This document shows, piece after piece, positions 1-64,000 of a stretch of DNA of 64,000 bases. The DNA lies in contig NZ_CP082966.1 of the NCBI RefSeq assembly GCF_019968605.1, positions 4,205,501-4,269,500 on the forward strand, given 5' to 3'. Every line of letters starts with the position of its first letter. The first letter of the stretch is position 1. The stretch is from Polaribacter litorisediminis. GTDB lineage: Bacteria > Bacteroidota > Bacteroidia > Flavobacteriales > Flavobacteriaceae. The notes under the pieces are model-generated. The model was not told the origin of the DNA, did no database searches, and worked only from the letters and a program-made list of their open reading frames with translations. The position numbers were made by a program, and so were the translations under genes.

Positions 1-659
1 GTTTTGAAAAAATAGCCATAAAAGATGCCAAATTAAGAACTTTTATTGCTGATGATAGTTCTAGAGATGATTTGGTAGAACATGTTTATGATATTACGTA
101 CGGCGTTGTAAAGCCCACTGATAATTTAGTAATTATTGACGATAGTATTGTACGCGGAACAACACTCAAAAAAAGTATTATAAGAATTTTAGACAGATTA
201 AGTCCTAAAAAAATTGTAGTGGTTTCTTCTGCGCCACAAATTAGGTATCCGGATTGTTACGGAATTGATATGGCTAGAATTGATGCATTTATTGCATTTA
301 AAGCAGCATTAGCGTTGCTAAAAGACCATAACAAATACCATATTGTAGAAGATGTTTACAAAAAGTGTATTGAGCAACAGACAAAACCCGATACAGAAAT
401 TATAAATCATGTAAAAGAAATTTATAGTTCGTTTACACCAGAAGAAATTTCTGCTAAAATTGCATCAATGTTAAAAACGGAAGATATAAAAGCGGAGGTA
501 GAAGTTATTTATCAATCTATAGAAGGGTTGCACAAAGCGTGCCCAGATAATTTAGGAGATTGGTATTTTACAGGAAATTATCCAACTCCTGGAGGTCATA
601 GAGTGGTAAATCAGGCTTTTATAAACTTCTTCGAAGGAAATATGAAAAGAGCATATTAA
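1..659 (+). CDS. purF: Amidophosphoribosyltransferase, C-terminal part (partial)
   Basis: This is the 3' end of purF; the reading frame is open from base 3 and the gene starts outside the window. The enzyme makes 5-phosphoribosylamine from PRPP and glutamine, the first step of purine synthesis, in the cytosol. The visible part is the phosphoribosyltransferase half. It has the PRPP-binding loop DDSIVRGTT and the family sequence YPDCYGIDM. A first in-frame TTG at 72 is not a real start because homologous sequence continues upstream of it. The C-terminus is longer than in the E. coli enzyme, as is usual in flavobacteria. A bidirectional terminator separates it from the convergent superoxide dismutase gene. 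Confidence 0.93.
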   Translation, partial: FEKIAIKDAKLRTFIADDSSRDDLVEHVYDITYGVVKPTDNLVIIDDSIVRGTTLKKSIIRILDRLSPKKIVVVSSAPQIRYPDCYGIDMARIDAFIAFKAALALLKDHNKYHIVEDVYKKCIEQQTKPDTEIINHVKEIYSSFTPEEISAKIASMLKTEDIKAEVEVIYQSIEGLHKACPDNLGDWYFTGNYPTPGGHRVVNQAFINFFEGNMKRAY

Positions 660-737
660 TAAAAAACTAGAATTGGTATTAGATACATGGCATCCAAAAT
701 CTAAATGACTATCAAACGGTTTTTTAAAATTAGCAAT

Positions 738-773
738 AAAAAAAAGCATCCAAATTTTTGGATGCTTTTTTTT
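738..773. terminator. Bidirectional intrinsic terminator between purF and sodA
   Basis: GCATCCAA pairs with TTGGATGC around a five-base loop, with an A-run on the left and a T-run on the right. It can therefore stop transcripts from both convergent genes. Confidence 0.8.
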
Positions 774-823
774 ATCAACTCATGTTTTAAAGTATGAGTA
801 AAATACTAAAAAAGGCTGCGCCT

Positions 824-1432
824 TTATTTTGCGTCTGCATATCTTCTTTCAACTTCATTCCAGTTAATTACTTTAAAGAAAGCATCAATATAATCGGGTC
901 TTCTGTTTTGGTAGTTTAAGTAGTAAGCATGTTCCCAAACATCCAATCCTAAAATAGGAGTTCCTCCACAAGTTACACCTGGCATTAATGGATTGTCTTG
1001 ATTTGGCGTAGAACAAACTTCAACTTTTCCTCCTGGAAGCACACATAACCAAGCCCAACCAGAACCAAATTGTGTTGCAGCAGCTTTAGAAAAAACTTCA
1101 ATAAAAGCATCCTTAGAACCAAAAGCAGCTTCAATAGCATCTTTTAATTCACCAGATAAATATCCTCTATCTTCAGGGTTCATTACTGTCCAAAATAATG
1201 AGTGGTTGTAAAAGCCTCCTCCATTATTTCTAACAGCACCATTACTCATATCTAAATTAGCAAGGATATCTTCTATAGATTTTCCTTCTAATTCGGTACC
1301 TTCAATAGCAGCATTTAACTTTGTTGTATATCCGTTATGATGTTTTGTATGGTGTATTTCCATAGTTCTAGCATCTATATTTGGTTCTAATGCATCGTAT
1401 GCATATCCTAATTCTGGTAATTCAAAAGCCAT
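824..1432 (-). CDS. sodA: Superoxide dismutase, Mn-type
   Basis: A 202-residue Fe/Mn superoxide dismutase that converts superoxide to peroxide and oxygen. The four metal ligands are visible: His27 (in HHTKHH), His77 ([11 protein letters not shown]), Asp164 and His168 (LDVWEHAYY). The residues NQD near 144-146 and the GGG run before His77 favour the manganese or cambialistic type over the iron type. There is no signal peptide, so it acts in the cytosol. A TAATTTTG -7 element lies upstream (minus strand, 1473-1480). Flavobacterial annotations often call it sodB, so the metal should be treated as an inference. Confidence 0.92.
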
Positions 1433-1472
1433 AATTGTATATTTTTTTTTGATTAAATTTAAACTTGTCTTA

Positions 1473-1480
1473 CAAAATTA
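1473..1480 (-). promoter_or_regulatory. -7 promoter element of the superoxide dismutase gene
   Basis: Read on the minus strand this is TAATTTTG, a full match to the Bacteroidetes TAnnTTTG box, 41 bases before the ATG. No clear TTG box was seen at the -33 position. Confidence 0.5.
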
Positions 1481-1544
1481 ACAATTTAAAAATGTTTTAA
1501 CAAGCAGATTACGTTTTGATAATTGATAGTGATATAAAGAGGCT

Positions 1545-2555
1545 TTATTCCCCGTATTTTTGCATAAATTCTTCTAATTCTTCAACCATGTTAATACTAC
1601 CACAAATAAATGGCACTCTTTGGTGTAATTCGGTAGGCTCTACATCCATGGTTCTTGTATACCCATCAGAAGATTTACCATTAGCTTGTTCTGCTATAAA
1701 AGCCATTGGGTTGCACTCATACAACAAACGTAATTTTCCCTGTGGATTTCTAGAGCCTTTTGGATACATATAAATACCACCTTTAATCATATTTCTATGA
1801 AAATCTGAAACTAAAGAGCCAATATATCTGCTTGTATAAGGTCTGTCTCCTTCTTCTTCTTGACAGTATTTAATGTATTTTTTAACACCTAAAGGAAAAT
1901 CCATATAATTTCCTTCATTTACAGAATACATCGTTCCGTCTTCTGGAAATTCCATATTAGGATGTGATAAATAAAAAGTACCAATTGCTGGGTTTAACGT
2001 AAACCCATTTACGCCATCCCCGGTCGTATATACAATCATTGTAGAGGTACCATAAACCACATAACCTGCTGCAACTTGTTCGCTTCCTTTTTGTAAAAAA
2101 TCTTTTAATTGAACTGGGCTGCCAAGGGGAGTTACCCTTCTGTAAATAGAAAAAATAGTTCCTACCGAAACGTTTACATCAATATTAGAAGAGCCATCTA
2201 AAGGGTCAATTAAAACGATATATTTATTTTGATGATTTTCATCGTTACTATTAATGCTTATAAAACTATCTTCTTCTTCACTAGCAATACCGCATACAAT
2301 ATTTCTTCTGGTTAATGTTTGAATAAATTTGTCATTGGCATACACATCTAATTTTTGTTGATTTTCACCTTGTATATTCATGTCACCAGCAGCACCAATA
2401 ATATCAACTAAACCTGCTTTATTTACTTCGTGATTTACCACTTTTGCTGCCAATCTTATCGAGTTTAATAAACTCGATAATTCTCCAGAACTGTATTTAA
2501 AAGAATGTTGATTTTCAATAATAAATTCACCTAAAGTTTGTTTTTGTCCAGTCAT
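1545..2555 (-). CDS. fbp: Class I fructose-1,6-bisphosphatase
   Basis: A 336-residue class I fructose-1,6-bisphosphatase, which hydrolyses fructose-1,6-bisphosphate to fructose-6-phosphate in gluconeogenesis. The metal and substrate signature [10 protein letters not shown] is at residues 117-126, and an acidic cluster SEEED at 92-96 supplies further metal ligands. The C-terminal substrate-binding part ([18 protein letters not shown]) is intact. Length is normal for the family. It is monocistronic, with a CATCTTTG near-consensus -7 box (minus strand, 2581-2588). Together with the PEP synthase at 46.6 kb it gives the cell the two irreversible gluconeogenic steps. Confidence 0.95.
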
Positions 2556-2712
2556 TTTTATTTTGATTAAGTTGATTTTACAAAGATGCTAAATTTTTTT
2601 TACTAAATCGTTTTCGTAAAGATGCTTTTTCTGTAAAAGAACCCCTGTGTTTTTAGGAAAATTATAAATTTTTAACAAATTACAATTAACTGTGTAAAAT
2701 CTTTAAATATTT

Positions 2713-2740
2713 TTGGGCGATATCAAATAAACTATCTTTG
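2713..2740 (+). promoter_or_regulatory. Bacteroidetes housekeeping promoter of the GNAT gene
   Basis: TTG at 2713-2715 and TATCTTTG at 2733-2740 are separated by 17 bases. This fits the flavobacterial TTG/TAnnTTTG promoter. The ATG follows 17 bases later. Confidence 0.55.
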
Positions 2741-2757
2741 CGCAAAATTTAAATACA

Positions 2758-3237
2758 ATGGGTTTTATCATAAGAAAAGGAACAGCAAAAGACATGGAAT
2801 CTGCACTTGATTTAATTACAGAATTAGCTGTTTTTGAAAAGGAACCAGATGCTGTAGAAATTACGGTAGATGACTTAATAAAAGATGGTTTTTCAGAGAA
2901 CCCGAAGTTCAATATTTTTGTTGCTGAAGAAGAAAACTCAATTATTGGAATTGCGCTATTCTATGAGCGCTATTCTACTTGGAAAGGTAAAACGATTCAT
3001 TTAGAAGATTTAATGGTTACAGAAAGCAAACGAAAACTAGGCGCAGGAAAAGCCTTGTATACCGCCGTTTTAAAATATGCTTTTGACAACAATTTTAACA
3101 GAGTTGCTTGGGAGGTAATCGATTGGAATACCAACGCAATAGATTTTTATAAAAGTACGGGAGCTACGTATTTAAATGATTGGTCTGTGGTGCAGATGAA
3201 CAAAGAGAATTTAGCCAAATTCATTCAAAATAGTTAA
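2758..3237 (+). CDS. GNAT family N-acetyltransferase
   Basis: A 159-residue single-domain GNAT acetyltransferase that uses acetyl-CoA to acetylate an amine. It resembles the spermidine/diamine acetyltransferase branch: HLEDLMVTESKRKLGAGKAL carries the strand-4/pyrophosphate-loop motif (R/Q-x-x-G-x-G/A type), followed by VAWEVIDWNTNAIDFYKSTGA, the typical C-terminal helix region. The substrate cannot be fixed from sequence; polyamine or thialysine acetylation is the family suggestion. It stands alone with its own promoter, 106 bases ahead of the aspartate kinase gene. Confidence 0.85.
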   Translation: MGFIIRKGTAKDMESALDLITELAVFEKEPDAVEITVDDLIKDGFSENPKFNIFVAEEENSIIGIALFYERYSTWKGKTIHLEDLMVTESKRKLGAGKALYTAVLKYAFDNNFNRVAWEVIDWNTNAIDFYKSTGATYLNDWSVVQMNKENLAKFIQNS

Positions 3238-3343
3238 GAAAAATGTCATTTTAACTAATTTCGAGTTTCTAAAAATTGTATCAATAACTTTTTGAAATAA
3301 TTAGGGAAGCATCAATATTTAATTTAAAATAATAAAATTTAAA

Positions 3344-4597
3344 ATGAAGATTTTTAAATTTGGTGGCGCCTCTGTACAAGATGCGGAAGGAGTAAAAAAG
3401 GTTGCTAGCATTATAAAAAATGAGGGAGCAAAAGACACTTTAGTGGTTGTTTCTGCTATGGGAAAAATGACCAATGCTTTTGAAGAAGTAGTAGATGCCT
3501 ATTATAACAAAAAAGAAAATTTACCCAATAAATTAACCTTTATAGAAGCGTATCATAAAAAAATTATGAATGCACTTTTTGATAAAGAAGATTTTATATA
3601 TAAAGAAGTAACGATTCTTTTCGGAGAGTTAGGCTGGTTTTTAGCAAGAAACACATCGCAACGATTTAATTATGTGTATGACCAAATTATTTGTTTTGGC
3701 GAGCTTTTATCCACTAGAATCGTAAGTGCGTATTTAGAAAAAATAGGACAAGAAAATGTTTGGTTCGATGTTCGAAATTTTATAAAAACGGATAGTAATT
3801 ACAGAGATGCAAAAGTAGATTGGCAATTAACAGAAGAGATTATTACAGAAAAAGTAGATATTCATAAAATAAATATTACGCAAGGTTTTATTGCTGCCAA
3901 TGATACTGAAAACACCACAACTTTAGGTAGAGAAGGTTCAGATTATACAGCCGGTATTTTTGCATATTGTTTAAATGCCGAGAGTGTTACGATTTGGAAA
4001 GATGTTCCGGGAGTTTTAAATGCAGATCCTAGAGTGTTTACCGCAACTACTTTGTTGGAGCAAATCTCATACGAAGAAGCCATAGAAATGGCTTTTTATG
4101 GCGCCTCTGTAATTCACCCAAAAACATTACAACCTTTAGAAAGAAAAGAAATTCCGTTGTTAGTGCGTTCGTTTATAAATCCAAAGGAAACGGGTACAAA
4201 AGTTACCAAAGGAACAAAATTAATGCCCTATATTCCTTGCTTTATTGTAAAGAAAGAGCAAATTTTGGTTTCTATTTCTGCATTAGATTTCTCTTTTATG
4301 GTAGAAAATAATATTAGTTTTATTTTTCAGAAACTGCATGATTATCAATTAAAAGTAAATTTAATTCAGAATTCTGCGTTGAGTTTTTCTGTTTGTATCG
4401 ACGATAAATTTTATAAGTTTGATGCTTTTTACAACGAATTGAAAAAACAGTTTAAAATTGATGTTCAGAAAAAAGTAGATTTATATACAGTACGTCATTT
4501 TGATGAAGAGGCTATAAAAATTATTGAAGAGAAAGGAACTTCTTTATTAACCCAAATAAATAAAGAAACATCACAAATTGTTGTAAATCCGAATTAA
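3344..4597 (+). CDS. lysC: Aspartate kinase (monofunctional)
   Basis: A 417-residue aspartate kinase, which phosphorylates aspartate as the first step toward lysine, threonine, methionine and diaminopimelate. The amino-acid-kinase start KFGGASV is at residues 5-11, and the catalytic-domain motifs TTLGREGSDYTA and WKDVPGVLNADPR are present. Residues after about 300 form a divergent ACT-type regulatory region. The length matches the short monofunctional Bacteroidetes type rather than a fusion with homoserine dehydrogenase. It lies upstream of olsF but with a 56-base gap containing a separate -7 element. Confidence 0.9.
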   Translation: MKIFKFGGASVQDAEGVKKVASIIKNEGAKDTLVVVSAMGKMTNAFEEVVDAYYNKKENLPNKLTFIEAYHKKIMNALFDKEDFIYKEVTILFGELGWFLARNTSQRFNYVYDQIICFGELLSTRIVSAYLEKIGQENVWFDVRNFIKTDSNYRDAKVDWQLTEEIITEKVDIHKINITQGFIAANDTENTTTLGREGSDYTAGIFAYCLNAESVTIWKDVPGVLNADPRVFTATTLLEQISYEEAIEMAFYGASVIHPKTLQPLERKEIPLLVRSFINPKETGTKVTKGTKLMPYIPCFIVKKEQILVSISALDFSFMVENNISFIFQKLHDYQLKVNLIQNSALSFSVCIDDKFYKFDAFYNELKKQFKIDVQKKVDLYTVRHFDEEAIKIIEEKGTSLLTQINKETSQIVVNPN

Positions 4598-4623
4598 AAA
4601 AACAACAATTTCTTTTTTTTCAC

Positions 4624-4631
4624 TATGTTTG
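4624..4631 (+). promoter_or_regulatory. -7 promoter element of olsF
   Basis: TATGTTTG matches TAnnTTTG 22 bases ahead of the olsF ATG. No TTG at the expected -33 spacing was found. Confidence 0.4.
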
Positions 4632-4653
4632 TACCCCGTTCTAATTAAGGTAA

Positions 4654-6459
4654 ATGGCATTAGTAACATCAAAAGAAATTGCTCAAGTAGTTGGTTTACA
4701 GAAACTTGGGTTTTTGGGAACTTTTTTAGGTTGGGTTTTGTTACGACTACTTCGCATCTCGACCATCAATAAAATATACAACCACAATAAAAATAAATCT
4801 GATATACATTTTTTAAATGGTGTCTTAGCTGATTGTAAAATTAAATTTGAAATTCCTGAAGAAGACCTGAAAAGAATACCAAAAGACGGTGCTTTTATTA
4901 CTATTTCTAACCATCCTTTAGGCGGAATTGATGGTGTTTTACTGCTTAAATTATTGATAGAAAAAAGAGCTGATTACAAAATAATTGCTAATTTTTTATT
5001 GCATAGAATCGAACCTTTAAAACCCTATGTAATGCCAGTAAATCCTTTTGAAAAAAGAAAGGATGCAAAATCTAGTGTAGCCGGAATTAAAAGTGCCTTA
5101 TTGCATTTAAAAGAAGGAAAACCTTTGGGTGTTTTTCCTGCAGGAGAAGTTTCAACATACAAAGACGGGAAATTAAAAGTAGACAAACCTTGGGAAGATG
5201 GTGCTGTGCGTTTTATTAAAAAAGCAAATGTTCCGATAATTCCTATTTACTTTCATGCCAAAAATACACGTCTTTTTTACTTTTTATCAAAAATTTCAGA
5301 CACTTTAAGAACCGCAAAATTACCTTCAGAAGTAATGTCTCAAAAAGGTCGGGTAATTAGAGTGAGAATAGGAAAACCGATTACCGTTAAAGATCAAAAT
5401 GAGTTTCTAGAAATACCTGCTTTCGGCAATTTTATTCGAAAGAAAACATACATGCTAGCGAATTCTTTTGAGAAAAAATTAAAAATTTTATCTACTGAAA
5501 AAATAAAAATTAAAAGACCTGCTAAAAAAATTACTGCTCAAAGAAGCACCTATTTATTTAAGAATGAAGTAGATGCTTTAAGAAAAAATAATGGTCATTT
5601 ATTAGAAAGTAAAAATTATGAAGTCTTTTTTGCGAGCGCAAAAGAGATTCCTAATGTATTGCACGAGATAGGCAGACTGCGCGAAATTACTTTTAGAGAA
5701 GTAGGCGAGGGCACTAACAAAGCGATTGATTTAGATAATTATGATAAATATTATCATCATTTATTTTTGTGGGATAATGTAGCAAATTGTTTAGTAGGAT
5801 CTTATAGAATGGGCCTAGGCAAAGAAATTTATAAAAAATATGGTATTAACGGATTTTATGTGCAAACCTTATTTAGGATTGAGCCAGAATTGCATCAAAT
5901 GATGGAAAATACTATAGAAATGGGGCGTGCTTTTATCATTAAAGAATATCAACAAAAACCAATGCCTTTATTTTTGCTTTGGAAAGGAATTGTGCATGTA
6001 ACCTTGCGCTATCCGGAATATAGATATTTAATGGGTGGGGTTTCTATTAGCAATCAGTTTTCAGACTTTTCTAAATCATTGATGATTGAGTTTATGAAAT
6101 CTCATTATTACGATCCGTATATTGCGCAATATATTAATGCAAAAAAGGAGTACAAAGTAAAATTAAAGGATGCCGACAAAGATTTTGTGTTTGATGCCAC
6201 AAAAGCAGACATGCAAAAGTTTGATAAAATTATTGATGAGTTAGAACCAGGTCCTTTAAGAATTCCTGTATTATTAAAAAAATATGTGAAGCAAAATGCA
6301 CGCTTGGTAGCGTTTAATGTAGATCCTAAATTTAATAATGCGGTAGATGGTTTGATGTATATTAAAGTAGCAGACATCCCTGAAAGTACTGTAAAACCTG
6401 TGATGGAGGAGTTTCAGGCAGAGCTGGAAAAGAAAGCTGCAGAACTACAGAATAAGTAG
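4654..6459 (+). CDS. olsF: Bifunctional ornithine-lipid acyltransferase (OlsF type)
   Basis: A 601-residue two-domain acyltransferase. Residues about 60-270 are a PlsC-like 1-acyl-glycerol-phosphate acyltransferase domain with the motif NHPLGGIDG (His87, Asp93) and FPAGEVST. Residues about 310-500 are an OlsB/GNAT-like N-acyltransferase domain (GRLREITFREVGEG, EMGRAFI). This order is that of OlsF of Serratia and Flavobacterium, in which the C-terminal domain N-acylates ornithine and the N-terminal domain adds the second O-linked acyl chain. The product would be ornithine (or related amino-acid) lipids of the envelope. It was not checked which amino acid is used. Confidence 0.85.
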   Translation: MALVTSKEIAQVVGLQKLGFLGTFLGWVLLRLLRISTINKIYNHNKNKSDIHFLNGVLADCKIKFEIPEEDLKRIPKDGAFITISNHPLGGIDGVLLLKLLIEKRADYKIIANFLLHRIEPLKPYVMPVNPFEKRKDAKSSVAGIKSALLHLKEGKPLGVFPAGEVSTYKDGKLKVDKPWEDGAVRFIKKANVPIIPIYFHAKNTRLFYFLSKISDTLRTAKLPSEVMSQKGRVIRVRIGKPITVKDQNEFLEIPAFGNFIRKKTYMLANSFEKKLKILSTEKIKIKRPAKKITAQRSTYLFKNEVDALRKNNGHLLESKNYEVFFASAKEIPNVLHEIGRLREITFREVGEGTNKAIDLDNYDKYYHHLFLWDNVANCLVGSYRMGLGKEIYKKYGINGFYVQTLFRIEPELHQMMENTIEMGRAFIIKEYQQKPMPLFLLWKGIVHVTLRYPEYRYLMGGVSISNQFSDFSKSLMIEFMKSHYYDPYIAQYINAKKEYKVKLKDADKDFVFDATKADMQKFDKIIDELEPGPLRIPVLLKKYVKQNARLVAFNVDPKFNNAVDGLMYIKVADIPESTVKPVMEEFQAELEKKAAELQNK

Positions 6460-6698
6460 TTTTACAGCAGCCTATCTTACAAATGGAAATAGTAAAAACA
6501 AGACATTAAAAATTTGGATTCTTGTAAATTGTTCGCTGCTATTTTAGATAAACAACGAACAAAAAAGAAACGCTGTTTTGTTTTAGACAGCATTGTCAGG
6601 ATGTTTTAAAAGACCAAAATGGTGGTTCTCATCAAAATATTTGTAATTTTATGGTTGCAGGTTTTCATAATACAACGCTAATAATCAAAGAATAATTC

Positions 6699-7466
6699 AT
6701 GAAGTTCGCATCGGGTTTTTATAAATTTTCACTTCTTATAATTCTATTTTTTAATAACAGTTTTACGGCTCAAAATAAACCCATCAAAGTTTTATTTGTA
6801 GGAAATAGTTTTACCTATTATCATAATTTACCGCAGGTAGTTTCTGCCATGGCAAAATCGCAAGGATATACCATTAATACAAGACATTCAACTATTGGAG
6901 GCGCTACTTTAGAGGACCATTGGAAAAGCAAACGAGGCGTGCAAACTCGTAAAATGATTGAAAATGAACACTGGGATTATGTGGTTTTTAACAACCATAG
7001 TTTAAGTGCCATCAAAACACCGAAATATTTTATAAAATATAGCAAAAAATTTGCTGATTTGATCAAAAAAAAAGGAGCTGAACCTATTTTTATGATGACT
7101 TGGGCATATAAATCAAATCCTTTGATGTTGTTAGAAATTGAAAAAATGTATCAAAAATTAAGTGTACTTACAAAAACAGATTTTGTTCCATGCGGATCTC
7201 TTTTTGCGGCATCATTACACTATAGGCCAGATTTGGAATTGTTTCATGATGATAAACATCCATCGCAAAACGGAACTTATCTTTTAGGTTTGTCTTTTTA
7301 TAAATATTTTATTGGCAAAAAAATCACTTATATTCCCGAAAACGTATCTACTTTAGATAAAAATGGACAAAGACTTTATTTACTTTTTACGAACCCAAAA
7401 GATGCCAATTTCATGAAAAAGTTAGTAGCTGAATTTCCTTATAAGCTTAGAGATTACAAAAAATAA
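6699..7466 (+). CDS. Secreted SGNH/GDSL-type hydrolase
   Basis: A 255-residue exported SGNH-fold hydrolase. Residues 1-23 are a signal peptide ending at TAQN. Block I is FVGNSFTYYH with the nucleophilic Ser, and the C-terminal catalytic pair appears as HDDKHPSQNG (Asp-x-x-His). It fits a Bacteroidetes SGNH/DUF4886-like family found near carbohydrate or peptide degradation genes. The ester substrate is unknown. It is followed after 158 bases by a peptidase lipoprotein on the same strand, but a shared transcript is not evident. Confidence 0.75.
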   Translation: MKFASGFYKFSLLIILFFNNSFTAQNKPIKVLFVGNSFTYYHNLPQVVSAMAKSQGYTINTRHSTIGGATLEDHWKSKRGVQTRKMIENEHWDYVVFNNHSLSAIKTPKYFIKYSKKFADLIKKKGAEPIFMMTWAYKSNPLMLLEIEKMYQKLSVLTKTDFVPCGSLFAASLHYRPDLELFHDDKHPSQNGTYLLGLSFYKYFIGKKITYIPENVSTLDKNGQRLYLLFTNPKDANFMKKLVAEFPYKLRDYKK

Positions 7467-7624
7467 TGCGTTTATTGTTTGGTAAAATAAACACATATTC
7501 ATTTTAAAGTCGATGGTTTAAATATGATTCCTTTGTAGATATCTGATTTCTGTAGGAACATCAAAAAAATAAAACGTTATAAATATTATTCAGATAAAAA
7601 CTATCTTTATTCCTTAAAAAAAAT

Positions 7625-9352
7625 ATGATGCGCAAACATATCATTCCTTTTTTACTTTCAACATTACTCTTTATCAACTGTAAAAAAGAGCAACCAGAAA
7701 TATTATATACAACCAATTATTCAGACATCATCAATCAAGAATTTACAGGTGATTTAGCTTTTCAAACGACTTCTTTTATTGAAAAATATTGGAGAGTGGT
7801 TGGGAATACAGGGTTTAATAAAAGTATTTATAAAATTGCGGAAGAACTTGAAAAAGCAGGATATATTTTAGAAGAAAATGCAACAGAATCTACTTTACTA
7901 ACCTACCGAATAGAAAAGCGACCCCTTAAAAAACCCACATGGGAAGCCGTAGATGCTCTGGTTACTATCAACAATGAAAAGGAACCATTACTGCAACATG
8001 CAACCAATAGAAACATGATTGCTTTAAATGCTTATAGCACACCTAAAGAAGGTATTTCCGCAGAAGTTGTATATGTAAAAGATATTGAAAAACTATCAAA
8101 TATTGATGTAAAAGGAAAAATAGTTTTTGCAGAAACGAGTCCGTATCAACTTTTTAAAGCCGCAATTGTTGCTGGAAAAGCAGCAGGAATTATGACCTAT
8201 AATAATCCTGATTATTTACAACCCCAAAAAAATACAACTTCTATTCAGTTTCGTTCCATTCCGTTAGATACCATAAACAAACCTTGGGCAATTGCAATGT
8301 CTTTTGCTGCCAAAGAACGTTTAAAAAAATCTTTAGAAAAAGGTAAAACGATGTTACATGTAAATATTGAAACTCATATTTATCCCTCTGAAGAATTGAC
8401 CATTGTTGCAGATATAAAAGGAAGTGAAAAACCTAAAGAACGTTTGGTTTTTAGTGCCCACGTGCAAGAACCTGGTGCGAATGATAATGCCACCGGAGTT
8501 GGTGTGTCACTTGAAATGGCTACATTAACAGCGAAATACGTCAAACAAAAACAATATCAACCAAAAAGAACATTAACCTTTTTATGGGGCGATGAAATTA
8601 TATCGACCAGAAGATATGTACAAGAAGATACTATAAGAGCCAAAGATATTAAATGGGGAATTTCTTTGGATATGGTTGGTGAAGATACAGAGAAAACTGG
8701 TGGCACTTTTTTAATTGAAAAAATGCCAGATCCGAGTGCTATTTGGACGCGAGGAAATGACAAACATACAGAATGGGGTGGTTCTAAAATGAATTTAGAC
8801 GAAATGAAACCTCATTATTTAAATGATTTTTTAATTGATATATTTAAAGCTCAAGGCAAAAGAGCCAATTGGGTTGTGAACACAAATCCGTTTGAAGGAG
8901 GAAGTGATCACGTTCCGTTTTTAAGAGAAAATATACCGAGTGTTTTATTTTGGCATTTTACAGATCAGTTTTATCATACAGATAATGACAGAATCGACAA
9001 GGTTTCTAAAACAACGTTAAAAAATGTTGGAACAGCGTCCTTAATTGCCGCCTACACCTTGCTAAATAGTGATGAAAAAACTGCAAAAACAATACAGCTC
9101 AACCTACAAAAAGCAGCTTTAAATCGTTTTCATGAGGAACTAAAACAAAGTAAAATTGCCATCCATAAAGGAGATTCTTTATCCATACAAATAGCCATCT
9201 TAAATGCTTGGAAAGATTGGTACAAAAAATCATTAACAACTACTTTAGACCTTGTTTCTGATGAAACACTCATCAACAAAGAAATAAAAGCAAGACAAAG
9301 ATTGATAGATTCTATTGTTGCAAATAAGATAGAAGAACTAAAAAAAATCTAG
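7625..9352 (+). CDS. M28 family zinc aminopeptidase, lipoprotein
   Basis: A 575-residue M28 metallopeptidase. The first 19 residues are a lipoprotein signal with lipobox Cys19 (LFINC), so the protein is probably anchored to an envelope membrane. A PA-like insert (about 130-250) precedes the catalytic domain. Its zinc and catalytic residues lie in SAHVQEPGANDNATG, LWGDEI, SLDMVGED and GGSDHVPF. The usual first motif H-x-D reads H-V-Q here, a mild deviation. It would remove N-terminal residues from peptides outside the cytoplasm. The C-terminal 110 residues are helical and unassigned. Confidence 0.85.
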   Translation: MMRKHIIPFLLSTLLFINCKKEQPEILYTTNYSDIINQEFTGDLAFQTTSFIEKYWRVVGNTGFNKSIYKIAEELEKAGYILEENATESTLLTYRIEKRPLKKPTWEAVDALVTINNEKEPLLQHATNRNMIALNAYSTPKEGISAEVVYVKDIEKLSNIDVKGKIVFAETSPYQLFKAAIVAGKAAGIMTYNNPDYLQPQKNTTSIQFRSIPLDTINKPWAIAMSFAAKERLKKSLEKGKTMLHVNIETHIYPSEELTIVADIKGSEKPKERLVFSAHVQEPGANDNATGVGVSLEMATLTAKYVKQKQYQPKRTLTFLWGDEIISTRRYVQEDTIRAKDIKWGISLDMVGEDTEKTGGTFLIEKMPDPSAIWTRGNDKHTEWGGSKMNLDEMKPHYLNDFLIDIFKAQGKRANWVVNTNPFEGGSDHVPFLRENIPSVLFWHFTDQFYHTDNDRIDKVSKTTLKNVGTASLIAAYTLLNSDEKTAKTIQLNLQKAALNRFHEELKQSKIAIHKGDSLSIQIAILNAWKDWYKKSLTTTLDLVSDETLINKEIKARQRLIDSIVANKIEELKKI

Positions 9353-9396
9353 TAATTTATAAAAATAACGAAAACCTGTAACATAAAAGCGTAGTT

Positions 9397-9999
9397 CTAA
9401 TATTTAGAACCATCATGCTTGCCAACTTCAAAACCATGTTTTCCTAAAAATTGGTTTCCGCTGTTTATAGCATCTTCTTCTAAAGTTGTCCCCATAGAAT
9501 CATTCCATCTATTTAAATAGCCGAAAAGAGAAATTACACCTAACATTTCTACAATTTCACCTTCATCCCAATAAGTATATAATTCTTTTTTAATAGTTGC
9601 ATCTACTGCATTTGGAACCATAGAAGCAGCTAAAGAAAAATCTAAAGCAGCTCTTTCTGCATTAGAAAAAGCGCTGTGTGTTTTATACTCCCAAATATTG
9701 TCTAATTGCTGTTGTTCTGCGCCATAACGCTCTGCGGCTCTAATGGCATGTGCTTGGCAGTATCTACAACCGGTTGCATTGCTAGAAACCCAAGCAATCA
9801 TTCTTTTTAAAGCAGAGGTTACACGACCTTCATTTGCCATTACGGCTTTATTTAAATTGATAAAAGCTTTAGAAATTGCAGGTCTTCTTTGCATGGTTAA
9901 AACCGAATTAGGACAAAAACCTAACGTTTCATTAAAGAATTCAGCCAATTCTTTGGTTTCTAAATCGTGTTCTGCTGAAAGTGGAGTTACTAATGCCAT
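9397..9999 (-). CDS. Carboxymuconolactone decarboxylase/AhpD-like protein
   Basis: A 200-residue member of the AhpD-like, peroxidase-related family. The redox motif is CRYCQAH, the CxxC plus following His of AhpD-type alkylhydroperoxidase domains. It probably reduces peroxides or an adaptor disulfide, but the donor is not known. There is no signal peptide, so it should be cytosolic. It ends convergent with the M28 peptidase. Its start is only 4 bases from the end of the T9SS gene upstream on the same strand, so it may be co-transcribed with that gene. Confidence 0.75.
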   Translation of the reverse strand: MALVTPLSAEHDLETKELAEFFNETLGFCPNSVLTMQRRPAISKAFINLNKAVMANEGRVTSALKRMIAWVSSNATGCRYCQAHAIRAAERYGAEQQQLDNIWEYKTHSAFSNAERAALDFSLAASMVPNAVDATIKKELYTYWDEGEIVEMLGVISLFGYLNRWNDSMGTTLEEDAINSGNQFLGKHGFEVGKHDGSKY

Positions 10000-10003
10000 A
10001 ATT

Positions 10004-12184
10004 TTATTTTCTTATTAAACTAAAATATCCTGTTTTTTCTATTAAAAAACCATCAATGTCGGTTAAAGTTGCTTTAAACCAATAACTATTAGAAGGTGCT
10101 GTTTTCCCTTGATAAGTGCCGTCCCATCCTTCACTATTGCCATCAAATTTAAAAAGTAAAATGCCAAATCTATTATAAATCTGAATTTCTGAAGTGGGGT
10201 AGAAGGTAGTATCAAATCCTGATATGTTCCAAAAATCATTCTTGCCATCTTCGTTGGGTGTAAAGAATTTTGGGTATCCTAAAATTGAGAAAACATATTT
10301 TTCTATTCCACATCCGCCTTTATCTCTTATCAATAATGTATGCAATCCTACAGATAAATTTTCAAAAATACCATCATTTTTATAGGTTCCGAATTCATCG
10401 TCTAATGCAAATTCATAATCGCCATTGCCTAAATTAGGATTTACAACTTGAATCAAATTATTTTTAGAATCATCTACAATAATAACATCGTCTTTAGTAA
10501 CGGTAGCTTTTTCAGAGTCTGTAACTAAAATAGGTGTTTCACCGGATAAACAACCCGCCTCAGAAATCGCGCTGACTGAATAATTTCCGGATGAAGTTAT
10601 ATTAATTGTAGGCAAACTTCCAGTAATAACACTACCCTCTTTTTTCCAGATATAGGTATAATTTCCTTGTGGGCCTATGGTTTCTAAGTTTACAGAACCA
10701 ATATCTTCACACAAAATAAAAATTTCTTGTAATAAATCAAATTGAGGAACTGTAGCATCTACTTCTGCTATTATTGCTGTTCTTGTAGAAGACGAACAAT
10801 CAGAAATCATAGCTTCCACAAAGTAACTAGTAGTCTCATTTAATGGTGGAGTTTCAAAAGTTGAACCTTCAAAAATAGGAGTTGTACTTGTTTCCGAATC
10901 GTACCAGAAAATGTTTCCAGCAGAAGCGGTGGCACTTAAAGTTGCGCTGCCAGAACAAATTAAGTCGTCTGTTGTAGTTGTAATTGTTGGTCTTGGAATA
11001 ACTGTTGCCCTTACAGGAGTTCTTTGTGAGCTAACACAACCATTTAGTGAAATTGCGGCATAAAAGGTTGTGTTGGCGTCTAAAATTGGTGTTGTATAAG
11101 AAGTTCCAGAACTTATTTCTATACCACCCGTTGCAACATCAAACCATACAATTTCTCCTTCACTGGGTATTGCTGAGATTGTTACGGAACCAGATTCACA
11201 AACAATTGCATCAGTTGTCTCTGTAATTTGAGGAATATAAATGCTGGTCGTTGCTACGATACTTAATAAAGGGTCTGTTGGTACACCATATTCTACAATG
11301 TATCCTTTTGCTGCATATAAGCCTGTTCCTCCTGTATTTGGTAAATCATTCCATGCGCCTTGAATTCCAATGGAAGGATCTGTAATATGAGCATAATCTT
11401 CTCCAGACCCAAAATCATTAGGCTCGTTATTATTCCAAAAAGCAAAGTTTGGGGTGGTGCCATTTACTTGCCCGTTCCAAAATACTTCCATAGCAGTTCC
11501 GGCTTCTGGTCCTGTTACCCATTTCCAAACCCCTTCTGTTTCTTCATCCGTGCCGCCAATCCAACCAGTACCCGGTGCTTGTTTCCCAGCAAAATCCGCC
11601 TCTTCTTTGCTTGTTAAGGTCGCTAAATATCCAGGCCTACCGTATAACGTTAATTGTTCTGCCGCTATTTTTGCGTTTGACCAACTAATATTAGGAGCAG
11701 AAATAAATTGATAAAAATTATTTGTGGAGGGTAAATAGTTAGACTCATCAATTGACAATGAAAAGGCTTTTTCTTCAATAACGTCTGATACCGTGGTTAT
11801 AAACGTTACATCTCTTACCGCATTTTCGAGATCTGTAAGCAACATTTCGGTGCCACTGCCTATTGAAATTAAAGTTAACTTCCCTTCGTTATCATCCCAA
11901 AGTGCTGAAATATTAGGATGTAATGCTTCATCTAACTCTAATGTATCAAAACCAGATTGATATCCCTCGGATATTTGAATAAAAAATGCCGGGATACTTG
12001 AATCATTGGAGTCCGTAATTGAAAAACTAGGAGCGATTTTTATAGCACTTCCTTGACAATATGGCTGTCTAATGGTAGCTCCTGCATCCAAAACAGCTTG
12101 TGCATGCATATGAATACCCATCAGCAAAAAGAAAAGTATCGAACATTTTATTTTAATTTTCAGAGATTTATCTGTTTTATTCAT
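10004..12184 (-). CDS. T9SS type B surface protein with C-type lectin and Ig-like domains
   Basis: A 726-residue secreted protein. Residues 1-29 are a signal peptide (ending MHAQA). A C-type-lectin-like region lies at about 155-300 (SNAKIAAEQLTLYGRPGYLATL, GWIGGTDEETEG, NEPND), with Ig-like repeats that each contain a Cys and FYAA/FVEA strands between about 320 and 490. The last 90 residues are the gliding-motility-associated CHU_C domain (FTPNEDGKNDFW, IYNRFG, WDG, GYFSLIRK), which directs export by the type IX system and surface attachment. It is a likely adhesin for glycans. A separate OsmC gene is divergent. Confidence 0.88.
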   Translation of the reverse strand: MNKTDKSLKIKIKCSILFFLLMGIHMHAQAVLDAGATIRQPYCQGSAIKIAPSFSITDSNDSSIPAFFIQISEGYQSGFDTLELDEALHPNISALWDDNEGKLTLISIGSGTEMLLTDLENAVRDVTFITTVSDVIEEKAFSLSIDESNYLPSTNNFYQFISAPNISWSNAKIAAEQLTLYGRPGYLATLTSKEEADFAGKQAPGTGWIGGTDEETEGVWKWVTGPEAGTAMEVFWNGQVNGTTPNFAFWNNNEPNDFGSGEDYAHITDPSIGIQGAWNDLPNTGGTGLYAAKGYIVEYGVPTDPLLSIVATTSIYIPQITETTDAIVCESGSVTISAIPSEGEIVWFDVATGGIEISSGTSYTTPILDANTTFYAAISLNGCVSSQRTPVRATVIPRPTITTTTDDLICSGSATLSATASAGNIFWYDSETSTTPIFEGSTFETPPLNETTSYFVEAMISDCSSSTRTAIIAEVDATVPQFDLLQEIFILCEDIGSVNLETIGPQGNYTYIWKKEGSVITGSLPTINITSSGNYSVSAISEAGCLSGETPILVTDSEKATVTKDDVIIVDDSKNNLIQVVNPNLGNGDYEFALDDEFGTYKNDGIFENLSVGLHTLLIRDKGGCGIEKYVFSILGYPKFFTPNEDGKNDFWNISGFDTTFYPTSEIQIYNRFGILLFKFDGNSEGWDGTYQGKTAPSNSYWFKATLTDIDGFLIEKTGYFSLIRK

Positions 12185-12257
12185 GAACCTATACCTGTTT
12201 TCTTATTTTTGTAAGAATGCACAATTTAATACTTCAAATTTTAAATATATATAAATT

Positions 12258-12683
12258 ATGGATAAAAATATGGTTACGACCAAATGGTCTCAAAAATCTC
12301 AATTTGAAACGGATAATCCAAGCGGACATACTTTAACAATGTTCGATAAGTCTCAAGATAATGGTGATGTGGTTGGTTTTGCTCCAAAAGCATTAATGTT
12401 ATCTTCTTTAGCAGGTTGTTCTGGTTTAGATGTTGTTTCTTTATTAGAAAAAATGCGGGCTGAAGTTGCTGATTTTAAGATTGAAGTTACCGCCGAATTA
12501 ACAGACGAACACCCCAAGTTTTATAACAAGGTAAAAGTAGATTATCATTTTACAGACAGTGAGTTACAACCAGAAAAAATTCAAAAAGCTGTAAATTTAT
12601 CAGTGACCAAATACTGTGGAGTCATGGAAATGTTTCGACAATTTGCTACTGTAGAAGTAGAGATTCATTTGCATAATTTATAA
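12258..12683 (+). CDS. OsmC family peroxide reductase
   Basis: A 141-residue OsmC/Ohr-type protein. The two redox-active cysteines are in SLAGCSGLDVVSLLEK and KYCGVMEMF, at the normal places for the family. Such proteins reduce organic hydroperoxides using lipoylated or dihydrolipoamide donors in the cytosol. An in-frame ATG only ten codons later is also possible, but the upstream start leaves a normal N-terminus (MDKNMVTTKW). Confidence 0.85.
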   Translation: MDKNMVTTKWSQKSQFETDNPSGHTLTMFDKSQDNGDVVGFAPKALMLSSLAGCSGLDVVSLLEKMRAEVADFKIEVTAELTDEHPKFYNKVKVDYHFTDSELQPEKIQKAVNLSVTKYCGVMEMFRQFATVEVEIHLHNL

Positions 12684-12747
12684 GAATAGCAAAATAAATG
12701 GTATAAATTAATGAATAGAGTCATTAAAAAAAATTCAGTACAAAGCT

Positions 12748-14433
12748 ATGAGATGGACCATAAAACCACAACCAGACAAGGAAACAATCCTTAAATTAGC
12801 AAAAGATCTTAAAGTTGATACCACAATAGCAACCATTCTTTGTCAAAGAAATATTGAAACCTTTGAGGATGCTAAAAATTACTTTCGTCCCAATCTAAAA
12901 AATATTCATGATCCTTTTTTAATGAAAGATATGGATGTTGCCGTTGCCAGAATTGAAACTGCCATTGCTAACAATGAAAATATTTTAATTTATGGTGATT
13001 ATGATGTAGATGGTACAACTGCCGTTTCTTTAGTTTCTTCTTATTTAAAGACACTGACCCCAAACATTGCTACCTATATTCCTGATAGATATGCAGAAGG
13101 GTATGGTATTTCTTATCTAGGAATTGATTTTGCCGAAGACAATGATTTTTCTTTAATTATTGCGTTAGACTGTGGTATAAAAGCCATTGAAAAAGTGGAG
13201 TACGCCAAAGAGAAAAATATCGACTTTATAATTTGTGATCATCATAAACCTGGCAAAAAAATTCCGAGCGCTGTTGCTGTTTTAAATGCAAAACGAGAAG
13301 ATTGTAACTATCCTTTTGATGAATTGTGCGGCTGTGGTGTTGGGTTTAAGCTCATACAAGCCTTAGGAGTTTCAAGAAATCAAACCATAGAATACTTTAT
13401 GCCTTATTTAGATTTGGTAGCTACTGCAATTGCGGCAGATATTGTACCGATGAACGGCGAAAACAGAACCTTAGCATATTTTGGTTTGCAAGTCATCAAT
13501 CAAAACCCAAGAAACGGCATTAAAGCCATTATTCATCATATTAAAAAAACAATACTTACCATTACGGATGTTGTTTTTATCATTGCGCCCAGAATTAATG
13601 CCGCCGGAAGAATAAAACATGGTAATTACGCAGTTCAACTTTTAACGGAAATGGATTTTGAATCTGCTGTTGAATTTGCTGCCGCCATTGAAATTTTTAA
13701 TGCGGATAGAAAAGATTTAGATAAAAGAATTACAGAGGAAGCTTTAATTCAGATTATTGATAATGAAGAAGAACAGCGTTTTTCATCCGTAGTTTTTCAA
13801 GAAGATTGGCACAAAGGTGTCATCGGAATTGTGGCTTCTCGTTTGATAGAAAAATACTACAGACCTACTTTGGTCTTTACCAAAAGTGGCGATAAATTAG
13901 CCGCTTCTGCCCGCTCGGTCAAAGATTTTGATGTTTATAATGCATTAGAAGCATGTTCCGAATTTATAGAACAATTTGGCGGTCATAAATATGCAGCGGG
14001 TTTAACTTTATTGCCTGAAAACTACGAAAAATTTAAAAACAAGTTTGAAGAAGTTGTAGCGAAAACCATCGATAAAAAATTATTGACACCAGAAATTGCG
14101 ATTGATGCAGAAATTGAACTCTCAGAAATTACACCGAAATTTTTTAGAATACTTCAGCAAATGGCGCCCTTTGGACCTATGAATATGAAACCTACTTTTA
14201 CCTCTATTTGTGTTAGAGACAATGGTTATGGCAAACAAGTAGGAGCGGATAAAACACATTTAAAATTGAATGTTTTTCAAGGTGATAATAAACAGAATTA
14301 CAATGCTATTGGTTTTAATTTGGGGGATAAAATGGCTTTTGTACAAAATGATTTTGATATCGTGTACGCTTTAGATGAAAACGAATGGAATGGACATAAA
14401 TCTGTACAATTGGTTTTAAAGGATTTGAAATAA
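12748..14433 (+). CDS. recJ: Single-stranded-DNA-specific exonuclease RecJ
   Basis: A 561-residue RecJ, the 5'-3' single-strand DNA exonuclease of recombination and mismatch repair. DHH-family motifs follow in order: YGDYDVDGTTA, ALDCGIK, CDHHKPG (the DHH box) and LDLVATAIAADIVP. The DHHA1 domain contains FGGHKYAAGL, and the C-terminal OB fold ends the protein. Length is usual for Bacteroidetes. It is monocistronic and convergent with the helicase gene downstream. Confidence 0.95.
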   Translation: MRWTIKPQPDKETILKLAKDLKVDTTIATILCQRNIETFEDAKNYFRPNLKNIHDPFLMKDMDVAVARIETAIANNENILIYGDYDVDGTTAVSLVSSYLKTLTPNIATYIPDRYAEGYGISYLGIDFAEDNDFSLIIALDCGIKAIEKVEYAKEKNIDFIICDHHKPGKKIPSAVAVLNAKREDCNYPFDELCGCGVGFKLIQALGVSRNQTIEYFMPYLDLVATAIAADIVPMNGENRTLAYFGLQVINQNPRNGIKAIIHHIKKTILTITDVVFIIAPRINAAGRIKHGNYAVQLLTEMDFESAVEFAAAIEIFNADRKDLDKRITEEALIQIIDNEEEQRFSSVVFQEDWHKGVIGIVASRLIEKYYRPTLVFTKSGDKLAASARSVKDFDVYNALEACSEFIEQFGGHKYAAGLTLLPENYEKFKNKFEEVVAKTIDKKLLTPEIAIDAEIELSEITPKFFRILQQMAPFGPMNMKPTFTSICVRDNGYGKQVGADKTHLKLNVFQGDNKQNYNAIGFNLGDKMAFVQNDFDIVYALDENEWNGHKSVQLVLKDLK

Positions 14434-14485
14434 ATCCTTATTTGATTCTATTTTTCAACAAATTTACTAGAGGTCATCACACGCA

Positions 14486-16909
14486 TTATAACTCCATAGA
14501 CATTAAAACCATTTTTAACTCCATATACGAAAAACTAGCATTTACTTTTTCTTTTAAGGCTGTTAAACCTTTTACTTCTCCTGCTTCTTCTATCTCATTA
14601 CGGATTTTTTTATAGCGTTTTAACTCCATTAATTCTAAAACATCTATTTCTCCTAGCGGGATAAAACTGGCCAAATGATTTTCTATAGTTCCGGCTGTTA
14701 GGCTTCTTTCTTTGGCAATTTCTTTAATGGACAAACCCGATTTAAACAACTCAAAACTAATTTGTTTTGTCGATTTTTTATCTTCTTTCTGCTGCTCATT
14801 CAACTTGTTAATGCCGTTTTCTTTGCAGTAACTTTCAATAGCTTCTAAGATTTCTTCTCCGTATTTTTGTACACGAATTTTTCCCATTCCAGAAATTTTC
14901 AACAAAGCAGCTTCAGATCTTGGCAAGTCATCACAGATTGCATACAACGTTTCTTGTGTAAAAATTTGAAAATGAGCAATTCCTAAAGATTTTGAAATAT
15001 CGTCTCTTAATTCCCTTAGTCTTAATGCTAAAATAGGATCTCTTTTAGAGGCAACTTGTTTCTTTTTGGTCGGTTCCATTTTTTGTAAAACCGCTTGGGC
15101 CCTTACATGTAAATAATCTTGTACTTTAAAACCACTTGACATTTTTTGAAGCGCAAATAATTTTTCTTCTAGCTTTTCTTGAAGTGTATCAAATTGTTTT
15201 GAAAAGTCTTTTTTTACGGCTTTATTATCTGTTGAAAATGAAATAGCATTCAAAGGTTTTTCAATGTTATTTTTAGTCTGATTTAGAAAATAAGCAATCG
15301 CTTTTGTAAATCGTTCTTGAATTTGAGAACTTTTTTCTGGCAACACATTCTCCGCTGCGAGTGCATTCAATTGATTTTTAAATCCGTTAGAGACTTTCAT
15401 CAAAGCAACAACACCATCATCTTTTAAGGTTTGCAAATGATCAATAACATCACCTTTTATACTGGTTCTATTTTTATAAAAAATATCAATTAAACGGGTT
15501 GTTGGATATAAGAAAGGTTGATAATCTAACAATTCTGAAATTAAATTTAGTTGAAATTGCTGTTCAGATTGGTTTAAAATTGTTTCATCAGGATGATTCT
15601 CTTCAACACTTTCATTAAAAATACTCACCGTTTTATCATTGATAATGGCATTGCTAGAAATGGGTGTTTTCAAAACCAAACCCTCTAAAGAAGTACATCT
15701 GCTCAGCGCTACATACGTTTGCCCATGCGCAAAAGATGCTTCTGCATCAATTACGGCTCGCTCAAAAGTTAATCCCTGACTTTTATGAATGGTAATTGCC
15801 CAAGCTAATCGTAACGGTATTTGCTTAAAAGAGCCAATAATTTCTTCTTTTAACTCTTTGGTTTCATCATTAATAGAGTAATTAATATTATCCCACATTT
15901 CTTTTTCTGTAACAATTTCATCAACTTCTTCGCCACATTGCACATGCACAGTTTCTTTAGTAATCTTGGTTACAATTCCTATTTTTCCATTAAAATATCT
16001 TTTCTCTTGTGATGAATCATTTTTGATAAACATTACCTGAGCGCCTACTTTAAGTCCTAAGGTTTCATCATTCGGAAAAGCATTTTCGCTGAACTTCCCA
16101 GAAACCTCTGCCTTAAAAAAATAGCTTTTATTTTTGAGTTTATTAAGTTCAGAATTGTTGATTAAATTAGCTCTGTTATTATGCGTTGTTAAGGTAATAT
16201 ACCCCTCTTCTTCGGTTGGCGAAAATGTTGGATTGTAGTTTTTATTTAAAATTTTAGCCGATTCATTAGACAAGGTATTTGTTCTAATTTCATTTAGAAT
16301 TTTAATAAAATCTTCATTTTTCTGACGATAAATATGTTTTAACTCAATAGAAACCACATTTGCTTCTAGATACGCTTTAGAACTAAAAAAGTAAACGGTA
16401 TCATAATGTTGTTGTAGTAAACTCCATTCATTTGGTTTTACAACAGGTGCTAATTGTTGTAAATCGCCAATCATTAAAACTTGTGCGCCACCAAACACTT
16501 TATTTCGGTTTTTATACCGTCTCATTACTTGGTCTATACCATCTAATAAATCAGCACGCACCATAGAAATTTCATCAATAATGACTAAATCTAATGATTT
16601 TATAATATCAATTTTTGTTTTTGAAAAACGACGTTGTGGTTGGTTATTCTGAATCTGATTTGGTAAAATAGGACCAAAAGGCATTTGAAAAAACGAATGA
16701 ATCGTAACTCCTTTTGCATTAATTGCGGCGACACCCGTTGGCGCAACAATAATCATTCTTTTTAAAGATTCTTTTTTAATTTGATGTAAAAAAGTAGTTT
16801 TTCCGGTACCTGCTTTTCCGGTGATAAAAAGATTTCTATCTGTTTTTTCGATAAAGTTTAAGGCGAGTTCTAATTCAGGATTTTTTGACATTCTAGCTTT
16901 TTTAGGCAA
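14486..16909 (-). CDS. PIF1-like helicase with HRDC and C-terminal HTH domains
   Basis: An 807-residue superfamily 1B helicase. Walker A is ITGKAGTGKTTF near residue 30, Walker B is LVIIDEISMV near 110, and the UvrD-like C-terminal motif WAITIHKSQGLTFERAV and the VALSRC motif are intact. A HRDC domain lies at about 640-715 (LRELRDDISKSLGI, LLKISGMGKIRVQKYG). It is followed by a helix-turn-helix (GLSIKEIAKERSLTAGTIE). It is probably a DNA-unwinding enzyme for G-quadruplex or R-loop structures, as for PIF1. The HRDC and HTH tail is the common Bacteroidetes version, not a new fusion. Confidence 0.9.
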   Translation of the reverse strand: MPKKARMSKNPELELALNFIEKTDRNLFITGKAGTGKTTFLHQIKKESLKRMIIVAPTGVAAINAKGVTIHSFFQMPFGPILPNQIQNNQPQRRFSKTKIDIIKSLDLVIIDEISMVRADLLDGIDQVMRRYKNRNKVFGGAQVLMIGDLQQLAPVVKPNEWSLLQQHYDTVYFFSSKAYLEANVVSIELKHIYRQKNEDFIKILNEIRTNTLSNESAKILNKNYNPTFSPTEEEGYITLTTHNNRANLINNSELNKLKNKSYFFKAEVSGKFSENAFPNDETLGLKVGAQVMFIKNDSSQEKRYFNGKIGIVTKITKETVHVQCGEEVDEIVTEKEMWDNINYSINDETKELKEEIIGSFKQIPLRLAWAITIHKSQGLTFERAVIDAEASFAHGQTYVALSRCTSLEGLVLKTPISSNAIINDKTVSIFNESVEENHPDETILNQSEQQFQLNLISELLDYQPFLYPTTRLIDIFYKNRTSIKGDVIDHLQTLKDDGVVALMKVSNGFKNQLNALAAENVLPEKSSQIQERFTKAIAYFLNQTKNNIEKPLNAISFSTDNKAVKKDFSKQFDTLQEKLEEKLFALQKMSSGFKVQDYLHVRAQAVLQKMEPTKKKQVASKRDPILALRLRELRDDISKSLGIAHFQIFTQETLYAICDDLPRSEAALLKISGMGKIRVQKYGEEILEAIESYCKENGINKLNEQQKEDKKSTKQISFELFKSGLSIKEIAKERSLTAGTIENHLASFIPLGEIDVLELMELKRYKKIRNEIEEAGEVKGLTALKEKVNASFSYMELKMVLMSMEL

Positions 16910-16992
16910 GATAAATAATTAAAGAATTTCAAAAAGAAAAAACGTGCTATATTTCTGAAATTTCGTGTTTTTATTTGTGTTTTCTTATGGTA

Positions 16993-17126
16993 TCAAATTA
17001 TAATATACTCCAAAAATAGTGTGTCAAAATAAAATGGATTAATTTCGTTAAGCTTATTTAAAAGTTCTTTTTTCACTACTGTTTCAATTTGCAGAAAATC
17101 CTCATCAATTAAATCTTTAGGTGATG
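16993..17126 (-). pseudogene. Decayed ORF fragment, possibly Mrr-like
   Basis: The 387-base gap here has one readable stretch on the minus strand: 43 open codons ending in a stop, reading IDEDFLQIETVVKKELLNKL followed by NEINPFYFDTLFLEYI. The second part resembles the start of Mrr-type restriction endonuclease domains (LxxLxxxxPxxFExLxxxLL). No start and no catalytic residues remain. The assignment rests on memory of the family and is weak. Confidence 0.25.
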
Positions 17127-17243
17127 TGTTTTTCTAGGAAACATTATGTATAAAAATGAATATAAAAGTTTTATAAATTTAGGAATTTCCATTGGATAGC
17201 ATTTTTTTATTTTTTTAAAGGTAATTATTCAAAAGCAATCCTA

Positions 17244-17272
17244 CAAAAAAATCCCAAGCAAAAGCTCAGGAT
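17244..17272 (-). terminator. Intrinsic terminator of the PEBP gene
   Basis: On the minus strand ATCC-TGAGC-TTTT-GCTTG-GGAT forms an imperfect hairpin followed by seven T. It lies 24 bases after the stop codon of the PEBP gene. Confidence 0.6.
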
Positions 17273-17295
17273 TTTATAACATAGTAAAACAAATC

Positions 17296-17844
17296 TTATT
17301 TCTTATAATATGTTACAATCGTAGATTTTGCTAAGGTATTGTTCCATAAATAATAACCTACAATGGCAGGGTTTGTATTTTCATCTAAACCAAGCTTTTC
17401 AGTTTTTAAGGCATACACTGTAATTTCATATTTATGAAAACCGTGCCCTTTTGGCGGACAAGGACCTCCAAAGCCTTTTGCGCCATAATTAGTAAGACTT
17501 TGTATGGCGTCTTTTGGTGCTAAATTTAAAGTGATATTTCCAGCATTTGTAACCAATTCGTTGATGTTTTTTGGAATATCAAAAACTACCCAATGCCACC
17601 AACCACTTCCTGTGGGCGCATCAGGATCGTACATGGTTACTGCAAAACTTTTAGTTCCTGCTGGTGCATTTGCCCAAGAAAGTTGTGGCGATGTATTATC
17701 GCCTTCACAGCCAAAACCATTAAATTCTTGTATTTTTGTTGCTTGGCCACCTAAATCATTACTTGATAATGTAAATGTTTTTTGACCCCATAAAGTATTT
17801 GAAAATGCTATTAAAAGAATGAATAGTATACTTAATTTTTTCAT
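17296..17844 (-). CDS. Exported YbhB/YbcL-type PEBP protein
   Basis: A 182-residue phosphatidylethanolamine-binding-protein homologue. Residues 1-20 are a signal peptide (cleavage after LWG). The ligand-pocket motifs DPDAPTGSGWWHWVVFDIP and GPCPPKGHGFHKYEITVYAL are both intact. Bacterial members of the YbhB family bind small anionic ligands, and no reaction is established. It should be periplasmic. It is monocistronic with its own terminator. Confidence 0.85.
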   Translation of the reverse strand: MKKLSILFILLIAFSNTLWGQKTFTLSSNDLGGQATKIQEFNGFGCEGDNTSPQLSWANAPAGTKSFAVTMYDPDAPTGSGWWHWVVFDIPKNINELVTNAGNITLNLAPKDAIQSLTNYGAKGFGGPCPPKGHGFHKYEITVYALKTEKLGLDENTNPAIVGYYLWNNTLAKSTIVTYYKK

Positions 17845-18014
17845 GATATATTGATTTAAAATCTATCACAAAATTAAGGATAAAGCTTGTTATATTCAAC
17901 TTTATAAAGTTTTAAAAGCAGTTCTTTTACCAATTTAATTTATGAAGTTGTGTATTATAATCAAATTATTTTTTTGATTCTTTACAATAAAAAGAAATAG
18001 CATAGCCTTCCTTT

Positions 18015-18115
18015 CTATTTCAATTTAAAAAGAAACCATAAACGAATGCTATGCTTTATTTTTCTATGTTCTACAAAGAAAAAAATCATCATTTTATATT
18101 ACAGTAATTTCAAAC
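18015..18115 (+). repeat. Dispersed ~100-bp repeat, copy 1
   Basis: This stretch, from CTATTTCAA to GTAATTTCAAAC, matches 55888-55987 along its length with small indels (shared AAAGAAA, ACGAA, TATGCTTTRTTTTT, TCATTTTA and GTAATTTCAAAC blocks). It lies in the 314-base intergenic stretch ahead of the first RNA unit. No coding potential is seen. Confidence 0.5.
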
Positions 18116-18159
18116 CAGGATTGGTATAAAATACTTTTTTATAAAAAAAATAGTCCAAC

Positions 18160-18202
18160 TGACCTAAGTCACTTCCCAGGCTATAAAGCCCATGTATATT
18201 TG
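18160..18202 (+). promoter_or_regulatory. FNR-like activator site and -7 element of RNA unit 1
   Basis: The palindrome TGACCTAAGTCA occupies 18160-18171 and the -7 element TATATTTG occupies 18195-18202. The palindrome centre is 29.5 bases before the -7 element, placing it near -41 of the expected start at about 18206. This is the class II position for CRP/FNR activators. Confidence 0.7.
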
Positions 18203-18553
18203 TAGTGTAATTAAGAAAACAAGTTCTTTGAAATTATTAAAATATAAATTTTTGGACAGCAATGTTCATTGAATTTTGAAGGGATAAAACTTATTTTAAG
18301 CGGTGCGATATATGTTTCTTTCAATAGAAATATAGAAAGAGCAAGTACTCTTAAACTACATTTTATTTCTTTAAAGCAATCGAAACATTTCGGTGTTTTG
18401 ATTGCTTTTAAAATGATTTTTGTTTGCAGTAATGTAGCAGAAATCTTATGAAGTAATTAGCATTTTTATTTTAAAAGTCCGTTTGTAAAACTCTCTAGAT
18501 ATAGATTTTTTAACTAATTGGTATTGCTAGATAAAATATTATGAACTTCATAG

Positions 18554-18585
18554 AAAACGGAAAGTTAAGGCTTTCCGTTTTTACT
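18554..18585 (+). terminator. First terminator of RNA unit 1
   Basis: AAAACGGAAAG pairs fully with CTTTCCGTTTT around a six-base loop and ends in a T-rich tail. The same hairpin is found at 19263-19294. Confidence 0.8.
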
Positions 18586-18725
18586 TTTTATGAGAACATA
18601 TAGAATTTAAAAAAATATATTACCAGTTATTGTTTCAAATTATTAGAAAATAAAATGATAGATGGTACAAGAGTCAATTGGGGGATTGGATCGGTATGAA
18701 AGGTAACTTTCATATCATTAATAGG

Positions 18726-18755
18726 CTGGAGGTTTTTTATAACCTCCAGTTTTTT
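18726..18755 (+). terminator. Second terminator of RNA unit 1
   Basis: CTGGAGGTT pairs with AACCTCCAG and is followed by a T-run. The counterpart is at 19407-19438. Confidence 0.8.
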
Positions 18756-18864
18756 AATACATAGGCAATATGTCAAGTTTATATTTTTACTTTATAGAAT
18801 CTTCTTTTTTTGTGTCACAAAATGGAAATTAAATAGGGTATTATTTAAAAAAAAACACCCTAAC

Positions 18865-18907
18865 TGACCCAGATCAGTGTCTATGCTTTAAAGCCCATGT
18901 ATATTTG
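18865..18907 (+). promoter_or_regulatory. FNR-like activator site and -7 element of RNA unit 2
   Basis: ACTGACCCAGATCAGT surrounds the palindrome core at 18865-18876, and TATATTTG lies at 18900-18907. The spacing from centre to -7 element is 29.5 bases, the same as in unit 1, although the palindrome halves differ. Confidence 0.7.
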
Positions 18908-19262
18908 TAGTGTAATTAAGAAAGTAAGTTCTTTAAAATTATTAAAATATAGATTTTTGGATAGCGATGTTCAATGAATTTTGGAGTTATAAAACGCATT
19001 TTAAGTGTTGTGATATATATTTTTAGCAATAGGAATATAGAAAGGGCAAGTATTCTTAAACTACATTTTATATCTTCGAAGAAATCGAAACATTTTTGTG
19101 TTTCGATTTCTTTAAAAAAATGATTTCTGTATACAGCAAAGTAGCAGAGGTTTTATGAAGTGATTGGCATATATCTTTTAAAAATCCTTTTGTAAAAAGG
19201 CTCTAGAGATAGAATTTTTTAAATGATTGGTGTTGCTAGATAAAATAATAAGAACTTCATAG

Positions 19263-19294
19263 AAAACGGAAAGTTTAGGCTTTCCGTTTTTACT
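19263..19294 (+). terminator. First terminator of RNA unit 2
   Basis: AAAACGGAAAG/CTTTCCGTTTT hairpin with T-rich tail, identical in stem to that of unit 1. Confidence 0.8.
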
Positions 19295-19406
19295 TTTAAA
19301 AATTTAAAAAATATAATACCAGTAATTTTAAATAATAAATGGTAGAAAAGGCAATAAGAGTCAATTGGGGAATTGAATCTGCATAATTTTTTTTATGCCA
19401 CCAAAA

Positions 19407-19438
19407 AGCTGGAGGTTTTTTATAATCTCCAGCTTTTG
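19407..19438 (+). terminator. Second terminator of RNA unit 2
   Basis: AGCTGGAG pairs with CTCCAGCT and is followed by four T. Confidence 0.75.
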
Positions 19439-19504
19439 TATGTATAAAAGTTACGTTTTTCCAATCATTAAAAATGAACTTCAAGAGTAATACCAATTTA
19501 TCGG

Positions 19505-19636
19505 TATAATTCCGTGTACATAAATTGAATTATTTTTTGATTCATTGAAATGAAAAAAGAATGAGCACTGCCTTCGCTACGGTCATTTTTTTAATAAAAA
19601 GTAAGCGAAAAAGAAACGATTTATTACGGCATTATA
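19505..19636 (+). repeat. MITE-like repeat B, copy 1 (132 bp)
   Basis: The element is bounded by TATAATTCCGTGT and ACGGCATTATA, near-perfect inverted ends. Its sequence matches the reverse complement of 34579-34712 over the full length, including the blocks AATTGAATTATTTTTTGATT, GGTCATTTTTTTAA and AGCGAAAAAGAA. It is non-coding and has no transposase. Confidence 0.65.
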
Positions 19637-19705
19637 TATCTAAAATGTTATGAGTTTATATCTGGTAATGATGCTAAATTGATCATGCTATGAAAGCCAT
19701 ACCAT

Positions 19706-20191
19706 TTAAGTTAATAACGCTTCTATTGCAGCCAATTCACTACTTCTTCCTCGAATAATTAAACAATAATTATCATTTTTTAATGCAGAGAAATAGCTTT
19801 TAAATTCCTTTGCATCAATACCTAATCCTCTAAAAATACCAGCAAGACCTGCTGGTAAAGAAGCGAGTTCTTTTTTATTAACTTTATTAAGAAATACAGG
19901 GGTTAGATGCCCCGCAATAAACAAGGAACCAAGCTCTGGGTTATAAAAGTAGCCAAACTCAAATTCCTTACCTAAAATGTCTCTTAATTGCTTTTTTATA
20001 TCGGCAATGATTTTTTCAACTTCCTTTTTAGTAAGTGTTTTACGGGTCGTTATTTTTCCTAAAATGGATATTTGAAGCGGTACCTCCATTTTTTGAGCAA
20101 TATTTTTTATAACCTTCCTTATTTCTGATAAATTTGGATATGTTTTAATAATAAATATTTTTTTTGTTTTTTTATTTTCTCCAGAAGACAT
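19706..20191 (-). CDS. Conserved-type hypothetical protein in the LOV-kinase operon
   Basis: A 161-residue, Lys-rich protein without signal peptide or membrane segment; not recognised. The middle is a charged helical stretch (LTKKEVEKIIADIKKQLRDI). The C-terminal 55 residues (LPAGLAGIFRGLGIDAKEF, YFSALKNDNYCLIIRGRSSE) resemble the C-terminal fold of DUF1269/general-stress 17M proteins, where a short alpha/beta unit follows a glycine zipper, but the zipper is missing here. It lies 84 bases after the hybrid regulator on the same strand, so it is probably the last gene of the kinase-regulator operon. Its link to that signalling system is inferred from position only. Confidence 0.6.
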   Translation of the reverse strand: MSSGENKKTKKIFIIKTYPNLSEIRKVIKNIAQKMEVPLQISILGKITTRKTLTKKEVEKIIADIKKQLRDILGKEFEFGYFYNPELGSLFIAGHLTPVFLNKVNKKELASLPAGLAGIFRGLGIDAKEFKSYFSALKNDNYCLIIRGRSSELAAIEALLT

Positions 20192-20275
20192 AGTATAAAT
20201 ATTTATATAGATTTATAGCATTGAGAAATGAATCTTAACATTCCCTTTTTTCAATAAAAATAGAACATCAATATT

Positions 20276-21346
20276 TTATCCAAACATCGCAATGTTGTTC
20301 AAATATTTAGGATTTTCTATATAGATTTCTCTGTGCACACCAAGAGTTACTAAGTTTTCGTCTTTAAAATCGGTTAGCATTCTAATGGCAGTTTCAGTAG
20401 CCGTACCTATAAGACTCGCTAAATCTTCTCTAGAAATTGAAATTCCTTTATTATCAGAATGATAAAGTATTTCTTTTTTAGATAAATCTACAAGCACTTT
20501 TGCCAAGCGCTGTCTAACGGTTGCAAAAGCCATGCTAATTAGTTGTTCCTGAAGTTCTACAATATCATTAGAAATCATAGAAATAAATTTATTCGAGATC
20601 AATTTATCCCCAAATAATAAGGATTTAAAATCTGTTTTAGGTATTTCAAACAAACTTGTGTCTTCTAAAGCAATGGCAGTATCTCTATAAGATCCTGCAT
20701 CAGAAAGCACAGAAAGTTGTCCAAAAAATTGTCCGGGTCCAAATAAGCCAGTTACCAAACATTTACCAGATTCTGTAGTTTTATAAGTTTTTATGACTCC
20801 TTTTTGAATAAAATAGAGTGCATGTGCCGTATCACCTTCCATAAAAATAGTGTCTTTTTTCTGAAAGTTTATAACATCTCTATTTTCATAAAGGCTTTCG
20901 ATTCCTTCATGCATAGATACTTCATTAAAGAACTGTTTAACTCCTGCTAAATCTTTAGAAAATTCTTTTTTAAGAAAGCTATGTTTTTTGAGTCTAGAAG
21001 CCACTGCTTCTAATAATTCGTTTTCTTGAAAAGGCTTTTTAAGATAATCATCAGCGCCTAGGTTCATTCCTTTTCTAACATCTGTTCTTTCTGTTTTAGC
21101 GGTTAAAAAAATAAAAGGAGTCCTAGCTGTTTTTTTGTCTTTATTTAAATTTAGCAATACGTCATAACCATTCATTTTTGGCATCATAATATCACAAATA
21201 ATAATATCAGGTTGAAATGATTTTGCACTTGCTATACCATTATCTCCATCTGAAGCGGTGCTAACTTGATAGTTGGCTAGTTCTAATATTTCTGCTGTAT
21301 TTTCTCGGACATCTTGGTTATCTTCAATGATTAAAATTTTTTTCAT
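20276..21346 (-). CDS. Receiver-CRP/FNR hybrid response regulator
   Basis: A 356-residue regulator. Residues 1-120 are a CheY-like receiver with phospho-acceptor Asp52 (IIICDIMMPKMNG) and conserved Lys104. Residues about 140-260 are a cyclic-nucleotide-binding-type beta barrel (MEGDTAHALYFIQKG, GPGQFFGQLSVLSD). Residues about 304-330 are a CRP-type winged helix-turn-helix. The recognition helix keeps Glu318 and Arg322, the residues that in CRP and FNR read TGA half-sites. There is no FNR-type cysteine cluster, so it cannot carry the oxygen-sensing iron-sulfur centre. It starts 8 bases after the kinase gene ends. It is the best candidate for binding the TGAyC...GrTCA palindromes in this window, including the one in front of its own operon. 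Confidence 0.9.
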   Translation of the reverse strand: MKKILIIEDNQDVRENTAEILELANYQVSTASDGDNGIASAKSFQPDIIICDIMMPKMNGYDVLLNLNKDKKTARTPFIFLTAKTERTDVRKGMNLGADDYLKKPFQENELLEAVASRLKKHSFLKKEFSKDLAGVKQFFNEVSMHEGIESLYENRDVINFQKKDTIFMEGDTAHALYFIQKGVIKTYKTTESGKCLVTGLFGPGQFFGQLSVLSDAGSYRDTAIALEDTSLFEIPKTDFKSLLFGDKLISNKFISMISNDIVELQEQLISMAFATVRQRLAKVLVDLSKKEILYHSDNKGISISREDLASLIGTATETAIRMLTDFKDENLVTLGVHREIYIENPKYLNNIAMFG

Positions 21347-21353
21347 AATTAAT

Positions 21354-24350
21354 TTATTTAGTTGTTTGGTTAATTAATTTAGTGGGTCGTTTAGTTAGTT
21401 TTGGCCACTTTATTAAAAAAGTAGTGCCTTTATTAATAGCGCTTTTAAAGCTAATAGTGCCCCCCATAAGGTCTACGTATTGTTTTACAATATTAAGACC
21501 TAGTCCTGTTCCTTCAATATTTTGTACATTTTTTGCTCTAAAAAAACGTTCAAATAATTTGTCTTGTTCTTCTTCAGGAATACCAATACCTAAGTCTTTA
21601 ACTTCTAGAGATACAAAAAAGTCATTTTCTTTAATTTTAATAATGATATCTGTATTTTCTGGAGAATATTTTATGGCATTCGATAGCAAATTCATTAAAA
21701 TATGACTCACTAGTTTTGGGTCTAGGTTGATGAAAACAGGTTTTATGGGTGTTGAAAAAATGATGTTTTTACCTCTATTTTTTGTGATAGATACTTCTTC
21801 TAAAATTGTTTTAGAAAGCGCAACAAAATCAAAGAGTTTATTATTTGTCATTAATTTTCCTTCCTCTAATTTGCTTAAAGACAAGAAATCATTTAAAATA
21901 ATAACCAATTGTTTTACATTTTTCTGTATTTGATTTACATATTTTTCACGCTTTAATTCATATCCAACTTCGTTTTGTTTAGCAATAAGAATTGCTGATG
22001 TTTGAATTGCACTTAAAGGTGTTCTAAATTCGTGAGAAGCCATAGAAACAAAACGAGATTTTAATTCATTAAGTTCCCGCTCTTTTTCTAATGCTTGTTT
22101 GGTGTCTTTTTCTATTTTTTTTTGAGCAGTGATATCGTTATAAACAAATAATGCACTAGAAATTATACCTTCTTTATCAATTAACGGCGAGGTGTTTGCT
22201 GCAAAATATTGATTTTTATACCTTATTTCGAAACTAAGATGTTCTCCGCCTATGGTCTTAGAAATATCTTGTTTTAGTTTGGTTTTTTGTTCTGTAGAAA
22301 AGATAGGAAAATCATCTATAGTTGTGTCATGAAAAATGATAGTATCTAATTTTAAGGGTTTAACAGATGCGCCTTCGATAAGAATTATTTGAAAATTTCG
22401 GTTAAAAACAATGATAAATCCATTAGGAAAATTTTTAGCAATTGCTGAGGATAAATATTTACTAGCAGCAGCAATTTTCTCCGCTGCTAGCGTTTCTTCT
22501 ATTTGGTCTTCTAAACTTAAATTAGAGGTTACAAGCTGTTTTGCGGTAATTGTTAATTCTTCGGTTCTATTTTCTACTTTTTTCTCTAATTCTTTAGCAT
22601 ATTTGGCAAGTTGATTTCTACTGACTTCCAGTTCTTTTTCTAGTCTTTTTTCTTCTGTAATATCGATTCCAGAACTAATAACACTAATCGGATAATTGTT
22701 ATGATCTCTTATAATTCCGTAGCGCCATTGAATAATTCGTTCTCTATTTCCTGCCAAAACTTTGTTTTCGTAGGCATCAATTGGTGCAATCTCACTTTTT
22801 ATTACTTGGTCAAAAATTGCTGATAATTTTTTTCTATTGCGTTCTGGTATAAAATTATTGAACCAGTTTTTACCAATAATTTCATGATGTAAAACTTGTA
22901 GAACCTCGCATGCCTTTCGGTTGGCAAATTCTATTTTATGATTGGCATTTATAACCAAAAAAATTGAGGAAGCGGTGTTCATATAGCGATATAATAGCTC
23001 CTTCTCTTTTTTGAGTTCTAATACTTTTTCTTCTAATTCTAGAGCCTGCTGTTCTAAAGCTCTTTTATTCTCTTGTAATTCAATGCCCTTGTTATGTGCT
23101 TCAATAGCGATACTAGCTAAATGACTCAAGTCTAAAAGAATTTTTTTTTCTTCTTTTGAAGCTTTTCTTCCATCCTTACTGTATATCGTAAATCTGCCTA
23201 AAATATTTTTGGTAGAAGAAAGAATGGGAGACGAACAGCATACTTTTAGATCATTTTTTAGAGCAATTTCTTTATGACCCTCCCAAAGGATCTTTTCCTC
23301 TGTTTTGGAAACAAAAATCTCCTTTTTTAAAAATTCAATAGTACCAAAAAAATCTTCTTTTAACTCAGTAGTACTATCTTCAGTATTACCCGGAATGTTT
23401 TTTGTTAAATGTGCAGATGTATAATTGTGTAGCACTTTATTTTCTTTATCTAATACTAAAATAGACGCTAAACAATTTTTAAAATGATCTTCAATAATTT
23501 TTGTGATTTTGGTAGAAATTGTTTTTAATGATTGATTTTCAGCAATTAGCTCAAGTATTTTTTGGGTATGATTTTTAAGATTTTCTTGTTTTACTTTATT
23601 CGTAACATCATTTTGTACTCCAATATAATTAGTTAAAATATTGTCTTCATTAAAGACTGGGGTAATACTAACGTTATTCCAAAATAGTGTCCCATCTTTT
23701 TTATAATTACGGACAATAACATTGCATAATTGTTCATTCTGAATCGCATTTTTTATAACGCTAATAGCCTTTTGATTAACATCATCTCGTTGTAAAAAAG
23801 AGCAATTTTTATCAAGTACTTCTTCTTCTTTATATCCTGTTATTTTTGTAAAAGCAGCATTGCAATAAATAATAGGGTTGCCCTTTTTTTGAGCATCAGT
23901 AATCAAGATACCATTACTAGTAGAGGCCAATGCGTTATTTCTAATACTAAATAAAGTATCTTGTTTTTTTTGTGCAGTAATATCAACTACAAACGCAATA
24001 ACAGCTTTTTTCCCTGCAATTGTTGTTGGGCTTAAACTAATATTTACAGGAAATTGAGAGCCATCTTTCTTTTGTCCCCACAACTCTAAATGTTGTGTCC
24101 TTGTTCTTGGGTTGGGCTTCGTAATATAGCCTTCTCTATGATTTTGATGTATTTTTTTAAATTTATTCGGAATAAGAATTTCTATTTCTTGGTTTTCAAG
24201 TTCGTCTAGATCATAGCCAAAGAGTTTTGCACTAGCCAAATTGGCTTTTATAATACAACCATTAGCATCTACTACCAAAATACCTTCCACTGATGACTGA
24301 AATATATTTTTAAATAATTCTATTTCTATATCTTGAAGTTCTTTATTCAT
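21354..24350 (-). CDS. PAS/LOV/GAF multi-domain sensor histidine kinase
   Basis: A 998-residue soluble sensor kinase without membrane segments. Domains in order: PAS (about 11-125); a LOV-type PAS (138-250) with KNCSFLQ containing Cys183, NYKKDGTLFWN and GVQNDVT; GAF (about 265-425); a short coiled coil; PAS (about 465-580); coiled coil; PAS (about 645-755); HisKA with His773 (SMASHEFRTP); and HATPase with N, G1 (DLGIGIP) and G2 (GTGLGL) boxes. Cys183 and the Asn/Gln residues are those used by LOV domains for flavin adduct formation, although the usual Arg of NCRFLQ is Ser. It probably phosphorylates the hybrid regulator directly downstream. Its promoter carries an FNR-like site. Confidence 0.9.
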   Translation of the reverse strand: MNKELQDIEIELFKNIFQSSVEGILVVDANGCIIKANLASAKLFGYDLDELENQEIEILIPNKFKKIHQNHREGYITKPNPRTRTQHLELWGQKKDGSQFPVNISLSPTTIAGKKAVIAFVVDITAQKKQDTLFSIRNNALASTSNGILITDAQKKGNPIIYCNAAFTKITGYKEEEVLDKNCSFLQRDDVNQKAISVIKNAIQNEQLCNVIVRNYKKDGTLFWNNVSITPVFNEDNILTNYIGVQNDVTNKVKQENLKNHTQKILELIAENQSLKTISTKITKIIEDHFKNCLASILVLDKENKVLHNYTSAHLTKNIPGNTEDSTTELKEDFFGTIEFLKKEIFVSKTEEKILWEGHKEIALKNDLKVCCSSPILSSTKNILGRFTIYSKDGRKASKEEKKILLDLSHLASIAIEAHNKGIELQENKRALEQQALELEEKVLELKKEKELLYRYMNTASSIFLVINANHKIEFANRKACEVLQVLHHEIIGKNWFNNFIPERNRKKLSAIFDQVIKSEIAPIDAYENKVLAGNRERIIQWRYGIIRDHNNYPISVISSGIDITEEKRLEKELEVSRNQLAKYAKELEKKVENRTEELTITAKQLVTSNLSLEDQIEETLAAEKIAAASKYLSSAIAKNFPNGFIIVFNRNFQIILIEGASVKPLKLDTIIFHDTTIDDFPIFSTEQKTKLKQDISKTIGGEHLSFEIRYKNQYFAANTSPLIDKEGIISSALFVYNDITAQKKIEKDTKQALEKERELNELKSRFVSMASHEFRTPLSAIQTSAILIAKQNEVGYELKREKYVNQIQKNVKQLVIILNDFLSLSKLEEGKLMTNNKLFDFVALSKTILEEVSITKNRGKNIIFSTPIKPVFINLDPKLVSHILMNLLSNAIKYSPENTDIIIKIKENDFFVSLEVKDLGIGIPEEEQDKLFERFFRAKNVQNIEGTGLGLNIVKQYVDLMGGTISFKSAINKGTTFLIKWPKLTKRPTKLINQTTK

Positions 24351-24375
24351 TTTCTTTTTTAGTTATTAAAAAGAC

Positions 24376-24418
24376 CAAATGTATACACAAGATACATAAT
24401 TTAAAATGATCTAGGTCA
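24376..24418 (-). promoter_or_regulatory. FNR-like site and -7 element of the LOV-kinase operon
   Basis: On the minus strand the palindrome TGACCTAGATCA (24407-24418) stands 29.5 bases, centre to edge, before TACATTTG (24376-24383). The 16-mer around it is identical to that in front of ppsA. This implies autoregulation of the kinase-regulator operon. Confidence 0.7.
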
Positions 24419-24453
24419 TGTTACAGATTTCATTTTTAAATGTTTACATCTAC

Positions 24454-24496
24454 TGATCTAGATCATTTTAAAAAATTACCAATAGCGGTAGTTTTG
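24454..24496 (+). promoter_or_regulatory. FNR-like site and -7 element of the peroxiredoxin operon
   Basis: TGATCTAGATCA at 24454-24465 is a perfect 12-base palindrome and the closest to the FNR consensus half-site TGAT. TAGTTTTG at 24489-24496 follows at the same 29.5-base spacing. The two divergent sites at 24407 and 24454 serve opposite strands. Confidence 0.7.
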
Positions 24497-24535
24497 ATTT
24501 CAGTAATAATTTTAGTTAAAACTAATAGTAGAACA

Positions 24536-25255
24536 ATGGAAACGATTCAAGAAAAAGAGCAAATTTCGGCAATGCCAAGAATAGGAGATAAGGCTCCTAA
24601 TTTTAAAGCAACAACAACCCAAGGAGATATTAATTTCCCTGAAGATTATGCAGGTAAATGGGTAATTCTGTTTAGTCATCCGGCAGATTTTACACCTGTT
24701 TGTACTTCAGAATTTATAACGTTTGCAAATCTTGAAAGTAAATTTAACGAGGCTAATTGTTTATTACTTGGTTTGTCTATTGATGGTTTATATAGCCATA
24801 TTGCTTGGTTGCGCACCATTAAAGACAAAATAGAATTTAATGGAATAAAAAACATGGAAGTCAAGTTTCCTTTAATAGAAGATATTTCGATGACAATAGC
24901 TAAAAAATATGGAATGGTACAGCCTAACGAAAGTAAAACTCAGGCGGTCCGAGCTGTATTTTTTATAGATCCAAATGGTATAGTTAGAGCGCTAATTTAT
25001 TATCCTATAAGTCTCGGAAGAAATTTTGATGAAATTTATAGAGCATTAATCGCCATGCAAACAGCAGACGCATTTAACATAGCTACTCCAGCAGATTGGC
25101 AACCAGGAGATGATGTCATTATTTCGCCTGCAGGATCTTGTGGTGTTGCAGAACAAAGGATGACTTCTAGTGATGAGCTAGATTGTAAAGACTGGTTTTT
25201 TTGTACTAAAAAATTAGACAAACAAGAAGTGTTAAGCACTATTTTAAAAAAGTAA
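24536..25255 (+). CDS. Peroxiredoxin (Prx6/AhpC-TSA type)
   Basis: A 239-residue peroxiredoxin that reduces hydrogen peroxide and organic peroxides. The peroxidatic Cys56 is in SHPADFTPVCTSEF. C-terminal cysteines 202, 217 and 223 resemble the extra cysteines of archaeal-type Prx6 enzymes that resolve the sulfenic acid. The ATG at 24536 is chosen over an in-frame ATG at 24440. The earlier one lies upstream of the FNR-like site and of the -7 element at 24489, so it could not be in the transcript. It would also add a hydrophobic leader not seen in this family. It begins an array of same-strand genes reaching the N-ATPase operon. Confidence 0.88.
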   Translation: METIQEKEQISAMPRIGDKAPNFKATTTQGDINFPEDYAGKWVILFSHPADFTPVCTSEFITFANLESKFNEANCLLLGLSIDGLYSHIAWLRTIKDKIEFNGIKNMEVKFPLIEDISMTIAKKYGMVQPNESKTQAVRAVFFIDPNGIVRALIYYPISLGRNFDEIYRALIAMQTADAFNIATPADWQPGDDVIISPAGSCGVAEQRMTSSDELDCKDWFFCTKKLDKQEVLSTILKK

Positions 25256-25397
25256 AATAAACCAAAGAATAGCTAAAAAATTGATTATCAAAAGCTAAAA
25301 TAATGTTTTAAATGATGAAAATTTTAAACTGATTGGAGTGGATTTAAAATGAAAAGGAAAGTGGAGAGATTAAAAATGAATGTAAAAATCCTAAGTT

Positions 25398-25607
25398 ATG
25401 ACAAAAAATATGGGGATACCAGATCGAATTACCAGAGTAATACTCGCTACTATTCCGCCAGTATTAATCTATAATGATATAATATCGGGTGTTTTTGCTA
25501 TGGTATTATTAGGAATCACAGGTTTTTTTTTGATAACAAGCCTATTTGGTTTCTGTCCGTTTTATACTTTTTTTGGAATAAGAACAAAGAAAAAAATAGA
25601 AGATTAA
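25398..25607 (+). CDS. YgaP-type DUF2892 membrane protein
   Basis: A 69-residue protein with two membrane segments (ILATIPPVLIYNDIISGVFAM and MVLLGITGFFLITSLFGF) and the family motif GFCPFYTFFGI near the end. This is the DUF2892 fold, found alone or as the membrane part of the rhodanese YgaP. The Cys may take part in thiol or sulfur redox chemistry, but this small form has no rhodanese domain. It sits between the peroxiredoxin and the SHOCT protein, 11 bases before the latter, suggesting one transcript. Confidence 0.8.
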   Translation: MTKNMGIPDRITRVILATIPPVLIYNDIISGVFAMVLLGITGFFLITSLFGFCPFYTFFGIRTKKKIED

Positions 25608-25617
25608 AAATAAAGAT

Positions 25618-25836
25618 ATGATGAATAATGAATATTACAATTTTTGGGGAATGCATTTAATATGGTGGTTTCTTTGGATCATTGTTTTGTTTTGGATTTT
25701 TGCAACACCTTATGACATTCCGGGGCAAAGAACAAAAAAAGGGACACCATTAGATATTTTAAAGAAGCGATTTGCTTCAGGAGAAATCAATAAGGAAGAG
25801 TTTTTAGAAAAGAAAGAATTGATTGAAAATAACTAG
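25618..25836 (+). CDS. SHOCT domain membrane protein
   Basis: A 72-residue protein with one N-terminal membrane segment (MHLIWWFLWIIVLFWIFATP) and a C-terminal SHOCT motif (DILKKRFASGEINKEEFLEKK). SHOCT domains are short helical modules thought to mediate oligomerisation, and the role here is unknown. It follows the DUF2892 gene by 10 bases. Two neighbouring ATG codons (25618 and 25621) are both possible starts. Confidence 0.8.
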   Translation: MMNNEYYNFWGMHLIWWFLWIIVLFWIFATPYDIPGQRTKKGTPLDILKKRFASGEINKEEFLEKKELIENN

Positions 25837-26008
25837 ATCAACGATTAAATTGAAAACTTATTTATGAAGAAGAGAGGCTTCAAAGCAGGTATCTTTATTT
25901 TAAAATTTCTTGCTATTTAGTTTTTTATAGAAGCAATTACTTTCTAATTTCTTGCGGTTTGGTGCACTATTTTTTTATTAAGAATAACACAATTAAATAT
26001 AGATTAAA

Positions 26009-28401
<2,393 letters not shown>

Positions 28402-28414
28402 AAATTTAAAGAAA

Positions 28415-28804
28415 ATGAACCTAAAAATATTGTTGCCATATAAAGTATTTGCAAATCTTGAAGATGTGAGTAGCATTGTGTTTGAAACCAGTGCAGGTTC
28501 TTATGGTCTTTTACCACAGCGGCTAGATTGCGTTGCAGCATTAGTTCCGGGTATTTTAACCTATAAAATTAAAAATGAAAAAGCAAATTATGTAGCGGTA
28601 GATGAAGGCGTGATGCTGAAAGCAGGTGCACAAGTTTTAGTATCAGTTCAGAATGCTTTTGGTGGCGAAGATTTAGGAAAACTAAATGAACTTATAAAAA
28701 CTGATTTTAGTAATCGAGATGAAATAGAGCGAGAGGCCAAAACCGTTATCGCTAAATTAGAAAGAGGGTTTGTGTACAGCTTTGATAAGTTTCGAAATCA
28801 TTAA
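28415..28804 (+). CDS. atpC: N-ATPase F1 subunit epsilon
   Basis: A 129-residue epsilon subunit, mostly the N-terminal beta-sandwich (GSYGLLPQRLDCVAALVPGIL matches the FGILPGHAPLL-type segment of F-ATPases) and a short helical tail. In F1 it joins the central stalk. It follows atpD by 13 bases and precedes atpQ by 3 bases, which fits tight translational coupling. Confidence 0.88.
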   Translation: MNLKILLPYKVFANLEDVSSIVFETSAGSYGLLPQRLDCVAALVPGILTYKIKNEKANYVAVDEGVMLKAGAQVLVSVQNAFGGEDLGKLNELIKTDFSNRDEIEREAKTVIAKLERGFVYSFDKFRNH

Positions 28805-28807
28805 GAA

Positions 28808-29134
28808 ATGAAATCGAATCAATCAGATAAAAAAGAAGATTTTTTTAGTAGTGAGGTCTCTAAAAAAGAACAGCGTAAGTTAAAAGCTTTGCGCAATAAA
28901 AATTCGGTCTGGTTTGGCTTAGGATTAATGGGAATGGTAGGTTGGTCTGTGGCAGTGCCATCATTGGCAGGTGCGTCTTTAGGTCTTTGGTTAGATAAAT
29001 TGTATCCGCAGTCTTTTTCATGGGCATTGACCTTGTTATTGGTGGGTATTATTATAGGAGGTGTAATTGCTTGGTATTGGGTACTTAAAGAGAATAAAGA
29101 AATACATAAAAATAAAGATGATAGTGATGAATAA
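28808..29134 (+). CDS. atpQ: N-ATPase membrane subunit AtpQ (AtpI-like)
   Basis: A 108-residue protein with a charged N-terminal 45 residues and two membrane segments (FGLGLMGMVGWSVAVPSLAG and FSWALTLLLVGIIIGGVIAWY). The GxxLGxxLD pattern (GASLGLWLDKLYP) is that of AtpI/AtpZ-like assembly or Mg2+-related proteins. In N-ATPase operons this third gene is named atpQ. It overlaps the start of atpR by 8 bases. Confidence 0.85.
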   Translation: MKSNQSDKKEDFFSSEVSKKEQRKLKALRNKNSVWFGLGLMGMVGWSVAVPSLAGASLGLWLDKLYPQSFSWALTLLLVGIIIGGVIAWYWVLKENKEIHKNKDDSDE

Positions 29135-29447
29135 TGCAGTAATAATGATTTTAATTTTTTTAGCAGGAGTAATATTGGGAATAACATTCTATGGCGGACT
29201 TTGGTTTACGGTAAAAAAATCTATCACAGCAAAAAGACCCACAATGTTGTTTTTAAGTAGTTTTTTTATACGAATTGGCATTACCGTAATTGGATTTTAT
29301 TTGATAGGTGGTCATAATTGGCAGTATTTTTTAGGATGTCTTCTAGGCTTTATTGTAGCAAGATTTGTTGTGTTTTACATCACTAAAACAATAAATATAA
29401 AACAGTTTAATTTAACGAGAGAAAAAATTCATGGAACTCAGCCCTGA
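29127..29447 (+). CDS. atpR: N-ATPase membrane subunit AtpR
   Basis: A 106-residue protein with three predicted membrane segments, the small N-ATPase-specific subunit AtpR. The ATG at 29127 (MNNAVIMILIFLAG) is preferred. It gives an 8-base overlap with atpQ and avoids a Lys-rich upstream extension (to 29067) translated within atpQ. It carries several Arg and Lys in the membrane region (FFIRIGITV, ARFVVFYITK), as proposed for a protein contacting the c-ring carboxylates. It overlaps atpB by 17 bases. Confidence 0.8.
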   Translation: MNNAVIMILIFLAGVILGITFYGGLWFTVKKSITAKRPTMLFLSSFFIRIGITVIGFYLIGGHNWQYFLGCLLGFIVARFVVFYITKTINIKQFNLTREKIHGTQP

Positions 29448-30132
29448 TCAAACTATTTTTTGGCAATATGGCTTTATCACCATAAACCTAACCCTTGTAA
29501 CTACGTGGGGTATTATGCTATTGTTAATTGTTTCTGCTAAATTGATTACCCGAAAACTAAAACCAGATATTCAAATTTCTCTTTGGCAATGTTTTTTAGA
29601 AATGATTGTAACAGGGATTAATAAGCAAATAAAAGAAGTAGGTTTAGAAAAACCCGAAGAATACATAGGCTTTATCGGTTCTTTATTTCTGTTTATTGGA
29701 GTTGCTAATATTTGTATCATTTTTCCGGGCTATATACCACCAACCTCGTCACTTTCTACAACGACAGCATTAGCATTATGTGTTTTTTTAGCGGTTCCGT
29801 TTTACGGCATTAGTAAACGTGGGTTTTTAGGCTATCTCAAATCTTTTTTACAACCCACATGGATGATGCTTCCGTTTAATATAATAAGCGAAATCTCAAG
29901 AACCTTGGCATTAGCAGTGCGTTTGTTTGGTAATGTGATGAGTGGTGGTATGATTGTCGCAATTTTGTTGAGCATCTCTCCATTTATTTTCCCTGTCATT
30001 ATGAATTTATTGGGTTTACTGACGGGTACCGTACAGGCTTACATTTTTGCAATTCTTGCTACGGTTTATATTGCTGCTGCAGTTAGAGTCGGGAAAGAAA
30101 AAAATAAAACTAAAGAAATAATAACATCATAA
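29431..30132 (+). CDS. atpB: N-ATPase Fo subunit a
   Basis: A 233-residue subunit a with about five membrane helices. The essential stator arginine is Arg164 in LALAVRLFGN, preceded by ISEISRT as in N-type enzymes. With subunit c it forms the ion path. It is shorter than the housekeeping Bacteroidetes a subunit, which usually has a long periplasmic N-terminus, so this is the second-copy enzyme and not the main ATP synthase. Confidence 0.93.
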   Translation: MELSPDQTIFWQYGFITINLTLVTTWGIMLLLIVSAKLITRKLKPDIQISLWQCFLEMIVTGINKQIKEVGLEKPEEYIGFIGSLFLFIGVANICIIFPGYIPPTSSLSTTTALALCVFLAVPFYGISKRGFLGYLKSFLQPTWMMLPFNIISEISRTLALAVRLFGNVMSGGMIVAILLSISPFIFPVIMNLLGLLTGTVQAYIFAILATVYIAAAVRVGKEKNKTKEIITS

Positions 30133-30143
30133 ATTATAAGAAA

Positions 30144-30413
30144 ATGGATAGTACAACTATAATTGCAATGGCATCCATCATCACCGCAGGTTTTACAACG
30201 GCCATTGGATGCATGATGCCGGCCATCGGAGAGGGTAAGGCAGTATCGTCAGCTTTAAATTCAATAGCGCAACAGCCCGATGCCGCGCCCACTATTACGA
30301 GAACACTTTTTGTTGGACTTGCTATGATAGAGTCTACGGCGATATACTGTTTTGTATTATCAATGATATTAATTTTTGGGAATCCGTTTTGGAATCACAT
30401 TCTAGCTCAATAA
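30144..30413 (+). CDS. atpE: N-ATPase Fo subunit c with two-carboxylate Na+-type site
   Basis: An 89-residue hairpin with two membrane helices and the polar loop SIAQQPDAA. Helix 1 has Glu30 (PAIGEGKA) where Na+-type rotors have Gln32. Helix 2 has Glu63-Ser64-Thr65 and Tyr68 (MIESTAIY), the full Na+-binding set known from Ilyobacter. This two-carboxylate arrangement is known in Fusobacterium and N-type rotors. Ion choice (Na+ or H+) cannot be settled from sequence alone, but Na+ ligands are complete. Confidence 0.93.
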   Translation: MDSTTIIAMASIITAGFTTAIGCMMPAIGEGKAVSSALNSIAQQPDAAPTITRTLFVGLAMIESTAIYCFVLSMILIFGNPFWNHILAQ

Positions 30414-30417
30414 TAAC

Positions 30418-31215
30418 ATGGACATCAACTGGTTTACGGTCATAGCACAGGTGTTTAATTTTCTTATCTTGGTTTGGTTGCTTAAAAAATTTTTGTACAA
30501 GCCCGTACTTAATGCGGTGAATGAACGAGAGAAAAAAATTACCGATCAATTAAAGGACGCCGATGCCCAAAGAAAGCTTGCCCAAGAAAAACAGGTTGAT
30601 TTTCAACAGAAAAACGAAGATTTTGACAGTAAGAAAGCAGCCTTACTTGACAAAGCAATCGCCGAAGCGAATGCAGAGAAACAGCAATTGGTGGCACTTG
30701 CAAAAAAAGATGCCAAAGCAGCTGGTATTGCTATGAAAAAAGCTTTTGAAGAGCAACAAGAGCAAGAAAAAAAAGAACGTGCTCAAAATACGCAAGAGCA
30801 GCTCTTTGCAATTGCCAGAAGAGCGCTAAAAGAGATCGCTTCAGTAAGTTTAGAAAATCAAGCAATAGCTCAATTTATCAAACATTTAAAAGCTTTAAAA
30901 GACCAAGAAAGACAACAATTTATAGCTGCTTTTAAATCGAATTCAAAGACCATTTTTGTAAAAAGTGCCTTTACCCTTACTGCAGCACAAAAACAAGAGA
31001 TTACAGAGGCTGTCAATAAATTATTAAGTGCAGAAACGGTATTCGAATTTAAAACGACTCCTGAGGTGATAAGCGGCATAGAACTATCAACCAACGGTTA
31101 TAAAATGGGGTGGAGTTTGTCAGAATATCTTAACACATTACAGAAAAGTATTTCTGCAGAAATAAAAGAACAGGGAATAATAAATTCAGAAAAACGAGCG
31201 CATGTCAGTACATGA
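30418..31215 (+). CDS. atpF: N-ATPase stator subunit b (long form)
   Basis: A 265-residue b subunit: one N-terminal membrane helix ([22 protein letters not shown]), then about 130 residues of Ala/Lys/Glu/Gln-rich coiled coil, then a C-terminal 90-residue domain (ALKEIASVS to [20 protein letters not shown]) that looks like the delta-subunit C-terminus. N-ATPases lack a separate delta gene, so this tail probably replaces it at the top of F1. The gene overlaps atpA by 14 bases. Confidence 0.9.
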
Positions 31216-32752
31216 AAATCAAATCGGAGCTGATTCTTTTAGTCAAATAGCGAATGCAATAAAGAACTTTAACTTTTTGATGCAGCCTCGTGAAATTGGT
31301 CTTGTCATAAGCGTTTCAACAGGTATTGCCACAGTTTCGGGGCTACCTAATGTGGGTTTTGAAGAATTGTTGCAATTTCAGAACGGACTTTTTGGAATTG
31401 CTTATAACTTAGATGAAGAAGAAGTGGGCGTTATTCTTTTAGGTGATAATTCTTTGCTAAAAGCAGGAGATGAAGTGGAACGCACCGGCAGAGTCATGGA
31501 TATCCTTGTTGGAAATGGATTGATAGGGCGCGTGATGGATCCGTTAGGACAGCCTCTAGATAATAAAGGTAGTATTCAATTTGAAAAACGGCTACCTATT
31601 GAGCGACCAGCACACGCTATTATGGAGCGAAGCGCTGTAGCTGTTCCGTTATTAACAGGTATTAAAGTAATTGATGCATTGATTCCCGTTGGTAGAGGTC
31701 AGCGCGAATTGATTCTTGGAGATCGACAAACAGGTAAAACTGCGATTGCGATTGATGCAATTTTAAATCAACATGATAAAAATGTAATTTGTATTTATTG
31801 TGCCATAGGACAGCGAGCATCAGCAGTAGCAAAAGTAATTGCCAACCTAAAAGAAAAAGGAGCTATGGAGTATACAATTGTCATGGTAGCGAAAGGTAAT
31901 GATTCTCCAGGAATCGCTTATTGTGCGCCCTATGCGGCAACCAGTATTGCAGAGTATTTTATGGAACAAGGTAGAGATGTGTTAATTGTTTATGATGATC
32001 TTACCCACCATGCGCGTGCGTATCGAGAGCTTTCATTATTATTGAGAAGACCGCCAGCTCGTGAGGCATTTCCAGGGGATATTTTCTATATTCATTCTAG
32101 ATTATTAGAAAGAGCAACACATTTAAATGACGAATTAAAAGGAGGTTCTATTACTGCTTTGCCCATTATTGAAACCGAAGCGCAAAATATTTCGGCCTAC
32201 ATTCCTACAAATCTAATTTCTATTACCGACGGGCAAATTTATCTGTCTCCAAAATTGTTTAAGTTGGGGGTTTTACCTGCAGTAGATGTGGGTAAATCAG
32301 TTTCTCGTGTGGGTGGTAAAGCGCAGTTAGCTGCCTATCGGTCTATTGCTAAATTAAAGTTAGAGTATGCTCAGTTTGAAGAATTAGAAAATTTTGCTCG
32401 TTTTGGAACAAGACTTGACGAAAATACAGCAAAAAGTATTGAGCATGGTATACGTATTCGCGAATGTTTAAAACAAGAGGAATTACAACAATTAAATTCT
32501 TTAGAACAAATTTTGGTATTGCTTTCTTTAAAAAACGGACTTTTAGATACAATTCCGTTAGAAAAGATTAAGGAATGTGAAAATAACTTGCTTAAAAATA
32601 GTAATCAGATTCCCAATGAAATTCAACAGCGGATAACTTCAGACGAAAAGTTGCAGGATAAAGACATTAACATCATTTTAAATATAGCAAAAGAGATACT
32701 TGCCCCGTTTCAAGACAACTCAAAGCTTAATCACCATCATATTGAAAAGTAA
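31202..32752 (+). CDS. atpA: N-ATPase F1 subunit alpha
   Basis: A 516-residue alpha subunit with Walker [14 protein letters not shown], the [21 protein letters not shown] segment and the alpha signature [14 protein letters not shown]. It binds nucleotide without catalysis and supports the beta subunits. Its stop codon overlaps the ATG of atpG by one base. The C-terminal 60 residues (about 455-516) are more diverged than the rest. Confidence 0.94.
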
Positions 32753-33642
32753 TGGATACGTTAGAAAAATTACGAAATAAAAAAGAAGGGGCAAAAGATT
32801 TAAAATCTGTTGTAAGCGCTATGAAAGCCATGGCAGGATCTAATATTAGGCAGTTTGAAACCGCTGTAAGTTCGCTTGAAGACTATTATCACACCATTGC
32901 CTTGGGAATTATCGGATATTTTAAAGCAGAAAAAATAGAAGAAATTAAAGATTTTAAAAAATCGAAAATAGAATCAGAAGAAAATATTTGTGCTATTGTT
33001 TTTGGTTCAGACCAAGGACTTGTAGCGCAGTTTAATGATAAAATGGCAAATTTTGTGATTGCTTCACTGCAAGAAATCTCTGGTAAAAAAGAGTTTTGGG
33101 TAATCGGCGAGCGTGTTCAATTACTGTTATCAGATGTAGGATTTACAACTTCAAAATTATATGCAGTACCTAGTGATCTTAAATCTGTAACTCCATTCGT
33201 TTCTCAAATTTTAAACGAAAGCAGAGAAAGTCAGGAGCAGAAAAATATTTCTACTTTTTATATTTTTCACAATCGCCCAAAAGCCATATCAGGATTTACA
33301 CCGGTTATGCAACGATTTTTACCTTTAGATGAAACCTGGAAAAACACCTTAGAAGAACTTCATTGGCCTACAAAATTAGTTCCTCAAATAGCAGGAGATA
33401 CAAAACATACATTACATGCTTTAATTAATGGCTATCTTTTTACATCGCTCTTTAAAGCTTGTGTTGAGTCTTTGGCTAGTGAAAATGCCAGCCGATTAGA
33501 CGCCATGCAAAGAGCTGAAAAAAATATAGCTAATTTACTTGACGAATTTGATAAAAAGTACCACCGCTTGCGACAGAGTTCTATTGATGAAGAATTGTTT
33601 GATGTGATTTCTGGTTTTAAAGCGTTAAAGAAAGAAAAATAA
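32752..33642 (+). CDS. atpG: N-ATPase F1 subunit gamma
   Basis: A 296-residue central-stalk gamma subunit: an N-terminal helix with ATLKSVVSAMKAMAGS-like sequence (here KDLKSVVSAMKAMAG), a Rossmann-like middle (CAIVFGSDQGLVAQFND) and a C-terminal helix (ASENASRLDAMQRAEKNI). It closes the N-ATPase operon. No terminator hairpin is obvious in the 139 bases before gpmA. Confidence 0.92.
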   Translation: MDTLEKLRNKKEGAKDLKSVVSAMKAMAGSNIRQFETAVSSLEDYYHTIALGIIGYFKAEKIEEIKDFKKSKIESEENICAIVFGSDQGLVAQFNDKMANFVIASLQEISGKKEFWVIGERVQLLLSDVGFTTSKLYAVPSDLKSVTPFVSQILNESRESQEQKNISTFYIFHNRPKAISGFTPVMQRFLPLDETWKNTLEELHWPTKLVPQIAGDTKHTLHALINGYLFTSLFKACVESLASENASRLDAMQRAEKNIANLLDEFDKKYHRLRQSSIDEELFDVISGFKALKKEK

Positions 33643-33781
33643 AGTTTCATTGATTTGGTATCAAATTTTAACTGTTACATATAAGATTCAAAAAACTGTA
33701 TTTCAATTTGTATAGCGTTAAAATCATTATTGTATTAGTGAAACATAAGATAAATAACTTCATAAAAAAATCTAAATAAAA

Positions 33782-34534
33782 ATGAAAAATACATCCTATT
33801 TAAGCAAACTAGTTTTATTACGTCACGGGGAAAGTGAATGGAATAAACAACATATTTTTACGGGTTGGACAGATATAGATTTATCTGATCGAGGCAAGCA
33901 AGAAGCGCTATATGCTGCAAGAATTTTAGAAGACCATGATTTGGTTTTTGATGTTGCGTTTACATCTTTATTAAAAAGAGCCATTCGTTCTCTATGGATT
34001 GTGTTAGATGAAATGCAACTTATGTGGATTCGGGTTCATAAAGATTGGCGTTTAAATGAAAGAAATTATGGCGAATTACAAGGGTTGAATAAAGGAAAAA
34101 TAACAATGCAGTATGGAGAACAACAAGTGTTTAATTGGCGGCGTAGTTACGATATTAGGCCACCTGCTTTGGCAATAAACGATGCGCGGCATCCATGCCA
34201 CGATTTCCGGTATAAAAATTTGCTTTCTAAACAACTCCCGTCTTCTGAAAGCTTGAAGGATACCATGGAAAGATTGCTTCCTTATTGGCATTTATATATT
34301 GCACCCGAGCTAAAAATGGGAAAAACTGTTCTCATTGTAGGGCACGGAAACAATCTTCGTGCTCTGATAAAATACCTTGACAGTATTTCTGAAAGTGAAA
34401 TTATAAAAACCAATATTCCGAGAGGAATACCTCTTATTTATGAATTGGATCATAAACTTAAGCCTATTACTCATTATTATTTAAGTAAAAAAAAGTCTTT
34501 AAAAAACCTATCGCAGCAAATTAATGAGCTTTAG
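33782..34534 (+). CDS. gpmA: 2,3-bisphosphoglycerate-dependent phosphoglycerate mutase
   Basis: A 250-residue phosphoglycerate mutase that interconverts 3- and 2-phosphoglycerate. The phospho-histidine motif LLRHGESEWN and GWTDIDLSDRG, the RLNERNYGELQG segment and the second catalytic histidine (IVGHGNNLRALI) are intact. Its position just after the N-ATPase operon and near the other central-carbon genes is notable; a second, cofactor-independent mutase may exist elsewhere. Confidence 0.93.
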   Translation: MKNTSYLSKLVLLRHGESEWNKQHIFTGWTDIDLSDRGKQEALYAARILEDHDLVFDVAFTSLLKRAIRSLWIVLDEMQLMWIRVHKDWRLNERNYGELQGLNKGKITMQYGEQQVFNWRRSYDIRPPALAINDARHPCHDFRYKNLLSKQLPSSESLKDTMERLLPYWHLYIAPELKMGKTVLIVGHGNNLRALIKYLDSISESEIIKTNIPRGIPLIYELDHKLKPITHYYLSKKKSLKNLSQQINEL

Positions 34535-34578
34535 GACTCTTTGTTATTTTTAGCATCAACCGAATACCGTTTTAGAGC

Positions 34579-34712
34579 TATAATGCCTTAATAAATTGCT
34601 TCTTTTTCGCTTCTTTTTTATGTTAAAAAAATGACCATAAAGAGGGCTATATGTATTCGTTTTTAATTTTAAGAAATCAAAAAATAATTCAATTGAGTTA
34701 CACGGCATTATA
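34579..34712 (-). repeat. MITE-like repeat B, copy 2 (134 bp, inverted)
   Basis: The ends TATAATGCC and ACGGCATTATA are inverted repeats, and the body is the reverse complement of 19505-19636 with scattered changes. It shares the 587-base intergenic region with a repeat A copy. No gene is seen in between. Confidence 0.65.
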
Positions 34713-34778
34713 AATATAAAATGGTATTAAAGACCAAAGCGAAATAAAAAAATATCGGAATTATATAAAAACTAATAG

Positions 34779-34999
34779 TGTTGTCCGATTAAAATTAGCT
34801 AAAGTGTTTTAAAGTATTGATAGTCTTGATTTTCAAGAGTTTTTAAAGTAATACACCTTGCTATTAAAACCGCTTTAGAATTTATGATGTATGGAAAAAT
34901 TTAAAATCGTAATAATTTTGTTTTTCAGTTAGTTACATTCAAGTCTTTGTTCTTGATTCTAACAGCGAGAGCGGTCTTTTTATCTTTTATCGGACAACA
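34779..34999 (+). mobile_element. MITE-like repeat A, copy 1 (221 bp)
   Basis: Terminal inverted repeats TGTTGTCCGATTAAAA and TTTTATCGGACAACA bound a non-coding 221-bp element that matches 62879-63100 almost base for base. The sequence just outside (TAG before, AT after) is partly shared by both copies, so the boundary may extend by a few bases. No transposase is encoded, so it is probably a non-autonomous derivative or an IS remnant. Confidence 0.7.
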
Positions 35000-35121
35000 A
35001 TGAAAAACTAACAAAAAAACGAATGAAATACTTTGTTTCAGAAAATTATTACCGTTTTCTAGAAAGAAAAAAAATCAATTTCAGATCTAAACTGTATTTT
35101 TGATTTAAAATTTACTAGATC

Positions 35122-38025
35122 TTGTTCGCCAAAATTTCTTTGTTGTGTTTTCTTTTTTGCTCGTTTGTTATAAAAGCACAACAACCTGCTACAATTCATT
35201 TAACCGAAAAAGGAGGTCTGCCAGATATAGAATTTTATAACATTATTGAAGATTCAGAAAAGTTTATTTGGCTAGCAGCAGATAAAGGTTTGTATCGTTA
35301 TAATGGCAGAGAGTATACCTATTTTTCTCATTCTGAACAAAGAGGAAATGCTGTTTTTGGAACATTAGAAGATCACCAAGGTCGTGTTTGGTGTAATAAT
35401 ATTTACGGACAATTTTTTTATGTTGAAGAAAATAAATTACAATTATTTATAGATTTAAGCAAAATTCTAAATGGCGAGTTATCTCAATTTAAGGTAACAG
35501 CTAAAGAATTACTGGTGTTTACAGGAAAAAAAATAGTTGCCGTAAACTTAAAGGATAAGAAAATTACACTACCTTTTAATAAAAACAATTCGCGTTTAGG
35601 TTTGGCTTTAAAATTAGATCAAAACTATCTCTACACGGAAGAAAATAAAATTATACAAACAGATCATGAATTTACAAAAACAGACAGTCTCTACATCGAT
35701 ATTTATGATACGCATAAAATAGAGAGCATTGCTAGATTTCCAAATATTGTTTCCAACGGTAAAGTATCATTTTGTCATTTTATTAGATACTTCGAAAATG
35801 TATTTTATCAGTTTGATCTAAAAAATAAGGAATTAAAAAAAATAACCGTTCCTGATGAGCTTAAAAAACGAAGTATAAATCAGGTTATTTTTAAAGATGA
35901 TGATATCTGGATAGCGACAGACCTAGGCATACAGATCTTTAGTTTACAAGACAATACATTAGTAGGTAAGCAACATTTTTTACAGGACTATTTTATTACA
36001 AAAATCATCATTGATAGTTATAAAAATTACTGGATTACAACCAAAGGCGATGGCATTTTTGTAATGCCAAGCATCCATGTTTTTAAATACGACTTACCAG
36101 AAAACATTTTAAACATTAACAAGCTTAAAAATTTAGGAAACTCAACTATTTTATTGGGAACGAATAAAGGGAATATTGCCACCTTACATTTAAATACGGG
36201 TACTTCTAAAATTTTAGATGCAAGGTCTGCTTTTAGAGTTTCAGAAATCATAGAAAGTCAAAATAACAATGAATTTATAATCGTTAAAGAAGATGCTGCT
36301 TTTAGCTACCATAAAAATAGAAAGAAATTAAAGAAAATAGATCAACTGATTGTTCGTGGCGCCAAAAGTTTATCTAAAGTACATGGTTTGGGTTATGTTT
36401 TATCGTCTTATAAAAATGCTGTTTTATTAGATGATGATTTCAAGATTATGACAACACTTGTCAATAAACGCTCGTATACAAACTATTTTTCTGAAAAGAC
36501 AAATCATATCTATATAGGTACAGTAGAAGGTTTCTTTGTGTTTGATGAACAGCTCCAAAAATCTGAAATAAAGTACCATGGTAACCCTATTGCTGCAACT
36601 TCTATAACTGAATCTGCAGGAAACACACTTTGGGTATCTACTTTTAAAAATGGGATTTATGAAATTCATAATAATGCAGTGGTCGCTAACTATAATGAAA
36701 CAAATGGCCTATTGTCTAACAAAACTGGTGTCTTGCAAGCCGATGAAAAAGGATTATGGATTACTACTGAAAAAGGAATTCAATTTTTAGACTTTAACAC
36801 TAGAGTTTTTCAGAACTTAACGCGTCAAAATGGTATCCCATCTTACCGAATTACAGCTATTGAAATTCTAGAAAACAAAGTACTTTTTAGCTCGAATTCT
36901 GGTTTATTTGGTCTCAATAAAAACAAAGTGTTTAGTGCGTCAAAAAGAAAAGATATCTATTTTGAAGATGTTACCGTTAATGACATAAAACAACCAATAC
37001 AGCCGTCTTACAACCTAGATTATAATAAAAATAAAATTCGTTTCACTTTTAATGTTAATGGTTTTCAAAGTGCTATCAATACACGGTACGAATACAGGCT
37101 CTTGGGTTTAGAGCCAAGCTGGCATCTTGCCAAAGAGCAAATTAACAATGTTAATTATAACAGTTTGCCAAGTGGTAATTACACATTTCAGGTTAAAATT
37201 ATTGATGAAGCGGATACTTTAAAATCCATAGAATTTTCAATTTCAAGTCCCATTTGGAAACGCTGGTGGTTTTACCTATTGCTTGTTTGTCTGTTAGGCG
37301 TTGTGATCTATGCAATTTTTACATCAAAAATTAGAACACTAAAAATAAAACAGAACGAGATTTTACAAAAAGAAATTGTGAATAAGCAACTAGTGCTCTC
37401 TCAATTAGAAAATTTACGTTCTCAAATGAATCCTCATTTTATTTTTAATGCTTTAAATTCTATACAAGAATATATTGTTTTAAATGAAAAAGAATTAGCG
37501 AGTTCGTTTCTGATAAAATTCTCTCGTTTAATTCGCATATATTTAGAACAAAGTAGAGAAAATGAAGTTACCTTAAAACAAGAACTAAATGCACTTCATA
37601 TTTATTTGGAATTAGAGAAAAACAGGTTTGAAGATATTTTAGATTATACAATTACAGTATCTAAAAACATTGACGAAAACAAGATTAAAGTCCCCTCTTT
37701 ATTTATACAGCCTTATGTAGAAAATGCTTTAAAACACGGACTTTTACATAAAAAAGACAATCGGAAACTCAATCTGATTTTTAATTTAAATGAGAGGCAA
37801 GACATTTTATTTTGCGAGATTGCAGATAATGGTATTGGTGTATCGGCATCAAAACAACTCAATAAACATAGACAACCTATACATAGATCTTTTGCCACAA
37901 GTGCTAACGAAAAACGAGTAAAGCTTTTAAATACCAATAGAAAACATAAAATAAGGGTACATATTGAGCCTTTAAATCCTGAAACTAAAACCGGTACAAA
38001 AGTTTTAATAATCATACCTATTTAA
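35122..38025 (+). CDS. LytS-like histidine kinase with propeller sensor domain
   Basis: A 967-residue membrane sensor. A signal peptide (1-19) starts at a TTG codon at 35122; no ATG is nearby and the leader is complete from there. Residues about 25-660 are periplasmic repeats of two-component regulator propeller type (IWLAADKGLYRYNG, DIWIATDLGIQIF, GLWITTEKGIQFL), followed by a Y_Y_Y domain (YEYRLLGLEPSWH) and one membrane helix (about 710-732). The cytoplasmic part is a His_kinase domain (LRSQMNPHFIFNALNSIQEY) plus HATPase (PSLFIQPYVENALKHG). It pairs with the LytTR regulator 11 bases downstream. Confidence 0.92.
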   Translation: MFAKISLLCFLFCSFVIKAQQPATIHLTEKGGLPDIEFYNIIEDSEKFIWLAADKGLYRYNGREYTYFSHSEQRGNAVFGTLEDHQGRVWCNNIYGQFFYVEENKLQLFIDLSKILNGELSQFKVTAKELLVFTGKKIVAVNLKDKKITLPFNKNNSRLGLALKLDQNYLYTEENKIIQTDHEFTKTDSLYIDIYDTHKIESIARFPNIVSNGKVSFCHFIRYFENVFYQFDLKNKELKKITVPDELKKRSINQVIFKDDDIWIATDLGIQIFSLQDNTLVGKQHFLQDYFITKIIIDSYKNYWITTKGDGIFVMPSIHVFKYDLPENILNINKLKNLGNSTILLGTNKGNIATLHLNTGTSKILDARSAFRVSEIIESQNNNEFIIVKEDAAFSYHKNRKKLKKIDQLIVRGAKSLSKVHGLGYVLSSYKNAVLLDDDFKIMTTLVNKRSYTNYFSEKTNHIYIGTVEGFFVFDEQLQKSEIKYHGNPIAATSITESAGNTLWVSTFKNGIYEIHNNAVVANYNETNGLLSNKTGVLQADEKGLWITTEKGIQFLDFNTRVFQNLTRQNGIPSYRITAIEILENKVLFSSNSGLFGLNKNKVFSASKRKDIYFEDVTVNDIKQPIQPSYNLDYNKNKIRFTFNVNGFQSAINTRYEYRLLGLEPSWHLAKEQINNVNYNSLPSGNYTFQVKIIDEADTLKSIEFSISSPIWKRWWFYLLLVCLLGVVIYAIFTSKIRTLKIKQNEILQKEIVNKQLVLSQLENLRSQMNPHFIFNALNSIQEYIVLNEKELASSFLIKFSRLIRIYLEQSRENEVTLKQELNALHIYLELEKNRFEDILDYTITVSKNIDENKIKVPSLFIQPYVENALKHGLLHKKDNRKLNLIFNLNERQDILFCEIADNGIGVSASKQLNKHRQPIHRSFATSANEKRVKLLNTNRKHKIRVHIEPLNPETKTGTKVLIIIPI

Positions 38026-38036
38026 GATAAAATGAA

Positions 38037-38795
38037 ATGAAAGCACTAATTATTGATGACGAAAATAAAGCAAGACGTTTACTAGAACAATTACTAATTG
38101 AGCAGTGTACAGAGATTGAGACAATATTGCAAGCAACAGATTTAGAATCAGGTATAAAAATTATTAAATCTGATAAGCCTGATATTGTATATTTAGATAT
38201 TGAAATGCCTAAATACTCTGGACTTCAGATTTTAGAATTATTAGAGGGTTATGTGGTTGATTTTCAGATCATTTTTACAACCGCTTACAATCAATATGCG
38301 GTAGATGCTTTTAAACTATCTGCCATCGATTATTTACTAAAGCCTATTGATAGAAAAGAACTTCAAATAGCGACCAACAAAGCTATGATGGTACTTAATG
38401 AGCAAAATATTAATACGCAATTACAAGATCTAAAAAAAGCATTTAATCAATTAGCTTTAAATAAAATTGCCTTAGAAATTCCGAAAGGTGTTATTTTTAT
38501 TTCTCATGATGATATTGTGTTATTTGAAGCAGACGGTATGTATACGAAAACGTATTTAGCTAATGGTGATACGCAACTCATTTGCAAACCCTTAAAACAC
38601 TTTGTAGCACAATTGCAAAGCCTACCAATTTTCTATAAGCCACATCGTTCTTACTTAATTAATTTAAAACATATACGAGAATTATCTAAAAAAGATGGTC
38701 ATCATTTGGTCATGACTAACAATAAAACGATTCCTATTTCTAAGGATAAAAGAGACGAATTTATGTTAGTTTTAAGAGAGGTTTTTAATACGTAG
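38037..38795 (+). CDS. LytTR response regulator
   Basis: A 252-residue regulator with a receiver domain (phospho-Asp in VYLDIEMPKYSG, Lys in YLLKPID) and a C-terminal LytTR DNA-binding domain (ALEIPKGVIFISHDDIVLFEA, FYKPHRSYLINLKHIREL). It is the output partner of the kinase upstream. An intrinsic terminator ends the operon. Targets are unknown. Confidence 0.93.
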   Translation: MKALIIDDENKARRLLEQLLIEQCTEIETILQATDLESGIKIIKSDKPDIVYLDIEMPKYSGLQILELLEGYVVDFQIIFTTAYNQYAVDAFKLSAIDYLLKPIDRKELQIATNKAMMVLNEQNINTQLQDLKKAFNQLALNKIALEIPKGVIFISHDDIVLFEADGMYTKTYLANGDTQLICKPLKHFVAQLQSLPIFYKPHRSYLINLKHIRELSKKDGHHLVMTNNKTIPISKDKRDEFMLVLREVFNT

Positions 38796-38841
38796 AAGTT
38801 TTAGAAAAAATAAATGTGTTTTCAGAAATAATTTAAAAAAG

Positions 38842-38865
38842 ATGCCTCTTCATTGAGGCATTTTT
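38842..38865 (+). terminator. Intrinsic terminator after the LytTR operon
   Basis: ATGCCTC pairs with GAGGCAT and is followed by five T. The same hairpin recurs at 40079 and 41301, each time after a TTTCAGAAA sequence. Confidence 0.8.
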
Positions 38866-38885
38866 GTTTCCTAAAACATATAAGA

Positions 38886-39926
38886 ATGAAAAAATTAAAA
38901 CCAATTACAATTGTACTTTTTTTACTATCAATCTGCCTTCAGGCACAGGATGTAAAAAATCAAAGTGAAATTATTAGAAGTAAAGTTTCAAAAGGGGATT
39001 ATAGAATCGTTGCAGATTTATACAACAGTCATAGTGGTGTTGTAAATATTTCAGAGATAAATTGCAGTAAAAATCAGCCCAATGAACATTTTGAGATACT
39101 ATTAAAAAAATATCCAAATCACGCAAGAGAATCTGATCGTAACGCAACACAGCAATACTTTCCTGATAATATTGCCTTTCCTATTACTTATTACGCAAGT
39201 ACTTATGAAGGAAACAAAAAATTGCAAAAGGCAGTAGGATATGTAGTTAGAGAGGGGAGAAATGTGGGTGATGATAGAATTGCATTTGTTGGTGATTACT
39301 TGTTTATGCTTCAAAATTGGAAGAATAAAGACAGTTATGAGGTAAGATGGGTTCTTAAAATACCAAAAGTAGAAGAAGAAAAACCTGAAGATAAAACGAG
39401 AACCAAGAAAAAGAAAAAAGGTTTTTTTAAATCACTGAAAAATAATATTAAAAACGCGAAATCCATTGGTGGAGGTGTTTCAATTGAAAAAGTAAAGGCA
39501 GAAGTTTTACAACCATATTTAGACGAAGCTACTAAAAAACAGCAGACTTATTATGTAAGTTGGATAAAGAAATCTGAAAATACCAAAACCAAAAAATATA
39601 TTGATGATAAGCGAGCAATGATGAAAAAGGCAATGAAGCAATATAACGATGACATCTTCAATAGCCCAGAATATCAACGTATGTTGGCCTATCATAAATG
39701 GTTAGATGGTAATGTTAATTTTACAGTCTATAATAAATCTGGCAGAACGGTATGGGTAGGGTCTACAGCAACTGCATTTATTACTAGCGAAGTACCATCA
39801 GGTGGTGAATCTACGCAAACTTGTACTTCAGATATGTATTATTATCTGAGTGATAGTAAGGGCGCAAAAGGCTACAAATTTTATACAGCTAATAGTGCGT
39901 GTGGCTCATCCGCCACCATAAATTAG
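38886..39926 (+). CDS. Secreted hypothetical protein, partly duplicated downstream
   Basis: A 346-residue exported protein; the family is not recognised. The ATG at 38886 starts a clear signal peptide (cut after CLQAQ); an upstream ATG at 38853 would put ten residues before it and lies in the preceding terminator. The middle has a very basic run (TRTKKKKKGFFKSLKNNIK). The C-terminal 70 residues (FTVYNKSGRTVWVGS, TCTSDMYYYLSDSKGAKGY, SACGSSATIN) have two cysteines and look like a small beta fold. A frameshifted copy of that C-terminus lies at 41019-41149. No T9SS signal is present. Confidence 0.65.
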   Translation: MKKLKPITIVLFLLSICLQAQDVKNQSEIIRSKVSKGDYRIVADLYNSHSGVVNISEINCSKNQPNEHFEILLKKYPNHARESDRNATQQYFPDNIAFPITYYASTYEGNKKLQKAVGYVVREGRNVGDDRIAFVGDYLFMLQNWKNKDSYEVRWVLKIPKVEEEKPEDKTRTKKKKKGFFKSLKNNIKNAKSIGGGVSIEKVKAEVLQPYLDEATKKQQTYYVSWIKKSENTKTKKYIDDKRAMMKKAMKQYNDDIFNSPEYQRMLAYHKWLDGNVNFTVYNKSGRTVWVGSTATAFITSEVPSGGESTQTCTSDMYYYLSDSKGAKGYKFYTANSACGSSATIN

Positions 39927-40078
39927 GTTAGTTTTAGTTAAGTACTTGAGAGCTCATCATATATTTCATGGGCTTTTTGCATTTTTAAAGAGGGTGTTTT
40001 TTTCAAAAAATTAAAAAGCAAGTAACAATATCCAGTTTCAGAAAAAAACACCATAGTTTCAGAAAAAAACAAATTAAG

Positions 40079-40102
40079 ATGCCTCACTATTGAGGCATTT
40101 TT
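40079..40102 (+). terminator. Intrinsic terminator before the CPBP gene
   Basis: ATGCCTCA/TGAGGCAT hairpin with T-run. It closes the preceding secreted-protein gene. Confidence 0.75.
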
Positions 40103-40132
40103 GTACAACAAAGATGAAACTAAATTAAAAAA

Positions 40133-40942
40133 ATGAAAAAGGAATTAAAATATATCATATTTATTTTTATTGGATTCATAGCCCTATTGTGGTTAGCTAT
40201 ACCATTAAGAGAGTTTTTTGGGAATTATAATATAACCGAACTAAATGCAAAACTAATAGCTGGAATTATTACACGACTATTTATTATAACAATAGGCTTT
40301 TGGATAATATGGAAATTAAAATTTAAAAAATATAATGGCATTGAAAAAGGTGAAAAGATTCAAAACTTACACTCATGGATAATTCCTTCTTTATTTATTT
40401 TAATGGGGTTAATGAGTAGCTGGAATACTTATTTAAATGCAGATAAAACTGCTCTTCTTTTATTTTCTGCTTCTGTTTTTATTGTTGGACTTACAGAAGA
40501 ACTATTGTTTAGAGGAACAATCCTACCTCTTTTTATAAGCTATTTTAAAAATCAAAAGGCAGTCTTATATTTTAGTGTCATAGCTTCATCGTTAATTTTT
40601 GGTATTACTCACTATATAAATATTTTCAAGCAACCAGATAATTTTTGGGGAATTACGCATCAAGTATTTTTTGCAGTATCAATTGGTGTGTTTTTTGGAG
40701 GATTAATGTTAAGAACCAAAAACATAACAATTCCTTCTCTATTTCACGGGTTTGTAAATTTTTCTTTTGGAGCCGGAGATTTGAAACAAGAAGATATGCA
40801 CATTATAAAGGAAAAAATTTCAAACGGAATCAATTGGAGTTCACTTATTCTAACTACGCTGTTTTTTGTGTTTATATTTATAAGTGGAATCTATATGATT
40901 AAAAAGACTAATAAGGAGTTAGTTTTAAATAAATTAAATTAA
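40133..40942 (+). CDS. CPBP family intramembrane metalloprotease
   Basis: A 269-residue membrane protein with about seven helices. The catalytic motifs of the CPBP/Abi (CAAX protease) family are present: TEELLFRG (EExxxR), FGITHYIN (FxxxH) and the last motif SLFHGFVNF (HxxxN/F). It may cleave membrane proteins or peptides, and is often linked to bacteriocin immunity. It sits between a gene and the degraded duplicate of that gene's tail, so it may have arrived in, or been trapped by, that duplication. Confidence 0.85.
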   Translation: MKKELKYIIFIFIGFIALLWLAIPLREFFGNYNITELNAKLIAGIITRLFIITIGFWIIWKLKFKKYNGIEKGEKIQNLHSWIIPSLFILMGLMSSWNTYLNADKTALLLFSASVFIVGLTEELLFRGTILPLFISYFKNQKAVLYFSVIASSLIFGITHYINIFKQPDNFWGITHQVFFAVSIGVFFGGLMLRTKNITIPSLFHGFVNFSFGAGDLKQEDMHIIKEKISNGINWSSLILTTLFFVFIFISGIYMIKKTNKELVLNKLN

Positions 40943-41018
40943 AAAAAGTGCTACCAATAACAAATCAACTACCATTTAGATTAGTTCTTCTGCCGATAAT
41001 TTTAGTAATACTAAAATA

Positions 41019-41149
41019 GGTTCTAGAATCGAAGGCGCAGCAGATTGTAGAAGTGATTTGTATTATTTTTTAGCGATAAAAAGGGAGCTAAAGTAATCAA
41101 GTTTAATGCAACAAATAGTGCTTTCGGATCTTCTACAACAGTAAATTAA
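41019..41149 (+). pseudogene. Frameshifted remnant of the secreted protein's C-terminus
   Basis: After one frame change at about 41073, the sequence reads DCRSDLYYFL then DKKGAKVIKFNATNSAFGSS-TTVN-stop. This parallels TCTSDMYYYLSDSKGAKGYKF and NSACGSSATIN at the end of the 38886 gene. The downstream 175 bases are also duplicated. No intact gene remains. Confidence 0.75.
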
Positions 41150-41330
41150 GTTAGTTTTTAGTTAAGTATTTGAGAGCTCATGATATATTTCATGAGCTTT
41201 TGACATTTTTAAAGAGGTTGTTTTTTCAAAAATTAAAAATCAAATAACAATATCCTATTTCAGAAAAAAAGACCCTAGTTTCAGAAAAAATACAAATAAA
41301 ATGCCTCCATGTTGAGGCATTTTTGTTGAG
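41150..41330 (+). repeat. Duplicate of the 3' flank of the secreted-protein gene
   Basis: This stretch matches 39926-40110: GTTAGTTTT-AGTTAAGTA, a GAGCTCAT...CATGAGCTTTT hairpin, two TTTCAGAAAAAA stretches and the GCCTC/GAGGC terminator hairpin. Together with the remnant at 41019 it shows a tandem duplication of gene tail plus 3' flank. Confidence 0.75.
41301..41324 (+). terminator. Third copy of the GCCTC/GAGGC terminator
   Basis: ATGCCTC pairs with GAGGCAT and is followed by a T-run. It lies 30 bases before the LRR protein gene. Confidence 0.7.
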
Positions 41331-41353
41331 GTAACTTGAAAACCGTCTATATT

Positions 41354-42922
41354 ATGAAATTAAAATTACACTTTTTATGCATCTTTTTATTTACTTCAGT
41401 AACTATTTTTGCTCACTTTACAAGCACAAACGAACTTATAGCAAATGATGAGCTGCACAATAACTTAAATAATGGAATTGGAACTAGCAAAATGATTGTC
41501 AGTTCTGGGGCATCTTCTTTTGTTGCAGATTTAGAAGCTAATCACAGTATAAAAAACAACACAGGAGTTATTGGTGCGTATGAATATTCTACAGCAACCT
41601 CTTGCGTTGTTACTATTCCTGATGCTGCATTAAAGGCTGATATTATATCTAATGGCAGTTCTGGTGGTATTGATACCAACAACGATGGTGAAATACAATG
41701 TAGCGAGGCCACTGCATATACAGGTAGGTTAACACTAACTGGTTTAATTGCTGGTAATTGGTCTGATCCTACAGGTTTAGAAGCTTTTACAGAAATTACA
41801 GGTTTAGTGTTTAGTAGTGCAACAACGAATTTAAACAATATTGATTTAACAGCTCATACCAAAATCGAGTCACTTAATATAAATGGTGAGGGGTTTACTT
41901 CAATAGAGATATCAACACTTACTTCTTTAGCAGATTTAAGAGTAGTATCGCTTCAGCAATTGACTGCAATAAATATATCAAATTTAGTAGCCTTGAGAGA
42001 ATTTAATCTAAGTTTTACGAAGGTATCTTCTTTAGATTTTTCTGGATTAACCAATTTAGAAAAAATTACCTTAAGAAATAATAATAGTTTACCTGCCTTT
42101 ACTTTGTTAAATAACAACTCTTTAGTAGCTATAGATGCGTCCAATTCTTCTTTAAATAATATGCATCTTACGAATGCTCCTAATCTTGAGGTTTTATCAT
42201 TAGGTGGAAATAGTGGACTTCCTAGTAATACTATAGCTACGCTTGATCTAACGCAAAATACAGCATTAACAACTTTAATTTTAGGTCAAAATAACCTAAC
42301 TACTTTAGATTTAACTAAGAATGTATCTTTAGAGGATTTATATATCAGTCAAAATAACTTGACAACATTAGATTTAAGTAAAAATTCTAATTTGGAATAT
42401 ATTACTATTGAAGATACTAATAGCATTACTGATCTAGATTTGAGCGAGAATGGATTTTTATTAGAGGTAGTATTGAATAGAAACTCAGGGCTTACTAGTT
42501 TAAACATAGCGAATGCAAATAATGGAAATTCATTTACAAGTAGTTTATATTTTGTGGATGTAACGAACAATGCTAATTTGTCATGCATTCAACATGATTT
42601 AGGTTTCGATCCAACAACGACCAATGGAAATTGGACAAAAGACGCTGCTGCAAATTGGAGTACAAATTGTGATGCTTTGTCTTTTGACACCGTGCATATT
42701 GATGATTTAAAAATCTATCCAAATCCAACATCCTCTGTACTACATATTCGTTCTAATGAAGCTATTGAAACCATAGAAGTGTATTCTGTTTTAGGTAAAA
42801 AAGTCATGTCTAAAAAAGAGACAAAGACTATTGATATCCGTCAATTAAAAAGAGGTGTTTATTTCATTCAAATAATAACAAAAAATTCTAAAAAAATGAA
42901 TTATAGCTTCCTTAAAAATTAA
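41354..42922 (+). CDS. T9SS type A surface protein with leucine-rich repeats
   Basis: A 522-residue secreted protein. The ATG at 41354 is chosen over a TTG at 41336 because the signal peptide (LHFLCIFLFTSVTIFAH) then starts normally. Residues about 145-430 are leucine-rich repeats with the pattern LTTLDLTKNxxLExL. The last 75 residues are a T9SS type A sorting domain (IYPNPTSSVLHI, YSVLGKKV, KRGVYFIQI). It is probably an exposed binding protein. Confidence 0.9.
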   Translation: MKLKLHFLCIFLFTSVTIFAHFTSTNELIANDELHNNLNNGIGTSKMIVSSGASSFVADLEANHSIKNNTGVIGAYEYSTATSCVVTIPDAALKADIISNGSSGGIDTNNDGEIQCSEATAYTGRLTLTGLIAGNWSDPTGLEAFTEITGLVFSSATTNLNNIDLTAHTKIESLNINGEGFTSIEISTLTSLADLRVVSLQQLTAINISNLVALREFNLSFTKVSSLDFSGLTNLEKITLRNNNSLPAFTLLNNNSLVAIDASNSSLNNMHLTNAPNLEVLSLGGNSGLPSNTIATLDLTQNTALTTLILGQNNLTTLDLTKNVSLEDLYISQNNLTTLDLSKNSNLEYITIEDTNSITDLDLSENGFLLEVVLNRNSGLTSLNIANANNGNSFTSSLYFVDVTNNANLSCIQHDLGFDPTTTNGNWTKDAAANWSTNCDALSFDTVHIDDLKIYPNPTSSVLHIRSNEAIETIEVYSVLGKKVMSKKETKTIDIRQLKRGVYFIQIITKNSKKMNYSFLKN

Positions 42923-43060
42923 AGATAAATTCTTTAAATATTTCTGTTTTCATCAAGATGCTTTATACTACTCAGTCAAAAGTTTATCTGATTAAATAAA
43001 CTATCCAACAATGTTGGCAAACAGCAATCTTACAAAATCTTATAGGTTAAATAAGTTATC

Positions 43061-43972
43061 ATGAATAAATACATCATTGAAGCACAAAAATTAGACTTTT
43101 CTTATTCAAAATCGAGTAAGGATATAAAGAAATTAAATCTACAAGTTCCTAAAGGAAGTATTTATGGTTTTTTAGGGTCAAATGGTTCAGGTAAATCAAC
43201 TACGATTAGACTTCTGCTAGGATTGCTAAAAAAAGACTCCGGAACAATCTCATTGTTTGGGAACTCTTTTAAAGAAAATAGAATAGAGAATCTCTCTAAA
43301 ATTGGCGCGCTCATAGAAAATCCTTCATTATATGAGCATTTAAATGCCCTAGATAATCTAAAAATTGCAGCTAATTACAAATCCATCCACAAAAGTAGGA
43401 TAGATGAAGTCTTGGAGATTGTAAAACTTACGCATGCAAAGCATAAAAAAGTAAAAAAATATTCACTTGGGATGAAACAACGTCTGGGTATTGCCATTGC
43501 ATTGTTAAGCGAACCAGAAATTTTAATTCTAGATGAACCTACCAATGGCTTAGATCCAAAAGGGATTATAGAAATGAGATCACTAATCAAATCCTTAAAT
43601 AAAGACTATGGAACAACTATATTTATTTCAAGCCATTTACTAAGTGAAATTGAGAAAACATGTAGTCATGTAGGTATTATAAATGACGGGAAAATGTTGT
43701 TCCAAAATACAGTGAAAGCACTAAAAGAATCACAAAGTGATGATATCGTGATAAATATTGAATCGAATGATTCTGAACATTTAAAACACGTAATAAGTCC
43801 ATTAAGCATTCATTCTGAAATATTAAACATGTCTTTTATCAATATTACCATTAAGAACAAAAAAGACATTCCTTTTTTAATTGATAAAATTAGAAAAGCC
43901 GGTATAGAGATTTATCAAATTAATATTAAAAATAACCTAGAAGACTTATTCCTAACATTAACCGAAAAATAA
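43061..43972 (+). CDS. ABC transporter ATP-binding protein
   Basis: A 303-residue ABC ATPase with Walker A GSNGSGKST, signature YSLGMKQRLGIA and Walker B LILDEPTNGLDP, followed by a 90-residue C-terminal extension. It is close to the BcrA/bacitracin or lantibiotic-immunity type of ATPase. It pairs with the permease 4 bases downstream as an exporter. The substrate is not evident. Confidence 0.9.
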   Translation: MNKYIIEAQKLDFSYSKSSKDIKKLNLQVPKGSIYGFLGSNGSGKSTTIRLLLGLLKKDSGTISLFGNSFKENRIENLSKIGALIENPSLYEHLNALDNLKIAANYKSIHKSRIDEVLEIVKLTHAKHKKVKKYSLGMKQRLGIAIALLSEPEILILDEPTNGLDPKGIIEMRSLIKSLNKDYGTTIFISSHLLSEIEKTCSHVGIINDGKMLFQNTVKALKESQSDDIVINIESNDSEHLKHVISPLSIHSEILNMSFINITIKNKKDIPFLIDKIRKAGIEIYQINIKNNLEDLFLTLTEK

Positions 43973-43976
43973 AACA

Positions 43977-44765
43977 ATGAATACGATAAACTATTTTACC
44001 AAAAGCATTCAAAACGAAATCATCAAGTTAAAAAGCACATTTACACTTTGGTTAGTTTTTATTAGTGCAGTATTCATACCTGTAATTTACTTTTTTTATT
44101 ATTTACTAAAGAGTGAAACATTAATTCCTGCTGAAGGTGTGAATCCTTGGGGAAAATTTATGACACAACAGATTAGTGTATCTGCTTCATTACTTATACC
44201 GATGTTTATTATATTAATAACAAGCTTAATCATACAAATAGAACACAAATCTTCTTCTCTTAAATATTTGTTTTCGCTACCAGTACCTAAATGGAGTATT
44301 TATTTCGGAAAACTTACTGTTTCAGTTGGCCTTATTTTATTTATTTATATTCTATTCTTTTTTGCCATGTTAGCAGTAGGTTCTATAGTTGGATTAATAC
44401 ATAATGAATTAAATTTTTTAGATTACTTTCCAAATTACCAAAAACCATTAAAGTTACTTTTTAGATCGTTTATTGCAATTTTGGGAATCGTTGGCATTCA
44501 GTTTTGGATCAGTTTTATATTTAAAAACTTTATAACGCCTTTAGGCATAGGAATCGTTTTAGTAATCACTGGGTTAATTGTTTATAAAACCGGTGAATCA
44601 CTGTATTTCCCGTATTCCTATAGTTCTTTAAGTTTAGTTCCTTTAAGTACAGAAGAATCAAATATATCTTTATGGTTTCCCAAAGTTGCCTTCTTAAGTT
44701 TATGCTATTTTATAACCTTTTCAATACTTGGTTTTTTAAGTATAAGTAAAATGAATGTTAAATAA
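43977..44765 (+). CDS. ABC transporter permease (ABC-2 type)
   Basis: A 262-residue membrane protein with six predicted helices and no ATPase motifs, translated directly after the ATP-binding gene. Its pattern (IIKLKSTFTLW, IQIEHKSSSLKYLFSLPVPK) is that of ABC-2/lantibiotic-immunity permeases. The pair could expel an antimicrobial peptide or drug; this is inference. Confidence 0.85.
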   Translation: MNTINYFTKSIQNEIIKLKSTFTLWLVFISAVFIPVIYFFYYLLKSETLIPAEGVNPWGKFMTQQISVSASLLIPMFIILITSLIIQIEHKSSSLKYLFSLPVPKWSIYFGKLTVSVGLILFIYILFFFAMLAVGSIVGLIHNELNFLDYFPNYQKPLKLLFRSFIAILGIVGIQFWISFIFKNFITPLGIGIVLVITGLIVYKTGESLYFPYSYSSLSLVPLSTEESNISLWFPKVAFLSLCYFITFSILGFLSISKMNVK

Positions 44766-44784
44766 CATTTTATTAATCTTTATA

Positions 44785-44931
44785 ATGAAAAAAAACATCT
44801 CTCTCTTTTTCCTCTATACAATGTGTTTAATAGTAGTTAGCATATTAGTATTAATAATGGTACTATTTTTAATAGTGTACTATTTTATATTTAATCCCAG
44901 CTTTAGAGAATTCGTTAAATCTTATTATTAA
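44785..44931 (+). CDS. Small single-pass membrane protein (48 aa)
   Basis: A 48-codon ORF starting ATG-AAA-AAA-AAC 19 bases after the permease. It has a short basic start, one long hydrophobic segment (CLIVVSILVLIMVLFLIVYY) and a small polar tail (NPSFREFVKSYY). The layout looks like a real small membrane protein, perhaps part of the exporter operon. No homologue is recognised. Confidence 0.45.
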   Translation: MKKNISLFFLYTMCLIVVSILVLIMVLFLIVYYFIFNPSFREFVKSYY

Positions 44932-45039
44932 AAAATAACATCATACTAATTTTAATTTAAAATCAACATACTCATATAAATTGAGTTAAAACTTAATAAT
45001 AAAATTAGAAACAAATTTTAACATAAAAAAAATACTAAA

Positions 45040-45579
45040 ATGAATTTAACTAAAAAAGATAAATTAGAAATATTTGAAAATGCAATAAGTTGGATTGTAG
45101 TACTAGCAATGCTCATTTATGGTTTGGGAAAAGTAGCTCAATTTGAGGATGCAGTTGATGTTAACAAAACCGTAGCTGAAATGACTGGAATGGAGTTAAT
45201 GTGGGCTTTTTATAGTTATTCAAAGTCATTTGTAATTACCTTAGGAATAATGGAAGTAACTGGTGGAATATTAATTCTGATTAAAAAAACACGATTAATA
45301 GGATGCTTACTTACAACAGCTATTCTTGTAAATGTCATTCTTCAGGATATTTTCTACGGTGTTCATTTAGGCGCTTTAAAAGCCGCAATACTATATCAAT
45401 TTTTAATATTGGTTATTCTTTGGATACATAAAGACAAAATGATTGCGAGTATAAAAGCCCTAGTGAATTTTGAAAAAGTACAACAAACTAAAGCTAAATA
45501 TTTTGTAAAACTTTTAATTGCTTTCGGTGTATTTGTTGTATTGAGAATTTTGGAATATTATTTTACTATAAAATTTTAA
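45040..45579 (+). CDS. DoxX-like membrane protein
   Basis: A 179-residue protein with four or five membrane segments resembling the DoxX/DoxD family (LIYGLGKVAQF, GIMEVTGGILILIKKTRLIGCLLTTAIL). Such proteins are linked to quinone or thiol redox in membranes. A DCC thiol-disulfide protein follows after 53 bases; DoxX and DCC genes are often neighbours or fused, so the two may act together. Confidence 0.7.
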   Translation: MNLTKKDKLEIFENAISWIVVLAMLIYGLGKVAQFEDAVDVNKTVAEMTGMELMWAFYSYSKSFVITLGIMEVTGGILILIKKTRLIGCLLTTAILVNVILQDIFYGVHLGALKAAILYQFLILVILWIHKDKMIASIKALVNFEKVQQTKAKYFVKLLIAFGVFVVLRILEYYFTIKF

Positions 45580-45632
45580 AATCCACTTGCGAACTAAGTG
45601 AAACTATCCTTGAAAACAAAATTTATAGTTAA

Positions 45633-46049
45633 ATGATTGATTTACCTAAAAATAAAAAAATTATTCTTTTCGATGGTGTTTGCAATTTGTGCAATAATTC
45701 AGTGATAAAAGTAATTAAAAACGATAAAAAGAACACATTTCTATTTGCAGCTTTACAATCTAAAAGTGGCAATAAAATCATCTCCAAATTGGGCATCGAT
45801 ATTGCTAAAACGGATTCAATAATCTTATGGGAAAAAGAGAATTCTTATGATGTAAAATCTACTGCTGTCCTTAAAATTATGAACAATTTTGGTGGATTTT
45901 GGAGTTTTACAAAACTTTTTTTGATTTTACCAGAAAGCTTTAGAAATTTGATTTATGATTTTATTGCTAAAAATCGTTACCAATGGTTTGGTAAAAAAGA
46001 AAGTTGTATGATGCCAACTGCAGAGTTAAAAACTAAATTTTTAGATTAA
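45633..46049 (+). CDS. DCC family thiol-disulfide oxidoreductase (DUF393)
   Basis: A 138-residue thioredoxin-like protein with the family motif FDGVCNLCNNSV (D-x-x-C-x-x-C). The rest follows the DUF393 pattern (FLFAALQSKSGNKI, PESFRNLIYDFIAKNRYQWFG). It is predicted to catalyse thiol-disulfide exchange; partners are unknown. There is no signal peptide. Confidence 0.88.
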   Translation: MIDLPKNKKIILFDGVCNLCNNSVIKVIKNDKKNTFLFAALQSKSGNKIISKLGIDIAKTDSIILWEKENSYDVKSTAVLKIMNNFGGFWSFTKLFLILPESFRNLIYDFIAKNRYQWFGKKESCMMPTAELKTKFLD

Positions 46050-46192
46050 ATTATTTCAAGACCGTTGCAAGGTAAAATCCATTAAAAAAGTTGTTTTTTT
46101 TGACAATTAAATTTTTAATTATTAGATATTTAAGTCTTTTTTTTAAGTTATGAAAGCGCATAAAAACCCTACCTTAGTAGATAGTATTTGAG

Positions 46193-46362
46193 ATGTACGC
46201 ACAAGAAAAATTAAGCAAATATTTTTCTCCCAAATAAACACACTTTTAGATCGGAACCCTGTATGCGAAGTCATAGACACGCATTATAAAAAGGGCGAAA
46301 GCGCCATCGGCTGTCCAAGCTATGGGTGGTTTATTATTGTTTAAAATGTACTTACTGCAAAC
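46193..46362 (+). pseudogene. Relic of an IS5-type transposase (N-terminal fragment)
   Basis: With two frame changes the sequence reads MYAQEKLSKYFS, then QINTLLDRNPVCEVIDTHYK, KGESAIGCPSYG and then GGLLLFKMYLLQT. This is the typical start of IS5/IS1182-like transposases (Lx-W-xPI...Y...G-x-PxYDxLxLFKMLLLQxWY). The rest of the gene is missing. It lies in the 524-base gap before ppsA, upstream of its FNR-like site. Confidence 0.7.
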
Positions 46363-46485
46363 ATAAATCTGTCCTAATAAAACGAGACATTTCACATTCT
46401 AAATTAATCGCCAATTTATACTAAAGAAGTATCATTAGAGATTAATAATCATAACCTAGTTCCTATTGTAAGTTTTTTATTTCCA

Positions 46486-46528
46486 TGACCTAGATCATTA
46501 CTATTTGTCATCAATTTGCTGAAATTCG
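46486..46528 (+). promoter_or_regulatory. FNR-like site in front of ppsA-ldhA
   Basis: The 16-mer CATGACCTAGATCATT at 46484-46499 is identical to that of the LOV-kinase operon. The position corresponding to the -7 element (46521-46528) reads GAAATTCG, which keeps only part of TAnnTTTG. An alternative box, TCAATTTG, lies at 46511-46518. The site is clear; the exact promoter is not. Confidence 0.6.
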
Positions 46529-46573
46529 TGGTCATAAATTTTGATTGAGAATAAATTTTAAAAATAGAGGGAA

Positions 46574-48961
46574 ATGAAAAATTACATAAAACATTTTAAT
46601 GAAGTAGACATCAATGATGTACCTATAGTAGGAGGCAAAAATGCTTCTATAGGAGAAATGTTTCAAAAATTGACATCAAAAGGGGTAAACGTTCCCGACG
46701 GTTTTGCGACGACTGCCGATGCCTATTGGTATTTTTTAGAAGAAGTAGGTATAAAGGAAGATATTTTTGGTCAGTTAGCAAAATTGGATGTTCAGGAATT
46801 CTCTAATTTAAAGACAATCGGTGCAGCTGTAAGAAAAATTATTCTCGATACAGAACTTCCTGATGATATCAAAGAAGCCATTAAAGAAGGATATGATATT
46901 TTATCAAAAAAATACAAAGGTGATATTTCTTTAGCTGTGAGAAGTAGCGCCACAGCAGAAGATTTGCCCAACGCAAGTTTTGCTGGCCAACAAGAAAGTT
47001 ATTTAAATATAAAAGGAAAAGAAGAACTTATACATGCCTGCAAAAAGTGTTATGCATCCTTGTTTACCGACCGAGCTATAAAATATAGGCAAGACAATGG
47101 TTTTGACCATACAAAAGTGGCGCTTTCTATTGGCATACAAATGATGGTGCGCTCAGATTTAGCAGCCTCTGGAGTAAACTTTACGATCGATCCTGATACA
47201 GGATTTGACCAGGTTATAATGATTTCGAGTATCTATGGACTTGGCGAAAATATTGTTCAGGGTAGCATCAATCCTGATGATTATTTTATTTTTAAACCTA
47301 GTTTAAAAAATGGAGTTTCTCAACCCATCATTTCTAGAAAATTAGGCAGCAAAGAAAAAACGATGGTTTATGATGCTTCGGGCAATAGTAATATCAATCT
47401 AGACACACCGATAGAAAAACAAGAGCAATTTGTATTAACGGATGCAGAGGTTGTAAAACTTGCTCAATGGGCTGTTATTATTGAAGATCATTACAAACGT
47501 CCTATGGATATTGAATGGGCTAAAGACGGTCTTACAAATGAACTTTTTATTGTCCAAGCAAGACCCGAAACCGTACAGAATACCAAAAATAACTTAAATA
47601 TCCATACCTACACACTCCTAAAAAAAGGCAAAGAAATTGTCAGAGGAATGGGGTTAGGTGGTAAAATATCTTCTGGAAAAGCGAGAGTACTTTCTAGTGC
47701 CGAGGAATCGGATAAACTTCAAAAAGGTGAAATACTAGTTACAGAAGTAACCAGTCCAGATTGGGATCCTATTCTTAAAAAAGCGGGTGGAATTATAACA
47801 AATCAAGGCGGACGAACTAGCCATGCCGCCATTGTGGCTCGTGAAGTAGGTACAGCTGCTATTGTAGGCTCTAATAACGCAACGAAAGTAATTAAAGACG
47901 GACAAGAAATTACTATTTCTTGCGCAGAGGGTGCTATCGGTATCGTTTATGATGGTATTTTACCTTGGGAAGAAAAGAAAGTTGATATTTCTGCTTTAAA
48001 AAAACCACAGACTCAACCCATGCTAATTTTGGCAGATCCAGACCAAGCATTTAAATTTTCGTTTTATCCTGCTGAAGGAGTAGGGTTGATGCGTTTGGAG
48101 TTTGTGATCAACAATATTATTCAGATTCATCCGATGGCTTTAAAGAATTTTGATACGTTAAAAGATGTATCGGTCAAGGAACAGATTCAAAAAATGACAC
48201 ATTATTATCCTGATAAGTCGAATTATTTTGTACATAAATTGGCAGAGGGCATCGCCAAAATTGCCGCTGCATTTTATCCCAAAGATGTAATTGTTAGAAC
48301 AAGTGATTTTAAAACTAACGAATACGCTAATCTTATAGGCGGTGTTGAATTTGAACCCGAAGAATCAAATCCTATGTTAGGTTTTAGAGGCGCATCGAGA
48401 TATTATAATCCTAAATACCAAGAAGCTTTTGAATTGGAATGTAAGGCGATGAAAATGGTTCGCGAGGAGATGGGATTGGATAACGTAAAAATCATGATTC
48501 CGTTTTGTAGAACGTTAAAAGAGGCTAAAAAAGTACTAGAAGTTATGGAGAAAAACGGCCTAAAACGTGGTGAAAAAGGCTTAGAACTGTATATGATGAC
48601 CGAAATACCAAACAATGTGATTCTAGCTGAAGAGTTCGCTGAATTTTTTGATGGTTTTTCCATTGGCTCTAATGACCTTACTCAGTTAACTTTGGGTGTA
48701 GATCGAGATTCTGAACTCTTAAGTGATATCTTTAATACCAATGACCCTGGCGTTAAGAAAATGATTGCTATGGTTATTGAATCTGCCCAAAAGACGCACA
48801 CAAAAATTGGCCTTTGTGGTCAGGCACCAAGTGATGATGCTGAATTTGCACAGTTCTTAGTAGAAAAGGGTATCAATTCTATTTCTTTTAATCCGGATGC
48901 ATTGATTTTAGGAATCGAGAATATGAACAAAGCAGAGAAAAGTATTCGTAATTCAAACTAA
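46574..48961 (+). CDS. ppsA: Phosphoenolpyruvate synthase
   Basis: A 795-residue PEP synthase, which makes PEP from pyruvate and ATP. It has an N-terminal pyruvate-phosphate-dikinase-type ATP-grasp (VRSSATAEDLPNASFAGQQE), the swivelling phospho-His domain with His417 (GGRTSHAAIVAREVG) and the C-terminal PEP/pyruvate barrel (GFRGASRY, GSNDLTQLTLGVDRD). The length is normal. The divergent C-terminal barrel start (LMRLEF) is complete. It forms an operon with ldhA, 11 bases downstream, and lies behind an FNR-like site, linking PEP, pyruvate and lactate use to that regulator. Confidence 0.95.
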   Translation: MKNYIKHFNEVDINDVPIVGGKNASIGEMFQKLTSKGVNVPDGFATTADAYWYFLEEVGIKEDIFGQLAKLDVQEFSNLKTIGAAVRKIILDTELPDDIKEAIKEGYDILSKKYKGDISLAVRSSATAEDLPNASFAGQQESYLNIKGKEELIHACKKCYASLFTDRAIKYRQDNGFDHTKVALSIGIQMMVRSDLAASGVNFTIDPDTGFDQVIMISSIYGLGENIVQGSINPDDYFIFKPSLKNGVSQPIISRKLGSKEKTMVYDASGNSNINLDTPIEKQEQFVLTDAEVVKLAQWAVIIEDHYKRPMDIEWAKDGLTNELFIVQARPETVQNTKNNLNIHTYTLLKKGKEIVRGMGLGGKISSGKARVLSSAEESDKLQKGEILVTEVTSPDWDPILKKAGGIITNQGGRTSHAAIVAREVGTAAIVGSNNATKVIKDGQEITISCAEGAIGIVYDGILPWEEKKVDISALKKPQTQPMLILADPDQAFKFSFYPAEGVGLMRLEFVINNIIQIHPMALKNFDTLKDVSVKEQIQKMTHYYPDKSNYFVHKLAEGIAKIAAAFYPKDVIVRTSDFKTNEYANLIGGVEFEPEESNPMLGFRGASRYYNPKYQEAFELECKAMKMVREEMGLDNVKIMIPFCRTLKEAKKVLEVMEKNGLKRGEKGLELYMMTEIPNNVILAEEFAEFFDGFSIGSNDLTQLTLGVDRDSELLSDIFNTNDPGVKKMIAMVIESAQKTHTKIGLCGQAPSDDAEFAQFLVEKGINSISFNPDALILGIENMNKAEKSIRNSN

Positions 48962-48972
48962 ATTTTTAGGCT

Positions 48973-49968
48973 ATGAAAATCGCAATATTTAATATACACA
49001 GTTGGGAAAAAGAGTATTTAGAAACTGCCAATGCTGGTAAAAATACCCTAAAGATGTTAGATGCATATTTAAATATAGATACCGTAAAGTTAGCAGAAGG
49101 CTGCGAGGCGATTTCTATTTTTACTGAAGATGATGCTTCTGCACCTGTTTTAGATAAGTTGCATGAATTGGGAGTTCGCTTTGTGGCTTTTCGTTCGGCA
49201 GGTTTTAATAACATAGATGCTGCTCATGCTCAAAAAATAGGAATCCGTATGGTGCGTGTGCCAGAATATTCGCCCAACGCTATTGCCGAGTTTACAGTAG
49301 CAGTAATGTTAGCACTAAATCGAAAATTAATCCGTTCGCATTACAGGATTATGCAAATGGATTTTTCTTTGGATGGACTGGTAGGTTTTGACATGAACAA
49401 TAAAACAGTCGGTATTATCGGAGCAGGTAAAATTGGCAGGGTAGTCGCTAAAATTTTACATGGCTTTGGCTGTAAATTGCTAGTTTATGATATTGTAGAA
49501 GACCCTTTTTTAATTAAAGAATATGGTATTGAATATACCGATTTAGATACGCTATGCAAGCAATCTGATATTATTACCCTGCATGTGCCTTTAGTGGAAG
49601 ATACACACCACATAATTTATAAAAAAAGAATTGCGAGTATGAAAAAAGGAGTCATGTTAATTAACGCAGGTCGGGGTGCATTGGTACATACCCAAGACGT
49701 AATTGATGCCTTGAAATCGGGTCAAATTGGCTATTTCGGGATGGATGTGTATGAAGAAGAAAAAGGACTATACTTTGAAGACCATTCAGAAGATATTCTT
49801 CAAGATGATATCATGGCGAGACTAATGACTTTTAAAAACGTTTTAATAAGCAGTCATCAGGCTTTTTTGACGGATACGGCACTTAAAAATATAGCAAGAA
49901 TTACTTTCGAAAATCTAGAATGCATAGAAAAAGGCGGCACTTGTATTAACGAAATATGCGTAAAATAA
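48973..49968 (+). CDS. ldhA: D-lactate dehydrogenase (2-hydroxyacid dehydrogenase)
   Basis: A 331-residue NAD-dependent D-isomer 2-hydroxyacid dehydrogenase. It has GAGKIG at 150-155 (nucleotide site), Arg234 in NAGRGALVHT, an acidic DVYEEE at 258-263 and His295 in SSHQAFLT, the catalytic triad positions. The sequence VPEYSPNAIAEFTVAVML is typical of fermentative LdhA. With ppsA upstream, it may make lactate under low oxygen or feed lactate into PEP; both genes sit behind the FNR-like site. Confidence 0.9.
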   Translation: MKIAIFNIHSWEKEYLETANAGKNTLKMLDAYLNIDTVKLAEGCEAISIFTEDDASAPVLDKLHELGVRFVAFRSAGFNNIDAAHAQKIGIRMVRVPEYSPNAIAEFTVAVMLALNRKLIRSHYRIMQMDFSLDGLVGFDMNNKTVGIIGAGKIGRVVAKILHGFGCKLLVYDIVEDPFLIKEYGIEYTDLDTLCKQSDIITLHVPLVEDTHHIIYKKRIASMKKGVMLINAGRGALVHTQDVIDALKSGQIGYFGMDVYEEEKGLYFEDHSEDILQDDIMARLMTFKNVLISSHQAFLTDTALKNIARITFENLECIEKGGTCINEICVK

Positions 49969-50356
49969 AACGGAAAAAATTCATATTTTTGGATACACTA
50001 AAGGGTTCATCAGACGAAAACTTCGCAGAAAAAATATCATACTTAATATCATTTATCATTTAAAAATTACAGCAATAAAATAGACGTTTTCCCATTTTAT
50101 TTTCAACAAAAAAAACATAAGATGGGTGATGTTTTATAGATGTACTGTAAAACCATTCTTTTCTTTTATCATAATTTAAAGCAAAAGCGAGTATAACTTC
50201 ATTGTACGGTAATTTATTTTGGCGATTAGTTTGGTGTTTAGAATAAAAGTAAATATTAATTTAAGTAAAAAAATATTACAATTATCATATGTTCGCTAAA
50301 AAGCTATTCTTATATTAGTGCCTCGAAAAAAACTTTTTTTATAAATTAGAAGATGC
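49969..50356. other. Intergenic stretch without recognised features
   Basis: 388 bases between ldhA and the ROK kinase gene. It is AT-rich with stops in all frames. I found no palindrome of the FNR-like type, no convincing hairpin terminator and no full TAnnTTTG box, although TATATTAG at 50311 could be a weak -7 element. Confidence 0.5.
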
Positions 50357-51310
50357 ATGGATTTAGCAATAGGAATAGACATTGGTGGTACCAAAACTAA
50401 AATAGGATTAGTAGACCAACAGGGAGAATGTCATGAACATATGTTTTTCAGAACTCAAGAGTTCGAGAATCTTGACGATTTTTTAGATAAAATAAAGAAT
50501 AGTATTGAGGAGCTGAAGGGTAGATTGAAATTTCCTGTAAATTGTATCGGTTGTGGTATTGGAGCACCGAATGCATCTAGCCGAAAAGGGACTATAGAAA
50601 ATGCCGCCAATTTAAAATGGAAAGGATCGGTGCCTCTTTTAGAAAAATTGAAAGAACGCTTAAATATGCCGATGCGATTAATGAATGATGCGAGTGCAGC
50701 AGCTTTGGGCGAATTGGTATTTGGAAACGCCAAAGGGATGTCAGATTTTATTGTTCTTACTTTGGGTACAGGTTTAGGCGCTGGTATTGTTGCCAATGGA
50801 AAATTAATTGAAGGCTTGGACGGTTTTGCAGGCGAATTGGGTCATGTTAGCATGACTTTGGGTGATGGTAGATTAACAGGTTTGGGGGTTCGAGGTGGCC
50901 TTGAAGCCTATGTTTCTGCAACAGGTTTAAAGCGAACAATCGTATATATGCAATCGAAATATATGGATCCTAGTCGATTTCGAGATATCGCTATGAATGA
51001 TTTACATGGAGAAGATATTACCAAAGCGGCAGAAGAAGGAGATCCAATTGCACTAAAAGCTTTTGATTATACTGCGGATATTCTTGCTTTGGCAATGGCA
51101 AATTTTACTGCTTTTTCTCAACCAGAAGCTTTCTTTTTAATGGGAGGTCTTTTAAATAGTGGTAAATGGATAATGGAACCCTTAGAAAAATATTTTGAGA
51201 AATACTTATTAGAGGTTTATAAAGGAAAGGTAAAAATATTAACTTCCGGAATGGATGGTAAGAATGCTGCTATTTGCGGAGCCGCAGCCTTAATTTGGGA
51301 AGTTCAATAG
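50357..51310 (+). CDS. ROK family sugar kinase lacking the zinc-cysteine motif
   Basis: A 317-residue ROK kinase (glucokinase-like). The ATP motif DIGGTKTKIGLVD is at residues 7-19, and LGTGLGAGIVANGKL and the sugar-binding GELGH are intact. The ROK signature CGCGNRGCLE reads TGLGVRGGLE here, so all three zinc-binding cysteines are gone. This is seen in some Bacteroidetes kinases and does not by itself abolish fold, but the substrate specificity is uncertain. An out-of-frame ATG precedes the start by 4 bases. Confidence 0.85.
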   Translation: MDLAIGIDIGGTKTKIGLVDQQGECHEHMFFRTQEFENLDDFLDKIKNSIEELKGRLKFPVNCIGCGIGAPNASSRKGTIENAANLKWKGSVPLLEKLKERLNMPMRLMNDASAAALGELVFGNAKGMSDFIVLTLGTGLGAGIVANGKLIEGLDGFAGELGHVSMTLGDGRLTGLGVRGGLEAYVSATGLKRTIVYMQSKYMDPSRFRDIAMNDLHGEDITKAAEEGDPIALKAFDYTADILALAMANFTAFSQPEAFFLMGGLLNSGKWIMEPLEKYFEKYLLEVYKGKVKILTSGMDGKNAAICGAAALIWEVQ

Positions 51311-51418
51311 CTCTAAATAATTAAATTATTTTAAGAATTTTTTATTCGTAAACTCAATTTTAAAAAATAGCCAAGCTAGAACTAAAATTGTATGTTTAAC
51401 GGAATGTAAACTATATTT

Positions 51419-51467
51419 ATCGCGCTTTAATTACTGAATTTATTTCAGTAATTGAAGCGCGATTTTT
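51419..51467 (+). terminator. Strong intrinsic terminator after the ROK kinase gene
   Basis: ATCGCGCTT-AATTACTGAA pairs with TTCAGTAATT-AAGCGCGAT, interrupted by one mismatch, and is followed by a T-run. The stem is about 19 base pairs. Confidence 0.85.
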
Positions 51468-51568
51468 TATGAATACCTGAATGCTCCATTTTTTGAGTTA
51501 TCAAAACTAAAATACAACACATATTTTCTTTTCTAAACATTTATTTCTACCTATTTATTGCTTATGAC

Positions 51569-51611
51569 TGACCGTAGTCATGGTGCTTTATCTTCTTATC
51601 ATCTAATTTTA
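51569..51611 (+). promoter_or_regulatory. FNR-like site and -7 element of the 51.8-kb cluster
   Basis: TGACCGTAGTCA at 51569-51580 is a perfect palindrome, and TAATTTTA at 51604-51611 is a near-consensus -7 box at the same 29.5-base spacing found in four other promoters here. The leader to the first gene would be about 170 nt. Confidence 0.6.
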
Positions 51612-51786
51612 TCGCATACTTTAAAAGATACGTATCATAGATAAATGAGTATGATGATTTCTTATTGATTTTTTTCAAAAAAAAGCTTTGAAATACATTT
51701 TTTTTCTATGGATAGTTTCTGTAAAACTTCTTTTTAAAAGAATAATTTAATATGCGAAAATTAAAATCAATGTTAATCACAAATAG

Positions 51787-52173
51787 ATGAAAAAAGACAA
51801 GAAAACACAAAAAAATCTTGGGATATGGATGGATCATTCAACTGCAAATTTAATTGATTTAAAATCCAAGAAACGCAGTTATTCAATATCATTAGACCGC
51901 ACATCGAATATAAATGATGATGGTTTGATTAAAAGTGAAAGAGGTATACACAATAGAAAACAGGAATTGCAAGAGGCTTATTATAAGGAAATTGCAGAGG
52001 TTATTTTAAAATACAATCATGTGCTCTTATTTGGTCCTACAGATGCAAAAATGACTTTATTTAATTACTTAATAAATGATTTTCATTTTAAGGATATAAA
52101 AATTGATGTTGAAGTTGTAGATAAAATGACAGAGAATCAACAAGTTGCTTTTGTGAAAAATTTTTTTGAATAA
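51787..52173 (+). CDS. Small eRF1/BaeRF-like protein
   Basis: A 128-residue cytosolic protein. The start (LGIWMDHSTANLIDL) and the LLFGPTDAKMTLFNYL segment resemble the alpha/beta eRF1-like or 'host attachment' (BaeRF) family, a domain related to translation release factors, but no GGQ-type catalytic residue can be placed. The function is therefore not assigned. It is the first gene behind the FNR-like site and precedes a LapA-like gene by 76 bases. Confidence 0.55.
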   Translation: MKKDKKTQKNLGIWMDHSTANLIDLKSKKRSYSISLDRTSNINDDGLIKSERGIHNRKQELQEAYYKEIAEVILKYNHVLLFGPTDAKMTLFNYLINDFHFKDIKIDVEVVDKMTENQQVAFVKNFFE

Positions 52174-52249
52174 AAAGGACTTTCTAGTTGCTCTAGAGTA
52201 TTAAAATAAAATGCCAAATAAAGACTTATAAGATTAAAATCTGTTGAAA

Positions 52250-52546
52250 ATGAAACAAACAACTTATATCATATTAACAATTATCACACTGATATTTATT
52301 GTTGTATTTACGCTTCAAAACACGAGTGAAGTTATTGTCAATTTATTATTATGGAACATTAAAACATCTTTAGCGCTACTAATTTTTTCTTTATTCTCCT
52401 TAGGCGTTCTGATTTCCATTTTAATTTTTACTCCGGTAATTATGTCTCTTAAATCTTCCTTAAAAAAGGACGAAAAAATTATTTCAAAATTAAGAGGAAG
52501 TCACAAAGAAAATTCTGATTTAGAGCAACTAAATCCTCTTGAGTAA
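52250..52546 (+). CDS. LapA-like two-helix membrane protein
   Basis: A 98-residue protein with two membrane segments joined by the family sequence FTLQNTSEVIVNLLLWNIKTSLALLIF, typical of LapA/DUF1049 (lipopolysaccharide assembly protein A). A polar tail follows. The ATG at 52250 is chosen; an in-frame TTG lies two codons earlier. The position between the eRF1-like gene and the GH130 gene suggests one transcript. Confidence 0.75.
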   Translation: MKQTTYIILTIITLIFIVVFTLQNTSEVIVNLLLWNIKTSLALLIFSLFSLGVLISILIFTPVIMSLKSSLKKDEKIISKLRGSHKENSDLEQLNPLE

Positions 52547-52576
52547 TTTTTGTAAAAACTAATGTAAAAAGTAAAA

Positions 52577-53632
52577 ATGATTTCAGTAAAAAAAGAAGGC
52601 ATTATTCTAGCGGAAACAGAATTAGAATTTGAAAATGAAGGGGTACTAAATCCTGCAATTATGCAAGAAGGAAACACTGTGCATGTTTTTTATCGAGCGG
52701 TTCGAAAAGGTAATTATTCTACTTTAGGATATGCCAAGTTAGAAGGACCTTTAAAATTAGTTCAACGAAATAAAGAACCTATAATGGTGCCGTCTACAGA
52801 AGATGAAATTCATGGTATTGAAGACCCGAGAATTGTAAAAATTGATACTGTTTATTATTTAACCTATTGCGCTTTTAATGGCATAAATGCCCTAGGTTCT
52901 TATGCTACATCGGTTAATTTGATCGACTTTGAAAAAAAAGGTCTATTAGTACCTCGAGTAACTTACAAAGAGTTTAAGAGTCTTACAGAATGTCATGGAA
53001 CTTTAAATGAAAAATATGAACGCTTTCATATTCAAAACAATATTATAGAAGATATTAAAAATAATCCTGAAAAAGAAGTTTTACTTTGGGATAAAAATCT
53101 CGTTTTTTTCCCGAGAGTTATTGATAATAAATTCACTTTTTTACATCGCATAAAACCTGATATTCAAATTGTATCTGTAAATAATATCCAAGATTTAACA
53201 AAAGAATTTTGGAATGATTATTTATTGCATATCCATGATCATATTGTCATGACTTCAAAACATAAGCAAGAAATTAGTTATATAGGTGGCGGTTGTCCTC
53301 CTTTTGAAACGAAAGAAGGATGGCTTATTATATATCATGGGGTACATGATACTTCAGAAGGTTATGTATATAGCGCTTGTGCAGCTTTACTTGATTTAGA
53401 AAATCCTAAAAAAGAAATTGCAAGGTTGCCATATACTCTTTTTAAACCCGATTTGTCTTATGAAATTTATGGCTATGTAGATAATGTGGTGTTCCCAACA
53501 GGAACTTCTTTTTTTGACGATAGGTTGTATATATATTATGGTGCTGCAGATAAAAGAATTGCTGTAGCCTCAGTTAATTTAGAAGAATTAATTGAAGAAT
53601 TATTAAAATTTAAAATTGAAAATAATGATTAG
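52577..53632 (+). CDS. Glycoside phosphorylase/hydrolase family 130
   Basis: A 351-residue five-bladed propeller enzyme of GH130. The catalytic Asp region is GIEDPRIVKID, and the repeats NPAIMQEGNTVHVFYRAV, YHGVHDTSEGYVYSAC and YYGAADKRIAVASV are typical. GH130 enzymes phosphorolyse beta-mannosides or related oligosaccharides. It overlaps the following glycosyltransferase gene by 8 bases, so the two are translationally coupled and probably act on the same mannose-type glycan. The exact linkage is unknown. Confidence 0.9.
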   Translation: MISVKKEGIILAETELEFENEGVLNPAIMQEGNTVHVFYRAVRKGNYSTLGYAKLEGPLKLVQRNKEPIMVPSTEDEIHGIEDPRIVKIDTVYYLTYCAFNGINALGSYATSVNLIDFEKKGLLVPRVTYKEFKSLTECHGTLNEKYERFHIQNNIIEDIKNNPEKEVLLWDKNLVFFPRVIDNKFTFLHRIKPDIQIVSVNNIQDLTKEFWNDYLLHIHDHIVMTSKHKQEISYIGGGCPPFETKEGWLIIYHGVHDTSEGYVYSACAALLDLENPKKEIARLPYTLFKPDLSYEIYGYVDNVVFPTGTSFFDDRLYIYYGAADKRIAVASVNLEELIEELLKFKIENND

Positions 53633-55838
53633 TAATGAAATATTAATGATAACGTCTTTTCCTCCAAGAAAATGTGGAATAGCAACTTATAGCAAAGATT
53701 TAATTAAAGCTATTGAAGATAAATATAATGGTAGTTTTGCTATAAAGGTTTGTGCATTAAAAAAAAGAAACGGCGATTTAAAATATCCAAATGAGGTAAA
53801 ATATTTTTTAGAAAGTTGGTTAAAAGAAGATTATAAAAGATTGGCTGTAGCTATAAATGCAGATGAAGCGATTAAAGTAGTTTATTTACAACATGAGTTT
53901 GGTTTGTATGGAGGCCATTTAGGAGATTTTATTATCGACTTTTTAAGAGAAATCCAGAAACCCGTGATTACTACGTTTCATACAGTGCTTACTCAGCCAA
54001 ATGATGATAGAAAAATTGTAGTACAAGAAATTGTGCAATTATCGAGTAAAATCATTGTAATGACAAATTTTTCTGCCAATATATTAAAGAATGAATATGA
54101 GATTGAGGAAGGTAAAATAAAAATTATTCCACATGGAACGCATTTAATTGAGCCATTTCATTTAAATTTAAAAGAATCGATTCCTTTTAAAAGTAGAATT
54201 GTTATTTCTACTTTTGGTTTGATTAGTGAAGGAAAAGGGATTGAAACCGCATTAGATGCTTTACCGAAAATTATAACCAAGTTCCCGAGTGTTTTGTACC
54301 TGATTATTGGAAAAACTCATCCAGAAGTTAAAAAAATTGAAGGAGAGGTTTATCGGGATTCTTTACATCAGAAAGTAAAGGAATTAAAAATAGAGAATCA
54401 TGTTCTTTTTATCAATAAATATCTTGAATTAGATGTATTATTAGAGTATTTACAACGGACCGATTTATATTTTTTTACGTCTAAAGATCCGCAACAAGCA
54501 GTAAGTGGTACACTAGTTTATGCCTTATCGGCAGCTTGTCCCGTGGTTTCAACACCTATTCCGCATTCCTTAGAATTATTAGATGGTGCAGGTATAAATT
54601 TCGATTTCGGAAATTCGGAACAATTGGCAAATGCGGCGATTACCATACTTTCTGATTCAGATTTAATGGAAGAAATGCTGTTAAATGCTGTACAAAGAAT
54701 AAGCCCTACGGCATGGCAAAATGCGGCCATTGGTCATATTAACATCGCAAAACTGCTATTAAAAGAAAAAAACTTTGAACTAAATTATAAATTGCCTGAA
54801 ATTAATTTGCGGCATATCGAACGATTAACAATGGATTTGGGAATGATTCAATTTGCTAAAATAGCAGATCCAGACTTCGAATCAGGTTATACCTTAGATG
54901 ACAATGCGAGAGCTTTAATTGCAGTTGCTAAACACTTTGAACTGACAGGGAAATTTCGTGATTTGCCTTTGGTTCATGCTTATTTAAATTTTATTTTATT
55001 TTGTCAACAAGATGATGGCTCGTTCTTAAATTATGTGACCATTCATAAACTCTTTTTTGATAAAAATAGAGATGAAAATTTAGAAGATTCTAATGGAAGA
55101 GCCATTTGGGCTTTGGGCGAATTTTTATCTTTAAGACAGTTGTTTGATTTTAATTTACAAGCGCAAGTAGAAAATGCATTTCAAAAAGCACTGCATACTA
55201 TTCATAACTTACAATCTCCAAGGGCAATTGCCTTTTGCATAAAAGGCTTGTATTTTTATTATCACTATAAAAACGACAAAAGTATTTTAGAATTAATTAC
55301 CAAACTAACGGATAATTTGGTGTCTAAATATAGAGGTGTTTCTAATAAAGATTGGCAGTGGTATGAAGAGTATTTAACCTATGGCAATGCGTTAATTCCG
55401 GAGGCAATGTTGCTAGCTGCAAAAGTTACCAATAGCGAGTTGTTTGAAGTAATCGCGTATAAAACATTTGAATTTTTATTAGACATCACTTTTAATAATG
55501 AAAAAATTAAGGTAATTTCTAATCGAGGTTGGCATCATAAGGGTAAAGACAAAAATATTTTTGGGGAACAACCTATAGAAGTGGCGTATACTATTTTAAC
55601 CTTAAGTACCTTTTTTAATATGTATAAAAAAAGAGAGTATTTAGATAAAATGAAAATTGCTTTTAACTGGTTTTTGGGTGAAAATCATTTGCATCAAATC
55701 ATTTACAATCCAGTTACGGGTGGTTGTTATGATGGTTTAGAACAAGACCATATAAATTTAAATCAAGGAGCAGAATCTACTGTTTGCTATTTAATGGCCA
55801 GATTGATAGTTGAAAAACATTTTCAGAATAATGATTAG
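53625..55838 (+). CDS. GT4 glycosyltransferase fused to a C-terminal helical domain
   Basis: A 737-residue protein. The ATG at 53625 (MISNEILMITSFPPRKCG) overlaps the end of the GH130 gene. Residues 1-390 are a GT4-type glycosyltransferase (GIATYSKDL, STFGLISEGKGIETALDALP, and AVSGTLVYALSAACPVVSTP as the acceptor-nucleotide region). Residues about 400-737 form an all-helical part (GYTLDDNARALIAVAKHFE, DGSFLNYVT, GRAIWALGEF) like an (alpha/alpha)6 glycosidase barrel. The pairing with GH130 suggests synthesis or turnover of a mannose-containing storage or surface glycan. Confidence 0.85.
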   Translation: MISNEILMITSFPPRKCGIATYSKDLIKAIEDKYNGSFAIKVCALKKRNGDLKYPNEVKYFLESWLKEDYKRLAVAINADEAIKVVYLQHEFGLYGGHLGDFIIDFLREIQKPVITTFHTVLTQPNDDRKIVVQEIVQLSSKIIVMTNFSANILKNEYEIEEGKIKIIPHGTHLIEPFHLNLKESIPFKSRIVISTFGLISEGKGIETALDALPKIITKFPSVLYLIIGKTHPEVKKIEGEVYRDSLHQKVKELKIENHVLFINKYLELDVLLEYLQRTDLYFFTSKDPQQAVSGTLVYALSAACPVVSTPIPHSLELLDGAGINFDFGNSEQLANAAITILSDSDLMEEMLLNAVQRISPTAWQNAAIGHINIAKLLLKEKNFELNYKLPEINLRHIERLTMDLGMIQFAKIADPDFESGYTLDDNARALIAVAKHFELTGKFRDLPLVHAYLNFILFCQQDDGSFLNYVTIHKLFFDKNRDENLEDSNGRAIWALGEFLSLRQLFDFNLQAQVENAFQKALHTIHNLQSPRAIAFCIKGLYFYYHYKNDKSILELITKLTDNLVSKYRGVSNKDWQWYEEYLTYGNALIPEAMLLAAKVTNSELFEVIAYKTFEFLLDITFNNEKIKVISNRGWHHKGKDKNIFGEQPIEVAYTILTLSTFFNMYKKREYLDKMKIAFNWFLGENHLHQIIYNPVTGGCYDGLEQDHINLNQGAESTVCYLMARLIVEKHFQNND

Positions 55839-55887
55839 TACCATTTATCATTTGAACTTAAAATCATAAAATGGGTCTTTTTCTTTG

Positions 55888-55987
55888 CTATTTCAACCAA
55901 AAAAGAAATTGTAACGAAGGATATGCTTTGTTTTTTACTTTCCCATTAAGAAAAAAAATGTCATTTTATTTTATGGTAATTTCAAAC
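55888..55987 (+). repeat. Dispersed ~100-bp repeat, copy 2
   Basis: This matches 18015-18115 in the same orientation from CTATTTCAA to GTAATTTCAAAC. It is followed by AATAACGGCAG, reminiscent of the inverted end of repeat B, so the families may be related. Confidence 0.5.
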
Positions 55988-56020
55988 AATAACGGCAGAA
56001 CGCAATAAGTAAATTTACAA

Positions 56021-56902
56021 ATGGAACCCTATAATCAAGAGAAAATTACGAAAGACAACATTTCTTTAATTCTTAAAAAAAGAAATCCTTTTTCACACAA
56101 AGGAGATTTTGGAAAGGCAATTTTATTTGCAGGAAGTTATGGTAAAATGGGAGCCGCAACGCTAGCGGCTAAAGCTTGCTTACGAGCGGGTGTAGGTTTG
56201 CTTACCGTTTATATTCCTAAATGTGGATTCACAATAGTACAAACTTCAATACCAGAAGCAATGGTTATTTGTGATAAGCAAAAAAAAATGATTACATCGA
56301 CTACAGCGCTAAATAAATATAATGTTCTAGGAATTGGGTGTGGCATTGGTACTGCTAAAAAAACAACAAAAGCTTTAAAACAAATTATCCGAAGTTTTCA
56401 TAAACCCATGATTATAGATGCTGATGCGATTACTATTATTTCAAAAAATAAAGATTGGTTTCAATGGATTCCTGCAGAATCTATTTTTACACCTCATTTA
56501 AAAGAATTTGAGCGTTTGGTTGGTGTGTCAGACAATGAAAATGAAAGAATAAAATTACAAATTGATTTCTCTAAAAGAAACAAGGTGTATGTTGTTTTAA
56601 AGGGACATCAAACAATTATTTCTTGTCCCAACGGAAAAATTTATAGAAATACAACCGGGAATGCAGGAATGGCAAAAGGTGGCAGTGGAGATGCACTTAC
56701 AGGAATCTTAACGGCTTTTTTAGCACAAAATTATACACCTAAAAACACCTGTATTCTAGGCGTTTATATACACGGGTTAGCCGGGGATCTAGCTGTACAA
56801 GAAACAGGAGAATTTTCTTTGCTAGCTTCGGATGTAATTAAAGCAATTGGTAGAGCATTTCTAGAAATTATTAAAAATAAACAAAAAATAAAGATGCAGT
56901 AA
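56021..56902 (+). CDS. nnrD: ADP-dependent NAD(P)H-hydrate dehydratase
   Basis: A 293-residue ribokinase-fold dehydratase that restores NAD(P)H from its hydrated form. The ligand motifs HKGDFGKAILFAGSYGKMGAA, ADAITII and TGNAGMAKGGSGDALTG are intact. Length corresponds to the stand-alone dehydratase; the NnrE epimerase domain, often fused in bacteria, is absent here. It lies 182 bases after the GT4 gene and may have its own promoter. Confidence 0.92.
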   Translation: MEPYNQEKITKDNISLILKKRNPFSHKGDFGKAILFAGSYGKMGAATLAAKACLRAGVGLLTVYIPKCGFTIVQTSIPEAMVICDKQKKMITSTTALNKYNVLGIGCGIGTAKKTTKALKQIIRSFHKPMIIDADAITIISKNKDWFQWIPAESIFTPHLKEFERLVGVSDNENERIKLQIDFSKRNKVYVVLKGHQTIISCPNGKIYRNTTGNAGMAKGGSGDALTGILTAFLAQNYTPKNTCILGVYIHGLAGDLAVQETGEFSLLASDVIKAIGRAFLEIIKNKQKIKMQ

Positions 56903-57672
56903 ATTTTACTTTTATAGGTTGATTTTTTTTGTTAGTTTCTAACATATTGAATAATTCACTCCTATTTTTGAGGTTCATTTTCTTTTAATTTTTACAATTA
57001 GAAGCAATGATCCTTAGACTTCGATATAAATTCTCACTAACCGTTTTTATTAAATTTTTTGTGCATTTTTATAGTACCAAATTTAGCAAGTAAAACCAAC
57101 TATTAAACCCATTAGAAATCTATGAAACAGGTTATTATCAGTAATTTTTCTTAAACATATACGACTGGTTTTTGTGATATTTTCACTCATTAATTTAATG
57201 AATCTATGGTAAAAAATCCTGGTTATAAATTAGGTATCATATCTTTTAAGTATAAAAAATATAGAAATGTTTAAAGGTTCTAAATTCATTTATTTGAAAC
57301 AAAATGACTCAAATAATAACTTCAGTTTTAGCCATAAATAAGACTCAGTTTTGTAGATTGCCTCCAAGTGATTTTTCAATTACTTTATGATGTTTGTAAC
57401 AAAATTCATGAAGCTCATGTTGCTGTTAAAATAAATGGTACGCCCATGATTTTACCCAATTATAGAATGTTTAAATAAGTTTTTTACCGTTTCATGAAAT
57501 ACTAGCCACCTTTTTTGAGTATTCATGAGGATGAATATTTTAATTTTAGGTGTATACTGAATTCATAACGACAATATTCCATTAATTCTATAGTCTAATT
57601 GCTTTATTGCTAGTATTTTTAGTTTTTTTTTAAAATATTTTTTTATCTTCGCACATTGACAAATACCGAACC
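56903..57672. other. 770-base intergenic stretch without recognised gene
   Basis: An AT-rich region with no ATG-started ORF above 60 codons. A 55-codon open stretch lies at about 57345-57478 (containing QLLYDVCNKIHEAHVAVKIN) without a start; it resembles nothing I know. A TATCTTCG box near 57644-57651 may be the -7 element of the large gene. Confidence 0.45.
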
Positions 57673-60600
57673 ATGAACTACCCTACAAAAACCAAATTAC
57701 TATTGATGCTGTTTTTAGTATCAATAACGTCTTACAATTATGCGAATAAGCATCCTAAAGTAAATGAATTTATAAGTCTTAGTTCTGAAAAAGAAATTGA
57801 CGTTTCTTTTTATGATAGCTATAAAGCGAATTGGGAAAACTTAGCAAATTTGAGTTCACAATTTGAATGGAATTCTGATAATTTCGCAGAAATTTTAAAA
57901 GAAAATCTGAAACTTTCAGCTTTTGATGTTGTTAAAACTGAAAATGTTTCTTCAAAAAATTCAAAGGATAGCTCTAATCAATTAGGCAATCTTCAATTAT
58001 CAGAAATAGTAGATCCATGTGATGCTGCGTTATCCGGTAATTTAGATTCAGATCTTGATGGGATTGCTGATATTTGTGATTTAGATGATGATAACGATGG
58101 TATTTTAGATACGGATGAATCTGAGGTTTGTAGTGGTGATACAAATAGTTTAGATATTCGTAATAATTTTGGTTTCCGCGCTTTAAGTAGTGATGATAAT
58201 GGTACATATCCTACTACTTTAGCAGGCATAAATTATTCTATTATTTTTGATGAAAATGGAACAAGTATAGCTTCTTTAAATTTATCAAAACCAGACGAAC
58301 ATGGTCCTGTATTCAATTTTGGCGGAAAGCATAATGACGAAGGTTCTATAGATATAACTTTTTCAGAGGCTATTTCTGGGGTAAAATTTAAATTGGCTGA
58401 TTTTGATGAAGCTGAAACTGTGACTGTTGAGGCATATGATCAAAATAATAACCTAGTTAATTTATCTGGGAGTGGATATATAGCTGCAATTGGTTCACAA
58501 GTTGGTCAAAACGGAAATGTATTTGAGTATACTTCAGGAGGTAATGTTGATGGGGATTCAATGACCACAGACAGTCTTGGAGCTGTTACTTTTGATTTTA
58601 ATGGGATATCAATTAAAAGAGTAAAAGTTTCTATTTTACATTCAAGGGGATCTTCTATAAGATATACCATGATGAATGGTTCTTTTTGTATACTTACAGA
58701 TACGGATAAAGATAATATTCCAGATAGTTTAGATACCGATTCAGATAATGATGGTTGTCCAGATGCTTTAGAAGGTAGCGGTACGAATATAACAACAGCA
58801 AATTTAGATGCCAATAATCGAATAATCGGCGGTGTTAACGATAATGGAATTCCAATACTTGCGGCTACTAGTTTAACTGCTGGTCAAGGAACTAGTGCAG
58901 CAGTAACTACTGCAGAACAAATAGTTGTGAATGCAAATCCTGTTAGTCAAACCTTAGGTACTGGAGATGACTTAATTTTTTCGGTAGATGCAAATGCTTT
59001 TGTAACAACCATATTTAATGCAGGTATACCGAATTATGGTGCCGGTAGTGCTTCTTCATTAACTTATAAGTGGTTCAAAAATACAGATGTAAATACCATT
59101 ATTAGTACGGCAAGTGCACTAACGATAAACAATATTACTGCTGCAGATGCAGGAGATTACACGGTACAAATTATAGCTAGTAATAAATGTACTGAAGAAA
59201 GATCTGCTACTTTATCAATAAACAATCCTCCTGTAAATACAGTTCCTGGACCTCAAACAACTCAAAGCAATACTGATTTAAATATAGCGGGAGTGAGCGT
59301 TACAGATGTAGATGGTAATTTAGCGACTGTTCAATTGTCTGTTACAAACGGTACACTTGACGTTGTTGCAAGACGTGATGTAACGGTTGTCGTTAATGCT
59401 CCTGGATCAATTACACTGAGTGGAACAGAGGCAAATATCAATGCTGTTTTGTCTACTTTGATATATGTTCCAAATCTTAATTTTAATGGATCAGATACTT
59501 TAACAGTAGTGTCCTCAGATAATGGAGTAGGCGCTTTAACTGACACCGACTCATTTTTAATCAATGTAGTTTTTGGAGGTGATCCATGTGATGCCACTGC
59601 ATCTGGAAATTTAGATACAGACGGAGATAATATTTCTGATATATGTGATTTAGATGACGATAATGATGGTATTTTAGATATTAATGAAGGTTGTTTTGTG
59701 AAAACTACAGATTTTTCAGCCTTTAGTATCAACAGAAGTTCTCATACGGCATCTTTAAATTCAGCCTCTAATGGTTTTGGTATCGATATTACTAGATTAG
59801 ACAATAGCTTTAGTATTCTTGTTAATGGATCACCATTATTCTCTGGAGAAATTGAATTAGCAGGAGCCTTTACACCGCTTCCTCAATCCATTGTTTTTAC
59901 AGATGGCGCAAGATTTGGCGCGAGTGGTATTCCTCAGATTTGGGCAATAGGTACTGCAAATGCCGCAACACCTTTAATTAGATTGATTGTTTCACCGAGT
60001 GGAGACGTCCAATTTTTTGGTTCTAGAACGTTAAATGGTGCTTTAGAACCGATGGTTTTAGCAAATGGAATGACGGTAAATCCAATTACTTGGAATGCAA
60101 CGAATACCATAGAAATAGATCAATTAGTAAACGGTCCTACCTATGCTGTTGGAACCATTTATGGATATAACAATACTTGTGCTGATACAGATGATGATGG
60201 TATTCCAAATAATTTAGATTTAGATTCAGATAACGATGGTTGTGCGGATTCCTTAGAAGGAAGTGCAGTTAATATTTTAGCTGGTAATTTAGATGCAAAT
60301 GGTCAAATTACTGGAGCTGTTAGTGTCAATGGTATTCCAACATTAGCAACAATTACAGGGCAAGCATCAACAACTGCGGTTGTTACGGCCGAACAAATTA
60401 CGGTAGATATAGCACCTACTGATAGTAGTGTAGGTCAAGGGTCAAATGCTAGTTTTAGCGTTTCAGCTTCTGGTGTAGAAACAACAACTTTTAATGCGGG
60501 TATTCCAGACTATAGTGCTGGATCTAGTTCCGTTTTAAGTTATAATTGGTTTAAAAATTCTGACCCAAACACAATATTGTCTAATTCTAATACTTTAAGT

Positions 60601-62784
60601 CTGAACAATGTTTCTGCAGGAGACATTGGCGATTATACTGTTGTAATTTCAGGTCTTAATAATAGTTGTGTTTTAGAAGAGACTGCTACTTTAACCTTAA
60701 ATTCGGGTAGTATTGGAAATACAGTCTGGTATGATACCGATGGAGATGGAATCGTAGATGCAGGTGAACCTGGATTAGTAGGAGCAACGGTAACGTTAGA
60801 TCCAGGAACCCAAGGTGATCCAAGTGATGATGTAACAACGACCACAGATGTTAATGGAAATTATTTGTTTAGTGGTTTGCCATCAGGAGATTATATTGTA
60901 ACGGTAGATGTAAGGACTGTAACAGGTGGTATACCAACAGGTTTTGTACCTTTAAATTTAGTTCAGGCATATGATGCTGATGGATTAAATTCAGCAAGTA
61001 AAAGTTATGTAAGCTTAGGTTCAGGCGAAACTAATTTAGACCAAAATTTTGGTTGGATTGTTCCTTCTGGAGTCGTTTCTGGAGGAAACAGTGGAGGTGT
61101 AGAGTCAGAATCTTTAGGCGATGCAATTTCTAAAATTTATGTAGGTAGAAAGAAGAATTCTGTGCCTACCGAGTTTGTAAAGTCAAGTGAAAACGTATTC
61201 AACAAAAAGAAGATGAAGTCTTCACAGCCTTATCAAGGTAAAGGACAAACCTTATTAGATATGTTTCCAGCAGAATTAGTAGCAGGAAATGTTGCCAATG
61301 TAACGTCACCAACAGATATCTTAGATTATACGGTGGCAGATGAAGTATTGTCTGTAGATTTTTCTGTAGACGGAGAAACGAAAGGAGTTGTTCTAGGTAT
61401 TAAAACTTCGGATAAGATTTACAATCATACGAAAGCTTCCTGTGATCGATTAAGAGGTGCAGAAATTTTAAACATTCAAAAGATAGAAATCGGAGGTTAT
61501 AATTTCTTAATGCAGGGAATCAAACAAAGAAATGGCATTGTAGAATATGCAGTTTCATTTGCAACGGCAAAGAACAACAACGATGCAAATTATACCATTC
61601 AGACAAACTGGTATGTAAATGCGTATACGAAGTTTAATGATGTGTATAACTTCCAAGTATGGTCTACAAGACCAGAGGATACTCAAAAAATGGTAGCAGA
61701 CATTTTAGAAAACTTAAACTCTTTTATCCCAGTAGAGCAACCAGAGGTTCAGAAGTTTCCTAAAACTTATGCCTCTAAAATTTACAGAGAAAAAGGAGAA
61801 TTGGTGGTAGCTTTAAGAAGTACAGAGGTTGGTAAAACGGCAGAAGTTAATATGGTAGAGTTGTATTCTGAGACTGCGAACAATATCAAATTTAGAGACA
61901 ATGCTGTGAGTACAGAAATTCAGCAAAGTTTACGTTTAGACATTGCCGATGGATATGAATACGATGCACTTATTAAAGTAAATGACGAAGTAGAAGATGC
62001 ATTTTATCATGCAGATGGTAACTGGGGCTTAGACTATGACAAGCGATATACAGAAGTATTGAACTACTTTGTGTGGAATAATTTTGAGAGAGAATATGGC
62101 GATGATGAGTATACAATCAATAGAGATGTAGAATTAAAAGCAACGAGCGAGTATGATTACTTAACGCTTTATAAATCTTTATTACCAGGTACCATCTCTG
62201 CAGATTATTCTGAATACCAGTATGTGGCTTTTACAGCAAAAGGATCTGGATTAATGGAGTTAGGCTTGATCAAATCTTCGATTGAAGATTGGAAAGCACA
62301 GTATCGTATCATGGTAGATTTCTCAGAAGAAGAGCGAACGTATTATGTTCCTTTTGATGTGTTTACTTCAAGCGCTAGCCAAGAGAACATGACAGCAGAA
62401 GATTTAACGACGTTAACTTTTACATTCTTACCCGTAGAGGCACAAACGAAAGAATTAGATTTAAAGATTTCGAATGTACGGTTTACCAAAACGGCAGTAG
62501 AGAGTCAAACGGTTCAGAAAATCGAGAAGTTTGAGAATGAGTTTATGGCATATCCAAACCCAAGTAAAGGCAATGTAAACTTGTTATTGTTCAGTGAAAC
62601 AGATACAGAAGCTACGGTAACCTTATCAGACATCACGGGAAAGGTAATTTATAGAGGCAAAGCACAATTAACAGCTGGTAAAAACGAATTAGAGTTTGAC
62701 TTTAAAGTGAAAACAGGTGTCATGTTATTACAAGTAAACAGTGCAGAAGTAAATTACGGAACTTCTAAAGTTGTTTTTAGATAA
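57673..62784 (+). CDS. Giant T9SS type A surface protein with TSP3 repeats
   Basis: A 1703-residue secreted protein. A signal peptide (1-24) leads. Calcium-binding thrombospondin type 3-like repeats (DSDLDGIADICDLDDDNDGI, DTDGDNISDICDLDDDNDGI, DTDKDNIPDSLDTDSDNDGC, DTDDDGIPNNLDLDSDNDGC) form two similar modules. Each is followed by an EGS-x-N-I linker and an Ig-like domain with W-F-K-N. An SdrD-type B repeat (SIGNTVWYDTDGDGIVDAGE) is near residue 1015. Residues about 1130-1600 are a conserved block without repeats. The end is a type A sorting domain (YPNPSKGNVNLLL, LSDITGKVIYRG, GVMLLQV). Likely a large adhesin or matrix protein. Confidence 0.9.
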   Translation: MNYPTKTKLLLMLFLVSITSYNYANKHPKVNEFISLSSEKEIDVSFYDSYKANWENLANLSSQFEWNSDNFAEILKENLKLSAFDVVKTENVSSKNSKDSSNQLGNLQLSEIVDPCDAALSGNLDSDLDGIADICDLDDDNDGILDTDESEVCSGDTNSLDIRNNFGFRALSSDDNGTYPTTLAGINYSIIFDENGTSIASLNLSKPDEHGPVFNFGGKHNDEGSIDITFSEAISGVKFKLADFDEAETVTVEAYDQNNNLVNLSGSGYIAAIGSQVGQNGNVFEYTSGGNVDGDSMTTDSLGAVTFDFNGISIKRVKVSILHSRGSSIRYTMMNGSFCILTDTDKDNIPDSLDTDSDNDGCPDALEGSGTNITTANLDANNRIIGGVNDNGIPILAATSLTAGQGTSAAVTTAEQIVVNANPVSQTLGTGDDLIFSVDANAFVTTIFNAGIPNYGAGSASSLTYKWFKNTDVNTIISTASALTINNITAADAGDYTVQIIASNKCTEERSATLSINNPPVNTVPGPQTTQSNTDLNIAGVSVTDVDGNLATVQLSVTNGTLDVVARRDVTVVVNAPGSITLSGTEANINAVLSTLIYVPNLNFNGSDTLTVVSSDNGVGALTDTDSFLINVVFGGDPCDATASGNLDTDGDNISDICDLDDDNDGILDINEGCFVKTTDFSAFSINRSSHTASLNSASNGFGIDITRLDNSFSILVNGSPLFSGEIELAGAFTPLPQSIVFTDGARFGASGIPQIWAIGTANAATPLIRLIVSPSGDVQFFGSRTLNGALEPMVLANGMTVNPITWNATNTIEIDQLVNGPTYAVGTIYGYNNTCADTDDDGIPNNLDLDSDNDGCADSLEGSAVNILAGNLDANGQITGAVSVNGIPTLATITGQASTTAVVTAEQITVDIAPTDSSVGQGSNASFSVSASGVETTTFNAGIPDYSAGSSSVLSYNWFKNSDPNTILSNSNTLSLNNVSAGDIGDYTVVISGLNNSCVLEETATLTLNSGSIGNTVWYDTDGDGIVDAGEPGLVGATVTLDPGTQGDPSDDVTTTTDVNGNYLFSGLPSGDYIVTVDVRTVTGGIPTGFVPLNLVQAYDADGLNSASKSYVSLGSGETNLDQNFGWIVPSGVVSGGNSGGVESESLGDAISKIYVGRKKNSVPTEFVKSSENVFNKKKMKSSQPYQGKGQTLLDMFPAELVAGNVANVTSPTDILDYTVADEVLSVDFSVDGETKGVVLGIKTSDKIYNHTKASCDRLRGAEILNIQKIEIGGYNFLMQGIKQRNGIVEYAVSFATAKNNNDANYTIQTNWYVNAYTKFNDVYNFQVWSTRPEDTQKMVADILENLNSFIPVEQPEVQKFPKTYASKIYREKGELVVALRSTEVGKTAEVNMVELYSETANNIKFRDNAVSTEIQQSLRLDIADGYEYDALIKVNDEVEDAFYHADGNWGLDYDKRYTEVLNYFVWNNFEREYGDDEYTINRDVELKATSEYDYLTLYKSLLPGTISADYSEYQYVAFTAKGSGLMELGLIKSSIEDWKAQYRIMVDFSEEERTYYVPFDVFTSSASQENMTAEDLTTLTFTFLPVEAQTKELDLKISNVRFTKTAVESQTVQKIEKFENEFMAYPNPSKGNVNLLLFSETDTEATVTLSDITGKVIYRGKAQLTAGKNELEFDFKVKTGVMLLQVNSAEVNYGTSKVVFR

Positions 62785-62840
62785 TAGAATCAAAATAAGA
62801 AATATGCATAAGTTGAGTGATTTATGCGTATCATAATAAA

Positions 62841-62876
62841 AAACGTCTTAACAAATCAGTTAAGACGTTTTTTTTT
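62841..62876 (+). terminator. Intrinsic terminator of the giant T9SS gene
   Basis: AAACGTCTTAAC pairs fully with GTTAAGACGTTT and a T-run follows. Confidence 0.85.
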
Positions 62877-62878
62877 AG

Positions 62879-63100
62879 TGTTGTCCGGATTAAAATTAGC
62901 TAAAGTGTTTTAAAGTATTGGTAATATTGATTTTGAAGAGCCTTTAAAGTAGCATACCTTGCTTTTAAAACCGCTTTAGAATTTATGATGTATCGAAAAA
63001 TTTAAAATCATAATAATATTGTTTTTCAGGTAGTTACATTCAAGTCTTTGTTCTTTATTCTAACAGCGAAAGCGGTCTTTTTATCTTTTATCGGACAACA
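62879..63100 (+). mobile_element. MITE-like repeat A, copy 2 (222 bp)
   Basis: The ends TGTTGTCCGGATTAAAA and TTTTATCGGACAACA form terminal inverted repeats and the body matches 34779-34999 in the same orientation. It begins directly at the terminator's T-run. It is non-coding. Confidence 0.7.
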
Positions 63101-63226
63101 ATTTTTTTTTATGTTTTTAATTTTTTTTGTCAATAGGATTTATAAAGTATTTTTCAGTAATACTGGATAACCTCAAATGATATCCTATAGAAAGTTAGCG
63201 TAAATTATTATTGATTAGTACAGTTT

Positions 63227-63475
63227 TCATGCAAGCATAAACAGATTTTCTATTCTTTTTTGACCCGGTATATAACCGCAAGCTGAAAATATACCAGAAC
63301 ATTGTATGTTTGCATGATAGGCTTTTACATAATTTTTGTCTATGGTGACTGGCGTCCATTGCAGTTGATGATTTCGACTTTTTAAAAACAATTGTTATGC
63401 CAAAATATTGTTATTAGATTCTTTAACTAATTGATGCTGAATTTCGAAGAGTTCAAAATTATTTCTAACCTTCAT
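63227..63475 (-). pseudogene. Possible decayed ORF, unrecognised
   Basis: An 83-codon minus-strand frame with a single internal stop, from ATG at 63475 (MKVRNNFELFEIQHQLVKE), continuing as SRNHQLQWTPVTIDKNYVKA and ending with IFSACGYIPGQKRIENLFML. Such a long frame with one stop is unusual in AT-rich intergenic DNA, so a dead gene is possible. Nested inverted repeats (63228-63239 with 63305-63316; 63267-63273 with 63289-63295) overlap its end. It could equally be chance. Confidence 0.2.
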
Positions 63476-63574
63476 TGGCAATGAGTAGACTGATTTTAGC
63501 TTCTACATAAAACCACATTTCTAGATTCAGAAATTTGGTTGAATATCAATTTTAAAACCAAATTTAGCAATACC

Positions 63575-64000
63575 TTAATACCCTATTTTTGCACGAACTC
63601 TTTGTAAAACATCATTAGCAACAAATGTAGCTTTTTCTGCCCCTATAGTAAGTGCAGCATCAATTTCATGTTTGTTTTCCATAAAATGATTGTACCGTTC
63701 TCTAATGGTTGCAAACTTTGTAATAATCAGCTCATATAAAGCTTGTTTTGCATGGCCATAGCCATAATTCCCTCCTTCGTAGTTTGCTCTCATTTCGGTA
63801 ATTTGAGCATCCGAAGCAAGTAATTTATATAAGGCAAATACATGATCTGTATCAGGATTTTTAGGTTCTTCTAGCGGAGTGCTATCTGTTTTAATTCCCA
63901 TTATTTGTTTTCTTAACTTTTTATCTGTCAAGAAAATATTAATAATATTGTTTCTAGATTTACTCATTTTTTCGCCATCAGTTCCAGGAACTAATTTTAC
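63575..64000 (-). CDS. trpS: Tryptophan-tRNA ligase, C-terminal part (partial)
   Basis: The 3' end of trpS on the minus strand; it runs out of the window at its N-terminal side. The class I KMSKS loop (PGTDGEKMSKSRN) is at the edge, followed by the anticodon-side helices (FALYKLLASDAQITEM, NYGYGHAKQALYELI). Bases 63968-64000 are in frame before the first Met, so the true start lies outside. It charges tRNA-Trp in the cytosol. Confidence 0.92.
   Translation of the reverse strand, partial: VKLVPGTDGEKMSKSRNNIINIFLTDKKLRKQIMGIKTDSTPLEEPKNPDTDHVFALYKLLASDAQITEMRANYEGGNYGYGHAKQALYELIITKFATIRERYNHFMENKHEIDAALTIGAEKATFVANDVLQRVRAKIGY

Follow-up and report, generated by a model that had tools for sequence, protein, structure and literature searches.

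A modular, structured RNA family with a strict CRP/FNR-type promoter in Flavobacteriaceae and its possible place in a low-oxygen regulon

The titration RNAs CsrB and RsmZ bind CsrA through repeated GGA hairpins, while DrrS (MTS1338) is a DosR-induced small RNA (sRNA) of Mycobacterium. Many FNR-controlled bacterial sRNAs act by base pairing, and 6S RNA has the shape of one long hairpin with a central bubble. In the regulator FixJ, a receiver is joined to a LuxR-type helix-turn-helix (HTH).

The window analysed here, a 64-kb stretch (64,000 nucleotides) of the 4.34-Mb genome of Polaribacter litorisediminis, carries a tandem pair of candidate RNA units beside genes for a PAS-domain kinase and a regulator that fuses a receiver to CRP-type domains. 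A sequence-only reading had described the pair as two structured non-coding units of about 550 nt with common promoter, body and two terminators, under FNR-like control and perhaps tied to the adjoining light/redox system. We hold with high confidence that the units are copies of a modular structured RNA family with a strict promoter. What the RNA does is treated below in more guarded terms.

Layout of the units and spread of the family

Both units were found (~18136-18765 and ~18841-19450), with promoter, body and two terminators in common and 79% identity by blastn; the blocks they share are 83%, 81%, 93% and 77% identical at an offset of 683-709 bp. Each runs from an upstream palindrome through a promoter and a body of ~375 nt to a terminator, T1, followed by an appendage with a second terminator, T2:

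18157..18174, + strand: CRP/FNR-type palindrome of unit 1 (AACTGACCTAAGTCACTT), read in the sequence and in keeping with the family-wide box and spacing
18195..18202, + strand: -7 promoter element of unit 1 (TATATTTG), the end of TAnnTTW lying 36 bp from the box centre
18221..18233, + strand: boxA-like motif of unit 1 (AAGTTCTTTGAAA; rRNA leaders of the same genome have AGTTCATTGAAAATATTG)
18221..18410, + strand: module A of unit 1 (P1, P2 with inner hairpin, P3), from covariance models R1 and R2 and covariation
18373..18408, + strand: P3 hairpin of unit 1 module A, from sequence and covariation
18411..18586, + strand: module B of unit 1, ending in T1 (hairpin ~18554-18582); homology of B to A is shown in other copies
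18674..18757, + strand: appendage of unit 1, with the TCAATTGGGGGATTGG hairpin, the rebuilt hairpin and T2
18862..18879, + strand: CRP/FNR-type palindrome of unit 2 (AACTGACCCAGATCAGTG), from sequence
18900..18907, + strand: -7 promoter element of unit 2 (TATATTTG), from sequence
18926..19115, + strand: module A of unit 2, with boxA-like AAGTTCTTTA at its start (R2 58.7 bits, E 3.5e-11; covariation)
19078..19113, + strand: P3 hairpin of unit 2 module A, from sequence and covariation
19105..19298, + strand: module B of unit 2, ending in T1 (hairpin ~19263-19291), from R2
19361..19437, + strand: appendage of unit 2, with rebuilt hairpin and T2, from sequence

The two units are thus real, but the length of ~550 nt does not stand, as the conserved RNA is the ~375-nt part up to the first terminator and consists of two homologous modules. 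The accompanying proposal of a short (~375 nt) and a long form gains little. The stretch with the second terminator, traced by the hairpin TCAATTGGGGGATTGA among 40 loci, occurs only in this genome and in G016 and G118. It is found once in G016, behind the fourth copy, and alone in G118, near the regulator gene and without the main unit; the appendage hairpin with its terminator may therefore be a separate small RNA. This hairpin and terminator lie at 18674 and 19361 in the window, at 4519 in locus L163 and at 7380 in L027, and the region in unit 1 gives a weak match to R1 (18637-18757, 27.1 bits, E 0.0019).

None of the 4227 families of Rfam 15 gave a match above its gathering threshold anywhere in the 64-kb window. 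In E-value mode, positions 18100-19500 returned 20 sub-threshold matches (the best at 30.6 bits against the 48 needed), and seven homologous loci returned two, both sub-threshold. The earlier failure to recognise a named family is thereby borne out at curated thresholds, and, as no such RNA was described in the open-licence literature searched, the family is apparently undescribed. An identity as 6S RNA was rejected, there being no 6S family among the Rfam matches and the fold being P1-P2-P3 rather than a single long bubbled hairpin. A hidden conserved open reading frame was rejected as well: among frames of at least 25 aa in 11 units, place, frame and length vary, as expected from the earlier description of units without an ORF, and the frames of 60, 49 and 26 aa shared by the window's two units are absent from the other nine.

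The genome holds seven copies, two in the window and five, full or near-full, in a second array about 650 kb away on the opposite strand (C1:3575007-3581386), which neighbours an OmpA-family gene and an L,D-transpeptidase gene. The relatives G016, G107 and G029 have tandem arrays of four, five and three copies; in G016, of the same genus, the array lies between an OmpA-like gene and a receiver-CRP gene with a PAS kinase, as beside the window copies. At L026 (9160-9220, - strand), the terminator of an OmpA-family gene closely resembles T1.

A search of 84,980 named species genomes for palindrome plus boxA returned 28 stretches, and ten of them were inspected; nine contain the RNA body (Maribacter, four; Eudoraea, two; Pricia antarctica, Kordia aestuariivivens and Aquimarina muelleri), and it is absent from the tenth, L050 of Algoriphagus. 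The exact pattern matched 11 of 397 genomes of the family, where by our judgement only those in this genome (G000), G476 and G491 are real and the rest look like matches of the reversed control. Covariance model R1, whose 12 training sequences come from this genome, G016, G154, Kordia and Aquimarina, matched 10 of 166 same-genus genomes at E 0.01. Six were judged real, with seven copies in G000, five in G107, four in G016, three in G029 and one each in G072 and G154, the last having a further, overlapping match on the wrong strand. Among the 397 family genomes it matched 16, of which 15 (all except G415) were judged real. Model R2 was built from 14 sequences of Maribacter, Eudoraea, Pricia-like and other relatives outside this genus, some of them first found with R1; it recovers this genome's units at E 3.1e-13 and adds a further genus (G347 and G526, E 1.5e-25 and 4.1e-27). 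The covariance-model search which the earlier reading had proposed therefore does find homologues in other genera.

R2 matched 10 of 316 genomes of the order and 6 of 296 of the phylum, and none of its matches outside Flavobacteriaceae was judged real, so that, as far as the models can tell, the RNA family looks confined to Flavobacteriaceae and patchy within it. It occurs in about 15 genera (g1, g38, g52, g57, g81, g100, g124, g128, g175, g179, g220, g231, g236, g237 and g248), those with names including Maribacter, Eudoraea, Pricia, Kordia and Aquimarina; g57 is represented by one weaker match (G225, E 1.2e-4), with box and boxA present. Absences are soft, because model searches over more than 40 genomes used stricter filters, and one locus found by R1 (L150 of G523) was missed by R2 at E 1e-4. 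False matches on ordinary gene terminators reached E 3e-5 to 1e-2. On inspection, the matches in G091, G070 and G073 were tRNA-Ser terminators and those in G025, G701 (two), G782, G690 and G983 gene terminators, while box and boxA were absent from all 15 of a further set (G415, G596, G791, G725, wrong-strand G220 and ten more weak R2 matches). Alignments A4 (94 matches, some wrong-strand) and A5 were left out of the counts.

Conserved structure and modular construction

The RNAalifold consensus of the window group (12 sequences) consists of a P1 hairpin, P2 as a long-range pairing, and P3. Changes on both sides occur in 14 of 52 pairs, as against 3-9 with partners slid, and 95.5% of cells pair, as against 32-54%; in the second group of 14 sequences, the corresponding values are 20 of 33 pairs (3-8 when slid) and 91.5% of cells, the outer P2 pairs being weaker at 78%. 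The structures scored on alignments A2 and A7 were drawn largely from these same alignments, and in A7 the P2 pairs were picked by eye, so that such comparisons are tilted in favour of these structures and against the slid controls; alignments A2, A6 and A7 were made without fitting to a model. The covariation score was reached by none of 500 shuffles in either group, and the count of further pair types by five of 500 (window group) and two of 500 (second group). The hairpin inside P2 also covaries (in the second group, columns 118-128 are C-G in eight and U-A in six of 14 sequences) and has a GNRA loop in 12 of the 14.

When both groups were aligned together with MAFFT (A6), P3 alone was recovered, as the groups align badly in P2; they were consequently analysed apart. 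P1 and the loops drift between them and much of the conservation lies in structure, although stretches such as GUAAG and ACC.UUU are conserved in the second group. The contention that stems are kept while sequence drifts is thus upheld above slid and shuffled controls in both groups. So are its particulars: the 15-pair hairpin with a C-G to A-T double change and a G-U to G-C change is present at 18373-18408 and 19078-19113, and the second hairpin, rebuilt with different letters, stands before the last terminator in unit 2 and in other copies too. Folding energies of 36 modules have a mean z of -4.8 for the whole and -2.7 without boxA and P3, the inner part (beyond P3) falling below -1 in all 36 and below -2 in 25, a test which leans towards structure because model-found modules are among the 36.

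The module so defined is about 190 nt long, comprises the P1 hairpin, a P2 stem enclosing a mostly GNRA-capped hairpin, and P3, and occurs once or more per transcript. Module A of unit 1 scores 176.9 bits with R1, of which it is a training member, and 56.2 bits (E 1.3e-10) with R2, which contains no sequence of this genus. R2 also shows the two halves of a unit to be homologous: module B of unit 2 (G000:C1:4224605-4224798) scores 44.9 bits (E 3.6e-7) with this model of other genera's sequences only, and second modules directly behind first ones at other loci reach up to 181.9 bits (Eudoraea). Of 71 R2 modules, 69 were counted (a duplicate locus and a wrong-strand match being left out), with same-genome copies non-independent. 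Modules right behind another had neither box (0/13) nor boxA (0/13). Among the 56 others, a box lay 30-115 nt upstream in 51, boxA (at most one mismatch) was present in 48 and both in 47; 294 of 6400 random 85-nt stretches had a box. Of the five box-less modules, four are placed farther along the same array and could be later modules; the fifth (L157) has a one-letter variant box. Given the homology of modules and the lack of box and boxA on following ones, we read T1 as the P3 of the last module turned terminator; the last P3 of a transcript would then appear to be its terminator.

The boxA-like AAGTTCTTTGAAAATATTAAAAT is similar to AGTTCATTGAAAATATTGAAAT, which this genome has in its 16S rRNA leaders; such a motif is present in six of the seven rRNA leaders inspected (the seventh is only 96 nt long on its locus). 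We read it as boxA on the strength of this likeness and of what is known from E. coli and Bacillus; with the start site placed as described below, a motif like that of the host's rRNA lies near the 5' end of a predicted untranslated transcript.

Promoter, regulon and the adjoining kinase and regulator

The palindrome is close to CTGAYCTAGRTCAG and of the CRP/FNR type (TGA-N6-TCA). In 31 of 38 units its centre is exactly 36 bp upstream of where TAnnTTW ends, two having 34, two 31 and three no match; the 38 are a subset of the 56, from which mostly near-copies and the four box-less later modules were left out. In Bacteroidota, transcription starts about 5-6 nt downstream of the -7 element, and with this start assumed the box comes to a class II position near -41.5, by which the promoter is a predicted class II CRP/FNR-activated one. 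The FNR-like control first proposed for the two units thus extends from the palindromes at 18157-18174 and 18862-18879 to a fixed spacing of box and -7 element throughout the family.

Across 31 loci (556 kb), 163 sites combine box and -7 element at a spacing of 35-37, as against three for a reversed-half-site control, and 59 of the 163 have boxA (at most two mismatches) within 60 nt. Plotted by spacing, the boxes form a peak one base wide at 36, where 65 bear boxA and 92 do not; counts at all other spacings range from 0 to 11. Once exact repeats and the duplicate locus are removed, 150 pairs at 36 remain, of which 39 have boxA within one mismatch, 22 only when two are allowed, and 89 none; the division into boxA-bearing and other boxes is approximate, and the 89 pairs come from 30 neighbourhoods, close relatives included. 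The rigid 36-bp promoter is thus common to at least 89 other distinct pairs, and the regulon can be sought genome-wide. Among the genes behind the boxes without boxA are those for universal stress proteins, Hsp20, BON, PPDK/PEP synthase, pyridoxamine-oxidase-like proteins and an ATP-synthase beta-like subunit (Pfam on representatives), as well as thioredoxin and Mla-type permeases (named by eye). Recurring neighbours of the RNA loci are PfkB, phosphoribosyltransferase and DUF2267 proteins. In this genome, the 14-bp palindrome with at most one mismatch has eight sites (control, none): five RNA promoters, the site at 24453, one before a permease gene and one inside an uvrC-like gene (both by eye). 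Taken together, the RNAs would seem to be products of a low-oxygen-type regulon.

In the window, the box-promoter also precedes the kinase/regulator operon and a peroxiredoxin gene:

20276..21346, - strand: receiver fused to CRP-type cNMP-binding and HTH domains, from Pfam and co-occurrence
21354..24350, - strand: sensor histidine kinase with several PAS domains, among them a FixL-like and a LOV-like one
24406..24419, - strand: regulon-type box oriented towards the kinase/regulator operon, its -7 element at a spacing of 35-37
24453..24466, + strand: a second such box, oriented towards the peroxiredoxin gene (ORF 24440-25255)

The true start of the peroxiredoxin frame is probably downstream of its box. 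The two boxes are separated by 33 bp in the divergent intergenic region (24406-24466). Elsewhere in the window, a regulon-type promoter stands before a small ORF beginning MKKDKKTQKNLGIWMDHS (51568-51787). ATP-synthase beta-like genes lie at 26932-28401 (by eye) and at 4766-6232 of L155, the latter with a regulon-type promoter, and a 161-aa protein without Pfam match (19706-20191, - strand) has relatives in seven of the 31 RNA loci, two of which are one species.

The receiver-CRP protein likely regulates the RNA, to judge from its distribution and its own promoter. It finds a match at E 1e-30 in 45 of the 166 same-genus genomes, in two classes: 12 genomes at 55-100% identity, and others at 39-50%, where the match is sometimes confined to the receiver. 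The 12 with a close orthologue include all six RNA-bearing genomes of the genus, an outcome whose chance would be C(12,6)/C(166,6), or ~3.5e-8, on the assumption of independent genomes, which does not hold; the regulator gene of G029 and of G154 is far from the RNA. This co-occurrence, and the same box in the kinase/regulator promoter, support the suggested link to the adjoining light/redox system. The regulator does not need the RNA, as the other six genomes with a close orthologue have none by R1 within 17-20 kb around the gene, save two weak matches in G118 (22.6 bits on the lone appendage and another of 19.6 bits), and by R2 nothing in them passes the box/boxA check, their weak matches being as in regulator-less genomes.

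The kinase is predicted to sense oxygen and blue light. Its PAS domain matches FixL chains at E 8.8e-11 to 5e-9 and DosP at 6.6e-9 and weaker, the best match being another kinase (10jx, 3.7e-16), and its histidine aligns with the FixL His column, which we take to be the haem ligand. The second PAS is LOV-photoreceptor-like, with NCSFLQ. In G016, the amino-terminal part of the kinase differs (by eye). FixJ was rejected as an identity for the regulator, whose receiver is fused to cNMP-binding and Crp HTH domains.

Possible modes of action and comparison with known systems

Our best explanation as a whole, to which we incline by a small degree, is a low-oxygen-switched, abundant, stoichiometric trans RNA. 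Low oxygen, perhaps with light, would activate the kinase; the receiver-CRP protein would bind the box and recruit polymerase; boxA would keep polymerase going to the transcript end; and the hairpin-rich, untranslated RNA would accumulate and might titrate an RNA-binding protein via its repeated modules, by a CsrB-like logic with unrelated sequence. We infer with good support that the receiver-CRP protein (or a paralogue), driven by the kinase, switches the RNA on with the low-oxygen/stress regulon, and the same may be said of boxA letting polymerase complete an untranslated hairpin-rich transcript; the least certain of these steps is that an abundant RNA acts stoichiometrically and in trans. 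A free trans-acting RNA is nonetheless probable, and tandem copies with repeated modules favour a stoichiometric role. Titration of a protein is possible though somewhat doubtful: repeating modules and transcripts multiplies identical sites, which titration of a protein would lead one to expect, while the failure to identify a protein-binding motif in the RNA family counts against the best explanation. More speculatively, the modular RNA could be the principal output of an oxygen/light-sensing FixL/receiver-CRP pathway, its repeated ~190-nt domains binding one protein (perhaps a factor of translation or of ribosome hibernation, or NusB-S10 via boxA) whose free level cells would set by RNA dose when oxygen runs out.

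Among the other readings, base-pairing sRNAs, a paralogous array whose unpaired stretches would target mRNAs belonging to the regulon or to aerobic metabolism, have the precedent of FNR-controlled sRNAs and the conserved GUAAG and ACC.UUU of the second group to commend them; however, much of the conservation is structural, P1 and the loops differ from group to group, near-identical tandem copies (d and e here, and the four of G016) fit dose better than diverse targets, and complementarity to 16S rRNA, at 14 nt for both units against 12-17 in eight shuffles each, does not exceed chance, so that we regard this as rather unlikely. An improbable alternative is a cis-acting leader or attenuator of the next gene. 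That gene is on the same strand at 18 of 31 loci (transcript ends being partly estimated), and at L152, L155, L158, L160 and L161 one family of small proteins of ~130 aa follows in this way, where a local leader role is possible. Yet 13 of the 31 loci, including those of the window, G016, Kordia, Aquimarina and Pricia, are convergent with the next gene, by which a leader role cannot be general; moreover, tandem copies each have their own promoter and terminator, and the next genes differ.

The boxA motif, close to that of the rRNA leader and heading 48 of the 56 modules without a preceding module, might suggest that many boxA transcripts bind NusB-S10 as decoys, lowering rRNA antitermination when oxygen is short. 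A single boxA at the head is, however, just where antitermination of an untranslated RNA alone needs it, and such a decoy would leave the modules unexplained; we give it a slim chance. Hardly credible is a functionless mobile or decaying repeat, such as a REP-like element or repeated terminator: the copies are tandem, numerous and AT-rich, and false model matches fall on ordinary terminators, but compensatory changes, base-exact promoter spacing, boxA and neighbour genes that recur across genera all speak against it.

A structured RNA family from ~15 genera of one bacterial family is added to a phylum with few understood non-coding RNAs, and offers a natural test of boxA on regulated non-coding RNAs and of modular, dose-based RNA action.

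The Rfp sRNAs of Flavobacterium psychrophilum (PMC9723704) are likewise structured and come from the same bacterial family, but the main text of that report, as far as consulted, has neither FNR nor boxA, nor such a tandem family. What the present RNAs have in common with boxA of rRNA leaders is a GTTCWTTGAAAATATT-type motif close to the 5' end of a transcript that is not translated, here on putatively stress-regulated non-coding RNAs instead. The likeness to CsrB/RsmZ is one of logic only (multiple hairpins, repeated sites, several copies and presumed two-component control); here the repeats are folded domains of ~190 nt without GGA hairpins, and there is no Rfam match. DrrS/MTS1338 is similarly a non-coding RNA, produced along with a hypoxia regulon in which universal stress proteins and Hsp20 abound, and the gene set of that mycobacterial (DosR) regulon is one which the present regulon resembles; the phylum and the class of regulator are different, the box here being of CRP/FNR type. 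Finally, the FixL-FixJ-FixK cascade has a comparable FixL-like PAS kinase, receiver and CRP/FNR-type output at a class II position, whereas here the roles of FixJ and FixK are fused in one receiver-CRP protein, the kinase has a LOV-type PAS in addition, and a non-coding RNA is among the predicted outputs.
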